Of a stretch of DNA of 59,573 bases, positions 1-59,573 are shown piece after piece (the first letter of the stretch is position 1; every line of letters begins with the position of its first letter). The translations under genes and the position numbers were made by a program. The DNA is from Candidatus Siliceabacter maunaloa (lineage in GTDB: Bacteria; Actinomycetota; Thermoleophilia; Solirubrobacterales; Solirubrobacteraceae), in assembly GCA_024330185.1 (NCBI GenBank), contig JANDLV010000023.1, positions 1-59,573 of the forward strand, read 5' to 3'. The notes under the pieces are model-generated. The model saw nothing but the letters and a program-made list of their open reading frames with translations. It did not search any database and was not told the origin of the DNA.

Positions 1-1
1 C

Positions 2-40
2 GGCGAGTGGAACTACATCATCAAGCCTCAGGGTTATTGA
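2..40 (+). CDS. C-terminal tail of a gene cut by the window edge, possibly a transposase
   Basis: The first bases read in frame as GEWNYIIKPQGY followed by TGA at 38-40. The W-N-Y-x-I-x-P pattern near a C-terminus resembles the end of ISAzo13/Rhodopirellula-type DDE transposases, from memory of that family. Twelve residues are too few to be sure. If right, a transposase gene ends just before the left side of the integrative element. Confidence 0.3.
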   Translation, partial: GEWNYIIKPQGY

Positions 41-48
41 TTGACGCT

Positions 49-59
49 TCCTTAGGAGG
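49..59. other. Possible left att core matching the tRNA anticodon loop
   Basis: The 11 bases TCCTTAGGAGG at 49-59 also occur at 6500-6510 in the anticodon arm of tRNA-Arg. The position is what a left att core would need, about 117 bp outside the left repeat. The bases left of it do not resemble the 3' half of the tRNA, as they should if this were a simple attL. The motif is also self-complementary and so more likely to recur by chance. Confidence 0.22.
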
Positions 60-175
60 CGGCGCGAGGTTCCGCCGAGCGTCACTTGAGAGCGCATCGA
101 TCTCCCGTGTTCTCGGGCTCTCGGCTCAACGGGGCGACCGACGGGCGACGCGCTCGGGCACTGCGGATGTTCGCC

Positions 176-200
176 GCTCGTTCGCCGCTCGTTCGCGTGC
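176..200 (+). repeat. Left copy of element-end direct repeat (possible integrase arm sites)
   Basis: GCTCGTTCGC occurs twice in a row at 176-185 and 187-196, followed by GTGC. The same block with a 2-nt indel and one mismatch is at 6392-6418 inside the 3' end of the integrase gene. Same-orientation repeats on both sides of a presumed att core are typical of integrase arm-type binding sites; binding is inferred. Confidence 0.45.
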
Positions 201-388
201 ACCCGGATGCGCGACGGCACCCACGACCACGCCCAGGGCAGCCTGACCCGAAGGCCGCGTTCACAATTCTGAGACGCCGTCCGGGATCGTGACCTGCGCG
301 GGGCACAGCGCCACGGACACACGTTCGCTTGGGCGCCGCTGAAGCGCGTACGCTTGTTCGTGATCACCATCCCGAGGAGGACTGACGC

Positions 389-586
389 ATGACCACCACC
401 GTTGCCGATGAGCTGAGCCCCGAGAAGCGCGCCGAGGCCGTCGAGGCGCTCCAGGCGATCGCCTCGAAGATCGACGAGCTGGACGAGCAGTTCAGCGCGT
501 TGTCGCGGGTGCTGGGGGTCGAGGTCGATGCCCAGCGCGAGACGGTCGAGGTCAAGAAGAGCGGGCTCGAGGGGCTGTTGGCATGA
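389..586 (+). CDS. Small hypothetical protein, first gene of the coupled element cluster
   Basis: This is a 65-residue acidic, mostly helical protein (MTTTVADELSPEKRAEAVEA at the start) with no recognised domain and no cysteines or membrane segment. The ATG is preceded by a strong AGGAGG site at 374-379. Its stop codon overlaps the next start (ATGA), so it is translationally coupled to the 57-residue gene downstream. The heptad-like spacing of Leu/Ile/Val between residues 15 and 45 suggests a short coiled coil or helical hairpin. Function unknown; location suggests an accessory or DNA-metabolism role in the element. Confidence 0.6.
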   Translation: MTTTVADELSPEKRAEAVEALQAIASKIDELDEQFSALSRVLGVEVDAQRETVEVKKSGLEGLLA

Positions 587-756
587 CCGTCGCCGACGAC
601 CTCGCCGCGCTGGCCGCGGCCGCCCGCGACCGCGTCGCGCTGCTGGCGCAGCTCGTCGCTGAGCGGGACGAGCAGGCGCGCCGGCGGCGGGTGGCGTTCA
701 CGAAAGCCGTCGTCGCCCGGCGCGGCCTCGGCCGGCGGCCGGGGAGGCTAAGCTGA
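583..756 (+). CDS. Very small coupled hypothetical protein (57 aa)
   Basis: Starting at the ATG that overlaps the previous stop (ATGA at 583-586), 57 codons run to TGA at 754-756, which itself overlaps the ATG of the next gene (TGATG). Overlap at both ends is strong evidence that this short frame is translated. The product is Ala/Arg-rich, with an acidic helical first half and a basic tail (RRRRVAF, then ARRGLGRRPGRLS), so it may bind nucleic acid. No family recognised. Confidence 0.6.
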   Translation: MTVADDLAALAAAARDRVALLAQLVAERDEQARRRRVAFTKAVVARRGLGRRPGRLS

Positions 757-1211
757 TGCTCGGCGACGAGCAGCAGGCTGGCGTCCGACGGGCGCTCCAG
801 CGGGTCCGCAACGCTGCGGATCACCGCGGCGTTGCGCTCGACAACCTCGAGCGCAAGAGCGAGGAGCTGTGCTCGGCGATCCGGGTCGCGCTCGAGGTTG
901 GCGTCCCCGCCGACGACCTCGAGCTGATCCGGTTCGTCATCGCCGAGGACGTGGAGCAGGTCGGGCGCCGTGAGCTCACCACCGACCAGCAGCGCGAGGT
1001 CGCCGCCGAGCAAGCGCGCCAGCAGCGAGTTCGCGCCGATCAGCAGGCCGAGCGTGAGCGAGCCGCCGCCCAGCAAGCCGCCCGCGCGCAGCGTGCCACC
1101 GCCCGCCGCGGCGAACAGCCGGCCGCCCCCGAGCGCGGCGGCGCCGATCAGCACCCGCCGCTGCTGCGCCAGCTCGCCGACCGCGCCCGCGCCCCGCACC
1201 AGGCCGCGTAG
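756..1211 (+). CDS. Hypothetical charged coiled-coil protein
   Basis: This 151-residue protein starts at an ATG overlapping the preceding stop by one base. Residues 1-70 are a mixed helical region. Residues 75-150 are almost entirely Gln, Arg, Ala and Glu, giving a long charged helix or disordered tail. No signal peptide, membrane helix or catalytic motif is visible. It is the last gene of the three-gene coupled set (389-1211). The low-complexity tail could also arise from high-GC codon bias, but the start context and coupling support a real gene. Confidence 0.5.
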   Translation: MLGDEQQAGVRRALQRVRNAADHRGVALDNLERKSEELCSAIRVALEVGVPADDLELIRFVIAEDVEQVGRRELTTDQQREVAAEQARQQRVRADQQAERERAAAQQAARAQRATARRGEQPAAPERGGADQHPPLLRQLADRARAPHQAA

Positions 1212-1349
1212 AGGGCCCTTCTGAGGCTCCCGGGGCGCCCGGGAGGGCCCACCGGCCCCCACCCAGGGCGCCGGAGCGCCGTAGGACGTACGTTTGCCCC
1301 CGCCACGGCCACGCTGACGCCCGGCGCGCGCGAGGTCAGCGCGGGACGC

Positions 1350-1907
1350 TCAAGAGCCCGTCCAGCCGGGCGGCGACACCGAGCGGCTCGTGGCCAGGTC
1401 CGGCTGTTCGGGGCCGTCACGCAGGTCGTTGGCGCCGGCCTCGACCGCCAGCGCGAATCGCCGCGCCTCGGCGCCGAGCGCAGGATCACACGGCACGACG
1501 AGGTCGGGTTGGCGTACGACGAGGTATAGCTCTCTGTGGTCGTGCGTCGTCTCCTTGGCGTTGCCCACGACGAATGGGCCGATCGGGCCGAGCACAAACC
1601 ACGAGGCGCCCTTGGCGCCAAGGTCTCTCCCGCGCGTGACGCTCATCGAGCCTGTGGCGTCGACGCTGGCCGTCGTGGCGGCCCCGAGGGCGACGTCACC
1701 CTGTTCGGGGTGCGAGATGCGCAGCGGCCCGGCGAGGAGTAGAAGCTGCCCGGCAGCCGCGAGAATGTCGCTGCCTGCGGCCCTGCGCTGAACCTCTGCC
1801 TCCGCGCGAGCCAGCTTGTAGGCCTCCCAGCGAAGGTAGCCGTAGGCGAGCGCGACCAAGATCGCGCCCGCCAAGATGTAGTCGATGACACCGAGATCGT
1901 CGCCCAC
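1350..1907 (-). CDS. Hypothetical membrane-anchored protein
   Basis: This 185-residue protein is the only minus-strand gene in the element. The start is GTG at 1905-1907 with GGAGG seven bases upstream. Residues 7-24 (VIDYILAGAILVALAYGY) form one transmembrane helix, followed by a charged stretch and a soluble domain with several beta-like segments (RELYLVVRQPDLVVPCDPAL). Predicted orientation is a short N-terminus with the bulk of the protein on one side of the membrane. No family recognised. A lone divergent membrane gene in such elements may serve exclusion or host interaction, but that is a guess. Confidence 0.55.
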   Translation of the reverse strand: MGDDLGVIDYILAGAILVALAYGYLRWEAYKLARAEAEVQRRAAGSDILAAAGQLLLLAGPLRISHPEQGDVALGAATTASVDATGSMSVTRGRDLGAKGASWFVLGPIGPFVVGNAKETTHDHRELYLVVRQPDLVVPCDPALGAEARRFALAVEAGANDLRDGPEQPDLATSRSVSPPGWTGS

Positions 1908-2395
1908 TGGTCATCCTCCGTGGTGTCGGCGGACCTGGCCGCCGAGCTTCAGAACGCGTGCGGGGAGATCCTCCGAGCGGCCCGCCGGTGGAATGGTCAT
2001 GTGCACCTAGTCGGCTTGGCCCCCGGCACGCTTGAGCACCGGCCAGGCCCTCACCCAGCAGTCCGCTAGCCCTCACGGGTGAGGGCCGTCTCACCCGCCA
2101 CCCCGCAACTACCGAGCCGGAACTACCGAACACCCCCTCACACACACGCACCAGGGCCTCGCCTGCCGCGCGGGTTGACACGGTGTCACGGTCGGTCCGG
2201 GTCCGCCGCGGTGTGGGGTAGCCTGCTGGTCAGTCCCTCCTTGGACTGTGGTTCGGCGGGCTCCATCCCGCCCCGAGCGCCCGCCCTTCGTCCGGCGGGC
2301 GCTCGTGCGCCAGGGCGCGGGATGACGTCCGGTAGGTGAGCGAAAATCCCGGCTACGCCGGTGCGATGGACGCCCGGTAGACCAAGGAGCCGGAC
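1908..2395. promoter_or_regulatory. Divergent intergenic region with two perfect palindromes
   Basis: No gene is visible in these 488 bp between the minus-strand membrane gene and the plus-strand replication genes. CCCTCAC-GG-GTGAGGG at 2070-2085 is a perfect inverted repeat, with related CTCACCC words at 2050 and 2090. TGACAC-G-GTGTCA at 2176-2188 is a second perfect palindrome that overlaps a TTGACA at 2175-2180, suggesting an operator on a -35 box. No matching -10 is clear at 17 bp. Likely holds the promoter and control sites for 2396-5317. Confidence 0.4.
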
Positions 2396-2917
2396 GTGGA
2401 CGACATCGACGAAGGCAGAGAGCCCGCAGCCACGGCGACCTGCAGCTATGGCGCGTGGCTACGGGGCCGCGCGGCGACCAGGCGCGATGACGCGCACCTG
2501 GACGAGACTGCCCGCGAGCGGGATCGGCTGCTGGCCGCGGCCGCTGAAGGCCCCACGCTGGCGGACGCCCTCGCCTGGGGCGTCGCCCGGGCTCGTGACG
2601 AGGTTCATCGCCAGCTCGACGCCCAGGAGAAGCGAGGACGGAAGGCTGGCCTCGCGGACGAGCAGATCGCGACGATGAGCATCCCCGAGGTCCGTGCGTT
2701 CGTGGCCGAGCACCGGCGCCAGTGGCGCTCCCGGTGCGTCCCGAGGCGACGCGCTCCGCGGGCTGCCCGGCGGGAGGCCCGGCCGCGTGCCCGACGCACC
2801 GGCGCGTCTTCGCGCTCGAGCTCGACCGACCCAGGCGGCGACGACCCACCATCTAGTCGGCCTCGGCTCCCGCCGCCGAGGCCGATCCCTGATCAGCGCG
2901 AGGGGGTGGCTTCGTGA
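2396..2917 (+). CDS. Hypothetical protein upstream of the replication ATPase
   Basis: This 173-residue protein starts at GTG 2396 with AAGGAG nine bases upstream. Residues 1-105 are acidic-to-neutral and helical (LADALAWGVARARDEVHRQL). The rest is Arg/Pro/Ser-rich and probably disordered, possibly DNA-binding. Its stop overlaps the next start (GTGA at 2914-2917), so it is coupled to the AAA ATPase. No known family. By position it could be a replication accessory or loader, but nothing in the sequence proves this. Confidence 0.5.
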   Translation: MDDIDEGREPAATATCSYGAWLRGRAATRRDDAHLDETARERDRLLAAAAEGPTLADALAWGVARARDEVHRQLDAQEKRGRKAGLADEQIATMSIPEVRAFVAEHRRQWRSRCVPRRRAPRAARREARPRARRTGASSRSSSTDPGGDDPPSSRPRLPPPRPIPDQREGVAS

Positions 2918-4446
2918 GCGGCCCGACGTGGACCGGGCGCTGCACCGGCTGCCACCGCGACGGCGTCGAGGTCTCACCGTCTCGCGACCACTTCGAGCGT
3001 GTCCTCTGCGAGCGGTGCGCCGCGAAGCCCGCGCCGCCGCCGGTTCCCCGGGACGTGAGCCGCGAGGACCAGCGCGACGGCACTGTGCTCGTGCGCGACG
3101 AGCACGGCGAGACGCGCCTCGAGCACCCCGACGACGCGGCTGCGCCACCGGCGGCGAACGGAACGGCGCCGGCCCCACCCGCCGCGGCGCGGCGGGTCGA
3201 GCTCACCCCCGCGACGGCGATCCGATCGGAGCGGCTGCACTGGGTCTGGACGGGCAGGATGCCCCGCCGGTCCCTGGTCGTCGTCGCGGGAGAGAAGGGC
3301 CTCGGCAAGTCGCTGCTGACCAACGCGCGGCTTCCCGCGCTCGTCACCCGCGGCGACCTCGATGGTGAACTGCGCGGCGAGCCGGCCGATGTGGTGATCG
3401 CCACCGCCGAGGACGACTGGGCAAGCGTCGTGAAGCCCCGCCTCGCGGCGCACGGCGCGGATCTCGCCCGGGTGCACCGAGTAGCTGCGCACGACGAGGC
3501 CGGCACCACGCTGTTGACGCTGCCCGACGACGTGCCGCGCCTCGAGAAGGAGATCGTCGCGCTACGAGCCGAGGGACACGCCGTCGCGATGCTCGTGGTC
3601 GACCCCATCGGCGCGTTCCTCGCCCAGAGCACGGACACCCACCGCGACGCGTCCGTTCGGCGTGCGCTGGCGCCGTTGGCCGCGATGGCAGAGCGCCTCG
3701 ACCTCGTCGTGGTCGTGGTCGCGCACCTGACCAAGGACGAGTCCGGGCGCCTCATCAACCGCGTCTCGGGAGCCGGGGCGTTCGTGAACGCTGCCAGGTC
3801 GGTCCTGGCGATGGCCCGCGACCCCGGCGACCCCGACGGCGAGCAGGGCACCGAGCGGGTGCTCCTCCACGTCGGCTCGAACTGGGGCAGCTACGCGGCC
3901 ACGCTGGCGTGGCGCGTGGAGGGCCGCACCGTCGAGGTCGACGATGGCTCGACCACCGATGTCGGCTACCTCGTCGACAACGGCGAGTCGACGGTCGGCG
4001 TCGACGACGTGCAGCGCGGCCCCGACGACAACGGCGGCGACGCCGAGGAAGCGATCGGCGCCGCGCTCGTGGCTGGCCCGCGGCCGTCGCGCGAGGTCAA
4101 GGGCGAGGTCGCCACGGCGCTGGGATGCGCGAAGAAGACCGTGGAGCGCGCCGCGGTCCGGATGGCCCAGCGCGGCGACCTGACGATCGAGCAGGGCGGC
4201 TTCCCACGGACCACCACGTGGGCGCTCGCCAGTGGGGACACCCCCGCCGCCCCCAGTGGGGACACCCCCGGACCTCCGACTGTCCCTACTGCCAGTAGGG
4301 ACGTCCCTACTGGGATTTCGGCGTCCAGTGGGGACAGTGGGGACACCCCCGCGCGAGATGTCGCCACTGGCGACGATCCCGACATCGCCCGCGCCGAGCG
4401 CTTGGCCGCCGACCATCGCGACCTCGCCGGCCAGGCGACGTCGTGA
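2914..4446 (+). CDS. RepA/DnaB-like AAA family ATPase of the integrative element
   Basis: This 510-residue protein has three parts. An N-terminal zinc-ribbon-like segment carries CTGC near residue 10 and CERC near residue 32. The ATPase core starts near residue 115 with Walker A GEKGLGKS, followed by an AEDDW motif and a Walker-B-like hydrophobic strand ending VVDPIG, as in RepA/AAA_25 helicases of plasmids and satellites. Residues 375-435 look like a winged-helix region (EVATALGCAKKTVERAAVRM). The last 75 residues are low-complexity (SGDTP repeats) because the DNA there is an array of iterons. Likely role: replicative helicase or initiator of the excised element. No separate primase is visible. 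Confidence 0.75.
   Translation: MSGPTWTGRCTGCHRDGVEVSPSRDHFERVLCERCAAKPAPPPVPRDVSREDQRDGTVLVRDEHGETRLEHPDDAAAPPAANGTAPAPPAAARRVELTPATAIRSERLHWVWTGRMPRRSLVVVAGEKGLGKSLLTNARLPALVTRGDLDGELRGEPADVVIATAEDDWASVVKPRLAAHGADLARVHRVAAHDEAGTTLLTLPDDVPRLEKEIVALRAEGHAVAMLVVDPIGAFLAQSTDTHRDASVRRALAPLAAMAERLDLVVVVVAHLTKDESGRLINRVSGAGAFVNAARSVLAMARDPGDPDGEQGTERVLLHVGSNWGSYAATLAWRVEGRTVEVDDGSTTDVGYLVDNGESTVGVDDVQRGPDDNGGDAEEAIGAALVAGPRPSREVKGEVATALGCAKKTVERAAVRMAQRGDLTIEQGGFPRTTTWALASGDTPAAPSGDTPGPPTVPTASRDVPTGISASSGDSGDTPARDVATGDDPDIARAERLAADHRDLAGQATS
4229..4373. repeat. Iteron-like repeat cluster inside the ATPase gene, candidate replication origin
   Basis: The 18-mer CCAGTGGGGACACCCCCG occurs at 4229-4246 and 4253-4270 (24-bp period) and, less its first base, at 4335-4351. 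CCAGTGGGGAC is at 4325-4335. The variant CCAGTAGGGAC is at 4292-4302 and inverted at 4303-4313, giving a perfect 22-bp palindrome, with a further inverted copy (GTCCCTACTG) at 4282-4291. A related palindrome CGCCACTGGCGA is at 4362-4373. Direct and inverted copies of one 11-bp word beside a helicase gene are typical of iteron origins; origin function is inferred. Confidence 0.6.
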
Positions 4447-4673
4447 CCGCCCTGCGCATCGCTCACCGCCGCGCCACCGAGCCCGTGAGCGCGCCGTGCG
4501 GCCGCTGCCTGCTCACGGTCGAGGCGCCCGCCGGCGCCTGGATCGCCGTGGAGGCCGACGGCACCGCGCCCGTCTGCGACCCGTGCGCCCGCCGCGATGA
4601 CCCGCAGGGCCACGGCCAGCTCACCGGGTGGCGCCGCGCCGCCGCCGGCGCTGCCAGGAGGGCCGCGGCATGA
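4443..4673 (+). CDS. Small zinc-ribbon-like protein
   Basis: This 76-residue protein starts at GTG 4443, overlapping the ATPase stop by four bases. It carries CGRC near residue 19 and CDPC near residue 45, a two-knuckle spacing that suggests one zinc site, followed by a basic Ala/Arg tail. Similar CxxC...CxxC mini-proteins are common beside replication genes in actinobacterial elements. A role in DNA or protein binding is inferred. Its stop overlaps the next ATG (ATGA at 4670-4673). Confidence 0.55.
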   Translation: MTALRIAHRRATEPVSAPCGRCLLTVEAPAGAWIAVEADGTAPVCDPCARRDDPQGHGQLTGWRRAAAGAARRAAA

Positions 4674-5038
4674 GCGCGACCCTGCCGCCGCTCGTTCGGG
4701 CGCTGCTCGACGCCCTGGCCGAGCACCCCGACGCCCGCGCCGAGCTGCGCCGCGTGCTCGCCTTCGAGGACGCCCCACGGGCGCCGGAGGCGCGGAGCGC
4801 TTACACCGCGGCGACGCTGGCCGCCGAGCTCGGGGTCACGACCCGCGCCGTCCGCGCGGCCATCGCCCGCGGCGACCTCACCGCCACGAAGCGCGCCGGG
4901 CGGTGGATCATCGCCCGCCACGCCGTCGAGGCCTGGGCCTCGCCGGACGCCGCTCCCCGTGCCCGCCGCCGCGGGCCCGTCAGGCGGTCGGGCCGCCCGA
5001 TGGCCGATGCCCTGGATGCGCTCGACGATGCCGCGTAG
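4670..5038 (+). CDS. Excisionase-like helix-turn-helix DNA-binding protein
   Basis: This 122-residue protein starts at ATG 4670, chosen because AGGAGGG lies just upstream and the codon overlaps the previous stop; an in-frame GTG at 4628 is less likely. Residues 46-90 (TAATLAAELGVTTRAVRAAI then KRAGRWIIARHAVEAW) fit the MerR/excisionase-type winged HTH (HTH_17): helix, turn, recognition helix, then a wing with Gly-Arg-Trp. The basic tail (ARRRGPVRRSGR) may add DNA contacts. Two genes upstream of the integrase, it is the best candidate for the recombination directionality factor. Confidence 0.65.
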   Translation: MSATLPPLVRALLDALAEHPDARAELRRVLAFEDAPRAPEARSAYTAATLAAELGVTTRAVRAAIARGDLTATKRAGRWIIARHAVEAWASPDAAPRARRRGPVRRSGRPMADALDALDDAA

Positions 5039-5110
5039 AGTGGGCCCAGCACATCAAGCGCCCCCGCGCGGTTGCAGCCGCCGGGGGCATGGCCCAGGAG
5101 GACTAGCTCC

Positions 5111-5317
5111 ATGAGCACCACTGACCGTACCGAGGGCACCGCGGATCGCGCTGCCCTGCGTCGTGTCCGCGTTGACGCCGAGCGCGTCGAGCGCCTGACC
5201 GACCAGCTCGAGCAGGCGCGCCGTGACCTCGCCGAGAGCGAGCTGCTGGCCGTGGAGGTCGGCGCGCTTGCGCCGCAGACCCACCACGGCGTCGCCAAGC
5301 CCGGAGCGCGAGCATGA
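5111..5317 (+). CDS. Small coiled-coil protein coupled to the integrase
   Basis: This 68-residue protein starts at ATG 5111 after CAGGAGGA, chosen over an upstream in-frame start at 5072 that lacks a ribosome site. Residues 12-48 have heptad-spaced Leu/Val (VERLTDQLEQARRDLAESEL), consistent with a dimeric coiled coil. Its stop overlaps the integrase ATG (ATGA at 5314-5317), so the integrase is translated from the same message. Function unknown. Confidence 0.55.
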   Translation: MSTTDRTEGTADRAALRRVRVDAERVERLTDQLEQARRDLAESELLAVEVGALAPQTHHGVAKPGARA

Positions 5318-6441
5318 GCGTCCACCGCAGCACCCGCACCACGAACGGCACGCAGCGCACCTCCTACGTCGTGCGCTACCGGCAGGGCACCCGCAACCGC
5401 CAGCGGACCTTCGACCGCGCGAGCGACGCCCGCGCGTTTGATGACGAGGTGCGCCGTCGCCGTCAGGCGGGGCCCAGCGCCGTCCGGGCGCTCGACGCCG
5501 GGCGCGAGACGCTCGACGAGTACGTGGTCCAGACGTGGACGCCCGCGCACGCCGCGCACCTCGCCCCGAAGACCCGGCGCACCTACGCGCAGATGTACGA
5601 CTGCCACATCGCCCCGGCACTCGGCGGGACCCGCCTGTGCGACATCGACCCCGAGGCGATCGCCGCGTGGCGCGGGAGCCTCATCGGCCGCATCGGGCCC
5701 GAGGCGCTGCACAAGGCCATGACGCTGCTCGGCGCGATCCTCCAGCGCGCCGCCGAGGCCCAGCGGATCCCGTACAACCCCGCGCGGCTGGTGAGCAAGC
5801 CGCGGCGCACGAAGGCCCCGGAGGTGCGCCCGCTGGCGCCCGCCCAGGTCGAGGCGATCCGCGCGAGCGTCGACCCGCGCTCGGCGGCGGTGGTGTCCGT
5901 GCTGGCCTACGCCGGGCTGCGCCCCCACGAGCTGCGCCGCCTGCGCTGGCGCGACGTGCGCGACGCGACGCTGCTCGTCTACGCGACGAAGACCCAGACG
6001 CGGCGCACCGTGCGCCTCCTCGCGCCGCTGGCCGCCGATCTGGCCGCGTGGCGGCTCGCGAGCGGGCGCCCCGCCGCCGACGCGCTGGTGTTCGCCGACG
6101 AGGACGGCGGCGAGTGGTCGAGCAACGGCTTCAACAAGTGGCGGGCCCGCGTGTTCGGGCCCGCGCTGCGCGCCGCCGGGCTAGAGCGCGGGCGCCCGTA
6201 CGACCTGCGCCACTCGTTCGCGTCGCTGCTGCTGCACGAGGGCCGCTCGCCGATCTACGTCGCCCGTCAGCTCGGCCACGGCGCCGCGCTCACGATGGGC
6301 ACCTACGGCCACGTCATCGACGAGCTGGAGGACGCCCCGAACCTGCCCGCCGAGGACGCAATCCGGGCGGCGCGAGAGGGACGAAACGGCGGCTCGTGTT
6401 CGCCTCTCGTTCGCGTGCCGCAGGCGGCGGCGGGCGCGTGA
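5314..6441 (+). CDS. Tyrosine-family site-specific integrase
   Basis: This 375-residue protein has an N-terminal arm-binding-like region (residues 1-60), a SAM-like core-binding domain (about 65-165) and a catalytic domain (about 170-350). Catalytic residues are visible: Arg in GLRPHELRRLRW, the His-x-x-Arg-type box in DLRHSFASLLLHEGR, His in LGH, and the nucleophile Tyr in TYGHV. It would cut and rejoin DNA at the att core to integrate or excise the element. The gene points into the tRNA-Arg 3' end 26 bp away. The last codons hold a copy of the element-end repeat (6392-6418). Confidence 0.92.
   Translation: MSVHRSTRTTNGTQRTSYVVRYRQGTRNRQRTFDRASDARAFDDEVRRRRQAGPSAVRALDAGRETLDEYVVQTWTPAHAAHLAPKTRRTYAQMYDCHIAPALGGTRLCDIDPEAIAAWRGSLIGRIGPEALHKAMTLLGAILQRAAEAQRIPYNPARLVSKPRRTKAPEVRPLAPAQVEAIRASVDPRSAAVVSVLAYAGLRPHELRRLRWRDVRDATLLVYATKTQTRRTVRLLAPLAADLAAWRLASGRPAADALVFADEDGGEWSSNGFNKWRARVFGPALRAAGLERGRPYDLRHSFASLLLHEGRSPIYVARQLGHGAALTMGTYGHVIDELEDAPNLPAEDAIRAAREGRNGGSCSPLVRVPQAAAGA
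6392..6418 (+). repeat. Right copy of element-end direct repeat
   Basis: This 27-bp block in the final codons of the integrase matches 176-200 except for a 2-nt indel and one base. It lies about 80 bp from the tRNA anticodon region. Together with the left copy it could form arm-type sites on the two sides of the circular element's att site. Confidence 0.45.
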
Positions 6442-6467
6442 GGCCCGGATCGCCGGTGAACACGGGA

Positions 6468-6541
<74 letters not shown>

Positions 6542-6608
6542 TCACTCCAACACAGCCTAACCGCGGGTGACCGTGGAGAGGTGGCGCGAGCCCCTACCTT
6601 GCGGAGCG

Positions 6609-8390
6609 ATGCGAGGCTCGCTTCCACGCGCCCGCGCGACGTTGGCGGCGGCCGTTGCCGCGGCTGTCGCGGGGCTGGCAGGATGTGGCTGGGGCGAGGA
6701 GGAGCCCGTGGCGCCCAACGCGCCCCAGCCCCAGCGCGGCGGCACGCTGACAGTGCTGGGCGTCGACGCGCCGGCGGCGGTGGACCCCCACCGGGTGGCC
6801 GGGCCCGCCGACGCGATGCTCCACGCCATCGCCCACCGCACGCCGTACACGCACCGCCCGGGCGACGACGAGGCGGTGGCCGACCTGGCCGAGGGCGCGC
6901 CCGAGGTCTCCGACGACGGGCGCACGGTGACCGTCAGGCTGCGCGCCGGGGCCCGCTTCGGCCCCGACGGGGACGCGATCACCGCAGCCGACGTGGAGCA
7001 CGGGCTCGAGCGCGCGCTGGCCGATCCCGTGGCCGGCCCGCCGGCCCGCCGGCTGCTGGGCGACCTGGTCGGCCTCCCACCGCGACTGGGCCAGTGGCGC
7101 GACATCCCGGGCGTCGAGTCGCTGGACGCGCGCACGCTGGAGCTGCGCCTGGAGCGCCCCAGCGCCTCGCTGGCCATCGCCGGGCTCGCCACGCCCGCTG
7201 CGACGCCGCTTCCGGCCGACGAGCCCCGCGCGCCGGGTGCGCTGGCCCCCGACGCGATCGTCTACTCCGGCCCCTACCTGCCCCGCGAGCGCCTGCCCGC
7301 CGACGAGCGGGGCGAGGAGCCGCTGGGGCGCGCCGAGGCCGGAGCGGGCCAGCGGCTCGCCCCCGCCGTGCCCGCGGGAGCCCTCACGCTGGTGCGCAAC
7401 CCCGATTGGGACGGCGCCGCTACGGCCACGCCGGCCTACGTCGAGCGCTTCGTGGTCGGCCGTGGCGAGGGCGGCGCGGCGGCCTCGGTGCTCGACGGCA
7501 GCCGCGCGCTGTGGGCGGGCGAGGACGTCCCCGGCGACGTCCTGCGCAGGGCGCAGCGACGCGCGACGCCCCAGCTCGTGCAGGTCGCCGTGCCGGTCAC
7601 GCGCTTCGTGGCCCTCAACGCGGCCCGCGCGCCGTTCGACGACCGGCGGGTGCGCCGGGCGGCGGTGGCGGCCCTGGACCGCGTGGCTCTCTGGGAGGCC
7701 GCCGGCGGCCGGGGGGAGCCGGCCAGCCACTGGCTGCCACCGGGCATGCCCGGCCACGATCGCTCGGGCGGCCGCGAGGGGCTGGGCGTGCCACACCTCC
7801 CGCCGGTGGCCGACCCCGGCCTGGCCGGCGAGCTGCTGCGCGGTGCCGGCTTTGCGGACGGGCGCTACGAGGGGCCGCCGATCCGCGCACTGGCCGCCGA
7901 TCTCGCGCCCGACCGGGCGGTGGCCCGTGAGGCGGTGGGCCAGCTCGAGCGCGTCGGCTTCGACGTCGAGCTGGAGCTGGCAGGCGCGCAGGATGTCGAG
8001 GCGCGCTGCCAGGCGCCGGGAACCGACGTATCCCTCTGCCCGGGGGCGGCACTGGGCAGCCCGGCGGGCGAGCCCGGCGCGATCCTGCGCGCCGGCTTCG
8101 GCGGGGCTCCCCAGGACGGCGCTGCGGAGCGCTGGTCGCACCTGGACGCGCCCTCGGTCGACCTGGCCATCGCCGAGGCGCTGGCCGCCCGCCAGGAACG
8201 CCGCCCGCGGGCCTGGGCCGACGTCAACCGCGCGGTGGCCCAGGAGGCCGCGGGCGCCCCGTGGCGCTGGGACGAACGCCCGCTACTGCGCGCCCGCGAC
8301 GTGCGCGGCGTGGTCGACGAGCGCCGCGGCACGTGGGCGCTGGGCTGGACCTGGCTGGGCGCCGACGCCGAGCAGGACCGGGTGCGCTAG
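6609..8390 (+). CDS. Peptide/nickel-type ABC transporter substrate-binding lipoprotein
   Basis: This 593-residue protein belongs to the SBP_bac_5 (DppA/OppA) family. The ATG at 6609 gives a proper lipoprotein signal: MRGSLPRAR, a hydrophobic Ala/Val run and lipobox LAGC with Cys26. An upstream in-frame start (6567) would spoil it. After the linker comes the family opening GGTLTVLGVDAPAAVDPH, and later typical segments (YSGPYLP, NPDWDGAATATPAYVERFV). It should bind an oligopeptide or similar solute outside the membrane for an ABC importer. No permease or ATPase gene is adjacent. It converges with the nitroreductase gene, sharing CTAG at the stops. Confidence 0.85.
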   Translation: MRGSLPRARATLAAAVAAAVAGLAGCGWGEEEPVAPNAPQPQRGGTLTVLGVDAPAAVDPHRVAGPADAMLHAIAHRTPYTHRPGDDEAVADLAEGAPEVSDDGRTVTVRLRAGARFGPDGDAITAADVEHGLERALADPVAGPPARRLLGDLVGLPPRLGQWRDIPGVESLDARTLELRLERPSASLAIAGLATPAATPLPADEPRAPGALAPDAIVYSGPYLPRERLPADERGEEPLGRAEAGAGQRLAPAVPAGALTLVRNPDWDGAATATPAYVERFVVGRGEGGAAASVLDGSRALWAGEDVPGDVLRRAQRRATPQLVQVAVPVTRFVALNAARAPFDDRRVRRAAVAALDRVALWEAAGGRGEPASHWLPPGMPGHDRSGGREGLGVPHLPPVADPGLAGELLRGAGFADGRYEGPPIRALAADLAPDRAVAREAVGQLERVGFDVELELAGAQDVEARCQAPGTDVSLCPGAALGSPAGEPGAILRAGFGGAPQDGAAERWSHLDAPSVDLAIAEALAARQERRPRAWADVNRAVAQEAAGAPWRWDERPLLRARDVRGVVDERRGTWALGWTWLGADAEQDRVR

Positions 8391-8896
8391 GCCAGGAAGC
8401 GCGCTATCTCGCCCACCGGCGCGCGCTGCGGCGCGCGCTGCTCCTGGCGGGCGGGCCCGAGGTGGAGCAGGCCCAGTACGTCCTGGTCGACGCCCACGCC
8501 GACCACCGCGCGGCCCTCGGGGGTGCGCAGCACGCCGGGCGTGCGCCAGTAGCCGGCCAGGCCACGCGCGTGCGCGCCCAGCAGGACCAGGTAGGCGGCC
8601 ACCGCGGTGGCGTCGCGGTCCTCCCGCGCCTGGGTCCGGTCCTCGACCTGCACCGCGGAGACCACCACCAGGGTGGGCGCGCGGTCCAGCTTGCTCCCGT
8701 CCACCGGCCCCGCTGCCTCCTTGAGCGCTGCCAGCGCCGCGGGACCGAGGACGCGGAAGCGCCACGGGTTGGTCAGGTGGTGGTTGGGCGCCCAGCGGGC
8801 CAGCTCGAACAGCTCCTCGAGCGTCGCGCGGTCCACAGGCTCGGAGCCGTAGACCTTGTGCGTGCGCCGGGTGCGCACAGCCTCCTCGAGGTCCAT
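8387..8896 (-). CDS. Nitroreductase family protein
   Basis: This 169-residue FMN-dependent nitroreductase fold protein starts MDLEEAVRTRRTHKVYG. RRTHK (usually R-R-S-x-R) and APNHHLTNPWRF are the FMN-phosphate and isoalloxazine contacts of the family, and VGVDQDVLGLLHLG is the C-terminal half-site. It likely reduces nitro or quinone substrates with NAD(P)H. It is somewhat short for the family. Its ATG overlaps the stop of the upstream gene, so the two are cotranscribed. Its stop overlaps the convergent lipoprotein gene stop. Confidence 0.82.
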   Translation of the reverse strand: MDLEEAVRTRRTHKVYGSEPVDRATLEELFELARWAPNHHLTNPWRFRVLGPAALAALKEAAGPVDGSKLDRAPTLVVVSAVQVEDRTQAREDRDATAVAAYLVLLGAHARGLAGYWRTPGVLRTPEGRAVVGVGVDQDVLGLLHLGPARQEQRAPQRAPVGEIARFLA

Positions 8897-9540
8897 CAGC
8901 CCTCGTCGGGCTGCGGCGAGTCCTCGTCGTCGTCGGCGTACAGGCTCTCGACGGCCAGCTCGCCGCCGCGCCCGTCCCACAGGCGCACCTCGAGGTAGTC
9001 GCCCCGGTAGTCGTCGGGGGCGATCAGCGTGAAGCGATCCTCGATGACCGGGCACTGGTCCACCGCCAGCTCGGCCAGCTCGGCGGTGGCCATGGCCCCG
9101 CCCGCCACCTGCGGGATGCCCCACACCATCGTCATCTCCGCCACGTTGCCCTGCTCCCCACGCCAGCGGCCGACCACCTCGTCGCACAGGTCGAGCTTCC
9201 AGTCGGGGTTCTCCTGCGCGGTCTGCGCCGTGAAGTCGGCCACCGCGAAGAAGTCCAGGGCCTCCTCGCCCTCGGCCGGCACGGCGTAGGCCACGTAGCC
9301 GAAGAGCTCCAGCCCGGTGCTGGTGCGCGCCGTGGCCGGGACGTAGGTGCGCCCGTGCCAGGTGCGGTCGGGGAACCAGACGACCGACTCGGGCTCGCCG
9401 AGGTCCTCGTCGCCGGAGTCGATGCGCTCGACGGCGGCCAGGAAGTGGTCGCGCAGCGTCACCGCCCAGCGCCCGTAGGGCAGGTTCTCCTGGGGCGGCT
9501 CGGCGGCGAAGCGGGGAACCAGGCGGTCGGTGGGAGCCAT
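8896..9540 (-). CDS. Conserved hypothetical protein, acidic
   Basis: This soluble, acidic protein of 214 residues (start MAPTDRLVPRFAAEPPQENL) has no signal peptide or membrane helix. Aromatic-rich beta-type segments (ESVVWFPDRTWHGRTYVPA, LELFGYVAYAVP, EALDFFAVADFT) suggest a beta-sandwich or small-molecule-binding fold. The C-terminus is very acidic (YADDDEDSPQPDEG). It is coupled to the downstream nitroreductase by an ATGA overlap. No family recognised. Confidence 0.7.
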   Translation of the reverse strand: MAPTDRLVPRFAAEPPQENLPYGRWAVTLRDHFLAAVERIDSGDEDLGEPESVVWFPDRTWHGRTYVPATARTSTGLELFGYVAYAVPAEGEEALDFFAVADFTAQTAQENPDWKLDLCDEVVGRWRGEQGNVAEMTMVWGIPQVAGGAMATAELAELAVDQCPVIEDRFTLIAPDDYRGDYLEVRLWDGRGGELAVESLYADDDEDSPQPDEG

Positions 9541-9553
9541 CGCGCCGCGGAGA

Positions 9554-9613
9554 CTAGGGAACCTCCAAGAGCAGCGTCACCGGCCCGTCCTCGACCAGCA
9601 CTGCACGAGCGCC
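9554..9613 (-). pseudogene. dtd: Remnant of a D-aminoacyl-tRNA deacylase (dtd) 3' end
   Basis: Out of frame with the permease stop, the minus strand reads GARAVLVEDGPVTLLLEVP then TAG at 9554-9556. This matches the C-terminal signature of Dtd enzymes (FGAxMxVxLVNDGPVTLLL-). Only about 19 codons remain and no upstream Dtd sequence is seen, because the permease gene occupies that DNA. It is best read as the scar of a replaced or deleted dtd gene. Confidence 0.5.
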
Positions 9614-9614
9614 C

Positions 9615-10535
9615 TCACAACACCGCCGCAGCGATCAGCCCGCCGGCCACCGCCGCCACCGTCGTCCACGCGATCGCGCCCGCCGTCACGCGCAGGTCGA
9701 GCCCGTAGGCGTGGGCGACCACCAGGGCGTTGATCCCCGAGGGCATCGCCGCCTGCAGGAGGTAGGCGTCGGGCAGGCGCACCAGCGCTACCGAGGCGAG
9801 CAGCAGCAGCCCGGGCGCCACGCCCATGCGCAGGACGAGCGCGACGGCCACCGGGCGGCTGAAGGCGGGCAGAGCGCGCGCCCCTTCCTCGCGGGACTCG
9901 GCGGCGAGGTTGACCCCAAGCACGAAGAAGCCGACGGGTAGGAAGGCGATCACCACGTAGCCGGCGATCTCCACCGCCACGTCCGGCGCCAGCGCTTCGG
10001 GCGCCACCAGGCCCAGGGCCACCGCGGGGAGCACCGGGTTGCGCAGGAAGAAGGCACGCACCCGCGCGCGCCAGTCCTCCCCGGCCCTGGTTCCGAAGGC
10101 GGCGCCGACCGCAAAGCCCGCGAGGTAGACCATCGGGCCGCTGACGAGCTGGTCGAAGACCACGGCCGTGCCCAGCTCGTCGATGCCCAGCAGCGCCGCG
10201 CTCAGGGGCAGGCCGAGGTAGCCGGTGTTGGCCAGGACCACCACCACGATGAGCGCGCCGACGGCGGGACGGGGCAGGCTCAGCAGCCGCGTGCCCGCGA
10301 GCCAGGCCAGCGTCCCCACGACGCCCAGCTCGAGGTAGGCCAACCCCAGGCCGGCCCCAACGCCGCCGCCGAACTCCAGCCGCGCGACGGCCAGGAAGGC
10401 GACGGGCGGCAGCAGGAGCCAAAGCACCACGTCGAGCAGCCGCCGGGCGACCGCGCGGGCCCGCTCGTCGTAGCGCCGCTCGGCGCCCGCGCCCACGAGG
10501 GTGGACACCACGATGGCCAGGGTGATCGCGAGCAA
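9615..10535 (-). CDS. AEC-family (auxin efflux carrier type) transporter
   Basis: This 306-residue inner-membrane protein has about nine to ten hydrophobic helices. It opens MLAITLAIVVSTLVGAGAER and has the N-A/N-T-G-Y-L-G-L-P motif (ANTGYLGLP) plus a C-terminal SGINALVVAHAYGLD, both typical of the AEC/malate permease family. Members export organic acids or auxin-like compounds; the substrate cannot be told from sequence. It sits 13 bp downstream of the GalT-like gene on the same strand and is probably in its operon. Confidence 0.82.
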   Translation of the reverse strand: MLAITLAIVVSTLVGAGAERRYDERARAVARRLLDVVLWLLLPPVAFLAVARLEFGGGVGAGLGLAYLELGVVGTLAWLAGTRLLSLPRPAVGALIVVVVLANTGYLGLPLSAALLGIDELGTAVVFDQLVSGPMVYLAGFAVGAAFGTRAGEDWRARVRAFFLRNPVLPAVALGLVAPEALAPDVAVEIAGYVVIAFLPVGFFVLGVNLAAESREEGARALPAFSRPVAVALVLRMGVAPGLLLLASVALVRLPDAYLLQAAMPSGINALVVAHAYGLDLRVTAGAIAWTTVAAVAGGLIAAAVL

Positions 10536-10548
10536 AGCGCAGGTCGGT

Positions 10549-11526
10549 TCAGACGTCGCGCAGCTCGGCCGCGCCCTGTTCGGGCGCCACGACGTTGAGG
10601 TGCACGCCGGCGCCGAGCTCCAGCCCGGCCAGGTGGGTCAGGCGCGGCATGATGTCGATACGCCAGCAGAACTGCTCGGTGCCCCGGGGCGCGGTGCGCA
10701 CCCAGAGGTTCAGCGGCGGCGGGCCGCCGAAGCGCCGCGCCAGGCGGCCCAGGGCATCGTGCAGCAGCGCCGCGCCGGTCGGTCCGTCGGCCTCGAACCG
10801 CGCGCGGGGCCGGCGCGGCGCGAGCATGAGCTGGTAGGGGAGGCGGGCGCCGTAGGGGGCCATGAGCACCGCTTCGTCGTCCACGGCGATCAGGCGCTCG
10901 CCGCGGCGCACCTCCTCCTGGACGAGGTCCGCGAGCAGGTTGGCGCCCATGGTGCGGGTGGCGTAGGCGCCGAAGCGCTCGCGCTCGCGCGCCACGCCGG
11001 CGGGTACGAAGCCCAGCGCGTAGAGCTGGGCGTGGGTGTGGGGCAGCGACGCGCCGGCCTCGCGGCGCTCGTTGACGATGAGGTGGACGTAGGCGGCCTG
11101 CGCGTGGGCGCGCATGCGCTCGCGCCAGACCTCGACCGCGCCGGCGACCTGCTCGCAACGCAACTGCGCGAGCGAGACGACCGGGTCGGGGGCGTTGACG
11201 ATGACCTCGTGGGCGCCGTCGGCGGCGTGGGCGGCGAAGAGGTCGGGCGCGGCGTCGGGCAGGGGTGCGGGCGCTCCCGGCTCGAGCGCCGGATAGAGGT
11301 TGGGCACCACGCGCACGCTCCAGCCGGGGGAATCCGCGGCGCCCGGCCCACCGCCGTCGGCGCGCACCGCGTAGAGCTCGGGCGGCGTGCGGGCCTCGTG
11401 CCCCTCCAGGAACGGGTCGCCCTCGGGGTCGATGGGCTCCGACAGCGGTGGCGCGGTGGGCCCGCCGCCGGGGCGCGCCGCGCGCTCGCCGGCCACGATG
11501 GCCCGCAGGCCCGTCAGCGGGTCCAC
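10549..11526 (-). CDS. Galactose-1-phosphate uridylyltransferase-like protein (HIT superfamily)
   Basis: This protein of about 325 residues has the GalT/HIT active-site box SLPHTHAQLY (His-x-His-x-Gln, where the second His forms the nucleotidyl intermediate) and flanking VPNLYPALE and EVIVNAPD segments seen in GalT and related transferases. GTG at 11526 is preferred because GAGG lies five bases upstream; a TTG at 11541 is possible. The reaction is probably UMP or AMP transfer between a sugar phosphate and a nucleotide sugar. The usual N-terminal Cys zinc pair of E. coli GalT is absent. It follows the GNAT gene closely. Confidence 0.72.
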   Translation of the reverse strand: MDPLTGLRAIVAGERAARPGGGPTAPPLSEPIDPEGDPFLEGHEARTPPELYAVRADGGGPGAADSPGWSVRVVPNLYPALEPGAPAPLPDAAPDLFAAHAADGAHEVIVNAPDPVVSLAQLRCEQVAGAVEVWRERMRAHAQAAYVHLIVNERREAGASLPHTHAQLYALGFVPAGVARERERFGAYATRTMGANLLADLVQEEVRRGERLIAVDDEAVLMAPYGARLPYQLMLAPRRPRARFEADGPTGAALLHDALGRLARRFGGPPPLNLWVRTAPRGTEQFCWRIDIMPRLTHLAGLELGAGVHLNVVAPEQGAAELRDV

Positions 11527-11533
11527 GCGGACC

Positions 11534-11962
11534 TCAGGCAAGGCTTCGCTCCATGCGCACGTGCTCGATCCCGGCCTCCGTGAACGGCTCACCGACGGCT
11601 CCGTACCCCGCAGCGGCGTAGAGCGCTCGTGCGTAGGACTGCGCGTGCAGGACGATCCGCGCGCTGCCGTGCTCGCGCGCCCAGCGCTCGCCCTCGGCCA
11701 GCAGGCGCGTGGCGACGCCCCGACGGCGGTGGGGCGCGGCCACGGCCAGGCGCCCCAGCTTGATCACGTCGCCGTCGCCCAACAGCCGGCACGTGCCCAC
11801 CAGCGCGCCCTCGCGCAGGGCGACCAGGTGGGTGGCCTCATCGTCGCGCCCGTCGTGCTCCTGCGCGGCGTCGACGCCCTGCTCGTCGACGAACACCTCG
11901 TGGCGCAGCGCGATGGCGCAGCGCACCTCCTGCGCCTCAACCGCCGGGCGGACCTCGATCAC
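11534..11962 (-). CDS. GNAT family N-acetyltransferase (ElaA-like)
   Basis: This 142-residue protein has the GNAT core: RHEVFVDEQGVD near the N-terminus (as in ElaA/YjcF-type proteins), then the acetyl-CoA loop KLGRLAVAAPHRRRGVATRL (R-x-x-G-x-A) and the C-terminal YARALYAAAGYGAVGEPF motif. It transfers acetyl from acetyl-CoA to an unknown amine. The start overlaps the stop of the upstream thioredoxin gene (ATGA), so it is coupled. Confidence 0.85.
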   Translation of the reverse strand: MIEVRPAVEAQEVRCAIALRHEVFVDEQGVDAAQEHDGRDDEATHLVALREGALVGTCRLLGDGDVIKLGRLAVAAPHRRRGVATRLLAEGERWAREHGSARIVLHAQSYARALYAAAGYGAVGEPFTEAGIEHVRMERSLA

Positions 11963-12588
11963 CCCGGTCCCGTGCCCGCGCCCAGCGCGTAGCGCTCGAT
12001 GTCTTCCGCCAGGCGGGCCGGCGTCGCGTAGGCGCCCTGGGCGACGTAGCGCCCGCCCTCCCCGTCGAGGAAGACGGTCACCGGGAAGCCGCGCCCCGCG
12101 CCGATGTCACGGGCCAGTGACTCGCGCGGGTCTACGTAGGAGGGATAGGCGACGGGGAACTCGTCCAGGAAGCCCTGGGCGGGAGCAGGCTCGTCGGCGG
12201 CGTTGAGCCCCAGGAAGGCCACGCGGTCCCCGTAGCGCACGACGGCCTCCTGGAAGAAGGGCACCTCGTAGCGGCAGGGCGCACACCACGAGGCCCACTT
12301 GTTGACGACCACCGGGACGCCGGCGTCCTCGAGCTCGGCCAGGCGTGCCTCGAGCGCCTGCGCGCCACCCTCCAGCAGCTCCGACGGCTGGGCGTAGAGG
12401 CCGGCCAGCGGCTCGGCCGCGCCGGCCACCGCCGCCTGCTGCTCATCCAGCGCCGCGCCCGCGTCCCGGGGCGTCGCCGAGGCCCGGTTTGCGGCAGGGC
12501 CCTGGGCCGCGCCGGGGCGCTGAGCCAGGCCGACCACCACCACGGCGGCGACGAGCACGACCGCGAACAGGAGCGCTGCACCCTTCAT
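11959..12588 (-). CDS. TlpA/ResA-type membrane-anchored thioredoxin-fold protein
   Basis: This 209-residue protein has an N-terminal signal anchor (residues 2-22, hydrophobic Val/Ala run) that would place the domain outside the membrane. The thioredoxin active site is WASWCAPCRYEVPFF (CxxC), followed by VAFLGLNAADEP and the cis-Pro segment GFPVTVFLDGEG. It likely reduces or isomerises extracytoplasmic disulfides, for example apocytochrome c thiols, which would fit the ccm genes elsewhere in the window. First gene of a run with the GNAT, GalT-like and AEC genes. Confidence 0.85.
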   Translation of the reverse strand: MKGAALLFAVVLVAAVVVVGLAQRPGAAQGPAANRASATPRDAGAALDEQQAAVAGAAEPLAGLYAQPSELLEGGAQALEARLAELEDAGVPVVVNKWASWCAPCRYEVPFFQEAVVRYGDRVAFLGLNAADEPAPAQGFLDEFPVAYPSYVDPRESLARDIGAGRGFPVTVFLDGEGGRYVAQGAYATPARLAEDIERYALGAGTGPG

Positions 12589-12758
12589 GGGCGTCAGCTT
12601 GGCAGAGCCCGCAGGGCCGGTGCGATATGATGGTCATCGAGCGCGTCGCCCGAGCCGAGGGACGCCGGGGGCGCCGCAGGGCGGGATGAGGATCCCGTCG
12701 ATTCCGAGGGCCGCGCAGCAACCTTGAGCGGTCCACCATTCCTGACTGGACGCCGTCT

Positions 12759-15323
12759 TTGGCTTATGCCACGCAGGTGGCCGTGGAGGCCGCCGACCTC
12801 CCCACTCCCGACGACATCGCGCGGGCTGAGCTGCTCACCCGTGAGCGCTTCATCCACGACGGCGAGGACCTCGCGGCGGCGCTGGCGCCCGGCTCACCGC
12901 GCCGCCGCGCGCTCGACGACGCGCTCGGCGAGCTGGCCGAGGGCGCCACGTACCCCTCGACGCAGTGGCGGCGCGCCTACTCGCTCATGCTCGGGCTGGA
13001 GCGGGTGCTCAGCGCGCAGGAGGCCACGCTCGTCGACGGCACGCTGCTGGACTCCCACCAGGTCGACGCGCTCTCGGGCACCTTGACCGCCCTGCTGGCC
13101 GCGAATGCAGCCCGCCCGTCCAGTGGCGACGGTCGGCCCACCGCGGCGCCCGTGCTGGCCATGGAGGAGGACCTCGCGGCGGTCGCCGAGGACGACGACG
13201 AGGAGGAGCTCGCCGAGGAGGAGGACGAGGAGGGCATCGACGAGGAAGAGGACGCCCAGGAACCCGAGGATACCGAAGACCCCCCGCAGTGGAGCGACGA
13301 GGACGACGACGCCACCGACGACGACGATCAGCTTGACGAGCAGCCCGACGACCCCAACGCGGCCAAGCGCTTCTGGTTCGAGCACGCGACGGGTTCGGGC
13401 AAGTCGGTGGCCGCGCTGGGCTTCGTGGAGGCCACGCGCACCGGCGGAGTGCTCATCCTCACCCACCGGCGCAACCTGGTCGAGCAGTTCGAGGGCGAGC
13501 TGCGCGACCGCGGCTACGCCGACCGCGTCAGCCCCGCCCTGACCGACGACCAGGACCCCGTGGCCCGCGGGAAGGCGGGCCCGGTCACCGTCGAGACCTA
13601 CCAGTGGTTCGTGCGCAACGCGGGCTCGATCTCGTCGGCCTACACCGTCGTCATCTGCGACGAGGCCCACACGGCCCTGGGCGAGAAGACCTCCCTGGCC
13701 ATCCGCGAGTGGACCGGCCCGATCTTCATCGGCATGACGGCCACGGGCGCGCTCATCGCCCGCCACGTCACCGACCTCTTCCCGACGCAGACCTCGCGCT
13801 TCGACCTGGCCCAGGCCGCGCGCCGCGGGGTCATCGCGCCGCTGCGCTCCGTGCGCATCCCGCCCGGTCCCGGGGTGCGCACGATCGCCAAGGTGCCCCT
13901 GCGCCGCGGCGAGGTCGACACCGAGTTCGACCAGGAGATGCTGGCCGAGCTGCTGGACCAGCAGCCGTTCAACCTGGCCATCGCCGACCTCTACAAGACG
14001 CGCTTCGCCGGCGTGCCCGGGGTGGTCTACGCCGCCGGCGTGCGCCACGCCTACAACGTCGCGGCGGCCTTCCGCGACGAGAACATGAACGCGACGGCGG
14101 TCTCGGGCGAGACGCCCAAGCGCGAGCTGGCCGACATCCTGGCCCGCTACGAGCGCGGTGAGATCGACGTGCTGATCAACGCCCAGCTCCTGGCCGAGGG
14201 CTGGAACTCCCCGCGCGCGACGGTCTGCATGCACCTGGCGCCCACGGCCTCCAAGCGCATCTACCAGCAGCGCGTGGGCCGCGTGACGCGCCGCCACCAG
14301 GGCAAGGAGGCGGGCATCGTCGTGGACTTCGTCCACCCCGCCACCAAGCACGACGACCCGGCGGTGACGCTGCACTCGCTCCTGGACCGCGACGTCTACC
14401 GCGGCGGGGCGATCGTCGTCGGCCCGGTGCGCCGCGGGCGCGGGCGACGGGTGCGCGTCGAGCGCCGCGTGCTGCCGGTGACCCCCGAGGAGGACCGGCG
14501 AATCGAGGTCTTCGAGCGTGAGCTGTGGCGCATCGCCGTGGAGCACCTCGACTACGGCGAGCAGGTGCAGTGGGCGGCGCTGGCCGGCGCACGGGTCGCG
14601 CCCAGCGGCTGGCGCCGCGCCCGCGCCATGCTGCACTTCGACCAGGGCGGCGAGCTCAAGCGCGCCTTCCTGCTCACCGCGATGCAGCGCAATCGCAACA
14701 CGCAGCTGCGCGTGCGCGCGTTGCAGGAGATCGCCGCGCTGAAGGACGCCGAGGCGTTCGATGATGCCGTGGAGCAGATCGGCGGCTGGCCGCGCGAGGA
14801 GCGGCGCGAGGGCGCCAAGGTACTGCTGCAGGCGCTGGTCGACAAGCGCATCGGGGTCCGCGACCAGGCGGCGCGCTGGATCTGGCACCTGGCCGACTAC
14901 ACGGCCGAGCTGCACGAGGAGTACGCCGCCCAGCGCCTGCCCGAGACCAAGCGGCTGCTGGGCCTGCTTGTCAACTCCGCGGGCGCCGCGCACGGGCGTA
15001 ACGCGCGTAAGCTGGTGCAGGCCTCGCGCAAGCACGACCGCCGGCTGCAGGCGGCCATCCTGGCCGCGGCGCGGGCGCACACCCCGGAGGCCAACCAGGT
15101 CATCGACGGCGCGCGCACGCGGATGGCGCGCAAGCCCGGCGTGCTCGCGCGCGAGCTGCTCAAGAACTTCCCCAAGGGCGAAGGGCGCAAGAAAGGCGGA
15201 CGCAGCGGTCGGCGGCGCAGGAAGAAGGCCACCCCGGGCGGCCGGAGCGACGGCGGTGCGAACGCGAAGGCCCCCGAGGCCGTGGCCGCGGTGTCCAGGC
15301 CCGCCGACGGATCGACCGCGTGA
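12759..15323 (+). CDS. SF2 DEAH-box helicase with long acidic insert
   Basis: This protein of about 854 residues shows Walker A HATGSGKS (near 209-216), DEAH at about 301-304 (VVICDEAHTALG), GMTATG (motif III) and QQRVGRVTRRHQGKEAG (motif VI), as in Res/UvrB-like SF2 DNA helicases. Residues about 138-200, just before Walker A, are nearly all Asp/Glu and probably disordered. The last 60 residues are Lys/Arg-rich (KKGGRSGRRRRKKA). The middle-to-end part (600-790) looks alpha-helical, repeat-like. TTG 12759 is the first usable start and lacks a ribosome site; GTG 12777 is an alternative. It is coupled to a coiled-coil gene. DNA repair or defence are both possible. Confidence 0.8.
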   Translation: MAYATQVAVEAADLPTPDDIARAELLTRERFIHDGEDLAAALAPGSPRRRALDDALGELAEGATYPSTQWRRAYSLMLGLERVLSAQEATLVDGTLLDSHQVDALSGTLTALLAANAARPSSGDGRPTAAPVLAMEEDLAAVAEDDDEEELAEEEDEEGIDEEEDAQEPEDTEDPPQWSDEDDDATDDDDQLDEQPDDPNAAKRFWFEHATGSGKSVAALGFVEATRTGGVLILTHRRNLVEQFEGELRDRGYADRVSPALTDDQDPVARGKAGPVTVETYQWFVRNAGSISSAYTVVICDEAHTALGEKTSLAIREWTGPIFIGMTATGALIARHVTDLFPTQTSRFDLAQAARRGVIAPLRSVRIPPGPGVRTIAKVPLRRGEVDTEFDQEMLAELLDQQPFNLAIADLYKTRFAGVPGVVYAAGVRHAYNVAAAFRDENMNATAVSGETPKRELADILARYERGEIDVLINAQLLAEGWNSPRATVCMHLAPTASKRIYQQRVGRVTRRHQGKEAGIVVDFVHPATKHDDPAVTLHSLLDRDVYRGGAIVVGPVRRGRGRRVRVERRVLPVTPEEDRRIEVFERELWRIAVEHLDYGEQVQWAALAGARVAPSGWRRARAMLHFDQGGELKRAFLLTAMQRNRNTQLRVRALQEIAALKDAEAFDDAVEQIGGWPREERREGAKVLLQALVDKRIGVRDQAARWIWHLADYTAELHEEYAAQRLPETKRLLGLLVNSAGAAHGRNARKLVQASRKHDRRLQAAILAAARAHTPEANQVIDGARTRMARKPGVLARELLKNFPKGEGRKKGGRSGRRRRKKATPGGRSDGGANAKAPEAVAAVSRPADGSTA

Positions 15324-15796
15324 GGCTGCCCCCGATGGTCTCGCTGCCCGGGATCCGCGACGACCTCATCCACGTGCTGGAACGCCTCCACGTCCCGGAG
15401 GTCCTCAAGACGCTGGGGCGCATGGATCGGCGCCTGGCGGCCGTGGCGCGCAACACGAACACCCTGCCCAGCATCGAGAGCCACCTGGCCACAGTCGATG
15501 AGTCGACCGCGACCCTCCCGGACGTGCTCGGGGAGATGCACCGCATGAGCGCCGCCGTCGAGGAGATGCGCGACGCCACGGTCACGATCGCCGAGCTGGT
15601 GCCGGTGCTCGTCGAGCTCCAGGCCACGCTGGTGGATCTCCCCGAGATCCTGAGCGCCCTGCAGACCGAGATGGGCAGCCTCCAGACGACGGTCGTCGAG
15701 CTCACCGCGGTCGTCGAGCCGATGGGCCGCGTGGTCGCCCGCCTGCCGCGCCGCCGGCGCGGCCCCGGCGTCCCGGTCGACGACGCGACCGGCTGA
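15320..15796 (+). CDS. Coiled-coil protein coupled to the helicase
   Basis: This 158-residue protein starts at GTG overlapping the helicase stop (GTGA at 15320-15323). Residues 15-135 have regular Leu/Ile/Val spacing (VEEMRDATVTIAELVPVLVE and neighbours) predicting a long coiled coil, and a basic RLPRRRRGP stretch ends it. No membrane segment or enzyme motif. The 4-bp overlap suggests a stoichiometric partner of the helicase. The pattern is reminiscent of small phasin-like or methyl-acceptor-like coiled coils, but no family is clear. Confidence 0.7.
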   Translation: MRLPPMVSLPGIRDDLIHVLERLHVPEVLKTLGRMDRRLAAVARNTNTLPSIESHLATVDESTATLPDVLGEMHRMSAAVEEMRDATVTIAELVPVLVELQATLVDLPEILSALQTEMGSLQTTVVELTAVVEPMGRVVARLPRRRRGPGVPVDDATG

Positions 15797-15811
15797 GCCC
15801 GGGCGGCGCGG

Positions 15812-16510
15812 TCAGCGCAGCAGGTGGACCTCGCCGGCGTCGAGCGTGAGCTGGCCGCCGTTGGAGCGCTCGATCACCAGGCGACCCTCGCCGTCGATGC
15901 CGCGCGCGACGCCCTCCCCGGTGGCCCAGCGGACGGCGCGCCCGGCCAGCGCGTCGCGGGCGCGCCAGGCATCGAGGAGCGCCGCCGGCGGCTCGGCCAG
16001 CCGGCGTCCCAGCGCGGCGAGCAGGCGCTCGAGGACCCGCTCGACGTCGGCGGGCTCCAGGCCCAGGGTGCCGGCGCTGTCGTGTAGCTCGGGCGGCAGG
16101 TCTGCGGTGCGCACGGCGACGTTGAGCCCGATCCCGCACACCGCCCAGCCCTCCTGCGGGCGGCCCTCCACGAGGATCCCGGCCACCTTGCGCCCGTCGA
16201 GCAGGACGTCGTTGGGCCACTTGATCCGTGCTTGCGCGCGTCCTGTCGCCTCGGCCGTCGCCACCGCGGCGGCCAGCGGGAGCAGGCGCGGCGCGCCGCG
16301 CAGCACGAGCGAGCACAGGAGGGCGCGGCCGGACGGGGCGCTCCAGGCGCGGCCCTGGCGCCCGCGACCGGCGCTCTGGGCGCCGGCCGTGACGAGCGTG
16401 CCGTGCGGCGCCCCCGCCGCGGCCAGCTCCCGCGCGCGCTCGTTGGTCGACGAGGTCTCACGCAGGTGCAGCCGCGGGCGGCCGAGCGGACCGCCCGGGG
16501 CGCCCGTCAC
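15812..16510 (-). CDS. birA: Biotin--[acetyl-CoA-carboxylase] ligase
   Basis: This 232-residue protein begins at GTG 16508-16510, overlapping the upstream stop. It has the biotinyl-AMP loop GAQSAGRGRQGRAW (G-R-G-R), KWPNDVLLDGRKVAGILVEG and CGIGLNV, hallmarks of biotin protein ligase, and a short C-terminal beta domain (GIDGEGRLVIERSNGGQLTL). There is no N-terminal HTH, so it is a monofunctional ligase rather than a BirA repressor. It attaches biotin to carboxylases. A methylmalonyl-CoA epimerase gene elsewhere in the window is consistent with biotin-dependent propionyl-CoA metabolism. Confidence 0.88.
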   Translation of the reverse strand: MTGAPGGPLGRPRLHLRETSSTNERARELAAAGAPHGTLVTAGAQSAGRGRQGRAWSAPSGRALLCSLVLRGAPRLLPLAAAVATAEATGRAQARIKWPNDVLLDGRKVAGILVEGRPQEGWAVCGIGLNVAVRTADLPPELHDSAGTLGLEPADVERVLERLLAALGRRLAEPPAALLDAWRARDALAGRAVRWATGEGVARGIDGEGRLVIERSNGGQLTLDAGEVHLLR

Positions 16511-17295
16511 GTCAGCGGGCGGATGAGCAGCTCCGCGTCGAGGCCCACGGCCAGCGCGGCGGCGGCCGAGCCGCGGTTGACGGCCAGGGACAGCGTCCTG
16601 TAGGTGTCCTCGTAGAGCACGAGCCCATCCTCGTCGACATCGGCGAACGTGCCCGCGTAGGTTGCCTCCAGCGTGCGGCCGCGCACCTCGACGGCGACAC
16701 GGGTCCCCAGGCGCAGTCCCGCGGCCGTCAGCTCCTCGTGCTCCGCGTCGAGGGTCACGTTGCCGAAGCGGTCGGTGCCCAGCACGTGCACGGTCATCAG
16801 GTCGTGCTCCAGGCGCACGAGCTGGTCGGGGTCCAGCGGCGCGCCGGCCTCGGCCAGCGGCGCGCCGGCGCTCAGGTGCGCGGCCACCGGCGCGAACAGG
16901 TCGCGGCCGTGGAAGGTGGCCGAGACGGGCTCCAGCCGGTGCTGCGACCGGCCGATGTCGACCGCCTCCACGGCGCCGCCGAACCGCGCGGCGGCCAGCG
17001 AGAGCAGCCCGTTGTCGGGGCCCACCAGGAGGCGATCCTCGTCGGCCGTGCGCAGGGCGACCGCGCGTCGCTGCGCACCCACCTCGGGGTCGACCACCGC
17101 GAGGTGCACGCCCGCGGGCATGTAGGGCAGCGAGCGCCGCAGCGTCAGCGCCCCCGCGCGCACGTCGTGGCGCGCGATGCCGTGGGTGATGTCCACGATC
17201 CGCGCGTGCGGGCAGATCCCCAGCACCACCCCGTGACACACCCCGACGAAGTCGTCGGCCACGCCGTAGTCGCTGAGGAAGGTGACCACGGGCAC
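16507..17295 (-). CDS. SAM hydroxide adenosyltransferase (DUF62, fluorinase-like fold)
   Basis: This 262-residue protein starts MPVVTFLSDYGVADDFVGVCHG, the family's opening with the Asp that contacts the ribose, then IVDITHGIARHDVRAG, HLAVVDPEVGAQRRAVAL and VGPDNGLLS, and a C-terminal beta domain with TDRFGNVTL. This family (duf-62) splits S-adenosylmethionine with water to adenosine and methionine; the fluorinase and chlorinase are relatives. Arg/His side chains typical of the hydrolase are plausible, but halide use cannot be excluded by eye. A TAGACT box lies nine bases upstream of its GTG. Confidence 0.87.
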   Translation of the reverse strand: MPVVTFLSDYGVADDFVGVCHGVVLGICPHARIVDITHGIARHDVRAGALTLRRSLPYMPAGVHLAVVDPEVGAQRRAVALRTADEDRLLVGPDNGLLSLAAARFGGAVEAVDIGRSQHRLEPVSATFHGRDLFAPVAAHLSAGAPLAEAGAPLDPDQLVRLEHDLMTVHVLGTDRFGNVTLDAEHEELTAAGLRLGTRVAVEVRGRTLEATYAGTFADVDEDGLVLYEDTYRTLSLAVNRGSAAAALAVGLDAELLIRPLT

Positions 17296-17341
17296 GGCGC
17301 GGCGAGTCTAGTCCGGGCCGGGCAGGGGTAGGGCGAAACCC

Positions 17342-18442
17342 GTGACCGAGTCGCCTGAAGAGAACCCCACCGGCCTGCCCGACGACGAGGAGGCCAACGA
17401 GGACCAGCCAGCCACTGACCCGAACGACTCAGGCGAAGTTGTTGTGCCGCGTTACTGGGTCATGGGCACCGATCGGAGCAACGCCGAGGAGTTGGCGCGT
17501 GAGCTTCGAGAGGGCCGCATGCGGCAGGGCTGGGGTTATGCGGCCGAACTCGACCTCCACGGCATTGCTGGCCTCCGCGATGACGGTGCCGAGCTCTCGT
17601 CGGCTCAGCGCGACACCTGGAGACGCTGCCGGCGCCTGCTGCCCGAGCAGGATGACGCGATGCGCGAGGGCGACATCGTCGTGCTGCCCCACTTGCCCCG
17701 TGAACGCCGGTGGTCGCTCGCTCGGGTCACGGGTGGCTACCGCTTCGAACCGCTTCCGTCGACCGAGGATCACGGCCACATCCGAGAGGTCGAGCTGCTC
17801 TACGAGGGCATCGACTGGGATCACCCGGCCGCCGACGCGCGGCTTCGCGGCACCATGGGCAACCGACAGCCCCAATGGAACATCGACCGACTTGGCGACT
17901 CCATCGAGCACCTCCTTGCTCGGCTGGCTGCGGGTGACCGGCCAGCTGAAGAAGCCTTCAGCGGCGACCGCCTAGAAGAGGCGCTCGGCGCGCTCGCCGA
18001 GGCGTTGTGGCAACAGCTCGAGTGGGCTTACGCGCCGACGAGCTTCGAGCGCGAGCTGGTACGTCGCCTGCTCGAGGTCATGTTTGGCGAGGGAGCTGTC
18101 GACCACACGGGCGGGCCCGCTGAGCGCGGCGCCGACTTCGTCTGCACCCACCAGGATCCCCTCGGCACGCACCACACCGTCGCCGTGCAAGTCAAGATGC
18201 ACGCCGGTGACGCCGACCCCAAAGCGCTCGACCAGCTCGCGCGCGCCAGAGCCGAGTATCCGCTCATCACCTCCGGCGTCGTCCTGACAACCGCTGAGCG
18301 CGAACCCCAAGAGGTGGCCGCCTCCCGGACTGCGCTTGAGCAAGAGCTCGGCATCCCGATCAGGATCATCCTGCGACGCGAACTCCTCGAACTCTTTCTT
18401 CGCTACCTGCCAGAGCTGGCGTCCCCAGCCGGCAACTCGTAG
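17342..18442 (+). CDS. Mrr-type restriction endonuclease with N-terminal sensor-like domain
   Basis: This 366-residue protein has three parts. Residues 1-35 are an acidic disordered tail. Residues about 36-165 (YWVMGTDRSNAEELAREL, GDIVVLPHLPRERRWSLARV, DHGHIREVELL) look like a small beta-barrel of the EVE/PUA-like kind used to read modified bases. Residues 225-355 are a PD-(D/E)xK nuclease: TSFERELVRRLLEVMFG, TGGPAERGADF (Asp near 265) and VAVQVKMH (Gln-x-Lys near 284-286), the Mrr arrangement. It probably cuts modified foreign DNA (Type IV style). No methylase is adjacent, which fits. It neighbours a toxin-antitoxin pair. Sensor-domain identity is inferred. Confidence 0.72.
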   Translation: MTESPEENPTGLPDDEEANEDQPATDPNDSGEVVVPRYWVMGTDRSNAEELARELREGRMRQGWGYAAELDLHGIAGLRDDGAELSSAQRDTWRRCRRLLPEQDDAMREGDIVVLPHLPRERRWSLARVTGGYRFEPLPSTEDHGHIREVELLYEGIDWDHPAADARLRGTMGNRQPQWNIDRLGDSIEHLLARLAAGDRPAEEAFSGDRLEEALGALAEALWQQLEWAYAPTSFERELVRRLLEVMFGEGAVDHTGGPAERGADFVCTHQDPLGTHHTVAVQVKMHAGDADPKALDQLARARAEYPLITSGVVLTTAEREPQEVAASRTALEQELGIPIRIILRRELLELFLRYLPELASPAGNS

Positions 18443-18557
18443 CGGCGGCGCTGCGGGCTCGGCCTACCTCGTATGGGCGGTGCGACGGGTGCAAAATCAC
18501 CCCTCCGGGGCGTCTTCCTGCCAACGCGGCGGCGCCCGCCAGCCACTCGAGTCTCGT

Positions 18558-18589
18558 TGTACTTCATGTACGTACCTAGCCTGTACGCT
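18558..18589 (+). promoter_or_regulatory. tacA promoter with TGTAC operator-like repeats
   Basis: TGTAC occurs at 18558-18562, 18567-18571 and 18582-18586, and GTACGTAC at 18568-18575 is a perfect palindrome. TACGCT at 18584-18589 is a -10 box placed exactly seven bases before the GTG start, implying a leaderless message. Repeats overlapping the promoter fit autorepression by the TacA/TacT complex. Confidence 0.5.
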
Positions 18590-18596
18590 GCACGCG

Positions 18597-18881
18597 GTGG
18601 AGTACCCTGAGACATCACGGCGTGGACGGATCAACATGCGCGTCAGCGAGCGGCAGGAGCGTGTGCTGCGCGCCGCTGCCGACCTCAGCGGTGAGACGCT
18701 CACCGGCTTCGTGCTCACGGTGGCCACCGCGCGGGCAGAGGAGGTGCTCGAGCGCGGTCAGCGGATCGATCTCGGCACCGAGGCCTTCGAGCGGTTCGTC
18801 GCGGCGCTTGACGGAACGGCGGAGGAGATGCCCACGCTGCGCCGCTACGTCGAGAAGCCCAGCCCCATCCCCGCTCGTTGA
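18597..18881 (+). CDS. tacA: DUF1778/TacA-family antitoxin
   Basis: This 94-residue protein begins at GTG 18597 (VEYPETSRRGRINMRVSERQ). The RINMRVS strand plus two helices form the ribbon-helix-helix DNA-binding domain of DUF1778 antitoxins, followed by LTGFVLTVATARAEEVL and a C-terminal toxin-binding segment with the conserved F-x-x-F-V-A-A-L (FERFVAAL). It would neutralise the downstream GNAT toxin and repress the operon. It overlaps the toxin start by four bases (TTGA). Confidence 0.85.
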   Translation: MEYPETSRRGRINMRVSERQERVLRAAADLSGETLTGFVLTVATARAEEVLERGQRIDLGTEAFERFVAALDGTAEEMPTLRRYVEKPSPIPAR

Positions 18882-19375
18882 GTCGCGAGCCGCTCGGTCC
18901 TGTCGAGCGCCTTCACGACCGCCACGAGGTGGCTGCCTTCGCTTGCGGCGTTCGAGCACTCGACCAATGGCTCGGGCAGTCCGCGCGGACCGCCGCCGCC
19001 GCGGGTACGGCTGCCACCTACGTCCTGTGTCGTGGCCGGCAGGTCGTTGGCTTCTACGCGCTGGCCATGGGCTCGGTCGAACATGGTCAGGCGCCGTCGC
19101 GGCTGCGCCGCGGGATGCCCGACCCGGTCCCGGTCATCCTGCTCGCTCGCCTGGCGCTGGACCGCTCCGAGCAGCGCTCAGCGCTCGGCGGTCATCTCCT
19201 CGTCGACGCGCTGCGACGCTGCGTGCGAGGAGGTCGCCAGTTCGGTGCCCGCGCTGTGATCGTCGATGCCTCGACCGAGGACGCCGCCGGCTTCTATCGC
19301 CACTTCGGCTTCCAGCTCGAAAGCCGCCGACTCTGGCGACGGCTTGCCGATATCGCAGGCGCCCTGGAGGAGTGA
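18878..19375 (+). CDS. tacT: TacT-like GNAT toxin
   Basis: This 165-residue protein starts at TTG 18878, overlapping the antitoxin stop. It has the TacT pattern: FACGVRALDQWL near the N-terminus, VVGFYALAMGSV, LLARLALDRSEQRSALGGHL (acetyl-CoA pyrophosphate loop) and the C-terminal DAAGFYRHFGFQ with the catalytic-type Tyr. Known members acetylate the amino group of charged tRNAs and stop translation. The pair sits beside the Mrr-type nuclease, forming a compact defence or stabilisation island. Confidence 0.85.
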   Translation: MSREPLGPVERLHDRHEVAAFACGVRALDQWLGQSARTAAAAGTAATYVLCRGRQVVGFYALAMGSVEHGQAPSRLRRGMPDPVPVILLARLALDRSEQRSALGGHLLVDALRRCVRGGRQFGARAVIVDASTEDAAGFYRHFGFQLESRRLWRRLADIAGALEE

Positions 19376-19406
19376 CCCGGGAGCGACCACCGCAGCGTTC
19401 CAGGAG

Positions 19407-20936
19407 TCAACCGCCGGCGTCGGCCACCAGCGCCGCCACCAGCCCCTCGGGCGTGTGCGCGGTGGCCTCGACGTGGGGCTCGAGGTGGTGGTCGCGCAGG
19501 GCGGCGCTGGTGATGGGGCCGATGGAGGCGAGGCGCGGGCCGTCGCGCAGGGCCTCGGGACCGCCGGCGGCCTCGAGGAAGAAGCGCACGGACGAGGCTG
19601 AGGTGAAGGTGGCGTAGTCGGCGTCCAGGGCCGCGTCGCGGGCGTCGGGGTCCAGCGGCTCGGCCACCGTGCGGTAGAGGGCCACGTCGTCGACGTGGGC
19701 GCCACGGGCGCGCAGGGCGTCGGGGACGACGTCGCGGGCCTCCTGGGCGCGGGCGATGAGGGCGCGGCGGACGGGCACGTCGGCCAGCGCGTCGACGAGG
19801 CCCTCGCCGACCGCGCGGGAGGGCACGACGTCGGCCTCGACGCCGTGCTGTCGTAGCGCGCGGGCGGTGCCTGGGCCGAGGACGGCGATGCGCGGGCCGG
19901 CGAGCGCGCGGGCGTCGCGGACGAGATCGAAGAGGCGGTGGACGCCGTTGGGACTCGTGAGGACCAGGAGGTCGTAGTCGCGGGGGTCCGGAAGCTCGAC
20001 CTCCAGCGGCTTGACCCGGATGGCCGGGGCCTCGGTCACCGTGGCGCCCAGCGCGCGCAGCCGGGCGGCCAGCCCGGAGGCCTGCGCGCGGGCGCGGGTG
20101 ACCGCGACGCTGCGCCCGGCCAGCGGGCCGGCGGTGAACCAGGCCAGCTCCTCGTGCAGCGCCGCGACGGGCCCGACGATGGTGATGGCCGGCGCGCTGA
20201 TGGCCGCCTGCGCCGCGCGCACGGGAAGCTCGGCCAGCGGCGCGGTGACCACGCGCTGGTCGCCGAACGTGCCGCGCTGAACGATCGCGGCGGGCTCGTC
20301 GGCTGCGCGGCCGCCCGCGACGAGCTGCTCCGCGATGCGATCGAGCCGGCGCACGCCCATGTAGAAGACCAGCGTGCCGGGGAAGACAGCGAGCGCGGGC
20401 CAGTCGATCGCCGTCTCCTCCTTGCCCGGGTCCTCGCCTGTGCCCGCCGGCGAAGCCGGTTGGGTGCCTGTGCCCGCCGGCGAAGCCGGTTGGGTATGGC
20501 CGGTCACGAAGGCCACGGCGCTCGCGACGCCGCGCTGCGTCACCGGGATCCCCGCGTACGCGCTCGCGGCCACACCGGCGGTGACGCCCGGCACGACCTC
20601 GAAGGGGATGCCCTCGCGCGCGCAGAGCTGCGCCTCCTCACCGCCACGGCCGAAGACGAACGGGTCGCCGCCCTTGAGGCGCACCACGCTACGACCGGCG
20701 CGGGCGTGCTCGAGCAGCAGCCGCTGGGTCTCCTCCTGGGGCACCTGGTCGCCGCCGCCGATCTTGCCGACGTCCACGACCTCGCCGGGCAGGCCGTCCA
20801 GGACGCCGTCGGGCACCAGGCGGTCGGAGAGCACGACGTCCGCGGAGGCGAGGAGCGCGCGCGCGCGGACAGTCAGCAGCCTGGGGTCGCCCGGGCCGGC
20901 GCCGACGAGGTAGACGGTGCCGGGGCGCGCGCTCAT
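19407..20936 (-). CDS. cobA-hemD: Bifunctional uroporphyrinogen-III C-methyltransferase / uroporphyrinogen-III synthase
   Basis: This 509-residue fusion has a SUMT domain (residues 1-255: VYLVGAGPGDPRLLTVRA, VVRLKGGDPFVFGRGGEE, PGVTAGVAASAYAGIPVT) that methylates uroporphyrinogen III twice to precorrin-2. HemD (about 260-509: VAVTRARAQASGLAARL, LVLTSPNGVHRLFD, ATFTSASSVRFF) closes hydroxymethylbilane to uroporphyrinogen III. ATG 20936 overlaps the hemC stop. Residues 148-167 are two tandem TQPASPAGTG peptides encoded by a 30-bp DNA repeat inside the SUMT domain, absent from normal SUMTs. Last gene of the ccm-hem run; it feeds haem and siroheme/cobalamin routes. Confidence 0.9.
   Translation of the reverse strand: MSARPGTVYLVGAGPGDPRLLTVRARALLASADVVLSDRLVPDGVLDGLPGEVVDVGKIGGGDQVPQEETQRLLLEHARAGRSVVRLKGGDPFVFGRGGEEAQLCAREGIPFEVVPGVTAGVAASAYAGIPVTQRGVASAVAFVTGHTQPASPAGTGTQPASPAGTGEDPGKEETAIDWPALAVFPGTLVFYMGVRRLDRIAEQLVAGGRAADEPAAIVQRGTFGDQRVVTAPLAELPVRAAQAAISAPAITIVGPVAALHEELAWFTAGPLAGRSVAVTRARAQASGLAARLRALGATVTEAPAIRVKPLEVELPDPRDYDLLVLTSPNGVHRLFDLVRDARALAGPRIAVLGPGTARALRQHGVEADVVPSRAVGEGLVDALADVPVRRALIARAQEARDVVPDALRARGAHVDDVALYRTVAEPLDPDARDAALDADYATFTSASSVRFFLEAAGGPEALRDGPRLASIGPITSAALRDHHLEPHVEATAHTPEGLVAALVADAGG
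20436..20495 (-). repeat. Two tandem 30-bp palindromic elements inserted in frame in cobA
   Basis: Exact tandem copies at 20436-20465 and 20466-20495, each with hairpin CCGGC-GAA-GCCGG and the end CCTGTGCC. On the coding strand each is read as TQPASPAGTG. The unit length is a multiple of three and keeps the frame. The same ends and hairpin position occur in the 38-bp elements at 33614 and 33900. Confidence 0.75.
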
Positions 20937-21790
20937 GGGGCGGCCATCGCCTCCGCGCGGCGCAGTAGGTCGGCCGCGCCCGCGCTGAGCAGGCGCTCGA
21001 GCGCCTCGGCGGCGGGGGCCTCGTCGCGCAGCCAGGCCGAGCCATCGGGCAACCCGACGAAGGTGCGCACCAGGCCGTCGACGGCGTGCACGCCCAGCGG
21101 GGTGTCGCAGCTCGCGCCCAGGGCGGCGACCAGGGTGCGCTCGGTCTGCAGCGCGGCCCACGACGGCGCGTCGGTGATGGCGGCCGCCGCCACGTTGGCG
21201 GCTTCGTCGCCCTTGCGCGCCTCGAGCGCGATCACGCCCTGCCCCGGGGCGGGGACCAGCTCGTCGAGCACCGCGTCGACGGCGTCCTCGCGACCAAGGC
21301 GCGCCAGGCCCGCCACGGCCAGGAGCGCGGCGTCGACCTCCCCGGCGGCCAGCTTGCCCAGCCGCGTGTCGACGTTGCCCCGCAGCTCGACCACTTCGAG
21401 GTCCTCGCGCAGCGCGCGGACCTGGGCCGTGCGGCGCAGGCTGGCCGTGCCCACGCGTGCGCCGGCGGGCAGCGCAGCCAGCGACGGGGCGCCGCACAGG
21501 GCATCGCGCGGATCGGCCCGCGGCGGGGCCCCCACGAGGACCAGGCCATCGGGCAGCGCGGTGGGCACGTCCTTGGCGCTGTGCACGGCGAGGTCGACCT
21601 CGCCGGCCAGCAGCGCCAGCTCGAGCTCCTTGACCCACTTCTCCTTGTCTGGGATGGGTGGGTTCGGTCTCCCGCGATCGCGATCCCCGGAGGTGGTGAT
21701 GGTGACCACCTCGACGTCGCCGCCCAGCGCCTCCGCGACCGCGTGGGCCTGAGCCAACGCCAGCGCGCTCCCGCGCGTACCGAGCCTCAC
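20933..21790 (-). CDS. hemC: Porphobilinogen deaminase (hydroxymethylbilane synthase)
   Basis: This 285-residue protein begins at GTG 21788-21790, overlapping the hemA stop. It has RLGTRGSALALAQA, HSAKDVPTALPDG (catalytic Asp region), GTASLRRTAQ, LRGNVDTRL and APGQGVIALE. Cys228 in GASCDTPLG is the attachment point for the dipyrromethane cofactor. It joins four porphobilinogens into hydroxymethylbilane, the substrate of the HemD domain encoded next. It is slightly short at the C-terminus compared with E. coli HemC (about 313). Confidence 0.95.
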   Translation of the reverse strand: MRLGTRGSALALAQAHAVAEALGGDVEVVTITTSGDRDRGRPNPPIPDKEKWVKELELALLAGEVDLAVHSAKDVPTALPDGLVLVGAPPRADPRDALCGAPSLAALPAGARVGTASLRRTAQVRALREDLEVVELRGNVDTRLGKLAAGEVDAALLAVAGLARLGREDAVDAVLDELVPAPGQGVIALEARKGDEAANVAAAAITDAPSWAALQTERTLVAALGASCDTPLGVHAVDGLVRTFVGLPDGSAWLRDEAPAAEALERLLSAGAADLLRRAEAMAAP

Positions 21791-23106
21791 TGCGCGCGGC
21801 GCAGCGGGCGCACGTCGGCGGGGGCGTCGGCCTCCGCGGGCGCAGCCTCGCCGTCCAGCGCGAACAGCTCTCGCACGAGCTGCAGGCGGGCGTGCTCGCC
21901 ACCCGAGCCCTTGAGGCGCAGCGTCGGCTCGTGCAGCAGGCGCGCCATCACCGTGCGCGCGATGACCTCGACGCGCGCGAGGTCGCGCTCGCTGGCGCCG
22001 TCGAAGCGGCCGAGGTTCTCGGCGAGGACCTGCTCGACGATCGCGTCGCCGTGGCGGCGCAGCGCGGCGAGGGTGGGCAGCGCGTCGAGCTGGCCCAGCC
22101 AGCGGGCGAAGCGCTGGATCTCCTCCTCGACCAGCTCCTGGGCCTTGGCCTCCTCGCCCGCGCGGGCGTCCAGCGTGCGGGCGACGGTGGCCTGCAGGTC
22201 GTCCATGTCGTAGAGGGTCACGCCCTCCAGGTCCCCGCACAGGGGGTCGATGTCGCGGGGCACGGCGATGTCGATCATCGCCAGCGGGCGGCCCCCGCGG
22301 GCCTCCATGACGAATTCGAGCTCCTCGCGGTCCACGATCGGATGCGGGGAGGCGGTGGAGGCCACGACGATGTCGGCCTGCACCATCTGGCCCGGCAGCT
22401 CGTCCAGCGACAGCACGCTGCCGCCGAAGCGCTCGGCCAGGGAGCGGGCGCGCGCGGCGTGGCGGTTGGCCACGAAGATGGTGCGCACCCCACGCTGGGC
22501 GAGCGCGCGGGCGGTCAGCTCGGCCGTCTCGCCCGCGCCGATGACCAGCACGTCGCGCTCGGACAGCTCGCCCACCACCCCCCGCGCCAGGTCCACGGCC
22601 ACCGACGAGACGCTGGCGCCGCCCTCGCCCACGCGGGTCTCCGAGCGCGCGCGCTTTCCCGCGGCCAGGGCCGCGGTGAACAGGCGGTTGGTCAGAGGGC
22701 CGGTGGTGCCCGCGGTCCGGGCACGCTCGTAGGCGCGGCGCACCTGGCCCTGCACCTCGGCCTCGCCGACGATCATCGAGTCCAGGCCCGCCGCCACCCG
22801 GAAGAGCTGGCGCGCGGCGTCGCAGTTGCGCGGCGTGTAGGCCATGGCCGCCAGCTCCGTCGGGCGCAGGTCGGCCAGGGCGGCCAGGCGGCCCAGCAGC
22901 GTGGTCTCGGCGGCCACCGGGTCGTCGACCACGAGATAGGCCTCGGTGCGGTTGCACGTCGAGATGACCACGGCCTCGGCGACGGCCGGGTCGGCGACCA
23001 GGTCGTGCAGCAGCGCGACGGCCTGGCTGTCGACCAGGGCCAGGCGCTCGCGCAGCGCCACCGGCGCCGTGTTGTGGGAGACGCCGAGAGCCAGCAGCTC
23101 ACTCAC
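21787..23106 (-). CDS. hemA: Glutamyl-tRNA reductase
   Basis: This 439-residue protein has the canonical opening LLALGVSHNTAPVALRERLA, the nucleophile Cys51 in VISTCNRTEAY, VGEAEVQGQVRRAYE, the NADPH site VLVIGAGETAELTARAL and a C-terminal helical dimerisation region (LPTLAALRRHGDAI). It reduces glutamyl-tRNA(Glu) to glutamate-1-semialdehyde, committing carbon to tetrapyrroles. GTG 23106 overlaps the ccmD stop by eight bases, so haem export and synthesis genes are coupled. Confidence 0.95.
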   Translation of the reverse strand: MSELLALGVSHNTAPVALRERLALVDSQAVALLHDLVADPAVAEAVVISTCNRTEAYLVVDDPVAAETTLLGRLAALADLRPTELAAMAYTPRNCDAARQLFRVAAGLDSMIVGEAEVQGQVRRAYERARTAGTTGPLTNRLFTAALAAGKRARSETRVGEGGASVSSVAVDLARGVVGELSERDVLVIGAGETAELTARALAQRGVRTIFVANRHAARARSLAERFGGSVLSLDELPGQMVQADIVVASTASPHPIVDREELEFVMEARGGRPLAMIDIAVPRDIDPLCGDLEGVTLYDMDDLQATVARTLDARAGEEAKAQELVEEEIQRFARWLGQLDALPTLAALRRHGDAIVEQVLAENLGRFDGASERDLARVEVIARTVMARLLHEPTLRLKGSGGEHARLQLVRELFALDGEAAPAEADAPADVRPLRRAQ

Positions 23107-23320
23107 GGGTGGCGCCCACCGTCTCGTGCTCGCGCTGGTCCGCCGCGGTCCCGTCCGCCTCGCGGCGCTCGGCGAGCTCGGTCAGCTCGGTCAGGTCACG
23201 CTCGATGCGCCCCAGTTTGGCGGCCATGATGGCCACGTAGATCAGCACCAGCGCGAAGAACACCAGGTAGGCGGCCGCGACGTACGGGCCGGCCTCGTCG
23301 AGGGGGAGCGCGGGGAGCAT
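23099..23320 (-). CDS. ccmD: CcmD-like small membrane protein
   Basis: This 73-residue protein starts MLPALPLDEAGPYVAAAYLV. One transmembrane helix (about residues 13-34) is followed by a basic-then-charged cytoplasmic helix (KLGRIERDLTELTELAERRE), the shape of haem exporter accessory CcmD. It lies directly between ccmC and hemA, overlapping both (ATGA with ccmC, eight bases with hemA). It is recognised by size, topology and place; CcmD sequences are poorly conserved. Confidence 0.75.
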   Translation of the reverse strand: MLPALPLDEAGPYVAAAYLVFFALVLIYVAIMAAKLGRIERDLTELTELAERREADGTAADQREHETVGATRE

Positions 23321-24045
23321 CAGAGGGTGGGCGCCGCGCTGCGCCGGGCGGGGGCGAGCTCGTCGCCGGCCAGGGCGCGCCGCAGGGCGCGCAGCTTGAA
23401 GGTCGCGTTCTTGGAGGCCATCTCGTACTTCCACAGCGTGACGAAGAGCAGACCGACCCCGGCCAGCGCCACCAGGAAGGTGATGAGCATGTCGCCGGGC
23501 AGCCCGCCGCCGGTGGTGGCGAACGTGCGCGGGTGGATGTAGGCCTCGGCCATGCGCACGGCCGCGAAGTTCAGCGGCACGAACGCGCCGGCCACGATGG
23601 CGAACACCGACGCGTAGCGCGCCTGGCGCTCGCGATCCTCGATGGAGAAGCGCAGCGGCGTGTAGCAGGCGTAGAGCAGGAAGACGATGAGGAACGACAC
23701 GAGCATCGGCTCCTGCCACACCCACCACGATCCCCACGACGCCTTGGCCCAGATCGAGCCGGTGACCAGCGTGCCCAGCGCGAGCACGATCGCGATGTGG
23801 ATGGCCACGTAGGAGCGCAGGTCGTGGCGCGGGTCGCGTGTGCGCAGGTGCTGGATGGCGAAGACGCCGCCCGCCATGAACCCCACGAGCGCGACGATGC
23901 CGATCGGCACGTGCACGTAGAAGATCTTCTGCACGAAGCCCTGGTCGGCGTCCAGCGGCGCGAAGAAGAACACCAGCGCGAACGCGGCGGTCAGGGTGAG
24001 GGCGGTGAGGGCGGCGAGTGGGCGAAGGCCCTTGCCGTAGGTCAT
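23320..24045 (-). CDS. ccmC: CcmC/CcsA-family cytochrome c biogenesis haem-handling protein
   Basis: This 241-residue protein has six hydrophobic helices and the tryptophan-rich haem loop WASWGSWWVWQEP between helices, the WWD-type signature of CcmC. FYVHVPIGIVAL and MAEAYIHPRTF hold His residues at places expected for external axial ligands. It presents haem to the apocytochrome delivery path outside the membrane. It follows ccmB without a gap and overlaps ccmD. Confidence 0.9.
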   Translation of the reverse strand: MTYGKGLRPLAALTALTLTAAFALVFFFAPLDADQGFVQKIFYVHVPIGIVALVGFMAGGVFAIQHLRTRDPRHDLRSYVAIHIAIVLALGTLVTGSIWAKASWGSWWVWQEPMLVSFLIVFLLYACYTPLRFSIEDRERQARYASVFAIVAGAFVPLNFAAVRMAEAYIHPRTFATTGGGLPGDMLITFLVALAGVGLLFVTLWKYEMASKNATFKLRALRRALAGDELAPARRSAAPTL

Positions 24046-24720
24046 TCAGTCCTCCAGGAGGAAGTCGAAGATCGCATAGGCGATCAGCCCGAAGACTCCA
24101 TCATAGATCGCCAGGATGGCCAGCCAGCGCTCGGGGAGCGGCCCCGCGCCGTCCAGCGCCAACAGTGGCGCGGTTGCCTGCGCAGCGGCGAGTACGAGCG
24201 GGATCAGCAGCGGCAGCAGCAGGATCGGCACGATCAGGTCGCGCGCCCGCGTGCGGATGGCGATCGCGCTGACCAGGGTCCCGATGACGGCCAGGCCGAT
24301 GTCGGCCAGCGCCAGCACGGCCAGCAGCTCGGGCAGGGCCTGCCACGGGCTGGGCCCCAGCAGGAGGAACGCGAAGGCCGGGACCGCGATGAGCTGCACG
24401 AGCACGAGGAAGGCCAGCAGGGCGAGCACCTTGGCCACCAGCAGCGAGGTGCGGTCCACGGGCGCGAGCAGGAAGCCGTCGAAGCCGCCCTGCTCGACCT
24501 CGGCCACGAACAGCCGGTTGATGCCCAGCACGGCAGCGAACAGGAGCGTGACCCACAGGACCCCGGCGGCCAGGCTGCCGTCGAGGCTCGAGCGGTCCAG
24601 CCCGAAGTGGAAGACCACGAAGGTGCTGATCGAGAACAGCGCCATCGCCGGCACCGCCTCCTTGGTGCGCAGCTCGACGAGGAGGTCCTTGCGCAGCAGC
24701 GCGCCGACCGCGCGCCTCAC
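24046..24720 (-). CDS. ccmB: Haem exporter protein CcmB
   Basis: This 224-residue protein has about six membrane helices and opens with the conserved amphipathic segment RAVGALLRKDLLVELRTKEA of CcmB, followed by VLWVTLLFAAVLGINRLFV and the Pro-Leu-rich VPILLLPLLIPLVLAA helix. It forms the membrane part of the CcmABC(D) ABC complex in cytochrome c maturation. The start overlaps the ccmA stop (ATGA-like, 24717-24720). Confidence 0.9.
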   Translation of the reverse strand: MRRAVGALLRKDLLVELRTKEAVPAMALFSISTFVVFHFGLDRSSLDGSLAAGVLWVTLLFAAVLGINRLFVAEVEQGGFDGFLLAPVDRTSLLVAKVLALLAFLVLVQLIAVPAFAFLLLGPSPWQALPELLAVLALADIGLAVIGTLVSAIAIRTRARDLIVPILLLPLLIPLVLAAAQATAPLLALDGAGPLPERWLAILAIYDGVFGLIAYAIFDFLLED

Positions 24721-25400
24721 GCGTACAGCTCCCGCACGCGCCGCTCGTCGATCTCGGCCACCGGCGCGAGCAGCGCCACCCGCCCGCCGCGCAGCCCCAG
24801 CGCGACATCGCCCTCGGCCAGCCCACCGGCCGGATCGTGGCTGGTGACCACGCGCGTGCGTCCGCTTGAGCGTCCGATCAGCGGCTCGAGCACCGCGGCG
24901 GCCGCCGGATCGAGGTTGGCCAGCGGCTCGTCGAGCAGCAGCAGCGCGGGGTCGTGCAGGATCGCCCGCGCCACCGCAGCACGCTGGACCATCCCCCGCG
25001 ACAGCTCGGCGATCGGATCATCGGCCCGCACGCGCAGCGCCACCGCCTCCAGCACCTCGTCCACCCGCTGTGGCGCCACCCCGTGCAAGCGCGCGTGGAA
25101 GCGCAGGTTCTCGCGCGCCGACAGCTCGCGGTAGAGCAGCGGCTCGTGGGTGAGCAGCCCGACGCGCCCGCGCGCCCGCCACCCCTCGTCGGGCAGCCGC
25201 GCCCCGAGGACCCGCACGTCGCCCGCGTGGGGGCGCAGCAGCCCGGCCAGCACCCGCAGCAGCGTCGTCTTCCCCGCGCCGTTGGGGCCGAAGACGACAA
25301 GCGTGGCGCCGTGCTCGAGCTTCAGCGTCACGTCCTGGAGCGCCGGCCGCTCGCCGTAGCGCCGGCCCAGGCCGCGCAGCTCGAGGGCGAGGTCAGTCAT
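24717..25400 (-). CDS. ccmA: Haem exporter ATP-binding protein CcmA
   Basis: This 227-residue ABC ATPase has Walker A GPNGAGKTT (38-46), a signature variant ELSRGMVQRAAVARAI, Walker B ALLLLDEPLANLD and switch His in VTSHD. Order, length and the adjacent ccmB/ccmC genes make CcmA the best call. First gene of the ccmABCD-hemA-hemC-cobA/hemD run, so a promoter for all seven should lie in 25401-25510. That region is shared with the divergent Phd-VapC pair. Confidence 0.9.
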   Translation of the reverse strand: MTDLALELRGLGRRYGERPALQDVTLKLEHGATLVVFGPNGAGKTTLLRVLAGLLRPHAGDVRVLGARLPDEGWRARGRVGLLTHEPLLYRELSARENLRFHARLHGVAPQRVDEVLEAVALRVRADDPIAELSRGMVQRAAVARAILHDPALLLLDEPLANLDPAAAAVLEPLIGRSSGRTRVVTSHDPAGGLAEGDVALGLRGGRVALLAPVAEIDERRVRELYA

Positions 25401-25520
25401 AGAGGAGGGGGCCAGCGGTCGGGCACGTCAGCCGGAGCGCGCGTTGCATGAGCGTAGACAAGTCTGAGGCTGCCGAGCGAACGCGACGATAGCGGAGCCA
25501 AATGCTACGCTGTGCCACGC

Positions 25521-25781
25521 ATGGACGTCTCGGTGAGAGAACTCCGCAATCACACCGCACGGGTCGTCTCGGCGGTGGAGAGCGGCGAGGTCGTCGTCCT
25601 CACCGTCCATGGCCGCCCAGTGGCCGACATCGTCCCGCGACGGACGCGCAGCGAGCGGCGCCCGACCGAGGTGGTGTTGGCCGAGCTGGCGGAGATCAGC
25701 CAGCTCGCTCGGAAGCTCGGCGTGCGGTCCGATCCCAACGACTTCGACACCGGACTCACCACCGACGACATGCTGCGTTGA
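25521..25781 (+). CDS. Phd/YefM-family antitoxin
   Basis: This 86-residue protein starts MDVSVRELRNHTARVVSAVE and continues with SGEVVVLTVHGRPVADIVP, the Phd/YefM DNA-binding fold. The C-terminal part (DPNDFDTGLTTDDMLR) is the toxin-binding tail. GTG 25512 three codons upstream is an alternative start; a TACGCT -10 box sits at 25506-25511. The stop overlaps the toxin start, as expected for a toxin-antitoxin operon. Confidence 0.85.
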   Translation: MDVSVRELRNHTARVVSAVESGEVVVLTVHGRPVADIVPRRTRSERRPTEVVLAELAEISQLARKLGVRSDPNDFDTGLTTDDMLR

Positions 25782-26173
25782 GCGGCTACCTGCAGGACAC
25801 GAGCATCTTCGTTGCCGCGGAGCAGGGCCGCCCCCTGGCCCGGCCCCCTGAGGGCGACGCCCGGATCTCGGTCGCGACGCTCACGGAGCTCATCGTCGGC
25901 GTCCGACGCGCCGATGGACCGCTGCGCACCCTGCGCGAGACGACCCTGCTACGAGCGCGGAACTTCGTCGCGCTGCCCTACGACGAGTCGGTCGCCGAGC
26001 GCCTGGCCGACCTGCTTGCGCGAGCACGCGACGAACGCCGCCGAGCCGGCGCCATGGACGCCATCATCGCCGCGACCGCCCTCGTCCACGACCTGGCAGT
26101 CTGGACGCAGGACGACGACTTCGAGGTCATCGCCGAGCTGGTGCCCGAGCTGCGGGTGCATCGTGGGAGTTGA
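25778..26173 (+). CDS. VapC-type PIN-domain ribonuclease toxin
   Basis: This 131-residue protein starts at TTG 25778, four bases inside the antitoxin stop. It carries the PIN acidic residues: Asp7 in LQDTSIFV, Glu in ATLTELIVG, Asp in GAMDAIIAATAL and Asp in VWTQDDDF. It should be a Mg-dependent RNase directed at tRNA or rRNA, held inactive by the Phd-like partner. Phd-PIN combinations are a common VapBC variant. Confidence 0.87.
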   Translation: MSGYLQDTSIFVAAEQGRPLARPPEGDARISVATLTELIVGVRRADGPLRTLRETTLLRARNFVALPYDESVAERLADLLARARDERRRAGAMDAIIAATALVHDLAVWTQDDDFEVIAELVPELRVHRGS

Positions 26174-26223
26174 CTCGGGCCGGCACCGCAGCGGCGCTGC
26201 TGTGGCTGGGGGTGCGCCGAGTC
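26172..26223. terminator. Bidirectional terminator-like hairpin between vapC and mog
   Basis: GACTCGG at 26172-26178 pairs with CCGAGTC at 26217-26223. Inside are GCACC/GGTGC and GCAGC-GGC-GCTGC pairings, so the whole 52 bp folds. It covers both stop codons of the convergent genes, with no T-run. Confidence 0.5.
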
Positions 26224-26701
26224 ATGGCCGATGCACCGAGCGGCCGCCCAGCGTCTCGACGACGTGGGCGAGGGTGGGCGCGAGCACCGGGAAGGTCTCC
26301 TCGATCGCCTTAGGGTTGCCGGGGAAGTTGACGATCAGCGTGCGCCTGGCGATGCCGGCGACGCCGCGGCTGAGGATGCCCATGGGGGTGCGGCGGATCG
26401 ACTCGGCGCGCATCGCCTCGGCGAAGCCCGGCGCGTCGCGCTCGATGACCGCACGGGTGGCCTCAGGCGTGACGTCGTCGGGGGTCAGCCCCGTGCCACC
26501 GGTGGTGAAGACTAGGTCGACCGCGTCTGCGACCTGGCGACGAAGCGCTGCCTCGATGGCCGGCGCATCGTCGGCGACGACGTCGCGCACCGTGACCTCA
26601 GCGCCGGCCTCGCCGGCCAGCCGCGCCAGCGCATCGCCCGAGCGGTCCTCACGGGTCCCGCGCGCGACGGAGGTGGAGATCGTCAGGACCGCGGCGCGCA
26701 T
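26222..26701 (-). CDS. mog: MogA/MoaB-type molybdopterin adenylyltransferase
   Basis: This 159-residue protein has the MoCF-binding fold: VLTISTSVARGTREDRSGDA, VFTTGGTGLTPDDVTPEAT (the GTG-GT-G loop), and LIVNFPGNPKAIEETFPVL. It adenylates molybdopterin before metal insertion. moaC lies 300 bp upstream on the same strand with a small membrane gene between, suggesting a Moco gene cluster. MoaB and Mog cannot be separated confidently by eye. Confidence 0.88.
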   Translation of the reverse strand: MRAAVLTISTSVARGTREDRSGDALARLAGEAGAEVTVRDVVADDAPAIEAALRRQVADAVDLVFTTGGTGLTPDDVTPEATRAVIERDAPGFAEAMRAESIRRTPMGILSRGVAGIARRTLIVNFPGNPKAIEETFPVLAPTLAHVVETLGGRSVHRP

Positions 26702-26720
26702 GGCGCAGAGGGATAGTCGC

Positions 26721-26867
26721 TCAGCTCGACCTACGTCGACGCTGCGCCCGGCGAACCCCGCGCTGGAGGATCTTCAAGACGAGAACGACCACGACGGCGA
26801 GGACCAAGAGGCCGGCCGCGAGCCCCACATACCATCCGACTACCTCAGCCTGTTGCGCCAGCAGCAT
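26721..26867 (-). CDS. Small single-pass membrane protein
   Basis: This 48-residue product (MLLAQQAEVVGWYVGLAAG then a Val/Leu-rich helix and a basic tail LQRGVRRAQRRRRSS) follows AGAGGTGAAG, a good ribosome site three bases before the ATG. A longer frame from 26969 exists but lacks such a site. One membrane helix with a cytoplasmic basic tail. Function unknown; it lies between mog and moaC. Confidence 0.5.
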   Translation of the reverse strand: MLLAQQAEVVGWYVGLAAGLLVLAVVVVLVLKILQRGVRRAQRRRRSS

Positions 26868-27003
26868 CTTCACCTCTTTCTGAGGGTAGTCGGTCGCGCG
26901 TCCAGCCATCAGGCCCCACGAGTGGTGCAAGCGGGGGATAGCGAAGTTGATAGCCCCGGATAGCAGCACCCGGCAGGACGTGTGGCTCGCGCGCGACCGG
27001 CGC

Positions 27004-27534
27004 CTACTCCTCGCGCCGCCAGTCGCCGCTCGCGCCCCCGCTCTTCTCGAGCAGGACGACGGAGGCGATCTCGATCCCGCGCTCCAGCGCCTTGAGCATG
27101 TCGTAGGCGGTCAGGGCTGCCACCGACGCGGCGGTCAGCGCCTCCATCTCCACCCCCGTCTGGGCCGTGGTGCGGGCCTCGGCGACCAAGGTGAGCGTGC
27201 CCGCGGCGGCATCGACGGTCTCCTCGACGCTCACGCTGCTCAGCGGCAGCGCGTGGCATAGGGGGATCAGCTCGCTGGTGCGCTTGGCCGCCTGGATGCC
27301 GGCGACGCGCGCGGTGGCCAGCACGTCGCCCTTGGGCACGTCGCCGGCCGCCAGGCGCTGCGCGGTCGCCGGCGTCAAGCGCACCACGGCGCGGGCGACG
27401 GCGCGGCGCTGGGTGGCCGGCTTGTCGCCAACGTCGACCATGCGCGCGCGGCCACGGGCGTCGAGATGGGTGAGCGGCGCACGATCGGGCGATTCCCGTC
27501 GCTCAGCGTCGGTTATCGACCGATCCTCGCTCAC
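27004..27534 (-). CDS. moaC: Cyclic pyranopterin monophosphate synthase
   Basis: This 176-residue protein has the MoaC core [69 protein letters not shown] and DMLKALERG...LLEKSGG, covering the active-site Lys and Asp. It converts 3',8-cH2GTP to cPMP in molybdenum cofactor synthesis. Its GTG start overlaps the stop of the upstream dehydrogenase gene. Confidence 0.93.
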
Positions 27535-28268
27535 GCGGGAGCGTGCTCGTGCTGCGCGGCGGCGATCAGCTCGAGCACCTCGTCCTCGCGGCCCTCGCGC
27601 AGCAGGGCGACGGGGTCAAGATCGCCGTTGACGATCCCCTCGAAGAAGGCCTTGCGGTCCTGGTAGGTGGGCAGCGTCCCCTTTGCCCAGCCGCGGGCGT
27701 CGTTGAGCATCACGGCCAGGCGCGCGTACTCCTCGCCGAACAGCTCGCCGACCTCGGCCTTCATGCGCTTGGCCAGAGCCGGCGACGCGCCGGCTGTGGA
27801 GATCGCGATGGCCAGCGGGCCGGTGCGCACGATGGCGGGGAGGATGAAGTTGCACAGGGGCGGCACGTCGACGATGTTGACCAGCATCGCCCGGCGCTCG
27901 GCATCGTCGTAGACCGCGATGTTCACGTCGGTGTCGTCGGTGGAGGCGATGGCCATAAACGTGCGCTCGAGGTCGTCGGGGCGGTACTCCCGCCGCTCCC
28001 ATCCGATGGAGCCCTCGGCGGCCAGCCTCTCCAGCGCGGGCACCGCGTGGGGCGCGATCAGCACGACGTCGGCGTCGCAGGCCAGCAGGCCCTCGACCTT
28101 CTCCAGCCCGACCTCTCCGCCGCCGACGACCACGCAGCGCCGCCCGGTGAGCTTGAGGCAGGCGATGTAGAACGGCGTGTCGAGCATGTCGCGCACGCAC
28201 GTCTGGTCGCAGATCCCGCGGCGGAACTGGCAGACGCACTCCTTGCCGGGGTAGGCCTGGGCGGGCAT
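27531..28268 (-). CDS. Precorrin-2 dehydrogenase / sirohydrochlorin ferrochelatase-like protein
   Basis: This 245-residue protein has the CysG/Met8 N-terminal Rossmann domain ([20 protein letters not shown]), [18 protein letters not shown] with the catalytic Asp, [20 protein letters not shown] and [19 protein letters not shown]. It oxidises precorrin-2 to sirohydrochlorin and may insert iron. ATG 28268 is favoured: TACTCT lies seven bases upstream (leaderless). Unusually, residues 11-24 hold four cysteines ([14 protein letters not shown]) ahead of the domain. The product of the cobA domain encoded at 19407-20936 would be its substrate. Confidence 0.85.
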
Positions 28269-28275
28269 GGCGTCC

Positions 28276-28309
28276 AGAGTAAACCCTGCGCCGCGCACGC
28301 CCGTACATT
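28276..28309. promoter_or_regulatory. Divergent leaderless promoters
   Basis: Minus-strand TACTCT (28276-28281) lies seven bases before the ATG of the dehydrogenase gene, and plus-strand TACATT (28304-28309) eight bases before the ATG of the MpaB gene. Both messages should start at or next to the A of ATG. Confidence 0.5.
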
Positions 28310-28317
28310 CGGTGGAC

Positions 28318-29124
28318 ATGGCGCAGGGCTACTTCACCGACGACTCGATGCTGCGCCGCGTGATCCGCGAGTACGCCGTCGCCTTCAGCGGCCCACGGGC
28401 GCTGCTGATGATGGCCGCCCACCCCGTGGCCTTCGCCGGCTTCTTCGCCCACACCGGTGCGTTGGACGACCCCTACGCCCGCCTGCGGCGCACCGGCGAG
28501 GTGCTCGACCTGATCGCCTGGGGCGAGGAGCGGGGGCCCGCCGACCGGGTCACCGCACGGGTCCGCGCCATGCACGCCACGGTGCGCGGCGAGACGGGCG
28601 AGGCGGCCGGTCGCTTTCCCCGCGGGACGCCCTACCGCGGCGACGACCCCGACCTGCTGCTGTGGGTGCTGGCCTCGCTGGTCGACTCGGCGGTGCTGGT
28701 CTACGAGAAGGCCGTGTGCCGCCTGAGCACGGGCGAGCGGGAGGCGTTGTGGGCCGACTACCGCGTCGTGGGGCGGCTGTTCGGCCTGGCCGACGACGAC
28801 ATGCCCGCCGGCTGGGGCGACTTCCGTGCCTATGTCGACGGGATGGTCGCCTCGGGCGACCTCGTGGTCACCGACCAGGCGCGCGAGCTGGCCACGGAGA
28901 TCGTCATGCACCCGCCCGCGCCCCTGGTCGCGCGGCCGCTCGTCGAGCTGGTCAACCAGATCACCGTCGGCCTGCTGCCCGGCGACCTGCGCCGCCAGTA
29001 CGGCCTGCGCTGGGACCCGCTGCGCGGCCTCGCTCTCGCCGGCGGCGCCCAGTACGCCAAGCGACTGCTCGTTCCGCTGATGCCCGGCCGCCTGCGCTAC
29101 ATCCCCCAGGCGCGGGCGGCGTAG
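28318..29124 (+). CDS. MpaB-family (DUF2236) oxygenase
   Basis: This 268-residue protein matches the MpaB'/latex-clearing-like family: [35 protein letters not shown] with the haem-pocket His, and then [37 protein letters not shown] and [13 protein letters not shown]. Members bind haem b and oxidise unknown substrates. ATG 28318 is supported by a TACATT -10 box eight bases upstream. It is divergent from the siroheme-type gene. Confidence 0.82.
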
Positions 29125-29139
29125 CGGAGGGGCGGCGAA

Positions 29140-29181
29140 GGCGGCCGGCCACCGCCTGGCTGGAAGGTCGTAACGGCCGCC
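29140..29181. terminator. Inverted repeat between convergent genes
   Basis: GGCGGCCG at 29140-29147 is exactly complementary to CGGCCGCC at 29174-29181, with a 26-nt loop. It lies between the stops of the MpaB gene and the ALDH-like gene. No T-run, so terminator function is tentative. Confidence 0.35.
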
Positions 29182-29205
29182 TGAGGCCCCAGACCGTTTC
29201 TCGCC

Positions 29206-30789
29206 TCACCGCCTGCGCGCCGCGCGCAGCGTGCGCACCGCCACGCGGGCCAGTGGCGCCGCGCCGCTTCGCAGGCCGCGCTCGCGGTCGCGATCGCGCG
29301 CGCTGCGCAGCCGAGCCATCGCCCGACCGGCCTCGACGAGGGCCTGGTCGTAAGGGTGCCAGCGCACGGGGCGTGCCCCGGTGGGGTCCCAGGTGACGAG
29401 CTTGGGCTCGACCGCGGCGTGCAGGGCCTGGGCACCGCGGGCCCGGCCGACGCCGGAGGCGCCCACGCCGCCCCAGGGCAGCGAGGGCGCGGTGCGGCTG
29501 GGCAGGTGGTCGTTGAGCCACACCATCCCGGCGCGCAGCTCGTGGGCGATGCGCCGGCCCTGGTGGAGGTCGTCGATCCACACCGAGGCCCCCAGGCCGG
29601 CCTCGCCCTCGTTGGCCCGCGCGATGGCCTCCCGTTCGCCGGCGACCGGCGCGACCGCGAGCACTGGGCCTGGCGCGGCCTCACGCCACAGCCGTGCGTC
29701 GGGTGGAACGTCGGTGAGCACCGTGGGCGCCCACCAGGCACCGGCCCCGCGCTCCAGCGGCCCGCCGCAGGCCAGCGTGGCGCCGGCTTCCACCGCCTCG
29801 TCGACCAGCTCGCGCAGCGCGTCCGAGCGCTCGACGGTCAGCAGCGGACCCACGTCCGTCGTGGCCTGCGCGGGGTCGCCCACGCGCAGCGCCCGCGCCG
29901 CCTCGATCACCCCCTCGATGAAGCGCTGCGCCGCCTCGGGGCCGACGAAGGCGCGCTTGACGCTGCCCGGCGACTGCCCGGCGTTGGCGAAGGCCGCCCA
30001 CGCCGCGCCGCGGATGGCGCGGTCGACGTTGGCGCCGCGCAGCACGAGCAGGGCGTCGTGGCCCCCGGCCTCCAGCGTCGTGCGCTTGTAGCGCCGCGCG
30101 CAGATCTCGCCCACGGCGCGGCCGGCCTCGGCCGAGCCGGTGAAGACGACCTGGGCCACCGCGCCCTCGATGAGCGCGCGGGCGGTGTCGGCACCGCCGT
30201 GGACGATCTGCAGCAACCCCTCGGGGAGACCGGCGCGCGCGAACACCCGCGCGATCCGCTCCGCCGCCAGCCCGGCCTGCGAGGAAGGGGTCAGCACCAC
30301 CCCGTTGCCGCCCAGGAGCGCCACCGCCACGTCGCCCAGCGGGGCGTGCCACGGCTCGGCGCCCGGCGTCAGCACCGCGGTGACGCCCAGCGGCTCGAAG
30401 GTCAGCCGGGCGCGCTTGGTCGGGAAGACGGTGCGCGACAGGCCGATGCGCTGGGGCCCCAGCACGCGAGGGCCCTCCTCGGCCAGCCACTGCAGCGTGT
30501 CGATGGACGGCAGCAGCTCCTGGGTGAGCGCCTCGGCGCACGGGCGACCCTGCTCGTGCACCAGGAGCGCCGACAGCTCGTCGAGCTCGTCGATGATCGC
30601 CTGGGCCGCCCGGCGCAGGTAGCGCGCGCGATCACGCAGGCGCAGCGCGGCCCACAGCGGCTGCACCTCGGCCGCGGTGGCGATGGCTGCGGGGACGGCG
30701 CCGGGCGGGGTCGCCACGACGGTCCCCAGCAGGGAGCCGTCCACGGGGCTGCGCGCCTCGAGGCGCTCGGCGCTGGGCGCGGCGGCCAT
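29206..30789 (-). CDS. Aldehyde dehydrogenase-like protein lacking catalytic residues
   Basis: This 527-residue protein has the full ALDH fold (FEPLGVTAVLTPGAEPWHAP, VVFTGSAEAGRAVGE, TTLEAGGHDALLVL, PWGGVGASGVGR). The nucleophile Cys of FANxGQxC is Pro274 (FANAGQSPGSVKR), the oxyanion Asn of PWN is His148, and the cofactor-binding Lys of VVLKPS is Thr (GVVLTPSS). Glu240 remains. It therefore probably has no ALDH activity and may be structural or bind ligand. About 45 extra basic residues at the C-terminus end in RAARRR. The nearest functional relatives are succinate-semialdehyde-type ALDHs. Start ATG 30789. Confidence 0.8.
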   Translation of the reverse strand: MAAAPSAERLEARSPVDGSLLGTVVATPPGAVPAAIATAAEVQPLWAALRLRDRARYLRRAAQAIIDELDELSALLVHEQGRPCAEALTQELLPSIDTLQWLAEEGPRVLGPQRIGLSRTVFPTKRARLTFEPLGVTAVLTPGAEPWHAPLGDVAVALLGGNGVVLTPSSQAGLAAERIARVFARAGLPEGLLQIVHGGADTARALIEGAVAQVVFTGSAEAGRAVGEICARRYKRTTLEAGGHDALLVLRGANVDRAIRGAAWAAFANAGQSPGSVKRAFVGPEAAQRFIEGVIEAARALRVGDPAQATTDVGPLLTVERSDALRELVDEAVEAGATLACGGPLERGAGAWWAPTVLTDVPPDARLWREAAPGPVLAVAPVAGEREAIARANEGEAGLGASVWIDDLHQGRRIAHELRAGMVWLNDHLPSRTAPSLPWGGVGASGVGRARGAQALHAAVEPKLVTWDPTGARPVRWHPYDQALVEAGRAMARLRSARDRDRERGLRSGAAPLARVAVRTLRAARRR

Positions 30790-30844
30790 GGCGCTGATTG
30801 TGCCAGGGCGGGCGGAGCCTCCACCAAGCACCGAGGCGCCGGCG

Positions 30845-32194
30845 TCACCCCTCTCGACGGCTCAGGCGCAGGGCGCCGGGCGCGCCGATACCGTCCCGAC
30901 CGGGGCTCAGCCAGGCCACCAGGGGGGTCCCCTGTGGCCCGACGGCTATGGCTGGTTCGCGGACCCGTCCGTCGGCCGAGACGGCCTCGGGTGCGCCGAA
31001 CCGCGCACCGCCCGCCGGGCGCACGGAGGCCTCGACCCGCACGCCGGACACCGGCGCGCCGAACAGGCGGAGGCTGTCGTTGGGTCCCAGCACGGTCCAG
31101 GTCACGATCGCCCGACGATCCTCGATCGCGGCATCGCCCAGTTGCGCGCGGGCGACGAGCTGCTGCGCCTCGCCGGCTCGGCCGCTGCGGATGTCGGCGA
31201 CCCGCACCACGGGCTGATCGGGCTGCCCTGTGAAGGCGTCCCAGGCGATCACGGCGTCCTGCGCCTCGGCGTCGGCCGCGACCCGGACCCTCCCGCCCCC
31301 GCTGGCCGTCTCCAGGCGCTGGGGGTCTTCGAAGGCGCCGTCGAGCAGGGCGCCGGCGACCAGGACCTCCGTGCCGAGTTCGCCCGCCTCGCTCGTCTCG
31401 GTCGCTGCCCAGCCCACCAGGGCGCGGCCGTCGCCGGCCATGCCAACGGAGAGGGTGGTCCGATCCCCGGCCGGGCCGACCTCCCGGACGGGCCCGGTCC
31501 TGCCGCCGGCGGGCCGCACGCGGACCTCGATGGTGCGCTCGCGCCCCAGCGCATCCTCCCCGTGCTCGTAGGCGAGCAGGAGGTCGCCGCGGGCGTTGAA
31601 GGCCAGCGCCGGCGCGTTCGAGCTGCCGGCGCCGCGCACGACCGTGGCTCTCGAGAGCTGTCCCCCGGGACGGCGGACGGCCAGGCGGATGCGCGTCCGC
31701 TCGCCGACCCGGCTGCCCTCGGCCCAGGCCACGGCGACATCTCCGCGTGGGCTGGCGGCCAGGGCCACGGGGACGTCCCCGCGCGGGCTGGAGCAGGCGG
31801 TCGAGCCCAGGTCGCGCCGGGGTCCCCGCTCCCCCGCGGTGCGCCCGAAGGACAGACCGACATCTACGCAGAAACCCGACTCGTCGGCCGGGCGCGGGCG
31901 CAGGAAGACAGCGCGGGTCTGCGCGTAGGTCACCGGCGGTCCGGCCAGATCGACGAAGGGGCCGGTGACGCGCGAGGAGGAGCCCGGCAGGCCCGCGGTC
32001 AGACGGCCACGCCGGTCGGCCGTGGAGGACACGGTGAGGGCTGTCGCGTCGCCGCCCACGGTAAGGCCCTGGAGGGCGGCGGCGTCATCGCTCAGCACGG
32101 TCTGGGGCGGCGACCACGGCGGTGCCGCGGCCGCGGGGGCGGCGAGTAGTCCGACGGACACGGCGGTCAGCGAGGCGACGAGAGGTGAGCGCAT
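30845..32194 (-). CDS. Secreted repeat (propeller-like) protein
   Basis: This 449-residue protein has a signal peptide (MRSPLVASLTAVSVGLLAAP, cleavage after AAAA near residue 24). Repeating strands of the type ALAASPRGDVAVAWAEG, LAFNARGDLLLAYEHG, VGMAGDGRALVGWAA and VAADAEAQDAVIAWDA recur about every 50-60 residues, as in sialidase-like beta-propellers. A short direct DNA repeat encodes SPRGDV twice near residues 137-152. No enzyme motif. It is probably exported and monomeric; such proteins are abundant in Solirubrobacterales. Function unknown. Confidence 0.7.
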   Translation of the reverse strand: MRSPLVASLTAVSVGLLAAPAAAAPPWSPPQTVLSDDAAALQGLTVGGDATALTVSSTADRRGRLTAGLPGSSSRVTGPFVDLAGPPVTYAQTRAVFLRPRPADESGFCVDVGLSFGRTAGERGPRRDLGSTACSSPRGDVPVALAASPRGDVAVAWAEGSRVGERTRIRLAVRRPGGQLSRATVVRGAGSSNAPALAFNARGDLLLAYEHGEDALGRERTIEVRVRPAGGRTGPVREVGPAGDRTTLSVGMAGDGRALVGWAATETSEAGELGTEVLVAGALLDGAFEDPQRLETASGGGRVRVAADAEAQDAVIAWDAFTGQPDQPVVRVADIRSGRAGEAQQLVARAQLGDAAIEDRRAIVTWTVLGPNDSLRLFGAPVSGVRVEASVRPAGGARFGAPEAVSADGRVREPAIAVGPQGTPLVAWLSPGRDGIGAPGALRLSRREG

Positions 32195-32286
32195 GGCTCT
32201 TCAACGAGGCGGCGACGCGATGGTGGCGCCGGAGACCGTGGGGTTCGCGGGACGGCCCACGCCACGCGAGCGCAGGTCTTGCGCCG

Positions 32287-33681
32287 CTAGGCGCCGCGCA
32301 GGCGGCGCAGCTCCTGCGCGCGGTCGCGCAGTGCGGCCTCCTGGTCGTCGGGCTCGTAGAAGCGCACGCCCTCCAGGCCCTCGGGCATGACGCCCTGCGC
32401 GGCGACGTGGCCGGGGTGGTCGTGGGGGTAGTCGTAGCCCACGCCCCGGCCGAGCTGGGCGGCGCCGGGATAGGCGCCCGAGCGCAGCGGCGCCGGCGGC
32501 GGCGCGGCGCCGTGCTCGTGCACGTGGCGCCGCGCGGCGGCGATGGCCCGGTGGGCCGCGTTGGACTTGGGAGCCAATGCCAGGTAGATCGCGGCCTGGG
32601 CCAGAGCGTGCTGGCCCTCGGGCAGGCCGACGTGCTCGACCGCGTGAGCCGCCGCGACGGCGAGCGACAGGGCCCGGGGATCGGCGTTGCCGATGTCCTC
32701 GGAGGCCAGGATGATCATGCGCCGGGCGATGAAGCGCAGGTTCTCGCCACCCTCGAGCATGACGGCCAGGTAGTACAGCGACGCGTCGGGGTCCGACGCG
32801 CGCGTGGCCTTGATCCAGGCCGAGATGAGGTCGTGGTGCTGGTCGCCGCCCTTGTCGTAGCGCAGGGCCTTTCGCTGCAGCGCCTCCTCGGCCAGCGCGA
32901 GGGTGACCGTCCCACCCGCCCGGGCACTCTCCTCGCAGGCCAGCTCGAGCGCCGCCAGCGCCGTGCGCGCGTCACCCCCGGCCCGCGTGGCCAGGAACGT
33001 GACCGCCTCGTCCTCGACGATCGTGTCCCCGCACTCCCCGCACTCCCCGCGCTCCAGCGCGCGGCGCAGCAGCGCCTCGACGTCGCCCGCGTCCAGCTCG
33101 GCCAGCTCGTAGACCTGCGCGCGAGAGAGCAGCGCACCGTTGACCTCGAAGTAGGGGTTCTTGGTCGTAGCGCCGATCAGCGTGAGCACGCCCTCCTCCA
33201 CCGCGGGCAGCAGCGCGTCCTGCTGGGCCTTGTTGAAGCGGTGGATCTCGTCGAGGAAGAGGATCGTCGCGCGCCCTGCTGCCTCGCGGCGCTCGCGGGC
33301 GGCGGCGATGATCGCCCGCACCTCGGCCCGCCCGGCCTCCACCGCGCTGAGCTCCTCGAACGCCGCGTCGGCGGTCGTCGCGACCAGGCGCGCCAGCGTG
33401 GTCTTGCCGCTGCCCGGAGGGCCGTAGAGGACCATCGAGTGCGGCCGGCCCTCCTCGATCGCACGGCGCAGCGTGCTGGGCTGCTGCGGCGTGCCCAGCA
33501 GGTGCTCCTGGCCGACGACCTCGTCCAGCGTCGCGGGGCGCATGCGCGCGGCGAGCGGCGCGGCCGGACCGCCGATATCGCCGATACCGCGGCTACCGCC
33601 GATTGCGGGCGCGCCTGTGCCAGCCACGGCGGAGCCGTCGGCATTGGTAGGTGCGTCGAACAGGCGGTCCACCCCGCCCAC
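32287..33681 (-). CDS. rarA: Replication-associated recombination protein RarA/MgsA
   Basis: This 464-residue AAA+ protein has [16 protein letters not shown], Walker [14 protein letters not shown] (87-94), Walker [17 protein letters not shown], the sensor [12 protein letters not shown] and the RarA-specific C-terminal lid and tetramerisation region ([33 protein letters not shown]). It acts at stalled replication forks. The N-terminus is extended: residues 11-23 ([13 protein letters not shown]) come from an inserted 38-bp palindromic element. The GTG start lies only 14 bp from the divergent M20 gene. Confidence 0.93.
33614..33651 (-). repeat. 38-bp in-frame palindromic element in rarA
   Basis: Starts CCTGTGCCAGCC and ends TTGGTAGG on the plus strand, with hairpin ACGGC-GGA-GCCGT in the middle. 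It is identical over 38 bp to 33900-33937 in reverse orientation, and is read on the minus strand as [13 protein letters not shown]. Confidence 0.8.
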
Positions 33682-33683
33682 GG

Positions 33684-33689
33684 TACCTT
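33684..33689 (+). promoter_or_regulatory. -10 box of the M20 hydrolase gene
   Basis: TACCTT lies six bases before ATG 33696, giving a leaderless message. The rarA start is at 33681, so both genes share a 14-bp gap and any -35 box lies inside rarA. Confidence 0.4.
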
Positions 33690-33695
33690 CCCCGG

Positions 33696-35042
33696 ATGGG
33701 AGATCCCTTGGAGCAGGAGGCCGTCGAGCTTCTCCAGCGCCTCATCCGCTTCGACACCGTCAACCCGCCCGGCGCCGAACGGGCCGCGCAGGAGCTGCTG
33801 GGCGGGCTCCTGGAGGACGCGGGCTTCGAGGTCACGCTGGTGGGGCGCACGCAGGAGCGCCCCAACCTGGTCGCGCGGCTGCGCGGGCCCGCTCCGGCGC
33901 CTACCAATGCCGACGGCTCCGCCGTGGCTGGCACAGGAGGGCCCACCCTGTGCCTGCTCTCCCACGTCGACACGGTCCTGGCCGACCCTGCCGCGTGGTC
34001 GCGCGACCCGTGGTCGGGCGACCTGCACGACGGCTTCGTCTGGGGCCGCGGAGCGCTGGACATGAAGTCCCAGACGGCGGCCGAGGTCGCCGCAGCGCTG
34101 GGCCTGGCCCGCGAGGGATGGCGCCCCGCGCGGGGCGAGCTGCTGGTCGTCGTGGTCGTCGACGAGGAGACCGGCGGCGGCGAGGGCGCGAAGTGGCTGT
34201 GCGAGCACCACCCCGATCTGGTCCGCTGCGACCTGCTGCTCAACGAGGGAGCAGGCACGGTCATCCCCCACGACGGCGGGCGCGTCTACGGCGTGTGCGT
34301 GGCCGAGAAGGGCGTCTTCCGCTTCCGCCTGACCACCGACGGCGTCGCCGGCCACGCCTCGATCCCGAAGATCGGCGACAACGCGCTGCTGCGCATGGCC
34401 CCGCTGCTGCAGCGCATGGCCGACGACCAGCCCGGCTTCGACCTCACCGAGGGGCCGAGGGCCATGCTCGAGGGCCTGGGCCTCCCCGTCGGCGACGACG
34501 GAACGCGGGCTCTGAGCACGCTGCGCGAGCACGATCCGATCCTGGCCATGCTCGTCGAGCCGATGCTCGGCGTCACCCTGGCGCCCACGCGGATCACCGC
34601 GTCGGAGAAGATCAACGTCATTCCGTCGCGCGCCGAGGTGGAGGTCGACTGCCGCGTCCCGCCCGGGATGGAGGCCGACCGTGTCCGCGAGCGCATCGCG
34701 GAGGTGCTCGGCGACGAGGGCTATGGCCTCGAGTTCTTCGAGCAGGTCGTGGGCAACGGCTCACCGGTGGAGTCGGTGCTCATGGCCGCCATCCGCGACT
34801 GGGTGGGCGAGCAGGACTCGGGCGCCACGATCGTGCCGACCATCCTCCCGGGCTTCACGGATTCGCGCACCTTTCGCGCCGCCTTCCCCGGCTGCGTGGC
34901 CTACGGCTTCATGCCCCACCGCCACATGACCCTCTACGAGGCAGCCCCGCTCATCCACGGCGCCGACGAGCGCATCGACGCGCGCGACGTGGGCTTCGCG
35001 GCCGGCTTCTTCCGCGACGTGACCAGGAGGCTCCTCTCATGA
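33696..35042 (+). CDS. M20 family metallo-hydrolase (peptidase/deacylase)
   Basis: This 448-residue protein has LLSHVDTVL (metal His90 and Asp92), GFVWGRGALDMKSQTAAE (Asp122, bridging), VVVVDEETGGGEGAKWL (catalytic Glu-Glu), ASEKINVIPSRAEVEVDCR of the lid domain and a C-terminal His in MPHRHM. It is a two-zinc exopeptidase or amidohydrolase of the DapE/ArgE type. Residues 69-81 are [13 protein letters not shown], the in-frame repeat also found in rarA, placed just before the first metal ligand. Downstream ATGA overlap with the DUF1385 gene. Confidence 0.88.
   Translation: MGDPLEQEAVELLQRLIRFDTVNPPGAERAAQELLGGLLEDAGFEVTLVGRTQERPNLVARLRGPAPAPTNADGSAVAGTGGPTLCLLSHVDTVLADPAAWSRDPWSGDLHDGFVWGRGALDMKSQTAAEVAAALGLAREGWRPARGELLVVVVVDEETGGGEGAKWLCEHHPDLVRCDLLLNEGAGTVIPHDGGRVYGVCVAEKGVFRFRLTTDGVAGHASIPKIGDNALLRMAPLLQRMADDQPGFDLTEGPRAMLEGLGLPVGDDGTRALSTLREHDPILAMLVEPMLGVTLAPTRITASEKINVIPSRAEVEVDCRVPPGMEADRVRERIAEVLGDEGYGLEFFEQVVGNGSPVESVLMAAIRDWVGEQDSGATIVPTILPGFTDSRTFRAAFPGCVAYGFMPHRHMTLYEAAPLIHGADERIDARDVGFAAGFFRDVTRRLLS
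33900..33937 (+). repeat. 38-bp in-frame palindromic element in the M20 hydrolase gene
   Basis: This is the exact reverse complement of 33614-33651, 248 bp away, and is read in the same frame to give the same 13 residues. The two copies bracket the N-terminal codons and the shared promoter of the divergent genes. Confidence 0.8.
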
Positions 35043-35845
35043 CAGCATCGACCCCCGAAGGCAAGCTGCGCCTCGGCGGCATGGCCCTGCGCAACGGCCT
35101 GCTCGTCCACGGCCCCACCCGCTGGGCCGTGGCCTGCCGGCGCGGCGATGGGACCATCGGGGTCGCCTCCGGGCGCAAGCCGAAGGTGCCAGGCGTCGAG
35201 AAGGTGCCCGGCCTGCGCGGGATCGCCCGCCTGGGGGAGGCCATGGCCGTGATCCCGCTGGCCAAGCGCGCGCTGCCCCAGGCCCGCCTGCCCTTCGCCG
35301 ACGCCCGGGTGGTGGGCGCCGTGGCCGCCACCAGCCTCGGCGTGCGCGCGCTGCGCGCCGGCGGGCGCGGCGGACGGCTGGGCACCGAGGTCGGCTCCGC
35401 AGTGGTCTCCCTGGCGCCGAGCCTGATCGCCCTGCGCGGCGGCGACCTGGCCGCCTATCACGGCGTCGAGCACAAGGCCATCGCGGCCTACGAGCGCGAC
35501 GAGGCCGACGCCGCGGACGCGGCCAAGGAGCATGACCGCTGCGGCTCCCACCTGATGGCCCCGCTGCTGACCCTCAACGTCGCGGGCGCCGCGCTGCTCA
35601 GCCGGGTCGTGGAGAAGCCTGGCCCGGCGCACCAGGCGCTGCTGGCCCTGGGCTCCATGGGCGCGGCGGTCGAGGTCTTCGCCTGGGCCGAGCGCAACCC
35701 GGACAGCAGCGTGACCCATGCGCTGCGAGTGCCCGGCCACGAGCTCCAGCGGGTTCTGGGCACGCGCGAGCCCACCGAGGCCCAGCTCGAGGTCGGCCGC
35801 GCGGCCCTGGCCGAGATCCTGCGCGTCGAGGGCGAGCCGGCCTGA
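35039..35845 (+). CDS. DUF1385 family membrane protein
   Basis: This 268-residue protein starts at ATG 35039, overlapping the previous stop. It has the family motifs GGMALRNGLLVHGPTRWAVA (usually GGQAVMEGVMMR), AYHGVEHKAIAAYE and HDRCGSHLMAPLL, and Ala/Leu-rich helices around 110-140 and 190-220 that could be membrane segments. YqhQ-like function is not established; a metal or Fe-S role has been proposed for the Cys/His motifs. It is cotranscribed with the M20 hydrolase and NAPRT genes. Confidence 0.8.
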   Translation: MTASTPEGKLRLGGMALRNGLLVHGPTRWAVACRRGDGTIGVASGRKPKVPGVEKVPGLRGIARLGEAMAVIPLAKRALPQARLPFADARVVGAVAATSLGVRALRAGGRGGRLGTEVGSAVVSLAPSLIALRGGDLAAYHGVEHKAIAAYERDEADAADAAKEHDRCGSHLMAPLLTLNVAGAALLSRVVEKPGPAHQALLALGSMGAAVEVFAWAERNPDSSVTHALRVPGHELQRVLGTREPTEAQLEVGRAALAEILRVEGEPA

Positions 35846-36930
35846 GCCCCCGTGAGCGCCTGGACCCGGCGGTCTTCCGCCTGCCCGTCGAGCGCCTGCG
35901 CGACGGCTACTACTCCGACGCCTACTTCGTCTTCACCAAGGAGCTCCTGGAGGCCGAGGGGCACCGCCCGCGCGTGCTCATGCAGGTCTTCCAGAAGCAG
36001 GCCGCGGCGCTGGGCGGGATCGACGAGGCCATCGCGATCCTCAGGCTCTGCGCTGGGGAGCGGGGACGCGGTGGCGCCTGGACACCGGGGTGGGAGCAGC
36101 TCGAGGTCCACGCCCTGCACGAGGGCGACGAGATCGCACCGCGTGAGCCGGTCATGACCATCACGGGCGACTACGCGCTGTTCGCCCACCTGGAGACGGT
36201 GTACCTGGGCACGCTCGCGCGGCGCACCCTGGTCATGCGCAACGTGCGCGAGGTCGTCCAGGCCGCCGCGGGGAAGCAGATCCTCTACTTCCCCGCGCGC
36301 CACGACCACTGGCTCGTGCAGACCGGCGACGGCTGGGCCGCCCACGTGGCCGGCGCCATCGGGGTCTCCACCGACGCCCAGGCCTCCTGGTGGGGGGGCG
36401 TGGGCGTGGGCACCGTGCCCCACGGGCTCATTGCCGCCTACGGGGGCGACACCGTGCGCGCGGCGACCGCGTTCGCCGACCGCTTCGCGGACCGGATGAA
36501 CGTCACCGTGCTGGTCGACTTCGACAACAACTCGGTGGGCACCTCGCTCGCCGTGGCCGACGCGCTGGGCGACCGCCTGTGGGGCGTGCGCCTGGACACC
36601 AGCGAGACGCTCGTGGACCGCGCCCTGCTGGACGAGATGGGCGACCTGCGCCCCACGGGGGTCAACCTACGCCTGGTCGAGAAGGTGCGCGACGCGCTGG
36701 ACGCCGCGGGCCACAAGCGCGTGAAGGTGGTGGCCAGCGGAGGCTTCGATGCCGCGCGCATCCGGGAGTTCGAGGCCGCCCGTGCGCCCGTCGACGTCTA
36801 CGGGGTCGGCTCCTCGCTCATCCGGGGGCGCAACGACTTCACCGCGGACGTGGTGGTGGTCGACGGTCAGCCGTGCGCCAAGGTCGGGCGCCGCCACGTC
36901 GCCAACCCGCGCCTCGAGCGGGTCGACTAG
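35842..36930 (+). CDS. Nicotinate phosphoribosyltransferase
   Basis: The recognisable protein begins upstream of the first ATG/GTG: RLDPAVFRLPVERLRDGYYS then DAYFVFTKELLEAEG is the typical N-terminus of this family. No ATG, GTG or TTG is in frame there; CTG 35842, overlapping the preceding stop with GAGGGCGAG upstream, is the likely start (362 residues). Further motifs are ETVYLGTLARRT, FPARHDHWLVQTGDG, VLVDFDNNSVG, VRLDTSET and KVVASGGFDAARI, which form the phosphoribosyl-binding barrel. It makes nicotinate mononucleotide for NAD salvage. Confidence 0.85.
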   Translation: MSPRERLDPAVFRLPVERLRDGYYSDAYFVFTKELLEAEGHRPRVLMQVFQKQAAALGGIDEAIAILRLCAGERGRGGAWTPGWEQLEVHALHEGDEIAPREPVMTITGDYALFAHLETVYLGTLARRTLVMRNVREVVQAAAGKQILYFPARHDHWLVQTGDGWAAHVAGAIGVSTDAQASWWGGVGVGTVPHGLIAAYGGDTVRAATAFADRFADRMNVTVLVDFDNNSVGTSLAVADALGDRLWGVRLDTSETLVDRALLDEMGDLRPTGVNLRLVEKVRDALDAAGHKRVKVVASGGFDAARIREFEAARAPVDVYGVGSSLIRGRNDFTADVVVVDGQPCAKVGRRHVANPRLERVD

Positions 36931-36967
36931 CTTGGCCCGCGGGGGCCCGGGTACGCTTCCTCACCGG

Positions 36968-39256
36968 GTGCACATCCGGGCGGCATCGCGCGTGGAGACG
37001 CTGGTCGAGCACCTCATCGGCGCCGAGCGCCATGCGCTGGGAGCCTCGGCGGCGCGCGTGGCCATCGTGCTGGCCGCCGTCTCGCGGGCGCTGGCCACGG
37101 TGCTGGTGGGCGTGCTGGCGGCGTCGGACGGCCCCGCGCTGGTCTGGGCCCTCGCCCTGGCCGGCCTGGCCTCCGTCGCCCTCAGCGTCCCGTGGCAGTG
37201 GCGCGACGCGGGCCGCTCGCGGACGGCGGTGCTCGCGCCCCTGGGCGTGGAGATGGCACTGGTCGGCGCCGCCGCCGCGCTGTCGGGCGCCAGCGAGTCC
37301 CCCGTGCTGCTGGTCGTGCTCGTAGTGCTCATCGGCGGCGCGCTGCTGCTGCGCCCGGCGGAGATCGCTGTGCTGGGCGCCGCGGCAGTGGGCGGGATGG
37401 CGCTCCTGGGAGTGCGCGACGCGGCCCTGGCCGTATGGGCGGTGGAGATCGGCTGGGCGACCGCGGTGGGCGCCGCGTTCGCCGCCCAGCGCGGGGCGCT
37501 GCTGGCCCGGATGACGCGGCTGGACCGCCAGCGCGAGGCCGTGCTCCTGACGCTGCGCCGTCCCGCTCGGGTGGAACGCGGGCGCGTCGGAGCGGCGCTG
37601 CGCGAGACCGTGCTCGACCCGGTCTCCGCCACCCTGGCGGGTACGGCCACGGCCTCGACCGAGGCGCTGCGCGTCTACGCCGAGGACCTGCGCCGCGCGG
37701 GCGCGTCCATGCGTGCCGTGGTGGCCGACCTGCACTCTCCCTCCGGCGGTCCGGCGGGCCTCGAGCATGCCCTGCGTCGCCTGGGGGCGCGCCGGGCCCC
37801 CGGGGCCCGCGTGATCGTCGAGATCGTGGCCAGTCCGCCGGAGGCCGTCGTCGAGCGCCTCGTCAGCATCGCGCGCGACGTACTCGACCTCGTGGTCGGT
37901 CCCGCCTCACGCGAGGTGCGCGTGGCGGTCGACGCCGGGGAGGACACGGTGGCCCTGGAGGTCGAGGCCCACCCGCCTTCCGACCCCCCGGCGCCGCGTC
38001 TGCGCGCGGCGGCCCGCGACCGGTTGGGGCTCCTGGGCGCCGAGCTGCTGGACGTCTCCAGGGGCGCCGTGCGGGCGCGCGTGGCGCTGGCCGAGGGGCC
38101 GCTGGGCGTCGACCCGCGCTTCCCCGGTCGCGACGAGCCCCTGGCGGTGCGCACGCTGAGCGTCGCCCGGCTGGGGGCGGTCCTGGTCGTGCTGGCCAAC
38201 GGCGCCATCGTCGGCGGCACCGAGCCGGGCTTCTGGCTGGCCGCGGGTGCCATGGCTCTGGCCGCCCCGGTGATGGTCTACGTGCTCGAGACGCGCCGCT
38301 TCGGCCTGCGCCGCTTCGGCGCGCTGATCGCCGCCGACCAGCTCCTCTATCTCGCGGCCTTCGCGCTGGCCGGCGATGCACAGGCCGCCGCCCTGCCGCT
38401 GCTGCTCGCGGTGCCGCTCTGCTACGCGCTGCTGCTCGGCCCAGGGCCGACAGCGGTGGGCGCCGCCCTGGTCGTCGCCGGGCTGACGGTGGTCGGCGAC
38501 CCGCCGGCCGGCTTCTGGCTGACCTACGCGTGGGCCACGGCCGTGGCGCTGCTCATGGCCTGGGGCACCGCGCTGGCCAGCCGCCTGCTGGCGGGCCTGG
38601 CCGAGCGGCGCCGCGCGCTGCAGGGGCGGATGCTGGCCGAGGAGGAGGCCGCGCGCCGACGGCTGGCCGGCGACCTGCACGACGACGCCCTGCAACTGCT
38701 GCTCGCCGCGCGCCAGGACCTGGCCGAGGCCGTCGACGGGGTTGCCGGCGCCCGCGAGCGCGCCCGGCGGACCCTGGCCCTCGCCGGCACCACCCTCCTG
38801 CGCACGCTCGGGGAGCTGGAGGAGCGCGAGGGCCAGGCGGCGGCCACGGGCGGGCTGCGCGGTGCGCTGGAGCGGGCCATCGCCGGCCCCCCCGGGCGTG
38901 AGGGGCCCGAGGTGGTCCTCGCCGTGGACGAGGCGGCCGGCGGACAGCACGACGGCCTGGTCGTCCGCCTCGTGCGCGAGCTGGTGATCAACGCCCGCAT
39001 GCATGCGGAGGCCACCGCGGTGCGCGTGGATGTGCGCAGCCAAGACGGGCATCTGCTCGTCGACGTGGCCGACGACGGGGTCGGCTGGAACCGGCCGCGG
39101 CTGGAGGACGCCGTCGAGCGCGGGCATATCGGCCTGGCCTCGGCCACCGAGCGCGTGCTCCTGGCCGGAGGCCGGCTGGAGCTTCATGAGGTCGAGGGCG
39201 GCGGCGCCCGCATCCTGACCGTGCTGCCCCCGGCCGGTCAAGGGGCCGGCGGCTGA
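36968..39256 (+). CDS. Two-module membrane histidine kinase (NarL/DegS type)
   Basis: This protein of about 762 residues contains two similar halves. Half one has five or six membrane helices (about 20-180), then a helical and beta region (190-380) resembling a degenerate DHp plus ATPase domain with no phospho-His or N-box. Half two has another five helices (about 395-545), then AEEEAARRRLAGDLHDDALQ with the HisKA_3 phospho-His, ELVINARMHAEATAVRVDV (N-box), VADDGVGW and HIGLASATERVLLAGG. It should autophosphorylate and signal to a NarL-type regulator encoded elsewhere. GTG 36992 is an alternative start. It is followed by an FtsH-like gene. Confidence 0.78.
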   Translation: MHIRAASRVETLVEHLIGAERHALGASAARVAIVLAAVSRALATVLVGVLAASDGPALVWALALAGLASVALSVPWQWRDAGRSRTAVLAPLGVEMALVGAAAALSGASESPVLLVVLVVLIGGALLLRPAEIAVLGAAAVGGMALLGVRDAALAVWAVEIGWATAVGAAFAAQRGALLARMTRLDRQREAVLLTLRRPARVERGRVGAALRETVLDPVSATLAGTATASTEALRVYAEDLRRAGASMRAVVADLHSPSGGPAGLEHALRRLGARRAPGARVIVEIVASPPEAVVERLVSIARDVLDLVVGPASREVRVAVDAGEDTVALEVEAHPPSDPPAPRLRAAARDRLGLLGAELLDVSRGAVRARVALAEGPLGVDPRFPGRDEPLAVRTLSVARLGAVLVVLANGAIVGGTEPGFWLAAGAMALAAPVMVYVLETRRFGLRRFGALIAADQLLYLAAFALAGDAQAAALPLLLAVPLCYALLLGPGPTAVGAALVVAGLTVVGDPPAGFWLTYAWATAVALLMAWGTALASRLLAGLAERRRALQGRMLAEEEAARRRLAGDLHDDALQLLLAARQDLAEAVDGVAGARERARRTLALAGTTLLRTLGELEEREGQAAATGGLRGALERAIAGPPGREGPEVVLAVDEAAGGQHDGLVVRLVRELVINARMHAEATAVRVDVRSQDGHLLVDVADDGVGWNRPRLEDAVERGHIGLASATERVLLAGGRLELHEVEGGGARILTVLPPAGQGAGG

Positions 39257-39272
39257 TGTCGATGTCACTCTC

Positions 39273-40787
<1,515 letters not shown>

Positions 40788-40841
40788 CGGGTGCGCGTTC
40801 CGCTCGGGCGCTTGTGCCCGCGGCGCCCGGGGATGGCCAGC

Positions 40842-41405
40842 TCAGCCCGCGGCGGCCAATACGTCGGTGACGCGGACGCCCTGCGCAAGCGCCGCGGCGG
40901 TGAGCTCGTCCGCGCCGCTCAGCCGCTCGACGGTGGCGTAGCCCTTCGGGCCCGGGTCGCGGTGGGTCCAGGCCTCCCGGCCGTCGACGTCGATCACCCA
41001 GTAGTCGACCACGCCCGCGGCGGCGTAGAGGGGCGGCTTCTCGCGCAGGTCGCGCCGGTGCGAGGAGACGCAGACCTCGATGACCAGGGCGGCGGTGCCT
41101 GGGTGGTACGGCCGAAGGGCGTCACGCTCGAACATGAGGACGTCGGGCTCGGGCTCGGAGTCGGTCAGCGTTAGCGCGCTCTGTGTTCGCACCTGATAGC
41201 GAGTCAGGTCGGCCCGGGCGCCGAGCCACTCATCCAGCCACGCGATGACGTTCTCATGGGCGGCGGTGTTTGGGCTCATGGCGACGATCAGTCCTCCGAT
41301 CAGCTCGACCCGGGCGTCGGCGTCAAACCCGCCGGACTCGATCATCTGGTGGTATTGATCCAGCGTCATGCGGTAGACATCGGCAAGAGGCACCTGCACG
41401 GCCAT
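40842..41405 (-). CDS. Uma2 family (DUF820) PD-(D/E)xK nuclease-like protein, copy 1
   Basis: This 187-residue protein has the family features YRMTLDQYHQMIESGGFDA, VELIGGLIVAMSPNTAAHE, SEPEPDVLMF (catalytic Asp), ALVIEVCVSSHRRDLREKPP (Glu-x-x, then Arg/Lys) and VVDYWVIDVDGRE. The fold is that of restriction endonucleases, but physiological roles are unknown. The start is supported by TACGAT seven bases upstream on the minus strand. It is a paralogue of the next gene. Confidence 0.85.
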   Translation of the reverse strand: MAVQVPLADVYRMTLDQYHQMIESGGFDADARVELIGGLIVAMSPNTAAHENVIAWLDEWLGARADLTRYQVRTQSALTLTDSEPEPDVLMFERDALRPYHPGTAALVIEVCVSSHRRDLREKPPLYAAAGVVDYWVIDVDGREAWTHRDPGPKGYATVERLSGADELTAAALAQGVRVTDVLAAAG

Positions 41406-41412
41406 GGAAGGG

Positions 41413-41418
41413 ATCGTA
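41413..41418 (-). promoter_or_regulatory. -10 box of Uma2 copy 1
   Basis: Minus-strand TACGAT ends seven bases before the ATG at 41405. The second Uma2 gene has the same hexamer at the same distance. Confidence 0.45.
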
Positions 41419-41479
41419 CCCGCGGGTCGAGTAGCCTCCCCCGACGGCGGCGCGCCGTAGCGCTCAGCCCAGGTCGCGC

Positions 41480-42046
41480 TCAGCCCAGGTCGCGCAGGAC
41501 GTCGGCGACAGGGAGGTTCTGCTGCGGCAGCGCGCGAGCGGTGAGGACGTCGACCTCGCGTACGGTGGCGTAGCCGCCCGGTCCGGGGTCGGTGTAGTGC
41601 ACCGCGCAGCGGCCGTCCACGTCGACGACCCAATAGTCGGGTACGTCGGCGGCCGCGTAGAGGATCGGCTTCTCGCGCAGGTCGCGGCGGTGCGAGGAGA
41701 CGCAGACCTCGATGACGAGGGCCGCGGTGGCCGGGTGGTAGGGGCGGAACCCCTGGCGCTCGACCAGCAGGAGGTCCGGCTCGGGCTCGGAGTCGATGAT
41801 GGTCAGCGCGCTCTGATTGCGCACTTCGTATCGAACGCGGTCCGCGTGCGTGTGCAGCCACTCAGACAGCCACATCAACACGTACTCGTGCGCCGGCGTC
41901 TTGGCGCTCATGGCGACGATCAGGCCTCCGATCAGCTCGACGCGGGCTTCCTCCAGGGCGCCGGACTTGACCAGCTGGTGATACTCGTCCAGCGCCATCC
42001 GGTAGAGATCCTCGGTACGAACCTGCACGGGAACCTGCACAGCCAT
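41480..42046 (-). CDS. Uma2 family (DUF820) PD-(D/E)xK nuclease-like protein, copy 2
   Basis: This 188-residue protein is clearly paralogous to the gene at 40842-41405 along its length (LYRMALDEYHQLVKSGALEE, VELIGGLIVAMSAKTPAHEY, SEPEPDLLLVERQGFRPYHP, LVIEVCVSSHRRDLREKPIL). The active-site Asp, Glu and Lys/Arg positions are kept in both. A 16-bp tandem duplication (GCGCTCAGCCCAGGTC) lies at its stop codon. Tandem Uma2 copies are common in actinobacteria; the product probably remains cytoplasmic. It is divergent from the methyltransferase gene. Confidence 0.85.
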   Translation of the reverse strand: MAVQVPVQVRTEDLYRMALDEYHQLVKSGALEEARVELIGGLIVAMSAKTPAHEYVLMWLSEWLHTHADRVRYEVRNQSALTIIDSEPEPDLLLVERQGFRPYHPATAALVIEVCVSSHRRDLREKPILYAAADVPDYWVVDVDGRCAVHYTDPGPGGYATVREVDVLTARALPQQNLPVADVLRDLG

Positions 42047-42053
42047 GGCGGGA

Positions 42054-42081
42054 ATCGTACCCCGTCCCCGATGAGTAGGGT
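42054..42081. promoter_or_regulatory. Divergent leaderless promoters (Uma2 copy 2 and methyltransferase)
   Basis: Minus-strand TACGAT (42054-42059) is seven bases before the ATG at 42046. Plus-strand TAGGGT (42076-42081) is seven bases before ATG 42089. Confidence 0.5.
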
Positions 42082-42088
42082 CGAGGCC

Positions 42089-42784
42089 ATGAGCTGGACG
42101 GTCGAGCTGGACACCGCCCCCGGGCGCGGGCAGGACGAAGAGGCCATGACGGTCACCTGGGACGACGGGCGCACCGAGCGCATGCGCCTGCACGAGTACG
42201 AGCGCGTGTACGCGATCCCGGGCCTGTACGAGGAGGTCGTCCAGAACCGGCTGGACTGCCTGGGCCCGGCGGTGCTCGCGGACGCGCTTGTCGACGCCGC
42301 GGGCTCCGACGCACCGCGCGTGTTCGACCTCGGGGCTGGCAACGGCGTCGTGGGCTCCGAGCTGCACGAGCGTGGCGTGGAGGTCCTGGTCGGCTCGGAC
42401 AACATCGCCGCCGCGCGCGACGCGGCACACCGCGACAGGCCGGGCCTCTACGCGGAGTACCTGGTCGGGGAGGTCGAGGCGCTCGACCCGGTCGCCCTCG
42501 TCGGACGCCACCGGCTGGACGCGCTGGTCTGCGCGGGTGCGCTGGGGCTGGGCCACATCACGGCCGACGCCTTCGGTGCGCTGTGGGCGCCCTTCCCCGC
42601 GGGCGCCGTGTTCGCGGCCAGCGTGCGCGAGGATCTCGCCCGCCCGGGCGGGAGCGACTTCGGCGACTGGCTCGCCGACCCCCCGGCGGGCACCGAGATC
42701 GTGCGCAGCGAGCGCTTCCGCCACCGCCTCACCATGGCCGGCGACGAGCTGCACTACATGGCCGTGGTCGCTCGCAAGGCGTGA
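42089..42784 (+). CDS. Class I SAM-dependent methyltransferase
   Basis: This 231-residue protein has motif I VFDLGAGNGVVGSELHERG (about 78-96), the acidic motif II region VEVLVGSDNIAAARDAA and LDALVCAGALGLGHI as the post-motif strand. The N-terminal segment (LHEYERVYAIPGLYEEVV) is a cap over the pocket. The substrate is unknown. ATG 42089 is chosen over 42071 because TAGGGT lies seven bases before it. The next gene, methylmalonyl-CoA epimerase, has its own -10 box. Confidence 0.82.
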   Translation: MSWTVELDTAPGRGQDEEAMTVTWDDGRTERMRLHEYERVYAIPGLYEEVVQNRLDCLGPAVLADALVDAAGSDAPRVFDLGAGNGVVGSELHERGVEVLVGSDNIAAARDAAHRDRPGLYAEYLVGEVEALDPVALVGRHRLDALVCAGALGLGHITADAFGALWAPFPAGAVFAASVREDLARPGGSDFGDWLADPPAGTEIVRSERFRHRLTMAGDELHYMAVVARKA

Positions 42785-42800
42785 GCCACCGCGCGGCGGC

Positions 42801-42806
42801 TAGGCT
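42801..42806 (+). promoter_or_regulatory. -10 box of the epimerase gene
   Basis: TAGGCT lies exactly seven bases before GTG 42814. This supports GTG 42814 over GTG 42781 as start. Confidence 0.4.
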
Positions 42807-42813
42807 CCCGACC

Positions 42814-43227
42814 GTGTTCGCCCGCATCGACCACATCGGCGTGGCCGTCGAGGACCTCGACGCGGCGCTCGCGCTCTACGGCGGCTCCTTCGCGATGGCC
42901 ACCGCGCACCGCGTGACCGTCGCGGAGCAGGGCGTCGAGGCCGTGCTGCTCGACGTGGGGGAGAACCACGTCGAGCTGATGGCCCCGCTGGGGCCCGACA
43001 CGCCGGTGGGGAAGTTCCTCGCCAAGAGGGGCCCAGGCCTGCACCACGTCGCCTACCAGGTGAGCGACGTCGAAGCCGAGCTGGGGCGCCTGCGCGACGC
43101 GGGAGTGCAGCTCATCGACGACGTGCCGCGCACCGGCCTGCGCGATTCGCGCGTCGCCTTCCTGCAGCTCGACTCGACCGGCGGCGTGCTCACCGAGATC
43201 GTCCAACCCGCCGAGGGAGCTCACTGA
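42814..43227 (+). CDS. mce: Methylmalonyl-CoA epimerase
   Basis: This 137-residue VOC-fold protein opens MFARIDHIGVAVEDLDAALA with metal ligand His7, then VEAVLLDVGENHVELMAPLG (Glu ligand), GLHHVAYQVSDVEAEL (His) and GVLTEIVQP (Glu). This four-ligand pattern and the length match methylmalonyl-CoA epimerase, which interconverts the (S) and (R) forms in propionyl-CoA metabolism. A glyoxalase-like enzyme is the alternative. Confidence 0.85.
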   Translation: MFARIDHIGVAVEDLDAALALYGGSFAMATAHRVTVAEQGVEAVLLDVGENHVELMAPLGPDTPVGKFLAKRGPGLHHVAYQVSDVEAELGRLRDAGVQLIDDVPRTGLRDSRVAFLQLDSTGGVLTEIVQPAEGAH

Positions 43228-43228
43228 C

Positions 43229-43447
43229 ATGGCCGAAGGCTTCGAGCGCATCTCCATCGGCTTCCAGGCCTCGATGCCGCTCTCGTTCCGCGTCTCGCGC
43301 GAGGAGCTCGACCGCCTCTTGGGCGCCCTGGGCAGCGAGGGCTGGCACGACCTCACCGGCGACGACGGCACCGTGCGCCTCAACCTCCAGCACGTCCTGT
43401 ACGTGCGCACCGAGCGCCAGGAGCACCGCGTGGGCTTCGGGTCGTAG
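43229..43447 (+). CDS. Small hypothetical protein with a decayed copy at 49.7 kb
   Basis: This 72-residue protein starts at ATG 43229, one base after the epimerase stop, so it is cotranscribed. MAEGFERISIGFQASMPLSF, then REELDRLLGALGSEGWHDL and VRLNLQHVLYVRTERQEHRV suggest a small alpha-beta fold with a final strand. No known family. A frameshifted second copy at 49674-49890 shares ERISLGFQAS and LNLQHVLF segments. Confidence 0.7.
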   Translation: MAEGFERISIGFQASMPLSFRVSREELDRLLGALGSEGWHDLTGDDGTVRLNLQHVLYVRTERQEHRVGFGS

Positions 43448-43463
43448 GCCGCCCGCGGCGCGC

Positions 43464-43637
43464 CTACGACGTGGCGGGCCCGCTGCCGCGGAACTCGTCG
43501 ATGATGGCCAGAAGCTCGCGGCGCTGCGCTCGCATCTCGTCGCGCTGGTCGCGCATCTCCTCGCGGCCATCCTCGAGCTGGCTGATCATGCGAGCCAGGT
43601 GCCCGTCCATGCGGATGAGGGACTCCTCCTCGGACAT
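43464..43637 (-). CDS. Small coiled-coil protein with a decayed copy at 53 kb
   Basis: This 57-residue product is MSEEESLIRMDGHLARMISQ, then a strongly charged helix (EEMRDQRDEMRAQRRELLAI) and IDEFRGSGPATS. The repeated M-R-x-Q-R pattern predicts a coiled coil. GACAAT lies six bases before the ATG as a -10 box. A decayed relative with EMRDQRAGAQAQRKALLAII is at 52950-53180. Function unknown. Confidence 0.6.
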   Translation of the reverse strand: MSEEESLIRMDGHLARMISQLEDGREEMRDQRDEMRAQRRELLAIIDEFRGSGPATS

Positions 43638-43708
43638 GGGACCATTGTCGCACGGTCTGTCTGGCTTTTCCGCGCCCTGTGCCGAGAGTGCGCCATCCTC
43701 GCGACAAG

Positions 43709-43714
43709 TAGCAT
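43709..43714 (+). promoter_or_regulatory. -10 box of the VapB-like gene
   Basis: TAGCAT lies seven bases before ATG 43722, predicting a leaderless toxin-antitoxin message. Confidence 0.4.
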
Positions 43715-43721
43715 TACCGTC

Positions 43722-43946
43722 ATGGTCAGCGAGACGCGCTCGATCTCGTTCGATGAGGCGGTGCTCGCCGAGGCGGAGTCCCGCGTCGCGGCGACCGGAG
43801 GGAATCTCTCGGCGTTCGTCAACGCGGCGGTGCTCCACGAACTGCGCATCGCCCGGGGGCGCGAGCTCCTTGCCGACGACGATGCGCGTCTCGGTCCGGT
43901 GCCCGAGTCGGTGCGGGCGCAGGTCGCGGCGCAGTGGCCGGCCTGA
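43722..43946 (+). CDS. VapB-like (ribbon-helix-helix) antitoxin
   Basis: This 74-residue protein runs MVSETRSISFDEAVLAEAES, RVAATGGNLSAFVNAAVLHE, then a tail with DDDARLGPVPESVRAQVAAQ. The short beta-strand plus two helices (AFVNAAVLHEL) fit a ribbon-helix-helix antitoxin, and the C-terminus would wrap the PIN toxin. It overlaps the toxin gene by 13 bases. A strong call from context, moderate from sequence. Confidence 0.75.
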   Translation: MVSETRSISFDEAVLAEAESRVAATGGNLSAFVNAAVLHELRIARGRELLADDDARLGPVPESVRAQVAAQWPA

Positions 43947-44308
43947 CGCTGGATGCCGGCGCGCTGATCGCCTACGAGCGCGGAGATCCACGAGCACGGG
44001 AGATCCTGGCTCTTGCGTTCAGCCGAGGTGCCGCGCCCACCGTCCCGGCGATCGCGCTGGCCGAGGTCTGGCGTGGCGACGCCAAGGACGCGCGGGTGGC
44101 GCGACTGCTCAAGGCGTGCGCCATCGAACCGGTCGACCAGTCGGTGGCCCGTGCGGCTGGAAGACTGCGCCGAAAGACTCCGGGTGCCGGTACGGTCGAT
44201 GCCTGCATCGCCGTCGGAGCCCGCCAGCGCGGAGACGCCGTCGCAACCTCGGACCCCGACGACATGCGGCGCCTGCTCGGTCCGGGACGCACGGTCCTGC
44301 ACGTCTGA
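43934..44308 (+). CDS. VapC-type PIN-domain toxin
   Basis: This 124-residue protein starts at GTG 43934 inside the antitoxin frame. PIN residues are Asp in LTLDAGALIAYERGD, Glu in IALAEVWRGD, Asp in GAGTVDACIAVGARQ and Asp in ATSDPDDMRRL. It is a predicted Mg-dependent RNase. This is the third toxin-antitoxin pair in the window, after TacAT and Phd-VapC. Confidence 0.83.
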   Translation: MAGLTLDAGALIAYERGDPRAREILALAFSRGAAPTVPAIALAEVWRGDAKDARVARLLKACAIEPVDQSVARAAGRLRRKTPGAGTVDACIAVGARQRGDAVATSDPDDMRRLLGPGRTVLHV

Positions 44309-45253
44309 TCAGCCCGGCGACTCGCGGATGATCGCGCCCGACGCGTCGCGCCATGTCACCGTGGCGCGGAAGAAGTCGTCCGCCGTCCCGGGCACCTCGA
44401 AGGCGAAGGTGTTGTCGACCACGTCACCCGCGTACTCGTCCTCGTCGGTCTCGACCACGACCTGCGCGACCCCGTCGGGCACCACGCCGGCGAAGGACAG
44501 CGGGCCCTCGCGGGGTCCCGCGTACGTCACGCTTGACACGCCGCCCTCGCTCGCCTCGCTCGCCGGCTTCCCGCCGCCGGAGCCCGTCGAGCTGCCCGTC
44601 GCGTGCAGCACCAGTAGCTGATCGCCCCGCAGGCGAGCGCGCCATTGCGCTTGGTGGCGCGCCATGAGGTCGGCGGCGGCCTCGCGAACCTGGGCCGGCT
44701 CGGTGGCCGCCGCCCGGTCCAGCGCCTGGGCCTGGGCGGCCAGACACGAGCGGGGGTCGGCGGCCCGGCGCCCCAGCGCGGCGGGGCCGCGGAGCACGAC
44801 CACCGTGAACACCGAGCCGTCGGGCGCCTCGAGCCGCCGCACGTAGTCGGCCAGGATCACCCCGCCCAGCGGCGCGCTGTCGGGGTTCTCGCGCCACCGC
44901 TGGGGCACGGTGTCGCCCGGTCTGGCCGGTCGGCGCAGGAAGCCGAAGGCGTCGAGCGTCTCGGGCTGCGGGGCGGCGTCGCTGTAGCGGGCGGGCGGCT
45001 GCGGACCCTCCTCGCAGGCGGGCATGCCCTGAGCCTCGGTCACCGCGGAGGAGAACAGGTCCTGCGTCCGCGCGCGGTCGTCGGACCCCAGCATCCCCGC
45101 GGCTACGGCAACGCTCCCGGCCGGCACGACGAGCGCGGCGGCCAGTGCCAGTGCGCGTCCCGTCCACCACCCGCGGCGATCGGTCGGGGCCTGTGCGGCC
45201 CGCCCGCGCACAGCGCCGCGCAGCTGGCGCTCCAGGTCGTCGAATCCACTCAT
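44309..45253 (-). CDS. Membrane-anchored protein downstream of the ECF sigma factor, putative anti-sigma factor
   Basis: In this 314-residue protein, residues 1-28 are cytoplasmic (MSGFDDLERQLRGAVRGRAA), 30-54 form one membrane helix, and the rest is extracytoplasmic. The outer domain contains TVPQRWRENPDSAPLGGVIL, SVFTVVVLRGPAALGRRAAD and VSSVTYAGPREGPLSFAGVV, with no enzyme motif. It overlaps the sigma gene (ATGA at 45250-45253). The layout fits anti-sigma control, but there is no zinc-type ZAS motif, so the cytoplasmic inhibitor region would be very short. Confidence 0.6.
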   Translation of the reverse strand: MSGFDDLERQLRGAVRGRAAQAPTDRRGWWTGRALALAAALVVPAGSVAVAAGMLGSDDRARTQDLFSSAVTEAQGMPACEEGPQPPARYSDAAPQPETLDAFGFLRRPARPGDTVPQRWRENPDSAPLGGVILADYVRRLEAPDGSVFTVVVLRGPAALGRRAADPRSCLAAQAQALDRAAATEPAQVREAAADLMARHQAQWRARLRGDQLLVLHATGSSTGSGGGKPASEASEGGVSSVTYAGPREGPLSFAGVVPDGVAQVVVETDEDEYAGDVVDNTFAFEVPGTADDFFRATVTWRDASGAIIRESPG

Positions 45254-45807
45254 GTCGCCTGCCTCCCCAGCTCGTTTCGCATCCTGCCCAGCCCGCGGCT
45301 GACCCGCTGGCGCACCACGGCCTCCGAGCAGTGCATCTGGTCCGCGATCTCGCGGTAGGAGCGCTCCTCGACCACCCGCGCGACCACCGCGTCGCGCTGC
45401 TCGCGGGGAAGCTGCGCCACCAGCGCCTCCGCCGCGCCGCCGTCCGCGCAGGCCAGCTCCTCGACACGCAGCAGGTCGGCGTCATCCAGCGCGATCGGCT
45501 CCAGGCCCAGCCGCCGGCGCGCACCGGCCTCGACCCGCCCGCGGCGCAGGCTCTCGCGCAGCTTGTTGGCAGCGATGCCGAACAGCCACGCGCCGGCCGG
45601 GGCCTGGCCCGCGCGGAAGCTCGCGCAGCCGGCGGCCGCCGCGGCGAAGGTCTCGGCCACGAGATCGAAGGTCAGCTCGCGGTCACCGACGCGTCGCAGG
45701 AAGAAGCCGGTCACGCCGGGCAGATGACGGCGGTAGAACACGGCGAACGCGTCGCCGCCGCCGCGGGCCGCGGCCTCCAGCAGCGCTTCGTCGGGACGGT
45801 CCATCAC
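45250..45807 (-). CDS. ECF-subfamily RNA polymerase sigma factor
   Basis: This 185-residue protein has region 2 (FAVFYRRHLPGVTGFFLRRV, then LTFDLVAETFAAAAAG and APAGAWLFGIAANKLRESLR) and region 4 (LPREQRDAVVARVVEERSYR then EIADQMHCSEAVVRQRVSRG), the sigma-70 HTH. It directs RNA polymerase to a small regulon. It is cotranscribed with the membrane protein gene downstream. Start is GTG at 45807 or the ATG one codon later. Confidence 0.88.
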   Translation of the reverse strand: MMDRPDEALLEAAARGGGDAFAVFYRRHLPGVTGFFLRRVGDRELTFDLVAETFAAAAAGCASFRAGQAPAGAWLFGIAANKLRESLRRGRVEAGARRRLGLEPIALDDADLLRVEELACADGGAAEALVAQLPREQRDAVVARVVEERSYREIADQMHCSEAVVRQRVSRGLGRMRNELGRQAT

Positions 45808-45847
45808 CCCGTACTTTGCGCGACGGCGGCGACTGTGACGCCGGTGC

Positions 45848-46087
45848 CTACAACCTTCGCCGCACCAGCGTCAGCACCCGTTCCTGCGCGCGGTGGCGCA
45901 GCGTGCGGTCGTCCCAGCGGCCGGGGTGCATGCGCTCGCTGACCTGCAGGTCGGCCTCGAAGCACTCGGTGAGCTGTGCCGCGAGCTCCTTGGACTGGAC
46001 GCACAGCGTGGCCTCGTCGTGGAGCTGGAAGGAGCGGTTGTCGAAGTTGACCGAGCCCACCGACGACCAGGCGCCGTCGACGACGAG
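45848..46087 (-). pseudogene. Phospholipase D/cardiolipin synthase fragment, copy 1 (C-terminal only)
   Basis: The minus strand encodes SSVGSVNFDNRSFQLHDEAT, CVQSKELAAQLTECFEADLQ and the end ERVLTLVRRRL, the last third of a PLD-superfamily protein after its second HKD motif. DNA is about 95% identical by eye to 48889-49136. The homology stops abruptly near 46087, where the 3' end of the lipoprotein pseudogene begins. A truncated duplicate. Confidence 0.8.
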
Positions 46088-46099
46088 GGCATTCGAGTC

Positions 46100-46622
46100 C
46101 TAGCGTATGTATATGTAGACAGCGGCGTTGTTGCCGCCGGTGCATACAACCGCTATGCCACCTTGCAGCTCATTGTGTATGTCTCGCTGGTCACCGGACT
46201 CGAAGCTTCGACCCGCGAGCCCCCTCCGCTGGCTTCATAGGTAGGCGTCGCGAACCAGGCGGGCGAACGGACAACTCGTCACCGAATTGAGCGAGAGACC
46301 ATCGCCACAAGAAGAGGATTCGCCGCCGCCACTAGGACTTCGCGCACGGGGCTGGCTTCTAGGCGCCGACGACTACGCGGACCGCTCACCCTCGCTTCGC
46401 AGCTCCTCGAGCTCCTCGCGCAGCTCTTCCGCATCGGCCATTGCAGCCTCGCTGCGTTGCGCGGCGCGCTCCTCGCAGCGAGCATCGGATTCCGCCCGCG
46501 CGACCTCATCGGCCCTCAGCCACTGTGCCGCTGCACGCCGCCATGCCTCCTGACAACGCGAGTGCTCCCAACACGCAGAGCTCCGCGCGCGAGAGCAGCC
46601 CACCACCACGACCTCGTGTCAT
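46100..46622 (-). pseudogene. Decayed copy of the SPVTGxTYTM lipoprotein gene
   Basis: Translation in shifting frames matches the intact gene at 50892-51416: MTRGRGGGLLSRAELCVLGA and MAAC at the start (46622), ARAESDARCEERAAQRSEAA, SSSCGDGLSLNSVTSCPFAR, then SSPVTSETYTMSCKVA and a final GGNNAAVYI. At least three frameshifts and internal stops are present. The same AAGGGGA ribosome site precedes the dead start. Confidence 0.8.
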
Positions 46623-46681
46623 ATCCGTCCCCTTGTGTATCGGCCACCGGCCCAAACCGTCCCAGTGATGAACTCGATACA

Positions 46682-47137
46682 AAGGAGCGCCTGGGTCCCG
46701 GCTGGCGCGTCGGCGCGGGCCTCGCCGCCGTGCCGGGCCTGGACCGCGTCACGGCCCTGGGCGCCCGCCTGGCCTTCCGCCCCGAACACGGCATGGCCCT
46801 GAGCGCACGCAACAACCCTGCGGCCCGCGACCTCGTGCGCCACGCGCTGGCCGACGTGGGGCGCAACTCGAGCCTCGCACGCTCCTGGGCGCCCTTCGCC
46901 CGCCGCCGGCCCGCCGGCCAGCAGCGCCACCTGCTCGAGGCCTACCCCACGCTCGACCTCCCCGTCCTGCTCCTGTGGGCGGCCAGGACCGCTACCACCC
47001 GCTGGCCACCGCCGAGGAGACGCTGCCTCCTCCCCGACGCCCAGCTCCGCGTGTTCCAGGGAACCGGTTTCCTGCTGGCCTACGACGACCCCGTCGGCGT
47101 CGCGCGCGAACTCAAGGCGTTCTGCCCGAAGCCCTAG
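46682..47137 (+). pseudogene. Alpha/beta hydrolase C-terminal fragment
   Basis: The frame reads LGPGWRVGAGLAAVPGLDRV and later AYPTLDLPVLLLW, then shifts to WGGQDRYHPLATAEETL (the catalytic-Asp loop, with D-R-Y-H-P) and back to LLPDAQLRVFQGTGFLLAYD with the catalytic-type segment before the end at TAG 47137. The nucleophile half is missing. Two frameshifts plus N-terminal truncation mark it as dead. Confidence 0.65.
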
Positions 47138-47207
47138 CTAGCAAGTTCGCGTCGCCGTCGCTAGAGTGCCGCCGGCAGGGAGCGCACAACAATCTAAAGG
47201 GGACGGG

Positions 47208-48575
47208 ATGACGTGGCGGTGGACACGCGGCGCCTTGGCGGGCGCGCTGGCGATGGTCGTCGTGGGAGCCGGCGCGGCGAGCGCCAGCGCGTCGACGATC
47301 GAGGTGAGCGTGAGCGCGGACCCGACGGAGGACCGGGCGTTCACGGTGACAGCAACGGGCACGATCGATGAGGACGAAGGCGTGTACGTCTCGGTGAAGC
47401 CGGCGGGAGGTGCGGGTTGCGACCCAGTAGCGAACAGGGACATCACAGTCATCTCCGCCAACCCCCGACCAGGCGGGTACTCGCTCCAGGAGCCCTTGAC
47501 ACTGGACGAGAATGGGTCCTACCTGCTCTGTGGCTACGTCGACAATCGGTTCGACTCGAGCGACGTGCGGGCAAGCACAACGGTCCCTCTGACCGTTCGC
47601 CCTGCTAATGCCACGATCGGGTTCGCCAACCCGCCGCGCGTCCAGCCGGAGCAGACATTCGCCCTCCGCGTCGCCGGCGCGACAGAAGTGGGTCGCGAGG
47701 TGTTCGTGACCAGCAAGCCGGCCGGCGGCGCACCATGCGGTGCGGCCTACGACCTCACGGACGATGACAGCGACATCATCTTCGGACGCGACGTCAATGG
47801 CGCCTACGACATCACCGAGGCGATCAGTTTCTCGGAGACTGGCTCCTACCTGCTCTGTGCCTGGGTACAAGAGTTCCGCGGAGACCTCAAGCCTGAGGCC
47901 GCCGCGACATCGCAGATTGATGTCGGCACACCCTCCCTCGGAGGCCCTATGACGGCCATCCCGCCCTTCGCCGCGAAGCTGGAGGTGGATCGTGCCCGGG
48001 TACTGCGCTCCGACCGCCGGCTCGACGTGCTCGCGCCGATTACCGCGCGGGCCTCGGGCGACGTGCAAGTCGCCTTCCGGGCGGCCGGGAGGACCGAGAG
48101 CTTCGGCGCCGAGATCGACTCGGCGAACCGGCGCGTGCGCTTCAACCGCGGCATCCCGCGGTCGCAGGCCAACCTGGGCACCGGCATCCTGACCCTGACC
48201 TATCCCGGCGACGCCGACACCCAGCCTCAGGAGGTCCGCCTGCGCGCCGCGTCGCAGCAGGCTCGCCTCGATGCCAACCGACCCCGCATCGAGGACGGAC
48301 GGCTCAAGGCCAGCGGCGACATCACGTCACGGGCACGCGGCGTCGTGCGCCTCCAGCTCCTCTATGAGCCGCCCGGCCAGCCGACGGTCACGCTGGAGTT
48401 CAACACACCGATCAGCGACGGGCGCTACAGCTTCGACGAGGAGCTGTCGCCCGACCAGCTCAGCGGCCTTGCCGGGCGCCGGGGCGTCGTGCACTCCTAC
48501 ACGCTGTTCACGGGCTACTTCGAGCGGCGGATACGCGGCGAGATGCAGTCGTTCCAGGTCGTCGGCCAGCCGTAG
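47208..48575 (+). CDS. Secreted Ig-like repeat protein
   Basis: This 455-residue protein begins at ATG 47208 with AAAGGGGAC upstream. A signal peptide (MTWRWTRGALAGALAMVVVG, cleavage near residue 32 after ASAS) leads to two beta-sandwich repeats with matching ends: DENGSYLLCGYVDN and SETGSYLLCAWVQE, each preceded by VYVSVKPAGGAGCDP or VFVTSKPAGGAPCG. Each repeat has two Cys that could form a disulfide. The last 180 residues form another beta-rich domain (GVVRLQLLYEPPGQPTVTLE). Extracellular, function unknown. It is intact amid a zone of pseudogenes. Confidence 0.75.
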   Translation: MTWRWTRGALAGALAMVVVGAGAASASASTIEVSVSADPTEDRAFTVTATGTIDEDEGVYVSVKPAGGAGCDPVANRDITVISANPRPGGYSLQEPLTLDENGSYLLCGYVDNRFDSSDVRASTTVPLTVRPANATIGFANPPRVQPEQTFALRVAGATEVGREVFVTSKPAGGAPCGAAYDLTDDDSDIIFGRDVNGAYDITEAISFSETGSYLLCAWVQEFRGDLKPEAAATSQIDVGTPSLGGPMTAIPPFAAKLEVDRARVLRSDRRLDVLAPITARASGDVQVAFRAAGRTESFGAEIDSANRRVRFNRGIPRSQANLGTGILTLTYPGDADTQPQEVRLRAASQQARLDANRPRIEDGRLKASGDITSRARGVVRLQLLYEPPGQPTVTLEFNTPISDGRYSFDEELSPDQLSGLAGRRGVVHSYTLFTGYFERRIRGEMQSFQVVGQP

Positions 48576-48739
48576 GCGTCGACCATCGAAAGCGTGCAGG
48601 CGCCGATCCCGTGAGCAGCAACTCAGGAGCAGAGTCCCACCTGTCGACACCAGCAGCGCCTCGGTGCGAACGCCGCAGCGCCCTACCCGGCAGCACGATC
48701 GCATCGGACGAGTCCGGACATCGTGGGCGCTCAAGGGGA

Positions 48740-48859
48740 ATGATGGTGTTCCGCATTCGGTTTGTCCTCGTGATCGGGGTGGCGTGCGCGGTGCGCGCCT
48801 CCTGGTCGGCTGTGGAGGGCGGGCAGGGCGGGCAGGGCGGGCGCCCAAGATCGACCTAG
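48740..48859 (+). pseudogene. Lipoprotein signal fragment related to the serine hydrolase gene
   Basis: Behind AAGGGGAATG, the frame reads MMVFRIRFVLVIGVACAVRA. The bases GTGGCGTGCGCGGTG are identical to the start of the gene at 51515, and a shifted frame gives LLVGCGGRAGRAG where a lipobox would be. It ends at TAG 48857-48859. It looks like the frameshifted 5' scrap of a second copy of that gene. Confidence 0.45.
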
Positions 48860-48888
48860 CGGTTGGTCGGAGCTCCCCTGCACGCCGC

Positions 48889-49673
48889 CTACAGCTCCCG
48901 CCGCACCAGCGTCAGCGCCCGTTCCTGCGCGCAGTGGCGCAGCGTGCGGTCGTCCCAGCGGCCGGGGCGCATGCGCTCGCTGACCTGCAGGTCGGCCTCG
49001 AAGCACGCGGTGAGCTGGGCCGCGAGCTCGTCGGACTGCACGCACAGGGTGGCCTCGTCGTGGAGCTGGAAGGAGCGGTTGTCGAAGTTGACCGAGCCCA
49101 CCGACGACCAGGCGCCGTCGACGACGAGCGTCTTGGCGTGCAGCATGGTGGGCTGGTACTCGTGGATCTCCACGCCGGCCTCCAGCAGCTCCTCGTAGGC
49201 GGCGCGGCCCGCGGCGCGCACGATCGGCTTGTCGATGTGCGGGCCGGGGACCAGGACGCGGATGGTCACGCCGCGCTCGCGGGCCTCGACCAGGGCGTCG
49301 ATGAAGGCGCTGCGTGGCGCGAAGTAGGCGGCGGTGAGGTCCAGCGTGCGCTGCGCGCAGGCGATGGCCAGGTAGTAGAGGGCCTCCACGTTGGTGTCGC
49401 CCACGCCCGGCGCGCGAGCGCACGAGCTGCATCGGACCGCCGTCGGCGGTGCGCTCCAGGTCGGGGAGGTGGGCGTCGCCGACCAGCACGCGGCCCGTGG
49501 CCTCCAGCCAGCTCTCGGCAAAGGCGCCCTGGAGGCCCCGCACCACCGGCCCGCGCACCCGCAGGTGGGTGTCGCGCCAGTGGTCGGGGTCCTGGGCGTT
49601 GCCGGTCCACTCCTGCGCGATGCCCACGCCGCCGATCATCCCCACGCTCCCGTCGGCGACGAGGATCTTGCCT
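48889..49673 (-). pseudogene. Phospholipase D/cardiolipin synthase pseudogene, copy 2
   Basis: From the truncated start, GKILVADGSVGMIGGVGIAQ (end of HKD motif 1) leads to DPDHWRDTHLRVRGPVVRGL, then a frameshift near 49410, then GVGDTNVEALYYLAIACAQR, FAPRSAFIDALVEARERGV, the second HKD motif MLHAKTLVVDG and VNFDNRSFQLHDEATL. The N-terminal third is missing. Abrupt junction at 49673 with a fragment of the small gene family of 43229. The intact protein would have transferred phosphatidyl groups at the membrane. Confidence 0.82.
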
Positions 49674-49890
49674 CGAGCGCATCTCCCTCGGCTTCCAGGC
49701 GTCGGGGCCGCTCTCCTCCGCGTCTCGCGCGAGGATCTCGACGGCTCCTGGCCGCACTGGGGACCGAGGGATGGCACGACCAAGCCTGCGACGCCAGCAC
49801 CGTGCGCCTCAACCTCCAGCACGTGCTCTTCGTGCACCCCGAGCGCTCCAAGCACCGCGTGGGGCTTCGGCGCCTGAGCGGCCCCGCCAC
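49674..49890 (+). pseudogene. Frameshifted copy of the 43229-43447 gene
   Basis: LERISLGFQASGPLS begins right at the junction; after a frameshift the DNA matches DGTTKPATPAPCASTSSTC in one frame and VRLNLQHVLFVHPERSKHRV in the correct one. It aligns along nearly the whole 72-codon gene at 43229-43447, lacking only the first five codons. Confidence 0.7.
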
Positions 49891-49893
49891 CTC

Positions 49894-50894
49894 TAGATGA
49901 CTGATTCCGTTCCGCGGGTGGCGGAGCGGGATCGCGAGGGGGCATAGAAAGGGTGTCGAAGGTCGGCGTTGCTTACGCCAACGTCGACTCCCTCAAGGAG
50001 GTGGTCCACGTGACCGCCGATCTCGACACCCTTCTGAGCGCACTTTACGTGCTGGCAGACGATCTCCTGCCGCGCCGTCGCCGTGCACGCAGACGCCCGC
50101 AGATCACCGACGCCGAGCTCGTCTGCCTGGCGGTCGCGCAGGTCCTGCTCGACGTGGCCTCCGAGCGACGGTTCCTGCGCTTGGCGATGTGCCGACTGGG
50201 CCACCTGTTCCCATATCTCCCAAGCAGCCCGCCTACAACAAGCGGATGCGCGCGTTGGCCCCCCAGATCGTCACGCTGCTCAACGCGTTGGCATTCTCCT
50301 CGCCGTCGTGGTGTGACAACATCAGGCTGCTGGACTCCACCCCGGTGCCGTGCGGCCAATCACGCGAGACGGTCAAGCGCTCGGAGTTCGCCGGCCACGG
50401 CGCCTACGGCTACTGCGCCAGCCACAGCCGCTACTTCTGGGGCTTTTGGCTGTACCTGCTGTGCGCCAGCGACGGCATGCCGATCGCCTTCGAGCTGGCC
50501 GCCGCCAACGTCCCCCAACGCGAGGTCGCCGCCGAAATGCTCGCCCGCGTCGACCTCCACGGCCACCGTGATCGCCGACAAGGGCTTCGCCGGCCGCGAC
50601 TTCGAGCACCTCATGGCAGAACTCGGCGCGACCTTCCAACGCCCCGACCGCAAAGGCGAAGAACCCAAGTTCGGCGGCCTGGGTGCCATCCGCCAATGGA
50701 TCGAGAGCGTGTTCGACACACTCAAGGGCCAACTCTCCCTCGAACATCACGGCGCGATCACCATGCCCGGCCTGATGACCCGCGTCGCCCAACGACTGCT
50801 GGCCCTCGCCGCCGGCCTGTGGCACAACTGGACGACCAACGACCCAGGCCGCAACCTCACCGCCTACGACCACTAACACGGAATCGCTCATCTA
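49894..50894. mobile_element. IS982-family insertion sequence (degenerate)
   Basis: Terminal inverted repeats TAGATGACTGATTCCGT (49894-49910) and the complement of TAGATGAGCGATTCCGT (50878-50894) match at 15 of 17 bases and enclose about 1.0 kb with one transposase frame set. CTAG occurs at both outer junctions (from 49893 and 50892). The right repeat covers the stop codon of the neighbouring lipoprotein gene. Confidence 0.75.
50010..50876 (+). pseudogene. IS982-family transposase, frameshifted
   Basis: GTG 50010 follows a perfect AAGGAGGTG. VTADLDTLLSALYVLADDLL and ITDAELVCLAVAQVLLDVAS are the IS982 N-terminus. Near 50216 the frame shifts to give YNKRMRALAPQIVTLLNALA, IRLLDSTPVPCGQSRETVKR (first Asp) and YCASHSRYFWGFWLYLLCAS. 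Near 50560 it shifts back to VIADKGFAGRDFEHL (second Asp) and IESVFDTLKGQLSLEHHGAI (Glu), ending LTAYDH. All DDE residues remain, but two frameshifts should prevent a full product. Confidence 0.85.
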
Positions 50895-51416
50895 GTAGCG
50901 GATGTACACCGCGGCGTTGTTCCCGCCCGTGCATACAGTCGACGCGCTGCTCGTGCAGGTCATCGTGTAGGTTTCGCCTGTCACCGGGCTAGTTGCTTGC
51001 ACTCGAGAGCTGCGTCCGCTGGCTTCGTAGGCGTCGCGTACCACCCGAGCGAACGGACAACTCGTCTGCGAATTGACGGACAGACCGTCACCACACGAGG
51101 AAGAGCCACCACCACCGTTGGCGGGGCTGGGCGCGGTTGCCGGGCTGGGCGCGGGTGGGCGCGCCGTTTCCTCCTGGCCGCCGCCCCTCAGCTCGTCGAG
51201 TTCCTCACGTAGCGCCTCGGCCTCGGTTATCGCCTCCTCGCTGCGCTGGGCGGCGCGCTCCTCACGTCGAGCGTCGGCCTCGGCCCTTTCGATCTCTTCG
51301 GCGCGCAACCCTTCCTCTTCGGTATCGCTGCACGCAGCCATGCCGCCCGCTAGTACGAGTGCTCCCAGCACGCAGAGTCCAGCACGCGAGAGCAACCCAC
51401 CACGACCTCGTGTCAT
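50892..51416 (-). CDS. Lipoprotein with C-terminal SPVTGxTYTM domain
   Basis: This 174-residue protein starts at ATG 51416 after AAGGGGA. The lipobox AGGMAAC puts the lipid on Cys29. Residues 40-75 are a charged coiled coil (EEIERAEADARREERAAQRS), then a Pro/Gly linker (EETARPPAPSPATAPSPANG), then a conserved C-terminal domain of actinobacterial exported proteins: CGDGLSVNSQTSCPFARVVR, SPVTGETYTMTC and VCTGGNNAAVYIRY, with paired Cys. Membrane-anchored outside the cell, function unknown. A decayed copy lies at 46100-46622. An IS982 ends on its stop codon. Confidence 0.78.
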   Translation of the reverse strand: MTRGRGGLLSRAGLCVLGALVLAGGMAACSDTEEEGLRAEEIERAEADARREERAAQRSEEAITEAEALREELDELRGGGQEETARPPAPSPATAPSPANGGGGSSSCGDGLSVNSQTSCPFARVVRDAYEASGRSSRVQATSPVTGETYTMTCTSSASTVCTGGNNAAVYIRY

Positions 51417-51514
51417 GTCTATCCCCTTGTGGTATCGCCACCGGGCCCACATCGTCCCGGGTGATGAGCCCGATACTAGACTAGGGGTCCGGCTGTTGCC
51501 AGCGGCTGGGGATT

Positions 51515-52498
51515 ATGGGCTCCGTGCTACGGCTATCTCGACTTTTCGCCGTGGCGTGCGCGGTGACCACGGTTTGGCTGGTTGCGTGCGGCGGAGGGGC
51601 GGAAAGGCTCGAGCGTCCCGGTGTGTCGGGCGCGTCAGACGCAGAGGCCGAGGCCGCTCAGCGCGAGGCCGAGGTACAGCGCTTGGCCCAACGGCTGGAG
51701 GCACAGCGGGCCAACATCCCGACGGACGATGCGGCCGCCGGCGCGGCGAGTGGGCGAATCTTCTCGGAATCTGCCCGTGCGGATTTCGAGAAGCTGGCCG
51801 CATCCCTGCCTGGGGACGAGGGGTTGGCTGTCGCTCCGGTGGGCGGCGATGGCGCCGCCGAGCAACTCGGGTCGTTGACTGGTGGCGTGGCCTGGTCCAC
51901 CAGCAAAGTCCCGATCGCGATGGCAGCGATCGAAGCGGGCGTGGCCAGCGAGAACGATCTCAGCGCCGCAATCACCGCCTCCGACAACGATGCGGCGCAG
52001 CGGCTCTGGGATGCCTTGGGAGGCGGCGACGCGGCCGCGGCTGCCGCGGACGAGCAGTTGCGCATCGCAGGCGATCAGAGCACGAGCACCCAGGCGTCGA
52101 CGCTCCGTGATGGGTTCACGGCGTTCGGGCAGACCGACTGGACACTCAGCGATCAGGCACAGTTCGTGAGCGGCATGGACTGCACCGACAACGGAAGCCA
52201 GGTGCTGGAACTCATGCGGCAGACGGTGACCGCGCAGCGCTGGGGGATCGGCACCGTCGACACGACCGCTGCCTTGAAGGGAGGATGGGGCCCCGGCTCG
52301 CTGCCCGGAGCCTCCGGCGGCTATCTCGACCGACAGATGGGCATCGTGTCCATCGAGGGCGTACCCGTGGCTGTGACCATTGCGACCACCCCCGCCGACG
52401 GAAGCCACGAAACGGGAACCAGCAACCTCAGCACCATCGCGGAGTGGCTGGTGTCGAACGCCGACGTCACGGGCCTTCCGACCGGATGCTCACGCTGA
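51515..52498 (+). CDS. Lipoprotein serine hydrolase, class A beta-lactamase-like
   Basis: This 327-residue protein has a signal MGSVLRLSRLFAVACAVTTV, lipobox WLVAC (Cys25) and a charged coiled-coil linker (about 40-68). The penicillin-binding fold follows: WSTSKVPIAMAAIEAG with S128-x-x-K131, SDN at 156-158 and KGG at 255-257 in place of KTG. It could be a D,D-peptidase, beta-lactamase or inactive relative. The lack of a clear Omega-loop Glu argues against a standard beta-lactamase. Divergent from the lipoprotein gene at 50892. Confidence 0.75.
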   Translation: MGSVLRLSRLFAVACAVTTVWLVACGGGAERLERPGVSGASDAEAEAAQREAEVQRLAQRLEAQRANIPTDDAAAGAASGRIFSESARADFEKLAASLPGDEGLAVAPVGGDGAAEQLGSLTGGVAWSTSKVPIAMAAIEAGVASENDLSAAITASDNDAAQRLWDALGGGDAAAAAADEQLRIAGDQSTSTQASTLRDGFTAFGQTDWTLSDQAQFVSGMDCTDNGSQVLELMRQTVTAQRWGIGTVDTTAALKGGWGPGSLPGASGGYLDRQMGIVSIEGVPVAVTIATTPADGSHETGTSNLSTIAEWLVSNADVTGLPTGCSR

Positions 52499-52639
52499 AC
52501 GTGGCCTGAGCGTCGGGCGATCGTGGTCGCCGGAGCGGCCAAGCGAATTTCCTGGCGTTCTCACGTTCCGCGCCATGCGCTCGCTGCCTCGTCGCCGCAC
52601 CACGCTCTCCGTCCTCCCCTCGTCGCGCGGGCGAGTGCG

Positions 52640-52925
52640 CGGTGCGGCGCTTGCGCAAGCTTGATGTGCCCATAGAGACGGTCGCGCGAGAGGTCGTAGG
52701 CGGCCAGCACGTGCCGCACGCCGTGAGGGCGCTTGTAGGTGGCGCTCAGGCGCCGGCGTCTGGGGCCGGCGCAGTCGGCCCGCCGGGTCCAGTGGCGCCC
52801 GGGGTGCGGCTGCGCAGACCAAGCAGGCCCGCGTCCTGGAACTCTACGCGATCGCCGACACGGGCACACCCGGCCCCAGGCCCCACAGGACCAGGCGGCC
52901 GTGATCTGCATGGACTTCGGCCCGC
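52640..52925. mobile_element. IS630-family transposase scrap with an internal inversion
   Basis: The minus strand 52815 to 52640 reads PHPGRHWTRR, then YKRPHGVRHVLAAYDLSRDR and LYGHIK, the middle of an IS630 DDE domain. The part that should precede it (TKQARVLELYAIADTG, a frameshift, then VICMDFGPP) is on the plus strand at 52818-52925. Flipping that 108-bp piece restores the normal order. Both ends of the IS are gone. Confidence 0.65.
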
Positions 52926-52949
52926 CTAAACCTTCGAACTCGGGGTCTG

Positions 52950-53180
52950 AGTTCGAGTCGGCGGCGGGGCCGCCGCCGAACTGGTCAATGATCGCCAGCA
53001 GCGCCTTGCGCTGCGCCTGCGCCCCGGCGCGCTGATCGCGCATTTCGGCCGGAACTCTGCACGGCCCGCGAGGATCCCCGGCCGTTCCTGGAAGGCTTGA
53101 CGCTTCCCCTCCATCAGCTCGTTGCCCCGAGCCATGCTCGTTCCCGCGGGCCATGTGCTCATCGATCCGGCCAGATGCCA
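52950..53180 (-). pseudogene. Decayed relative of the 43464-43637 coiled-coil gene
   Basis: The minus strand reads GRIDEHMARGNE, a scrambled frameshifted middle (MEGKRQAFQER in another frame), then AEMRDQRAGAQAQRKALLAI and IDQFGGGPAADSNSD. This parallels RMDGHLAR, REEMRDQRDEMRAQRRELLA and IDEFRGSGP of the intact gene. No clean start or stop remains. Confidence 0.55.
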
Positions 53181-53339
53181 TCCATGCAGAGGAGAAACCC
53201 GTCCTCGTCCTCGGAGATGGCGGTAATTCTCGCAGGGCGACCGTCACGCATCTACCGTCGGTGCTTGGTGCTCGGAACTGGGTCGTCTGCGTCAGAACTT
53301 CCCTCGCAGGTCCGATGGGTCCGCTCGGGTGTCGTCCGC

Positions 53340-56081
53340 TCATGACTCCTGTGCCAGTCCCTCCTGCAGCACCAGCCGGGCGAGCTGTGTGCGCCGTCCT
53401 ACGCCCGCCTTTCGCAGGGCGCTCGCGACGTGCGCCTGGATGGTCCGTGGGCTCACGCTGAGTCGACGGGCGATCTGGTCGTTAGTCAGTCCTTCGCTCA
53501 CGAGCACGGACACTTCCCGTTCGCGGGCAGTCAACGCCCCGAGCGCCGACGCCGTATCGCGCCTGATCCACCCGAGCGGTTCCATGGTGGGCGCCAGGCC
53601 GGCGGTCTGAATCGCCTCCTGCGCCTCCCGCGTGAGCTTAGTGTGGCGGCGATCGGCTCGTCCCAGCTCGGTGGCGAGCGCGTTCGCAGCGAGCGCGCGC
53701 TCCAAGGCGGCGGGAGAGCGGCCCGCCAGTCGCCAACCCTCCTCCAGCATCTCCAGGCGCTCCAACGCATCGTCGACCGTCCGGGCGATCGCGCGCAGGG
53801 CCGTGGCGACGAGCGCCGGGCTGCCCCAGCGCTGCGCCGGCTCGAGCTCGGCTCTGGCAAGACGCCGTGCCTCATCCTCTCGGTCGAGGCGCAGGAACGC
53901 GACCACGGCCGGCTCCAGCCAGGGCCACCCGGCGGGATTCGGCGCTCCAGCTCGCCGCTTGTCCTCGCGGACGGCGAGCAGCTCGTCGAGAGCCTCCCGG
54001 AGTCGCCCCTCGGCGAGCCGGCAGAGCCCGGTGGCGAGTGACATCATCGTGCTGCCCATGCTTCGTCCGTTCGCCGGGCTCACCGGCGCCGTCGCCAACG
54101 TGCCGAGAGCATCCTCGAGCTTCCCTGCGTGGAGAAAAGCACGCGCCGCGAAGGAGGCGCCGTATTGCTGCGGCAGGCTCCAACGGGCTTGAGCACCGAG
54201 CTCGCACGCACGGAGACCGTGGCTCACTGCGGCGGACATGGGTCCGGTGTACAGGTGCAGGTAGGCCAGGAACGCTTCGACGAACGCCTCGTCGGAGACC
54301 GATCCGGAAAGCCGCGCCACCGCTCGCATGCGCTGCAGCTCGCCGTCCGCCTCCTCGAAGCGCTCGGCGCGCAGAAGCATCCAGGCGGCACGAATATGCA
54401 CCAGCGCATGACCGGCAGCGCGGACGTCGTCGGTCTGGCGAAGGGCGCGCTCGGCGAGCTGGGCCGCCTCCTCGGCGCTGCCTCGCGACATGACGACCAG
54501 CTCGTCTCCGGCCAGGATGAGTGAGAGCTGCGCGGGATCTTCAGCATCCAGTTCCGGACGCAGGCGGTCGAAGCGGCGGTGCACCATGGCGAAAAGGGCC
54601 GCGTCGGTCGGGGCCAGCGTCAGCAGCTCCATCTCGAGCGCGACGGCGTGCCCCCGCTCGTGGGCGCCCAGCCGGTCCGCCTCAGCCTGGAGGGCGTTGA
54701 CGGCGCCAGGGACGTCGTCGTCGCGCGTCAGGGCGCGTGCGAGCGTTCTCGTCCGGGCGCTGCGCTCAGCGGGGTCGGTCGTCTGCTCGAGCGCGCTGCG
54801 CAGGGCTCGCGCGGCCCCCACGGCTTCGCCCGTCAGGAGCAGGGCCTCGCCGTAGGAGGCCAGGAGCCGTCGCGCGTGGCTGGGCGGAGGCGGTTCGGCG
54901 AGTGCACGCTCGAGGAACCGAGCGGCGGCGGCCGGATCGGCAAGAACGGAGGCCCGCTGCGCCGCGGCCACGAGCGTCTCGACGTGCTCATCGTTCCCGC
55001 CAGGCGTGACGTGAAGGAGGTGAGCCGCCACCTCGTCCAGCCCGGCTCCTCGGCGTGTCAGGGCTCGCGCCGCGCGCTCGTGCACAGCGGAGCGCTCGCC
55101 CAAGGGCAGCTCGGCGTAGACCGCCTCGCGGAGGATCGGGTGCGCGAAGCGCAGGGGCCGTTCCCGCGAGATGACGTGCGCCGTGACCAAGGCGTCGATC
55201 ACACGGCTCGCCTGCGGAACCGCCATGTCGGCGACCTCGCCGAGGAGCCCTGCGTCGGTTGGTTGGTCGAGCGCTGCGAGCGCGGCCGCCACACCCCGGC
55301 GCTCGCCGTCGCCGACGGCATCGGCGACGCGGCGGCGTACGAGGGACGGAGCCAGCCGCGCCAGGTCAGCCGCCGTGGCGGTGCGGGTCAGATCCTCCAG
55401 CAGCGCATTGAGCAAGAACGGGTTGCCGCCAGTGGCGTGCAGGCATGGTGGCGCGAGCTCGGTAGGCAGCTTCTGCGCCCGCAACATCGAGTCGACGTCC
55501 GGCGCGTCGAGCGGGCCGACGACGAGGTGCTGGGCGCCGATGTGCAGTGCGAGCTGCACGTAGCCCTCGTCGTGCTCGGCCGGTCGGACGGGCCAGCCGG
55601 CCACGACGAGGTTCACCGACGCGCCTCGCGCAGCCTGCGCGAGTGCGAGCAGTGACGACCGGTCGGCGTGATGACCATCATCGACGACGATCAGCGTGGG
55701 ACGCTCCTCGGCGACCGAGCCGAACCGCTCGGCGAGCGCGCGGACGGCGCTCTCGGAGCCCTGCGCGGCCGCCTCGGGAGACGAGAGTGTCGACACGGGG
55801 TGTGCAGCCACCGCCTCGTGCACGACCTCGTCACCGAGCAGAGCGCGGGCAACGGCCAGCGGACGCTCGGCCGTCGACGGCGTCGCCGCCGCGTAGAGCA
55901 CTCGAACGCCGATCGACGTTGCGTGCGCCACACACCATTCGAGGAGCGCCGTCTTGCCGATGCCCGGCGGTCCCTCGACGAGGAGCGCGCCGCGCACACC
56001 CACCGACGCAGCCGCGACGGTCGTACCGAGCGCGCTCAGCTCAGCGTCGCGTCCGGCGAGGACTCCGGGCCCCGGGTCCAA
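53340..56081 (-). CDS. Large LuxR-family transcriptional regulator with N-terminal AAA ATPase (LAL type)
   Basis: This 913-residue protein starts LAGRDAELSALGTTVAAASV. Walker A is VEGPPGIGKTALL (near 37-44) and the Walker B-like segment TLIVVDDGHHADRSSL. Residues about 300-800 are helical TPR-like repeats. The C-terminus is a LuxR HTH (LTAREREVSVLVSEGLTNDQ, then RRLSVSPRTIQAHVASALRK). The start TTG 56081 follows GGGGAG. Such MalT-like proteins bind an effector and ATP, oligomerise and activate transcription. It is divergent from two membrane LuxR genes. Confidence 0.88.
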   Translation of the reverse strand: MDPGPGVLAGRDAELSALGTTVAAASVGVRGALLVEGPPGIGKTALLEWCVAHATSIGVRVLYAAATPSTAERPLAVARALLGDEVVHEAVAAHPVSTLSSPEAAAQGSESAVRALAERFGSVAEERPTLIVVDDGHHADRSSLLALAQAARGASVNLVVAGWPVRPAEHDEGYVQLALHIGAQHLVVGPLDAPDVDSMLRAQKLPTELAPPCLHATGGNPFLLNALLEDLTRTATAADLARLAPSLVRRRVADAVGDGERRGVAAALAALDQPTDAGLLGEVADMAVPQASRVIDALVTAHVISRERPLRFAHPILREAVYAELPLGERSAVHERAARALTRRGAGLDEVAAHLLHVTPGGNDEHVETLVAAAQRASVLADPAAAARFLERALAEPPPPSHARRLLASYGEALLLTGEAVGAARALRSALEQTTDPAERSARTRTLARALTRDDDVPGAVNALQAEADRLGAHERGHAVALEMELLTLAPTDAALFAMVHRRFDRLRPELDAEDPAQLSLILAGDELVVMSRGSAEEAAQLAERALRQTDDVRAAGHALVHIRAAWMLLRAERFEEADGELQRMRAVARLSGSVSDEAFVEAFLAYLHLYTGPMSAAVSHGLRACELGAQARWSLPQQYGASFAARAFLHAGKLEDALGTLATAPVSPANGRSMGSTMMSLATGLCRLAEGRLREALDELLAVREDKRRAGAPNPAGWPWLEPAVVAFLRLDREDEARRLARAELEPAQRWGSPALVATALRAIARTVDDALERLEMLEEGWRLAGRSPAALERALAANALATELGRADRRHTKLTREAQEAIQTAGLAPTMEPLGWIRRDTASALGALTAREREVSVLVSEGLTNDQIARRLSVSPRTIQAHVASALRKAGVGRRTQLARLVLQEGLAQES

Positions 56082-56279
56082 AGTTCTCCCCAGTGTGCGT
56101 GGCCGTTGACCAGTGATGTCCTGAGCACGCCTGCTCGCATGAGGAACCTACCGTCCGCGAAGAGGCGGCGTTGCTTGTCGGCAAGCCACGCCCCGCCTCG
56201 GCTCCGTGTCCTTCTCGGGCATGGAAGCAGCTTCACCGGCCTGCCACGTCGGCGCCACGGTAGAAAGTGACGAGTGGGA

Positions 56280-56285
56280 CATAAT
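56280..56285 (+). promoter_or_regulatory. Possible -10 box upstream of the membrane LuxR pair
   Basis: CATAAT lies 44 bases before the preferred GTG start at 56329. No convincing -35 is seen 17 bp upstream. Confidence 0.3.
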
Positions 56286-56328
56286 CGCCCGCTCAGAGGC
56301 AGGCGACACCGGCAGAGGGGCCCTATCC

Positions 56329-57225
56329 GTGCAGTCCAGGTCGCGTCAGGCACTTGTTCCAAGATCCTCCGCGGAGCATCTTCCGGTCCCGAGCCAGGAG
56401 CGCCCTGGGCTGCCGGAGGCCATGCTCACCGTGGCTCTGGTCCTGTCGCTCTGGGTTGCTGTGGGCAGCCTCGTCCAGGCGATCGCCGATGGCCTGGGCA
56501 CTGAGCCGGGGCGACGGCTCGCCGTCGGCATCGTTGTCGTCGCGGTCACCGCCGGAGCCGTGCTGGCTCGCCGGGCGCTGGCTTCGCTCCTCGCGCGCCG
56601 GCCCTGGATCGTGCTCCCCGTAGCCGCCGGTCAGCTACTCGTGATCTCTGCCGACGGCCTCATCGGCGGGCCCTTCGTCGCCTGGAGCCTCACGTCCCTC
56701 GGCTTGGCGGTGGTCGCCGCGCGCCCTCGCACGGTCTGGCTGTGCGTCATGCTGCTGGTCGTCACCTACGCCGTAGGCGTTCTCCTCTCGCGCTCCCCTG
56801 GCGAGTTGGCAGATGGCGGCGACCTCGCCGGAATCGTCGGAGCTCTGGTCGCATACCCCGTGGCAGCCTTGCTGTTGATGGCCCTGCGAGGGCGCTACCT
56901 GCGGTTCGTGGCCGACTCCGCTCCGATGATCGAGGAGATCCGTAGCGGCACACCGGGACTGACGCCGGCGCTCGAGGATGCGGTGCAGCGCACTACGAAG
57001 AGGCTGCCGTCCCCGCCGCGAGTGCGGTTGACACCAACCGAGCAGCGCGTGGTCGAGGGCTTGGCGACGGGACAGGCCGCCAAGCAGCTCGCTCATGCTT
57101 GGGACGTCTCCATCTCGACCATCCGCACGCACATCCGGCACGCCAAGCGCAAGACCGGCGCTCGGACGCTGCGCGAGCTCGCCGCACTGACCGCTGACCC
57201 CCGGTGGCCAGAGGTGTGCCCGTGA
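56329..57225 (+). CDS. Membrane-anchored LuxR-type regulator, copy 1
   Basis: With GTG 56329 (AGAGGGG eight bases upstream) the protein has 298 residues; in-frame GTG 56206 or ATG 56221 would add up to 41. Six hydrophobic helices occupy about residues 33-190 (LTVALVLSLWVAVGSLVQAI, PWIVLPVAAGQLLVISADGL, VWLCVMLLVVTYAVGVLLS). A linker leads to a C-terminal HTH: LTPTEQRVVEGLATGQAAKQ, AHAWDVSISTIRTHIRHAKR, KTGARTLRELAAL. It probably senses a membrane or external cue and binds DNA from the membrane. The stop overlaps the start of a second such gene. Confidence 0.72.
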   Translation: MQSRSRQALVPRSSAEHLPVPSQERPGLPEAMLTVALVLSLWVAVGSLVQAIADGLGTEPGRRLAVGIVVVAVTAGAVLARRALASLLARRPWIVLPVAAGQLLVISADGLIGGPFVAWSLTSLGLAVVAARPRTVWLCVMLLVVTYAVGVLLSRSPGELADGGDLAGIVGALVAYPVAALLLMALRGRYLRFVADSAPMIEEIRSGTPGLTPALEDAVQRTTKRLPSPPRVRLTPTEQRVVEGLATGQAAKQLAHAWDVSISTIRTHIRHAKRKTGARTLRELAALTADPRWPEVCP

Positions 57226-58166
57226 GCTCGAATTCACCGTCGGGGACGGAGCGGGCGGTCGCCACGGCGCCCGGCAGCGACGGCGTCCTGATCTGGAGTG
57301 GCGCCGAGCGGGTGGAGCTGTCGGAACGGTTCTACCGCGGCGTCTTCGTCGGTTGCCTGGTCTTCGTCGCGCTCGCCGCAGCCGCGGCGCTTGCGCTTCT
57401 TCCTCTGCGCGACCCGGTCGGTATCGGCGCGGCGCCGACGATCGCGCTGGCGGCGGCCCTCGTGCTGCTCGCCCCGCTCGGCGTGTGGCGCTCGCGCGAG
57501 CTGTACCTCCTGTTCCGACGCGAGCCCAAATGGGAGCTCCCGGTCGTCGCGGTCGCTGCGGCGCTCGTGGCCTATCCGCTTCGCAGTGAGCTGTGGTGGC
57601 CCTCCTGCGCGCTGCTCATGCTCATCGGCACCCTGGCTCCGCTGCGGCGGACCGCCGCCTACTGCCTCGCGGTGCTGCTCATCAACCTGGTCGCGCACGT
57701 GATCGCCGGCGACCTCGACGACATTCCTGCGGTGACCATCATCGGGCTGTGGGTGGGATTCGGGTTCTGGTCGGCCGCCTTCGCGCTCTCCACGGACAGG
57801 CTGGCCAGTCACATCCTGCGTATGCGGCAGGCCCCGGCGGATGAGCCGCGCGATCCGCCGCTGCGGGTCGACGCGACGGTCGTCCCGACACCGACCTCGG
57901 AGGTCGACGCTCGAGTCACGACGCCCCCGTACGTCGCCCCGTCACGGCTTGAGGCCTTGACGTTTCGTCAGCTGCAGGTCGTCGCGCTGCTCGCCGATGG
58001 TCTGCGCTACGCGGAGGTCGCCGCAAGCCTGGGCATCTCGACCCGCCAGGTCCAGCGGCACGTGACCGATTCCATCGCGCGTCTGGGGGTCCTCAGTGCC
58101 AACGAGCTCGTGGCCGTGGCGAAAGCGGAAGGGATCGCGGACCCCGCGAGCACGTTCGAGCAGTGA
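57222..58166 (+). CDS. Membrane-anchored LuxR-type regulator, copy 2
   Basis: This 314-residue protein starts at GTG 57222, overlapping the previous stop (GTGA) with AGAGG upstream. Topology matches copy 1: about six helices between residues 40 and 205 (FVGCLVFVALAAAAALALLP, WELPVVAVAAALVAYPLRSE, IIGLWVGFGFWSAAFALS), a Pro-rich linker, then LTFRQLQVVALLADGLRYAE, AASLGISTRQVQRHVTDSIA, RLGVLSANELVAVAKAEG as HTH. The recognition helix differs from copy 1, so targets may differ. Tandem arrangement suggests a heteromeric or paired sensor. Confidence 0.72.
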   Translation: MSSNSPSGTERAVATAPGSDGVLIWSGAERVELSERFYRGVFVGCLVFVALAAAAALALLPLRDPVGIGAAPTIALAAALVLLAPLGVWRSRELYLLFRREPKWELPVVAVAAALVAYPLRSELWWPSCALLMLIGTLAPLRRTAAYCLAVLLINLVAHVIAGDLDDIPAVTIIGLWVGFGFWSAAFALSTDRLASHILRMRQAPADEPRDPPLRVDATVVPTPTSEVDARVTTPPYVAPSRLEALTFRQLQVVALLADGLRYAEVAASLGISTRQVQRHVTDSIARLGVLSANELVAVAKAEGIADPASTFEQ

Positions 58167-58196
58167 AAGCGCCGCTCCGATAGGTGAAATGGCCTA

Positions 58197-58225
58197 TTGG
58201 CAACTCGCGCGCCCTCGTCTAGGTT
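58197..58225 (+). promoter_or_regulatory. Sigma-70-type promoter of the 58296 gene
   Basis: TTGGCA (58197-58202) and TAGGTT (58220-58225) are separated by exactly 17 bp. Transcription should begin near 58232, leaving a 64-base leader with GGGGGA before ATG 58296. Confidence 0.6.
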
Positions 58226-58295
58226 GGCACGCGGCGCGGAGCTTCGGCAGTGAGTCGGCCTCCTCGCAGGGAAGAACATCCGAGATCGGGGGACG

Positions 58296-59030
58296 ATGAG
58301 CCGCACGCGGACGGACGACTGGAGGGCGACCACGCATGCGCGAACCGCGACGACGCTCGCCGTGCTGGTGCTCGTCCTCGCGTCGAGTGCCGGTGTGGCG
58401 GGCGCCGCGCCAGATTCACCACGCGATCCGGAACTGAACCCGTCCCAGCGCGGGACCGCAGCGGCCGTCAGCGCCTACGCACGCCAGGTCGCCGTCGGCC
58501 GGAAGATCACCCGGATCGGTCGCTGGCACATCCCGAGCGACGCCATCAGCAACCAGTCCCGCGCCTCGATGGCCTCGGCGGAGCGCGCCCTCGGCCACGG
58601 GCGGGAAGACTTCGTGTACCGCAGTGCCGCGGGAGGAGCGCTTGTCTATGACCCCAACGTGTGCCTGCTGGAGTATCCGTCGGCGGGCCTGTCGATGGGC
58701 TTCAGCACCCTGGGGCTGGGAGCAGGCTCCGGGACGGGCTGCGATGACCCTAGGGGAGTGTTCCTCGGCAGCGCACATGTGACCGGGGACCGCTGGGAGA
58801 CCTCGCGCGGCCTCGGGATCGGCGACTCGACGCGCAGGCTGCGCCAGCTCTACCCGGCCGCGCGCTCACACAGCGTTAGCCCCGACACTCCGCCGGGGGG
58901 CCGGAGTTGGTGGCTCAAGCGCAAGCGACTCGAGTGCTGCGGTCGCCAGCTCGTGCCCGCACTGGAGGCCGTGGTCATCGGCGGTCGGGTCGATCGGCTG
59001 GTCGTCAACGTGGGAGCGCAGGGCGAGTGA
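58296..59030 (+). CDS. Secreted hypothetical protein
   Basis: This 244-residue protein has a signal peptide MSRTRTDDWRATTHARTATT followed by LAVLVLVLASSAGVAGAAP, cleavage near residue 38. The mature part has ARQVAVGRKITRIGRWHIPS, GALVYDPNVCLLEYPSAGLS, FSTLGLGAGSGTGCDDPRGV, WETSRGLGIGDSTRRLRQLY and RKRLECCGRQLVPALEAVVI, with Cys pairs that may be disulfides. The pattern of a gly-rich strand followed by GIGDSxxxLRxLYP is common in exported actinobacterial proteins of unknown function. It has its own promoter. Confidence 0.7.
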   Translation: MSRTRTDDWRATTHARTATTLAVLVLVLASSAGVAGAAPDSPRDPELNPSQRGTAAAVSAYARQVAVGRKITRIGRWHIPSDAISNQSRASMASAERALGHGREDFVYRSAAGGALVYDPNVCLLEYPSAGLSMGFSTLGLGAGSGTGCDDPRGVFLGSAHVTGDRWETSRGLGIGDSTRRLRQLYPAARSHSVSPDTPPGGRSWWLKRKRLECCGRQLVPALEAVVIGGRVDRLVVNVGAQGE

Positions 59031-59231
59031 CACCCGTTCGCTCGTTCCCGCGCCCCAGCGTTCTCGGCTTCAGCCACGGCGGGGTGTCGCTTGCCGACGG
59101 TCGCCTTGTCCGGGGGCGGTGGTTGTCAGCCTGTGCGCTGTACGCGCAGTTCACAGCGCATCACCTTCCGGCTGGCCCTGGATTTGAGGCTCGCCGGCAC
59201 CATGAAAACGTCTAGGACAAGGGGGAAGGTC

Positions 59232-59558
59232 TTGCGCCGCTGCGCTCTCGTCTCTTTGACCGCTGCGCTGCTGCTCGTTCTCGCAGCTCCGGCGGTTGCC
59301 GATCAGGAGACCGACTCGTCGGGTCCCACGACGGCCACGCTGTCGTACGCAAAGGACGGCTACCAGTACTCCGACCTGCGTCTCACCATCGTTCGTGAAG
59401 GGCGGGTGCTTCGCGACGCTCCGGTACGCACGCGCGACTGCCCTCCGGAGTCCTGCTCTCCGGGTGAGTACCTGAGCAAGGCGTCGGTCACGGTGCGAGA
59501 CCTCGACGCTGACGGCGAGTACCCATTCAGGGGGTCAGGGCCCGGCGGGCATCAGTGA
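59232..59558 (+). CDS. Secreted protein, C-terminal domain apparently truncated
   Basis: TTG 59232 has an excellent AAGGGGGAAGG three bases upstream; ATG 59202 is an alternative adding ten residues. The signal peptide LRRCALVSLTAALLLVLAAP ends near AVA. TATLSYAKDGYQYSDLRLTI, VREGRVLRDAPV, CPPESCSPGEYLSKASVTVR and DLDADGE follow. Related proteins, from memory, continue with a GEPEVxxDLxSGGAHC-type segment; here the sequence runs out into PFRGSGPGGHQ and TGA 59556-59558, so a frameshift or deletion near 59518 probably cut it short. Confidence 0.6.
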   Translation: MRRCALVSLTAALLLVLAAPAVADQETDSSGPTTATLSYAKDGYQYSDLRLTIVREGRVLRDAPVRTRDCPPESCSPGEYLSKASVTVRDLDADGEYPFRGSGPGGHQ

Positions 59559-59573
59559 TGGGCTGGGGGCGCC

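Follow-up and report, generated by a model that had tools for sequence, protein, structure and literature searches.

The window analyzed here is the whole of a 59,573-nucleotide stretch of contig JANDLV010000023.1 from Candidatus Siliceabacter maunaloa. We found that it opens with an integrative element of about 6.46 kb (positions 52 to 6510) inserted in a tRNA-Arg(CCU) gene. The integration target is the tRNA-Arg gene (anticodon CCT) located by ARAGORN on the minus strand at 6468 to 6541, and attR (6466 to 6510) comprises the 3' half of this gene, GACGCCCCGACCTGGATTCGAACCAGGGGCCTACTCCTTAGGAGG, which is repeated on contig C90. There, 43 bp of attR recur at positions 48 to 90, at the contig start beside one IS end, and no whole tRNA was present at that place. 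An IS has inserted in attL with duplication of TTA, splitting attL and making the IS end the start of the contig; the contig is broken at the start of the window because the interior of the IS was not assembled. Joining the IS flanks gave a 45-bp exact repeat of 6466 to 6510, and it is for this reason that the element is placed at about 52 to 6510. From these sequences we infer that C90 joins the window across the unassembled IS. An 11-bp match of positions 49 to 59 to the tRNA anticodon loop is the inner half of attL; the doubt that it might be chance, raised because the IS ends at 51, was removed by the other IS flank on C90. The IS ends occupy window positions 1 to 51 and C90:1-50, and the genome holds about four copies of the IS, with right ends on C37, C50, C58, and C75 and left ends on C90, C88, C97, and C62.

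Within the element, three cargo ORFs on the minus strand (389 to 586, 756 to 1211, and 1350 to 1907) gave no matches in NCBIfam and PADLOC scans. On the plus strand, an ORF at 2396 to 2917, which had no Pfam, NCBIfam, or PADLOC match and only a weak match to a PHROG group of unknown function, overlaps by 4 bp the start of the gene under study, an ATPase ORF at 2914 to 4446. The latter is followed on the same strand by a small Cys-containing ORF of 76 amino acids (4443 to 4673), a 48%-identical relative of which lies near the ATPase in homologous locus L008; by a gene for an HTH_17 excisionase-like protein (4670 to 5038; Pfam HTH_17, E=7.9e-7; PHROG excisionase); and by a tyrosine integrase gene (5314 to 6441; Phage_integrase, E=4.6e-15; PHROG integrase, E=2.8e-55). 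The locus therefore carries the integrase, excisionase-like gene, and tRNA att repeats of an actinobacterial integrative element. Among the element's scanned ORFs, a subset, there was no match to an FtsK-like Tra conjugation gene, the mark of AICEs, or to ParA or ParB. A 21-bp direct repeat, GTTCGCCKCTCGTTCGCGTGC (20/21 identical), was noted at 180 to 200 and 6398 to 6418, some 100 bp inward of either end of the element; these copies are possible arm-type integrase sites. A dyad, CAGTCC-CTCCTT-GGACTG, lies upstream of the operon at 2231 to 2247 and is a possible operator.

Pfam analysis of the ATPase ORF revealed an AAA_25 domain (E=1.5e-21), and in PHROG it matched phage primase/helicase groups. 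Its sequence profile matched RadA and the hexameric RepA of RSF1010 (1g8y, 2.7e-6), and fold comparison placed the core equally close to RSF1010 RepA and DnaB (tied, Z about 21; Z 21.2 with an rmsd of 3.2 over 219 residues). The protein thus has the RecA-fold ATPase domain of AAA_25 and RSF1010 RepA-type helicases. An AlphaFold2 model (mean pLDDT 73, 11 sequences) presented, in order, a RecA-type core, a winged helix at residues 374 to 438 (4033 to 4227), a disordered stretch at 442 to 490, and a C-terminal helix at 489 to 505 (4378 to 4428). The winged helix was modeled as three helices (374 to 384, 392 to 403, and 407 to 419) and two strands (423 to 427 and 434 to 438), and it is the proposed iteron-binding domain. 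The best reading of these predictions is a RepA/DnaB-type, RecA-fold hexameric helicase core with a C-terminal winged helix, the whole being the proposed initiator of the element.

The repeat array that concerns us here (4229 to 4373) lies within the coding sequence of this gene, at residues of about 439 to 487. It begins where the winged helix ends and halts before the short C-terminal helix; residues 442 to 490, with pLDDT below 50, form a predicted disordered linker encoded by the repeats. The array is likely translated, because GC3 after it is 0.92, equal to that of the core, because the last 4 bp of the ORF (GTGA) are shared with the next ORF, and because many homologues have Cys-rich or helical segments beyond their arrays and a similar gene overlap. 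Cys-rich, zinc-ribbon-like segments were seen after the in-gene array in L006, L007, L008, L016, L038, L058, L071, and L076.

An exact motif search found seven copies of CAGTRGGGAC in the 59.6-kb window, five direct and two inverted, all inside 4230 to 4344; the shuffle expectation is 0.18 per whole window, and none of 100 shuffles gave seven. The plus-strand copies start at 4230, 4254, 4293, 4326, and 4335, and those on the minus strand run from 4291 to 4282 and from 4312 to 4303. Iterons 1 (4230 to 4239) and 2 (4254 to 4263) both read CAGTGGGGAC and are followed by the inverted iteron 3, CAGTAGGGAC (4282 to 4291, minus strand). Iterons 4 and 5 together make up a perfect 22-bp palindrome, CCAGTAGGGACGTCCCTACTGG (4292 to 4313). 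Iterons 6 (4326 to 4335) and 7 (4335 to 4344) are again CAGTGGGGAC on the plus strand, 9 bp apart, and a degenerate eighth copy, CCAGTGGCGAC, occupies 4370 to 4360 on the minus strand. Across the 3.79-Mb genome, pairs of the motif at close spacing occur in this array only, and in the window there is no copy near the presumed upstream promoter or anywhere else outside the array. An earlier note on this DNA had reported about seven direct and inverted copies and a perfect palindrome at 4292 to 4313, and the search confirmed both. It had also placed an HTH-like region just upstream, which corresponds to the directly adjoining predicted winged helix, and had assigned the array to the last 75 codons; the position near the 3' end holds, but the array is an insert, with the last 25 or so codons lying beyond it.

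Iteron replicons carry several copies of a short, element-specific repeat beside or within the rep gene, and such copies are present here. The richest 20-mer by the array is 45% AT and overlaps the repeats themselves, and no pronounced AT-rich unwinding region of the kind expected of such replicons was found beside the array. On that ground we do not file the array as a classical iteron plasmid origin. The five direct copies share a single codon phase, and on the window alone a peptide repeat could for this reason account for them too; the homologues do exclude it, as set out below.

Homologues were collected by profile searches over the same order, class, and phylum and by one genome-contig scan. 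Their hosts are Actinomycetota, Chloroflexi, a deltaproteobacterial MAG, Paraburkholderia, and a Planctomycetaceae MAG; one relative from the same-order search belongs to a Thermoleophilaceae MAG. Viral contigs scanned with two single-protein queries yielded no relatives, and an alignment of the mixed set showed no segment of sufficient conservation to serve as a query. In at least 14 of 17 other homologue-bearing genomes checked, a tyrosine integrase gene shares the contig with the helicase gene and lies no more than about 17 kb from it, the positions having been compared by eye. In some family members the protein is fused to a Prim-Pol or TOPRIM primase domain. The Streptomyces plasmid NZ_CP058979 (22.4 kb) has a family member as its sole annotated replication-type gene, with repeats directly past the stop codon of that gene. 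Plasmid pCG2 was considered as proof of a plasmid driven by the ATPase alone and was dropped, since it also has a weak Rep_1 match.

Repeat content was assessed at 53 nonredundant loci by counting 8-mer repeat pairs in the 300 nt that follow the winged helix and comparing them with dinucleotide shuffles. Repeats were significant (p<=0.01) at 77% of these loci, with a median z of 5.95, whereas control windows (upstream, in the ATPase core, and farther downstream) were significant in 2 to 12%. After the winged helix there were 838 direct pairs versus 82 expected and 685 inverted pairs versus 94 expected. About a quarter of the homologues, phage Rando14 among them, have no significant array. Among 43 significant arrays, 33 lie mostly in the ORF and 9 mostly past the stop codon, the latter group including pCG2, NZ_CP058979, and phage Marcie. 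The position of the array is conserved among homologues, and the sequence of the repeats differs.

Several further features of these loci were noted. The Paraburkholderia homologue (L077), which has a 187-amino-acid tail, carries a very strong further array (z=26) at 300 to 600 nt past the winged helix. In L014 (G058:C303) the frame stops early, at 187 amino acids, with no winged-helix end and with repeat-like DNA after the stop; it is possibly a decayed copy. The sequence AAA[CT]CCC occurs at 0.91 per kb after the winged helix versus 0.09 per kb in the ATPase core, about a tenfold difference. It was seen within 285 nt past the winged helix in L001, L008, L031, L033, L042, and others, in some loci between two iteron groups; a second origin element is one possible explanation, and an effect of base composition is another.

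The earlier note had proposed comparing homologues for repeats conserved in the DNA and not in the protein, and the 53 homologues bear this out in place, orientation, reading frame, and recoding. All 33 in-ORF arrays contain copies in both orientations, and in 26 of them same-strand copies fall in at least two reading frames. The peptide over the array is not conserved among homologues. In L031, the closest relative, copies of CGTGTCCCCAA retain the GGGGACA half of the window's site and are read as the differing peptides RVPN, ACPQ, and IGDT. At 40 loci, codons were resampled from each gene's own usage with the peptide held fixed. Under this synonymous recoding, 70 inverted pairs are expected where 496 are observed, and 130 direct pairs where 706 are observed, with p<=0.01 at 27 of the 40 loci. 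These computations show that the repeats are maintained at the DNA level beyond the needs of the peptide; given the inverted copies, the multiple frames, and the recoding, we rejected a protein repeat as their explanation.

In order to relate the repeats to the domains of the protein, motif distances at 40 loci were compared with winged-helix and ATPase distances by partial Mantel tests. The correlation of motif with winged helix given the ATPase was 0.27 (p=0.0003), an effect of moderate size, and that of motif with ATPase given the winged helix was 0.09 (p=0.06); the motif finder behind these values was simple and miscalled at least one locus (L031). The sites of L042, CAGTAGCGACA, and L033, CAGTCACGACA, are similar to that of the window, and their winged helices also are similar. 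Because the sequence of the repeats follows the winged helix, and barely the ATPase domain, this covariation supports binding of the repeats by the winged helix of the same protein. A simple rule in which one residue sets recognition (Lys after RA with an AAG half-site), for which the residue was taken from a crude pattern, was not significant (Fisher p=0.11) and was rejected.

The repeats and their place, their recurrence across the family, their upkeep at the DNA level, the covariation with the winged helix, the helicase fold, and the ends of the element were all computed here. On these grounds we propose, with a probability of roughly 0.78, that this small element, integrated in a tRNA gene, has its replication origin within the gene for its own initiator and that the array is the part of this origin to which the initiator binds. 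In the proposed mechanism, the winged helix would bind the iterons and, so bound, would load the helicase at the array; this loading would start replication of the excised circle. Once translated, the array would supply a flexible connection from the winged helix to the short C-terminal segment. About 350 bp (4033 to 4373) hold both the specificity domain and its target, which would therefore be coinherited and able to diversify jointly. The suggestion in the earlier note that the replication ATPase carries its origin in its own gene is thus supported by the DNA-level repeats, the winged-helix covariation, and the delimited element.

Other roles for the array have to be weighed. Plasmid iteron arrays also act in copy control, as is generally known, and the winged-helix sites could serve copy control, autoregulation, or partition (through handcuffing, as an operator, or as a centromere), with the start site elsewhere. 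The lack of a clear AT-rich element by the array would fit such a role. We nevertheless consider it unlikely, as the motif is absent from the presumed upstream promoter and the rest of the window, the scanned ORFs are without a ParA/ParB match, and the arrays of relatives stay by the end of the helicase gene, like the SaPI and SCCmec origins (PMC7581432). Another protein might instead bind the array to control excision or integration, and the HTH_17 excisionase-like protein is one candidate, its gene being the next but one. Very little credence can be given to this, however, since the repeat sequence covaries with the winged helix of the ATPase, since on plasmids, and in loci with no similar HTH_17 gene in the stretch examined, the ATPase is still followed by an array, and since about 2.1 kb separate the array from the att site.

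The single codon phase of the window's direct copies and the predicted disorder of the linker are what might be expected if the repeats had arisen as a side effect of in-frame duplications that lengthened a low-complexity protein linker. That notion is scarcely credible given the inverted copies and palindromes, the use of several frames in homologues, the loss of the repeats on synonymous recoding, and the nine arrays with repeats past the stop codon.

Neither in-gene iterons (lambda O) nor initiator helicases with gene-end iterons (SaPI Rep and Cch2) are new. A literature search, mostly without subscription papers, found no description of AAA_25 proteins with an in-gene iteron array. The combination absent from the papers searched is that of a RepA-type helicase whose translation runs on through its iteron array, an arrangement that recurs in a broad family. 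We would put at even odds the wider idea that such genes form a widespread class of replicon cassettes not yet described, in which the reading frame of a RepA-type helicase-initiator runs through its origin and the adjoining specificity domain and iterons cotransfer and codiversify. If this is true, each element has an origin code of its own, which could be worked out from dozens of natural pairs, and the unusual repeat-rich C termini found in many AAA-family ATPases, actinobacterial and other, are origins read as protein. For integrative elements and plasmids that are little studied, the origin could then be found by sequence alone, and the natural library of initiator-iteron pairs would allow direct tests of origin specificity, of incompatibility, and of their evolution.

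Among known systems, phage lambda offers the likeness of origin iterons in the initiator's own gene: the iterons bound by the O initiator sit within the O coding sequence at ori-lambda (PMC5043065), just as the iterons here sit in the translated ORF of the proposed initiator. Unlike the ATPase studied here, the lambda initiator has no helicase domain and acts as dimers on 19-bp inverted repeats in mid-gene; the present sites are about 11 bp long, occur in both orientations, and lie near the 3' end of a helicase-type gene. SaPI Rep and SCCmec Cch2 recognize, through a C-terminal domain, iterons situated where the encoding gene ends (PMC7581432). The window shares with these systems a helicase, a C-terminal double-stranded-DNA-binding domain (here the predicted winged helix) followed by gene-end iterons, and an integrated element, but their iterons are downstream of the gene, whereas those of the present family are mostly inside the ORF. 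The helicase of SaPI Rep and Cch2 is MCM-like AAA+, in contrast to the RecA-fold, AAA_25/RepA-like domain predicted here. SaPI Rep and Cch were not among the fold matches listed, the best of which were RepA, DnaB, and RadA, a result that does not exclude kinship.

The Streptomyces theta plasmids pWTY27 and pFP11 are likewise actinobacterial Rep/iteron replicons, and the RepA protein of pWTY27 binds GTGGGAAC repeats, direct and inverted (PMC3583192). The pWTY27 iterons lie in a noncoding 300-bp segment, whereas the array described here is coding. The linear plasmid pSLA2, another replicon of this type, has iterons within rep1. RSF1010 RepA and the ATPase have a common helicase fold and sequence family neighborhood; to our knowledge, RSF1010 RepA has no origin-binding domain, and in RSF1010 a separate protein, RepC, binds the iterons. 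The alpha protein of satellite phage P4 combines primase, helicase, and a C-terminal winged-helix origin-binding domain that binds iterons in one polypeptide. It thus resembles the protein proposed here in being a helicase with a C-terminal winged helix for iterons, but its helicase is of the SF3 type and its iterons lie outside the gene.
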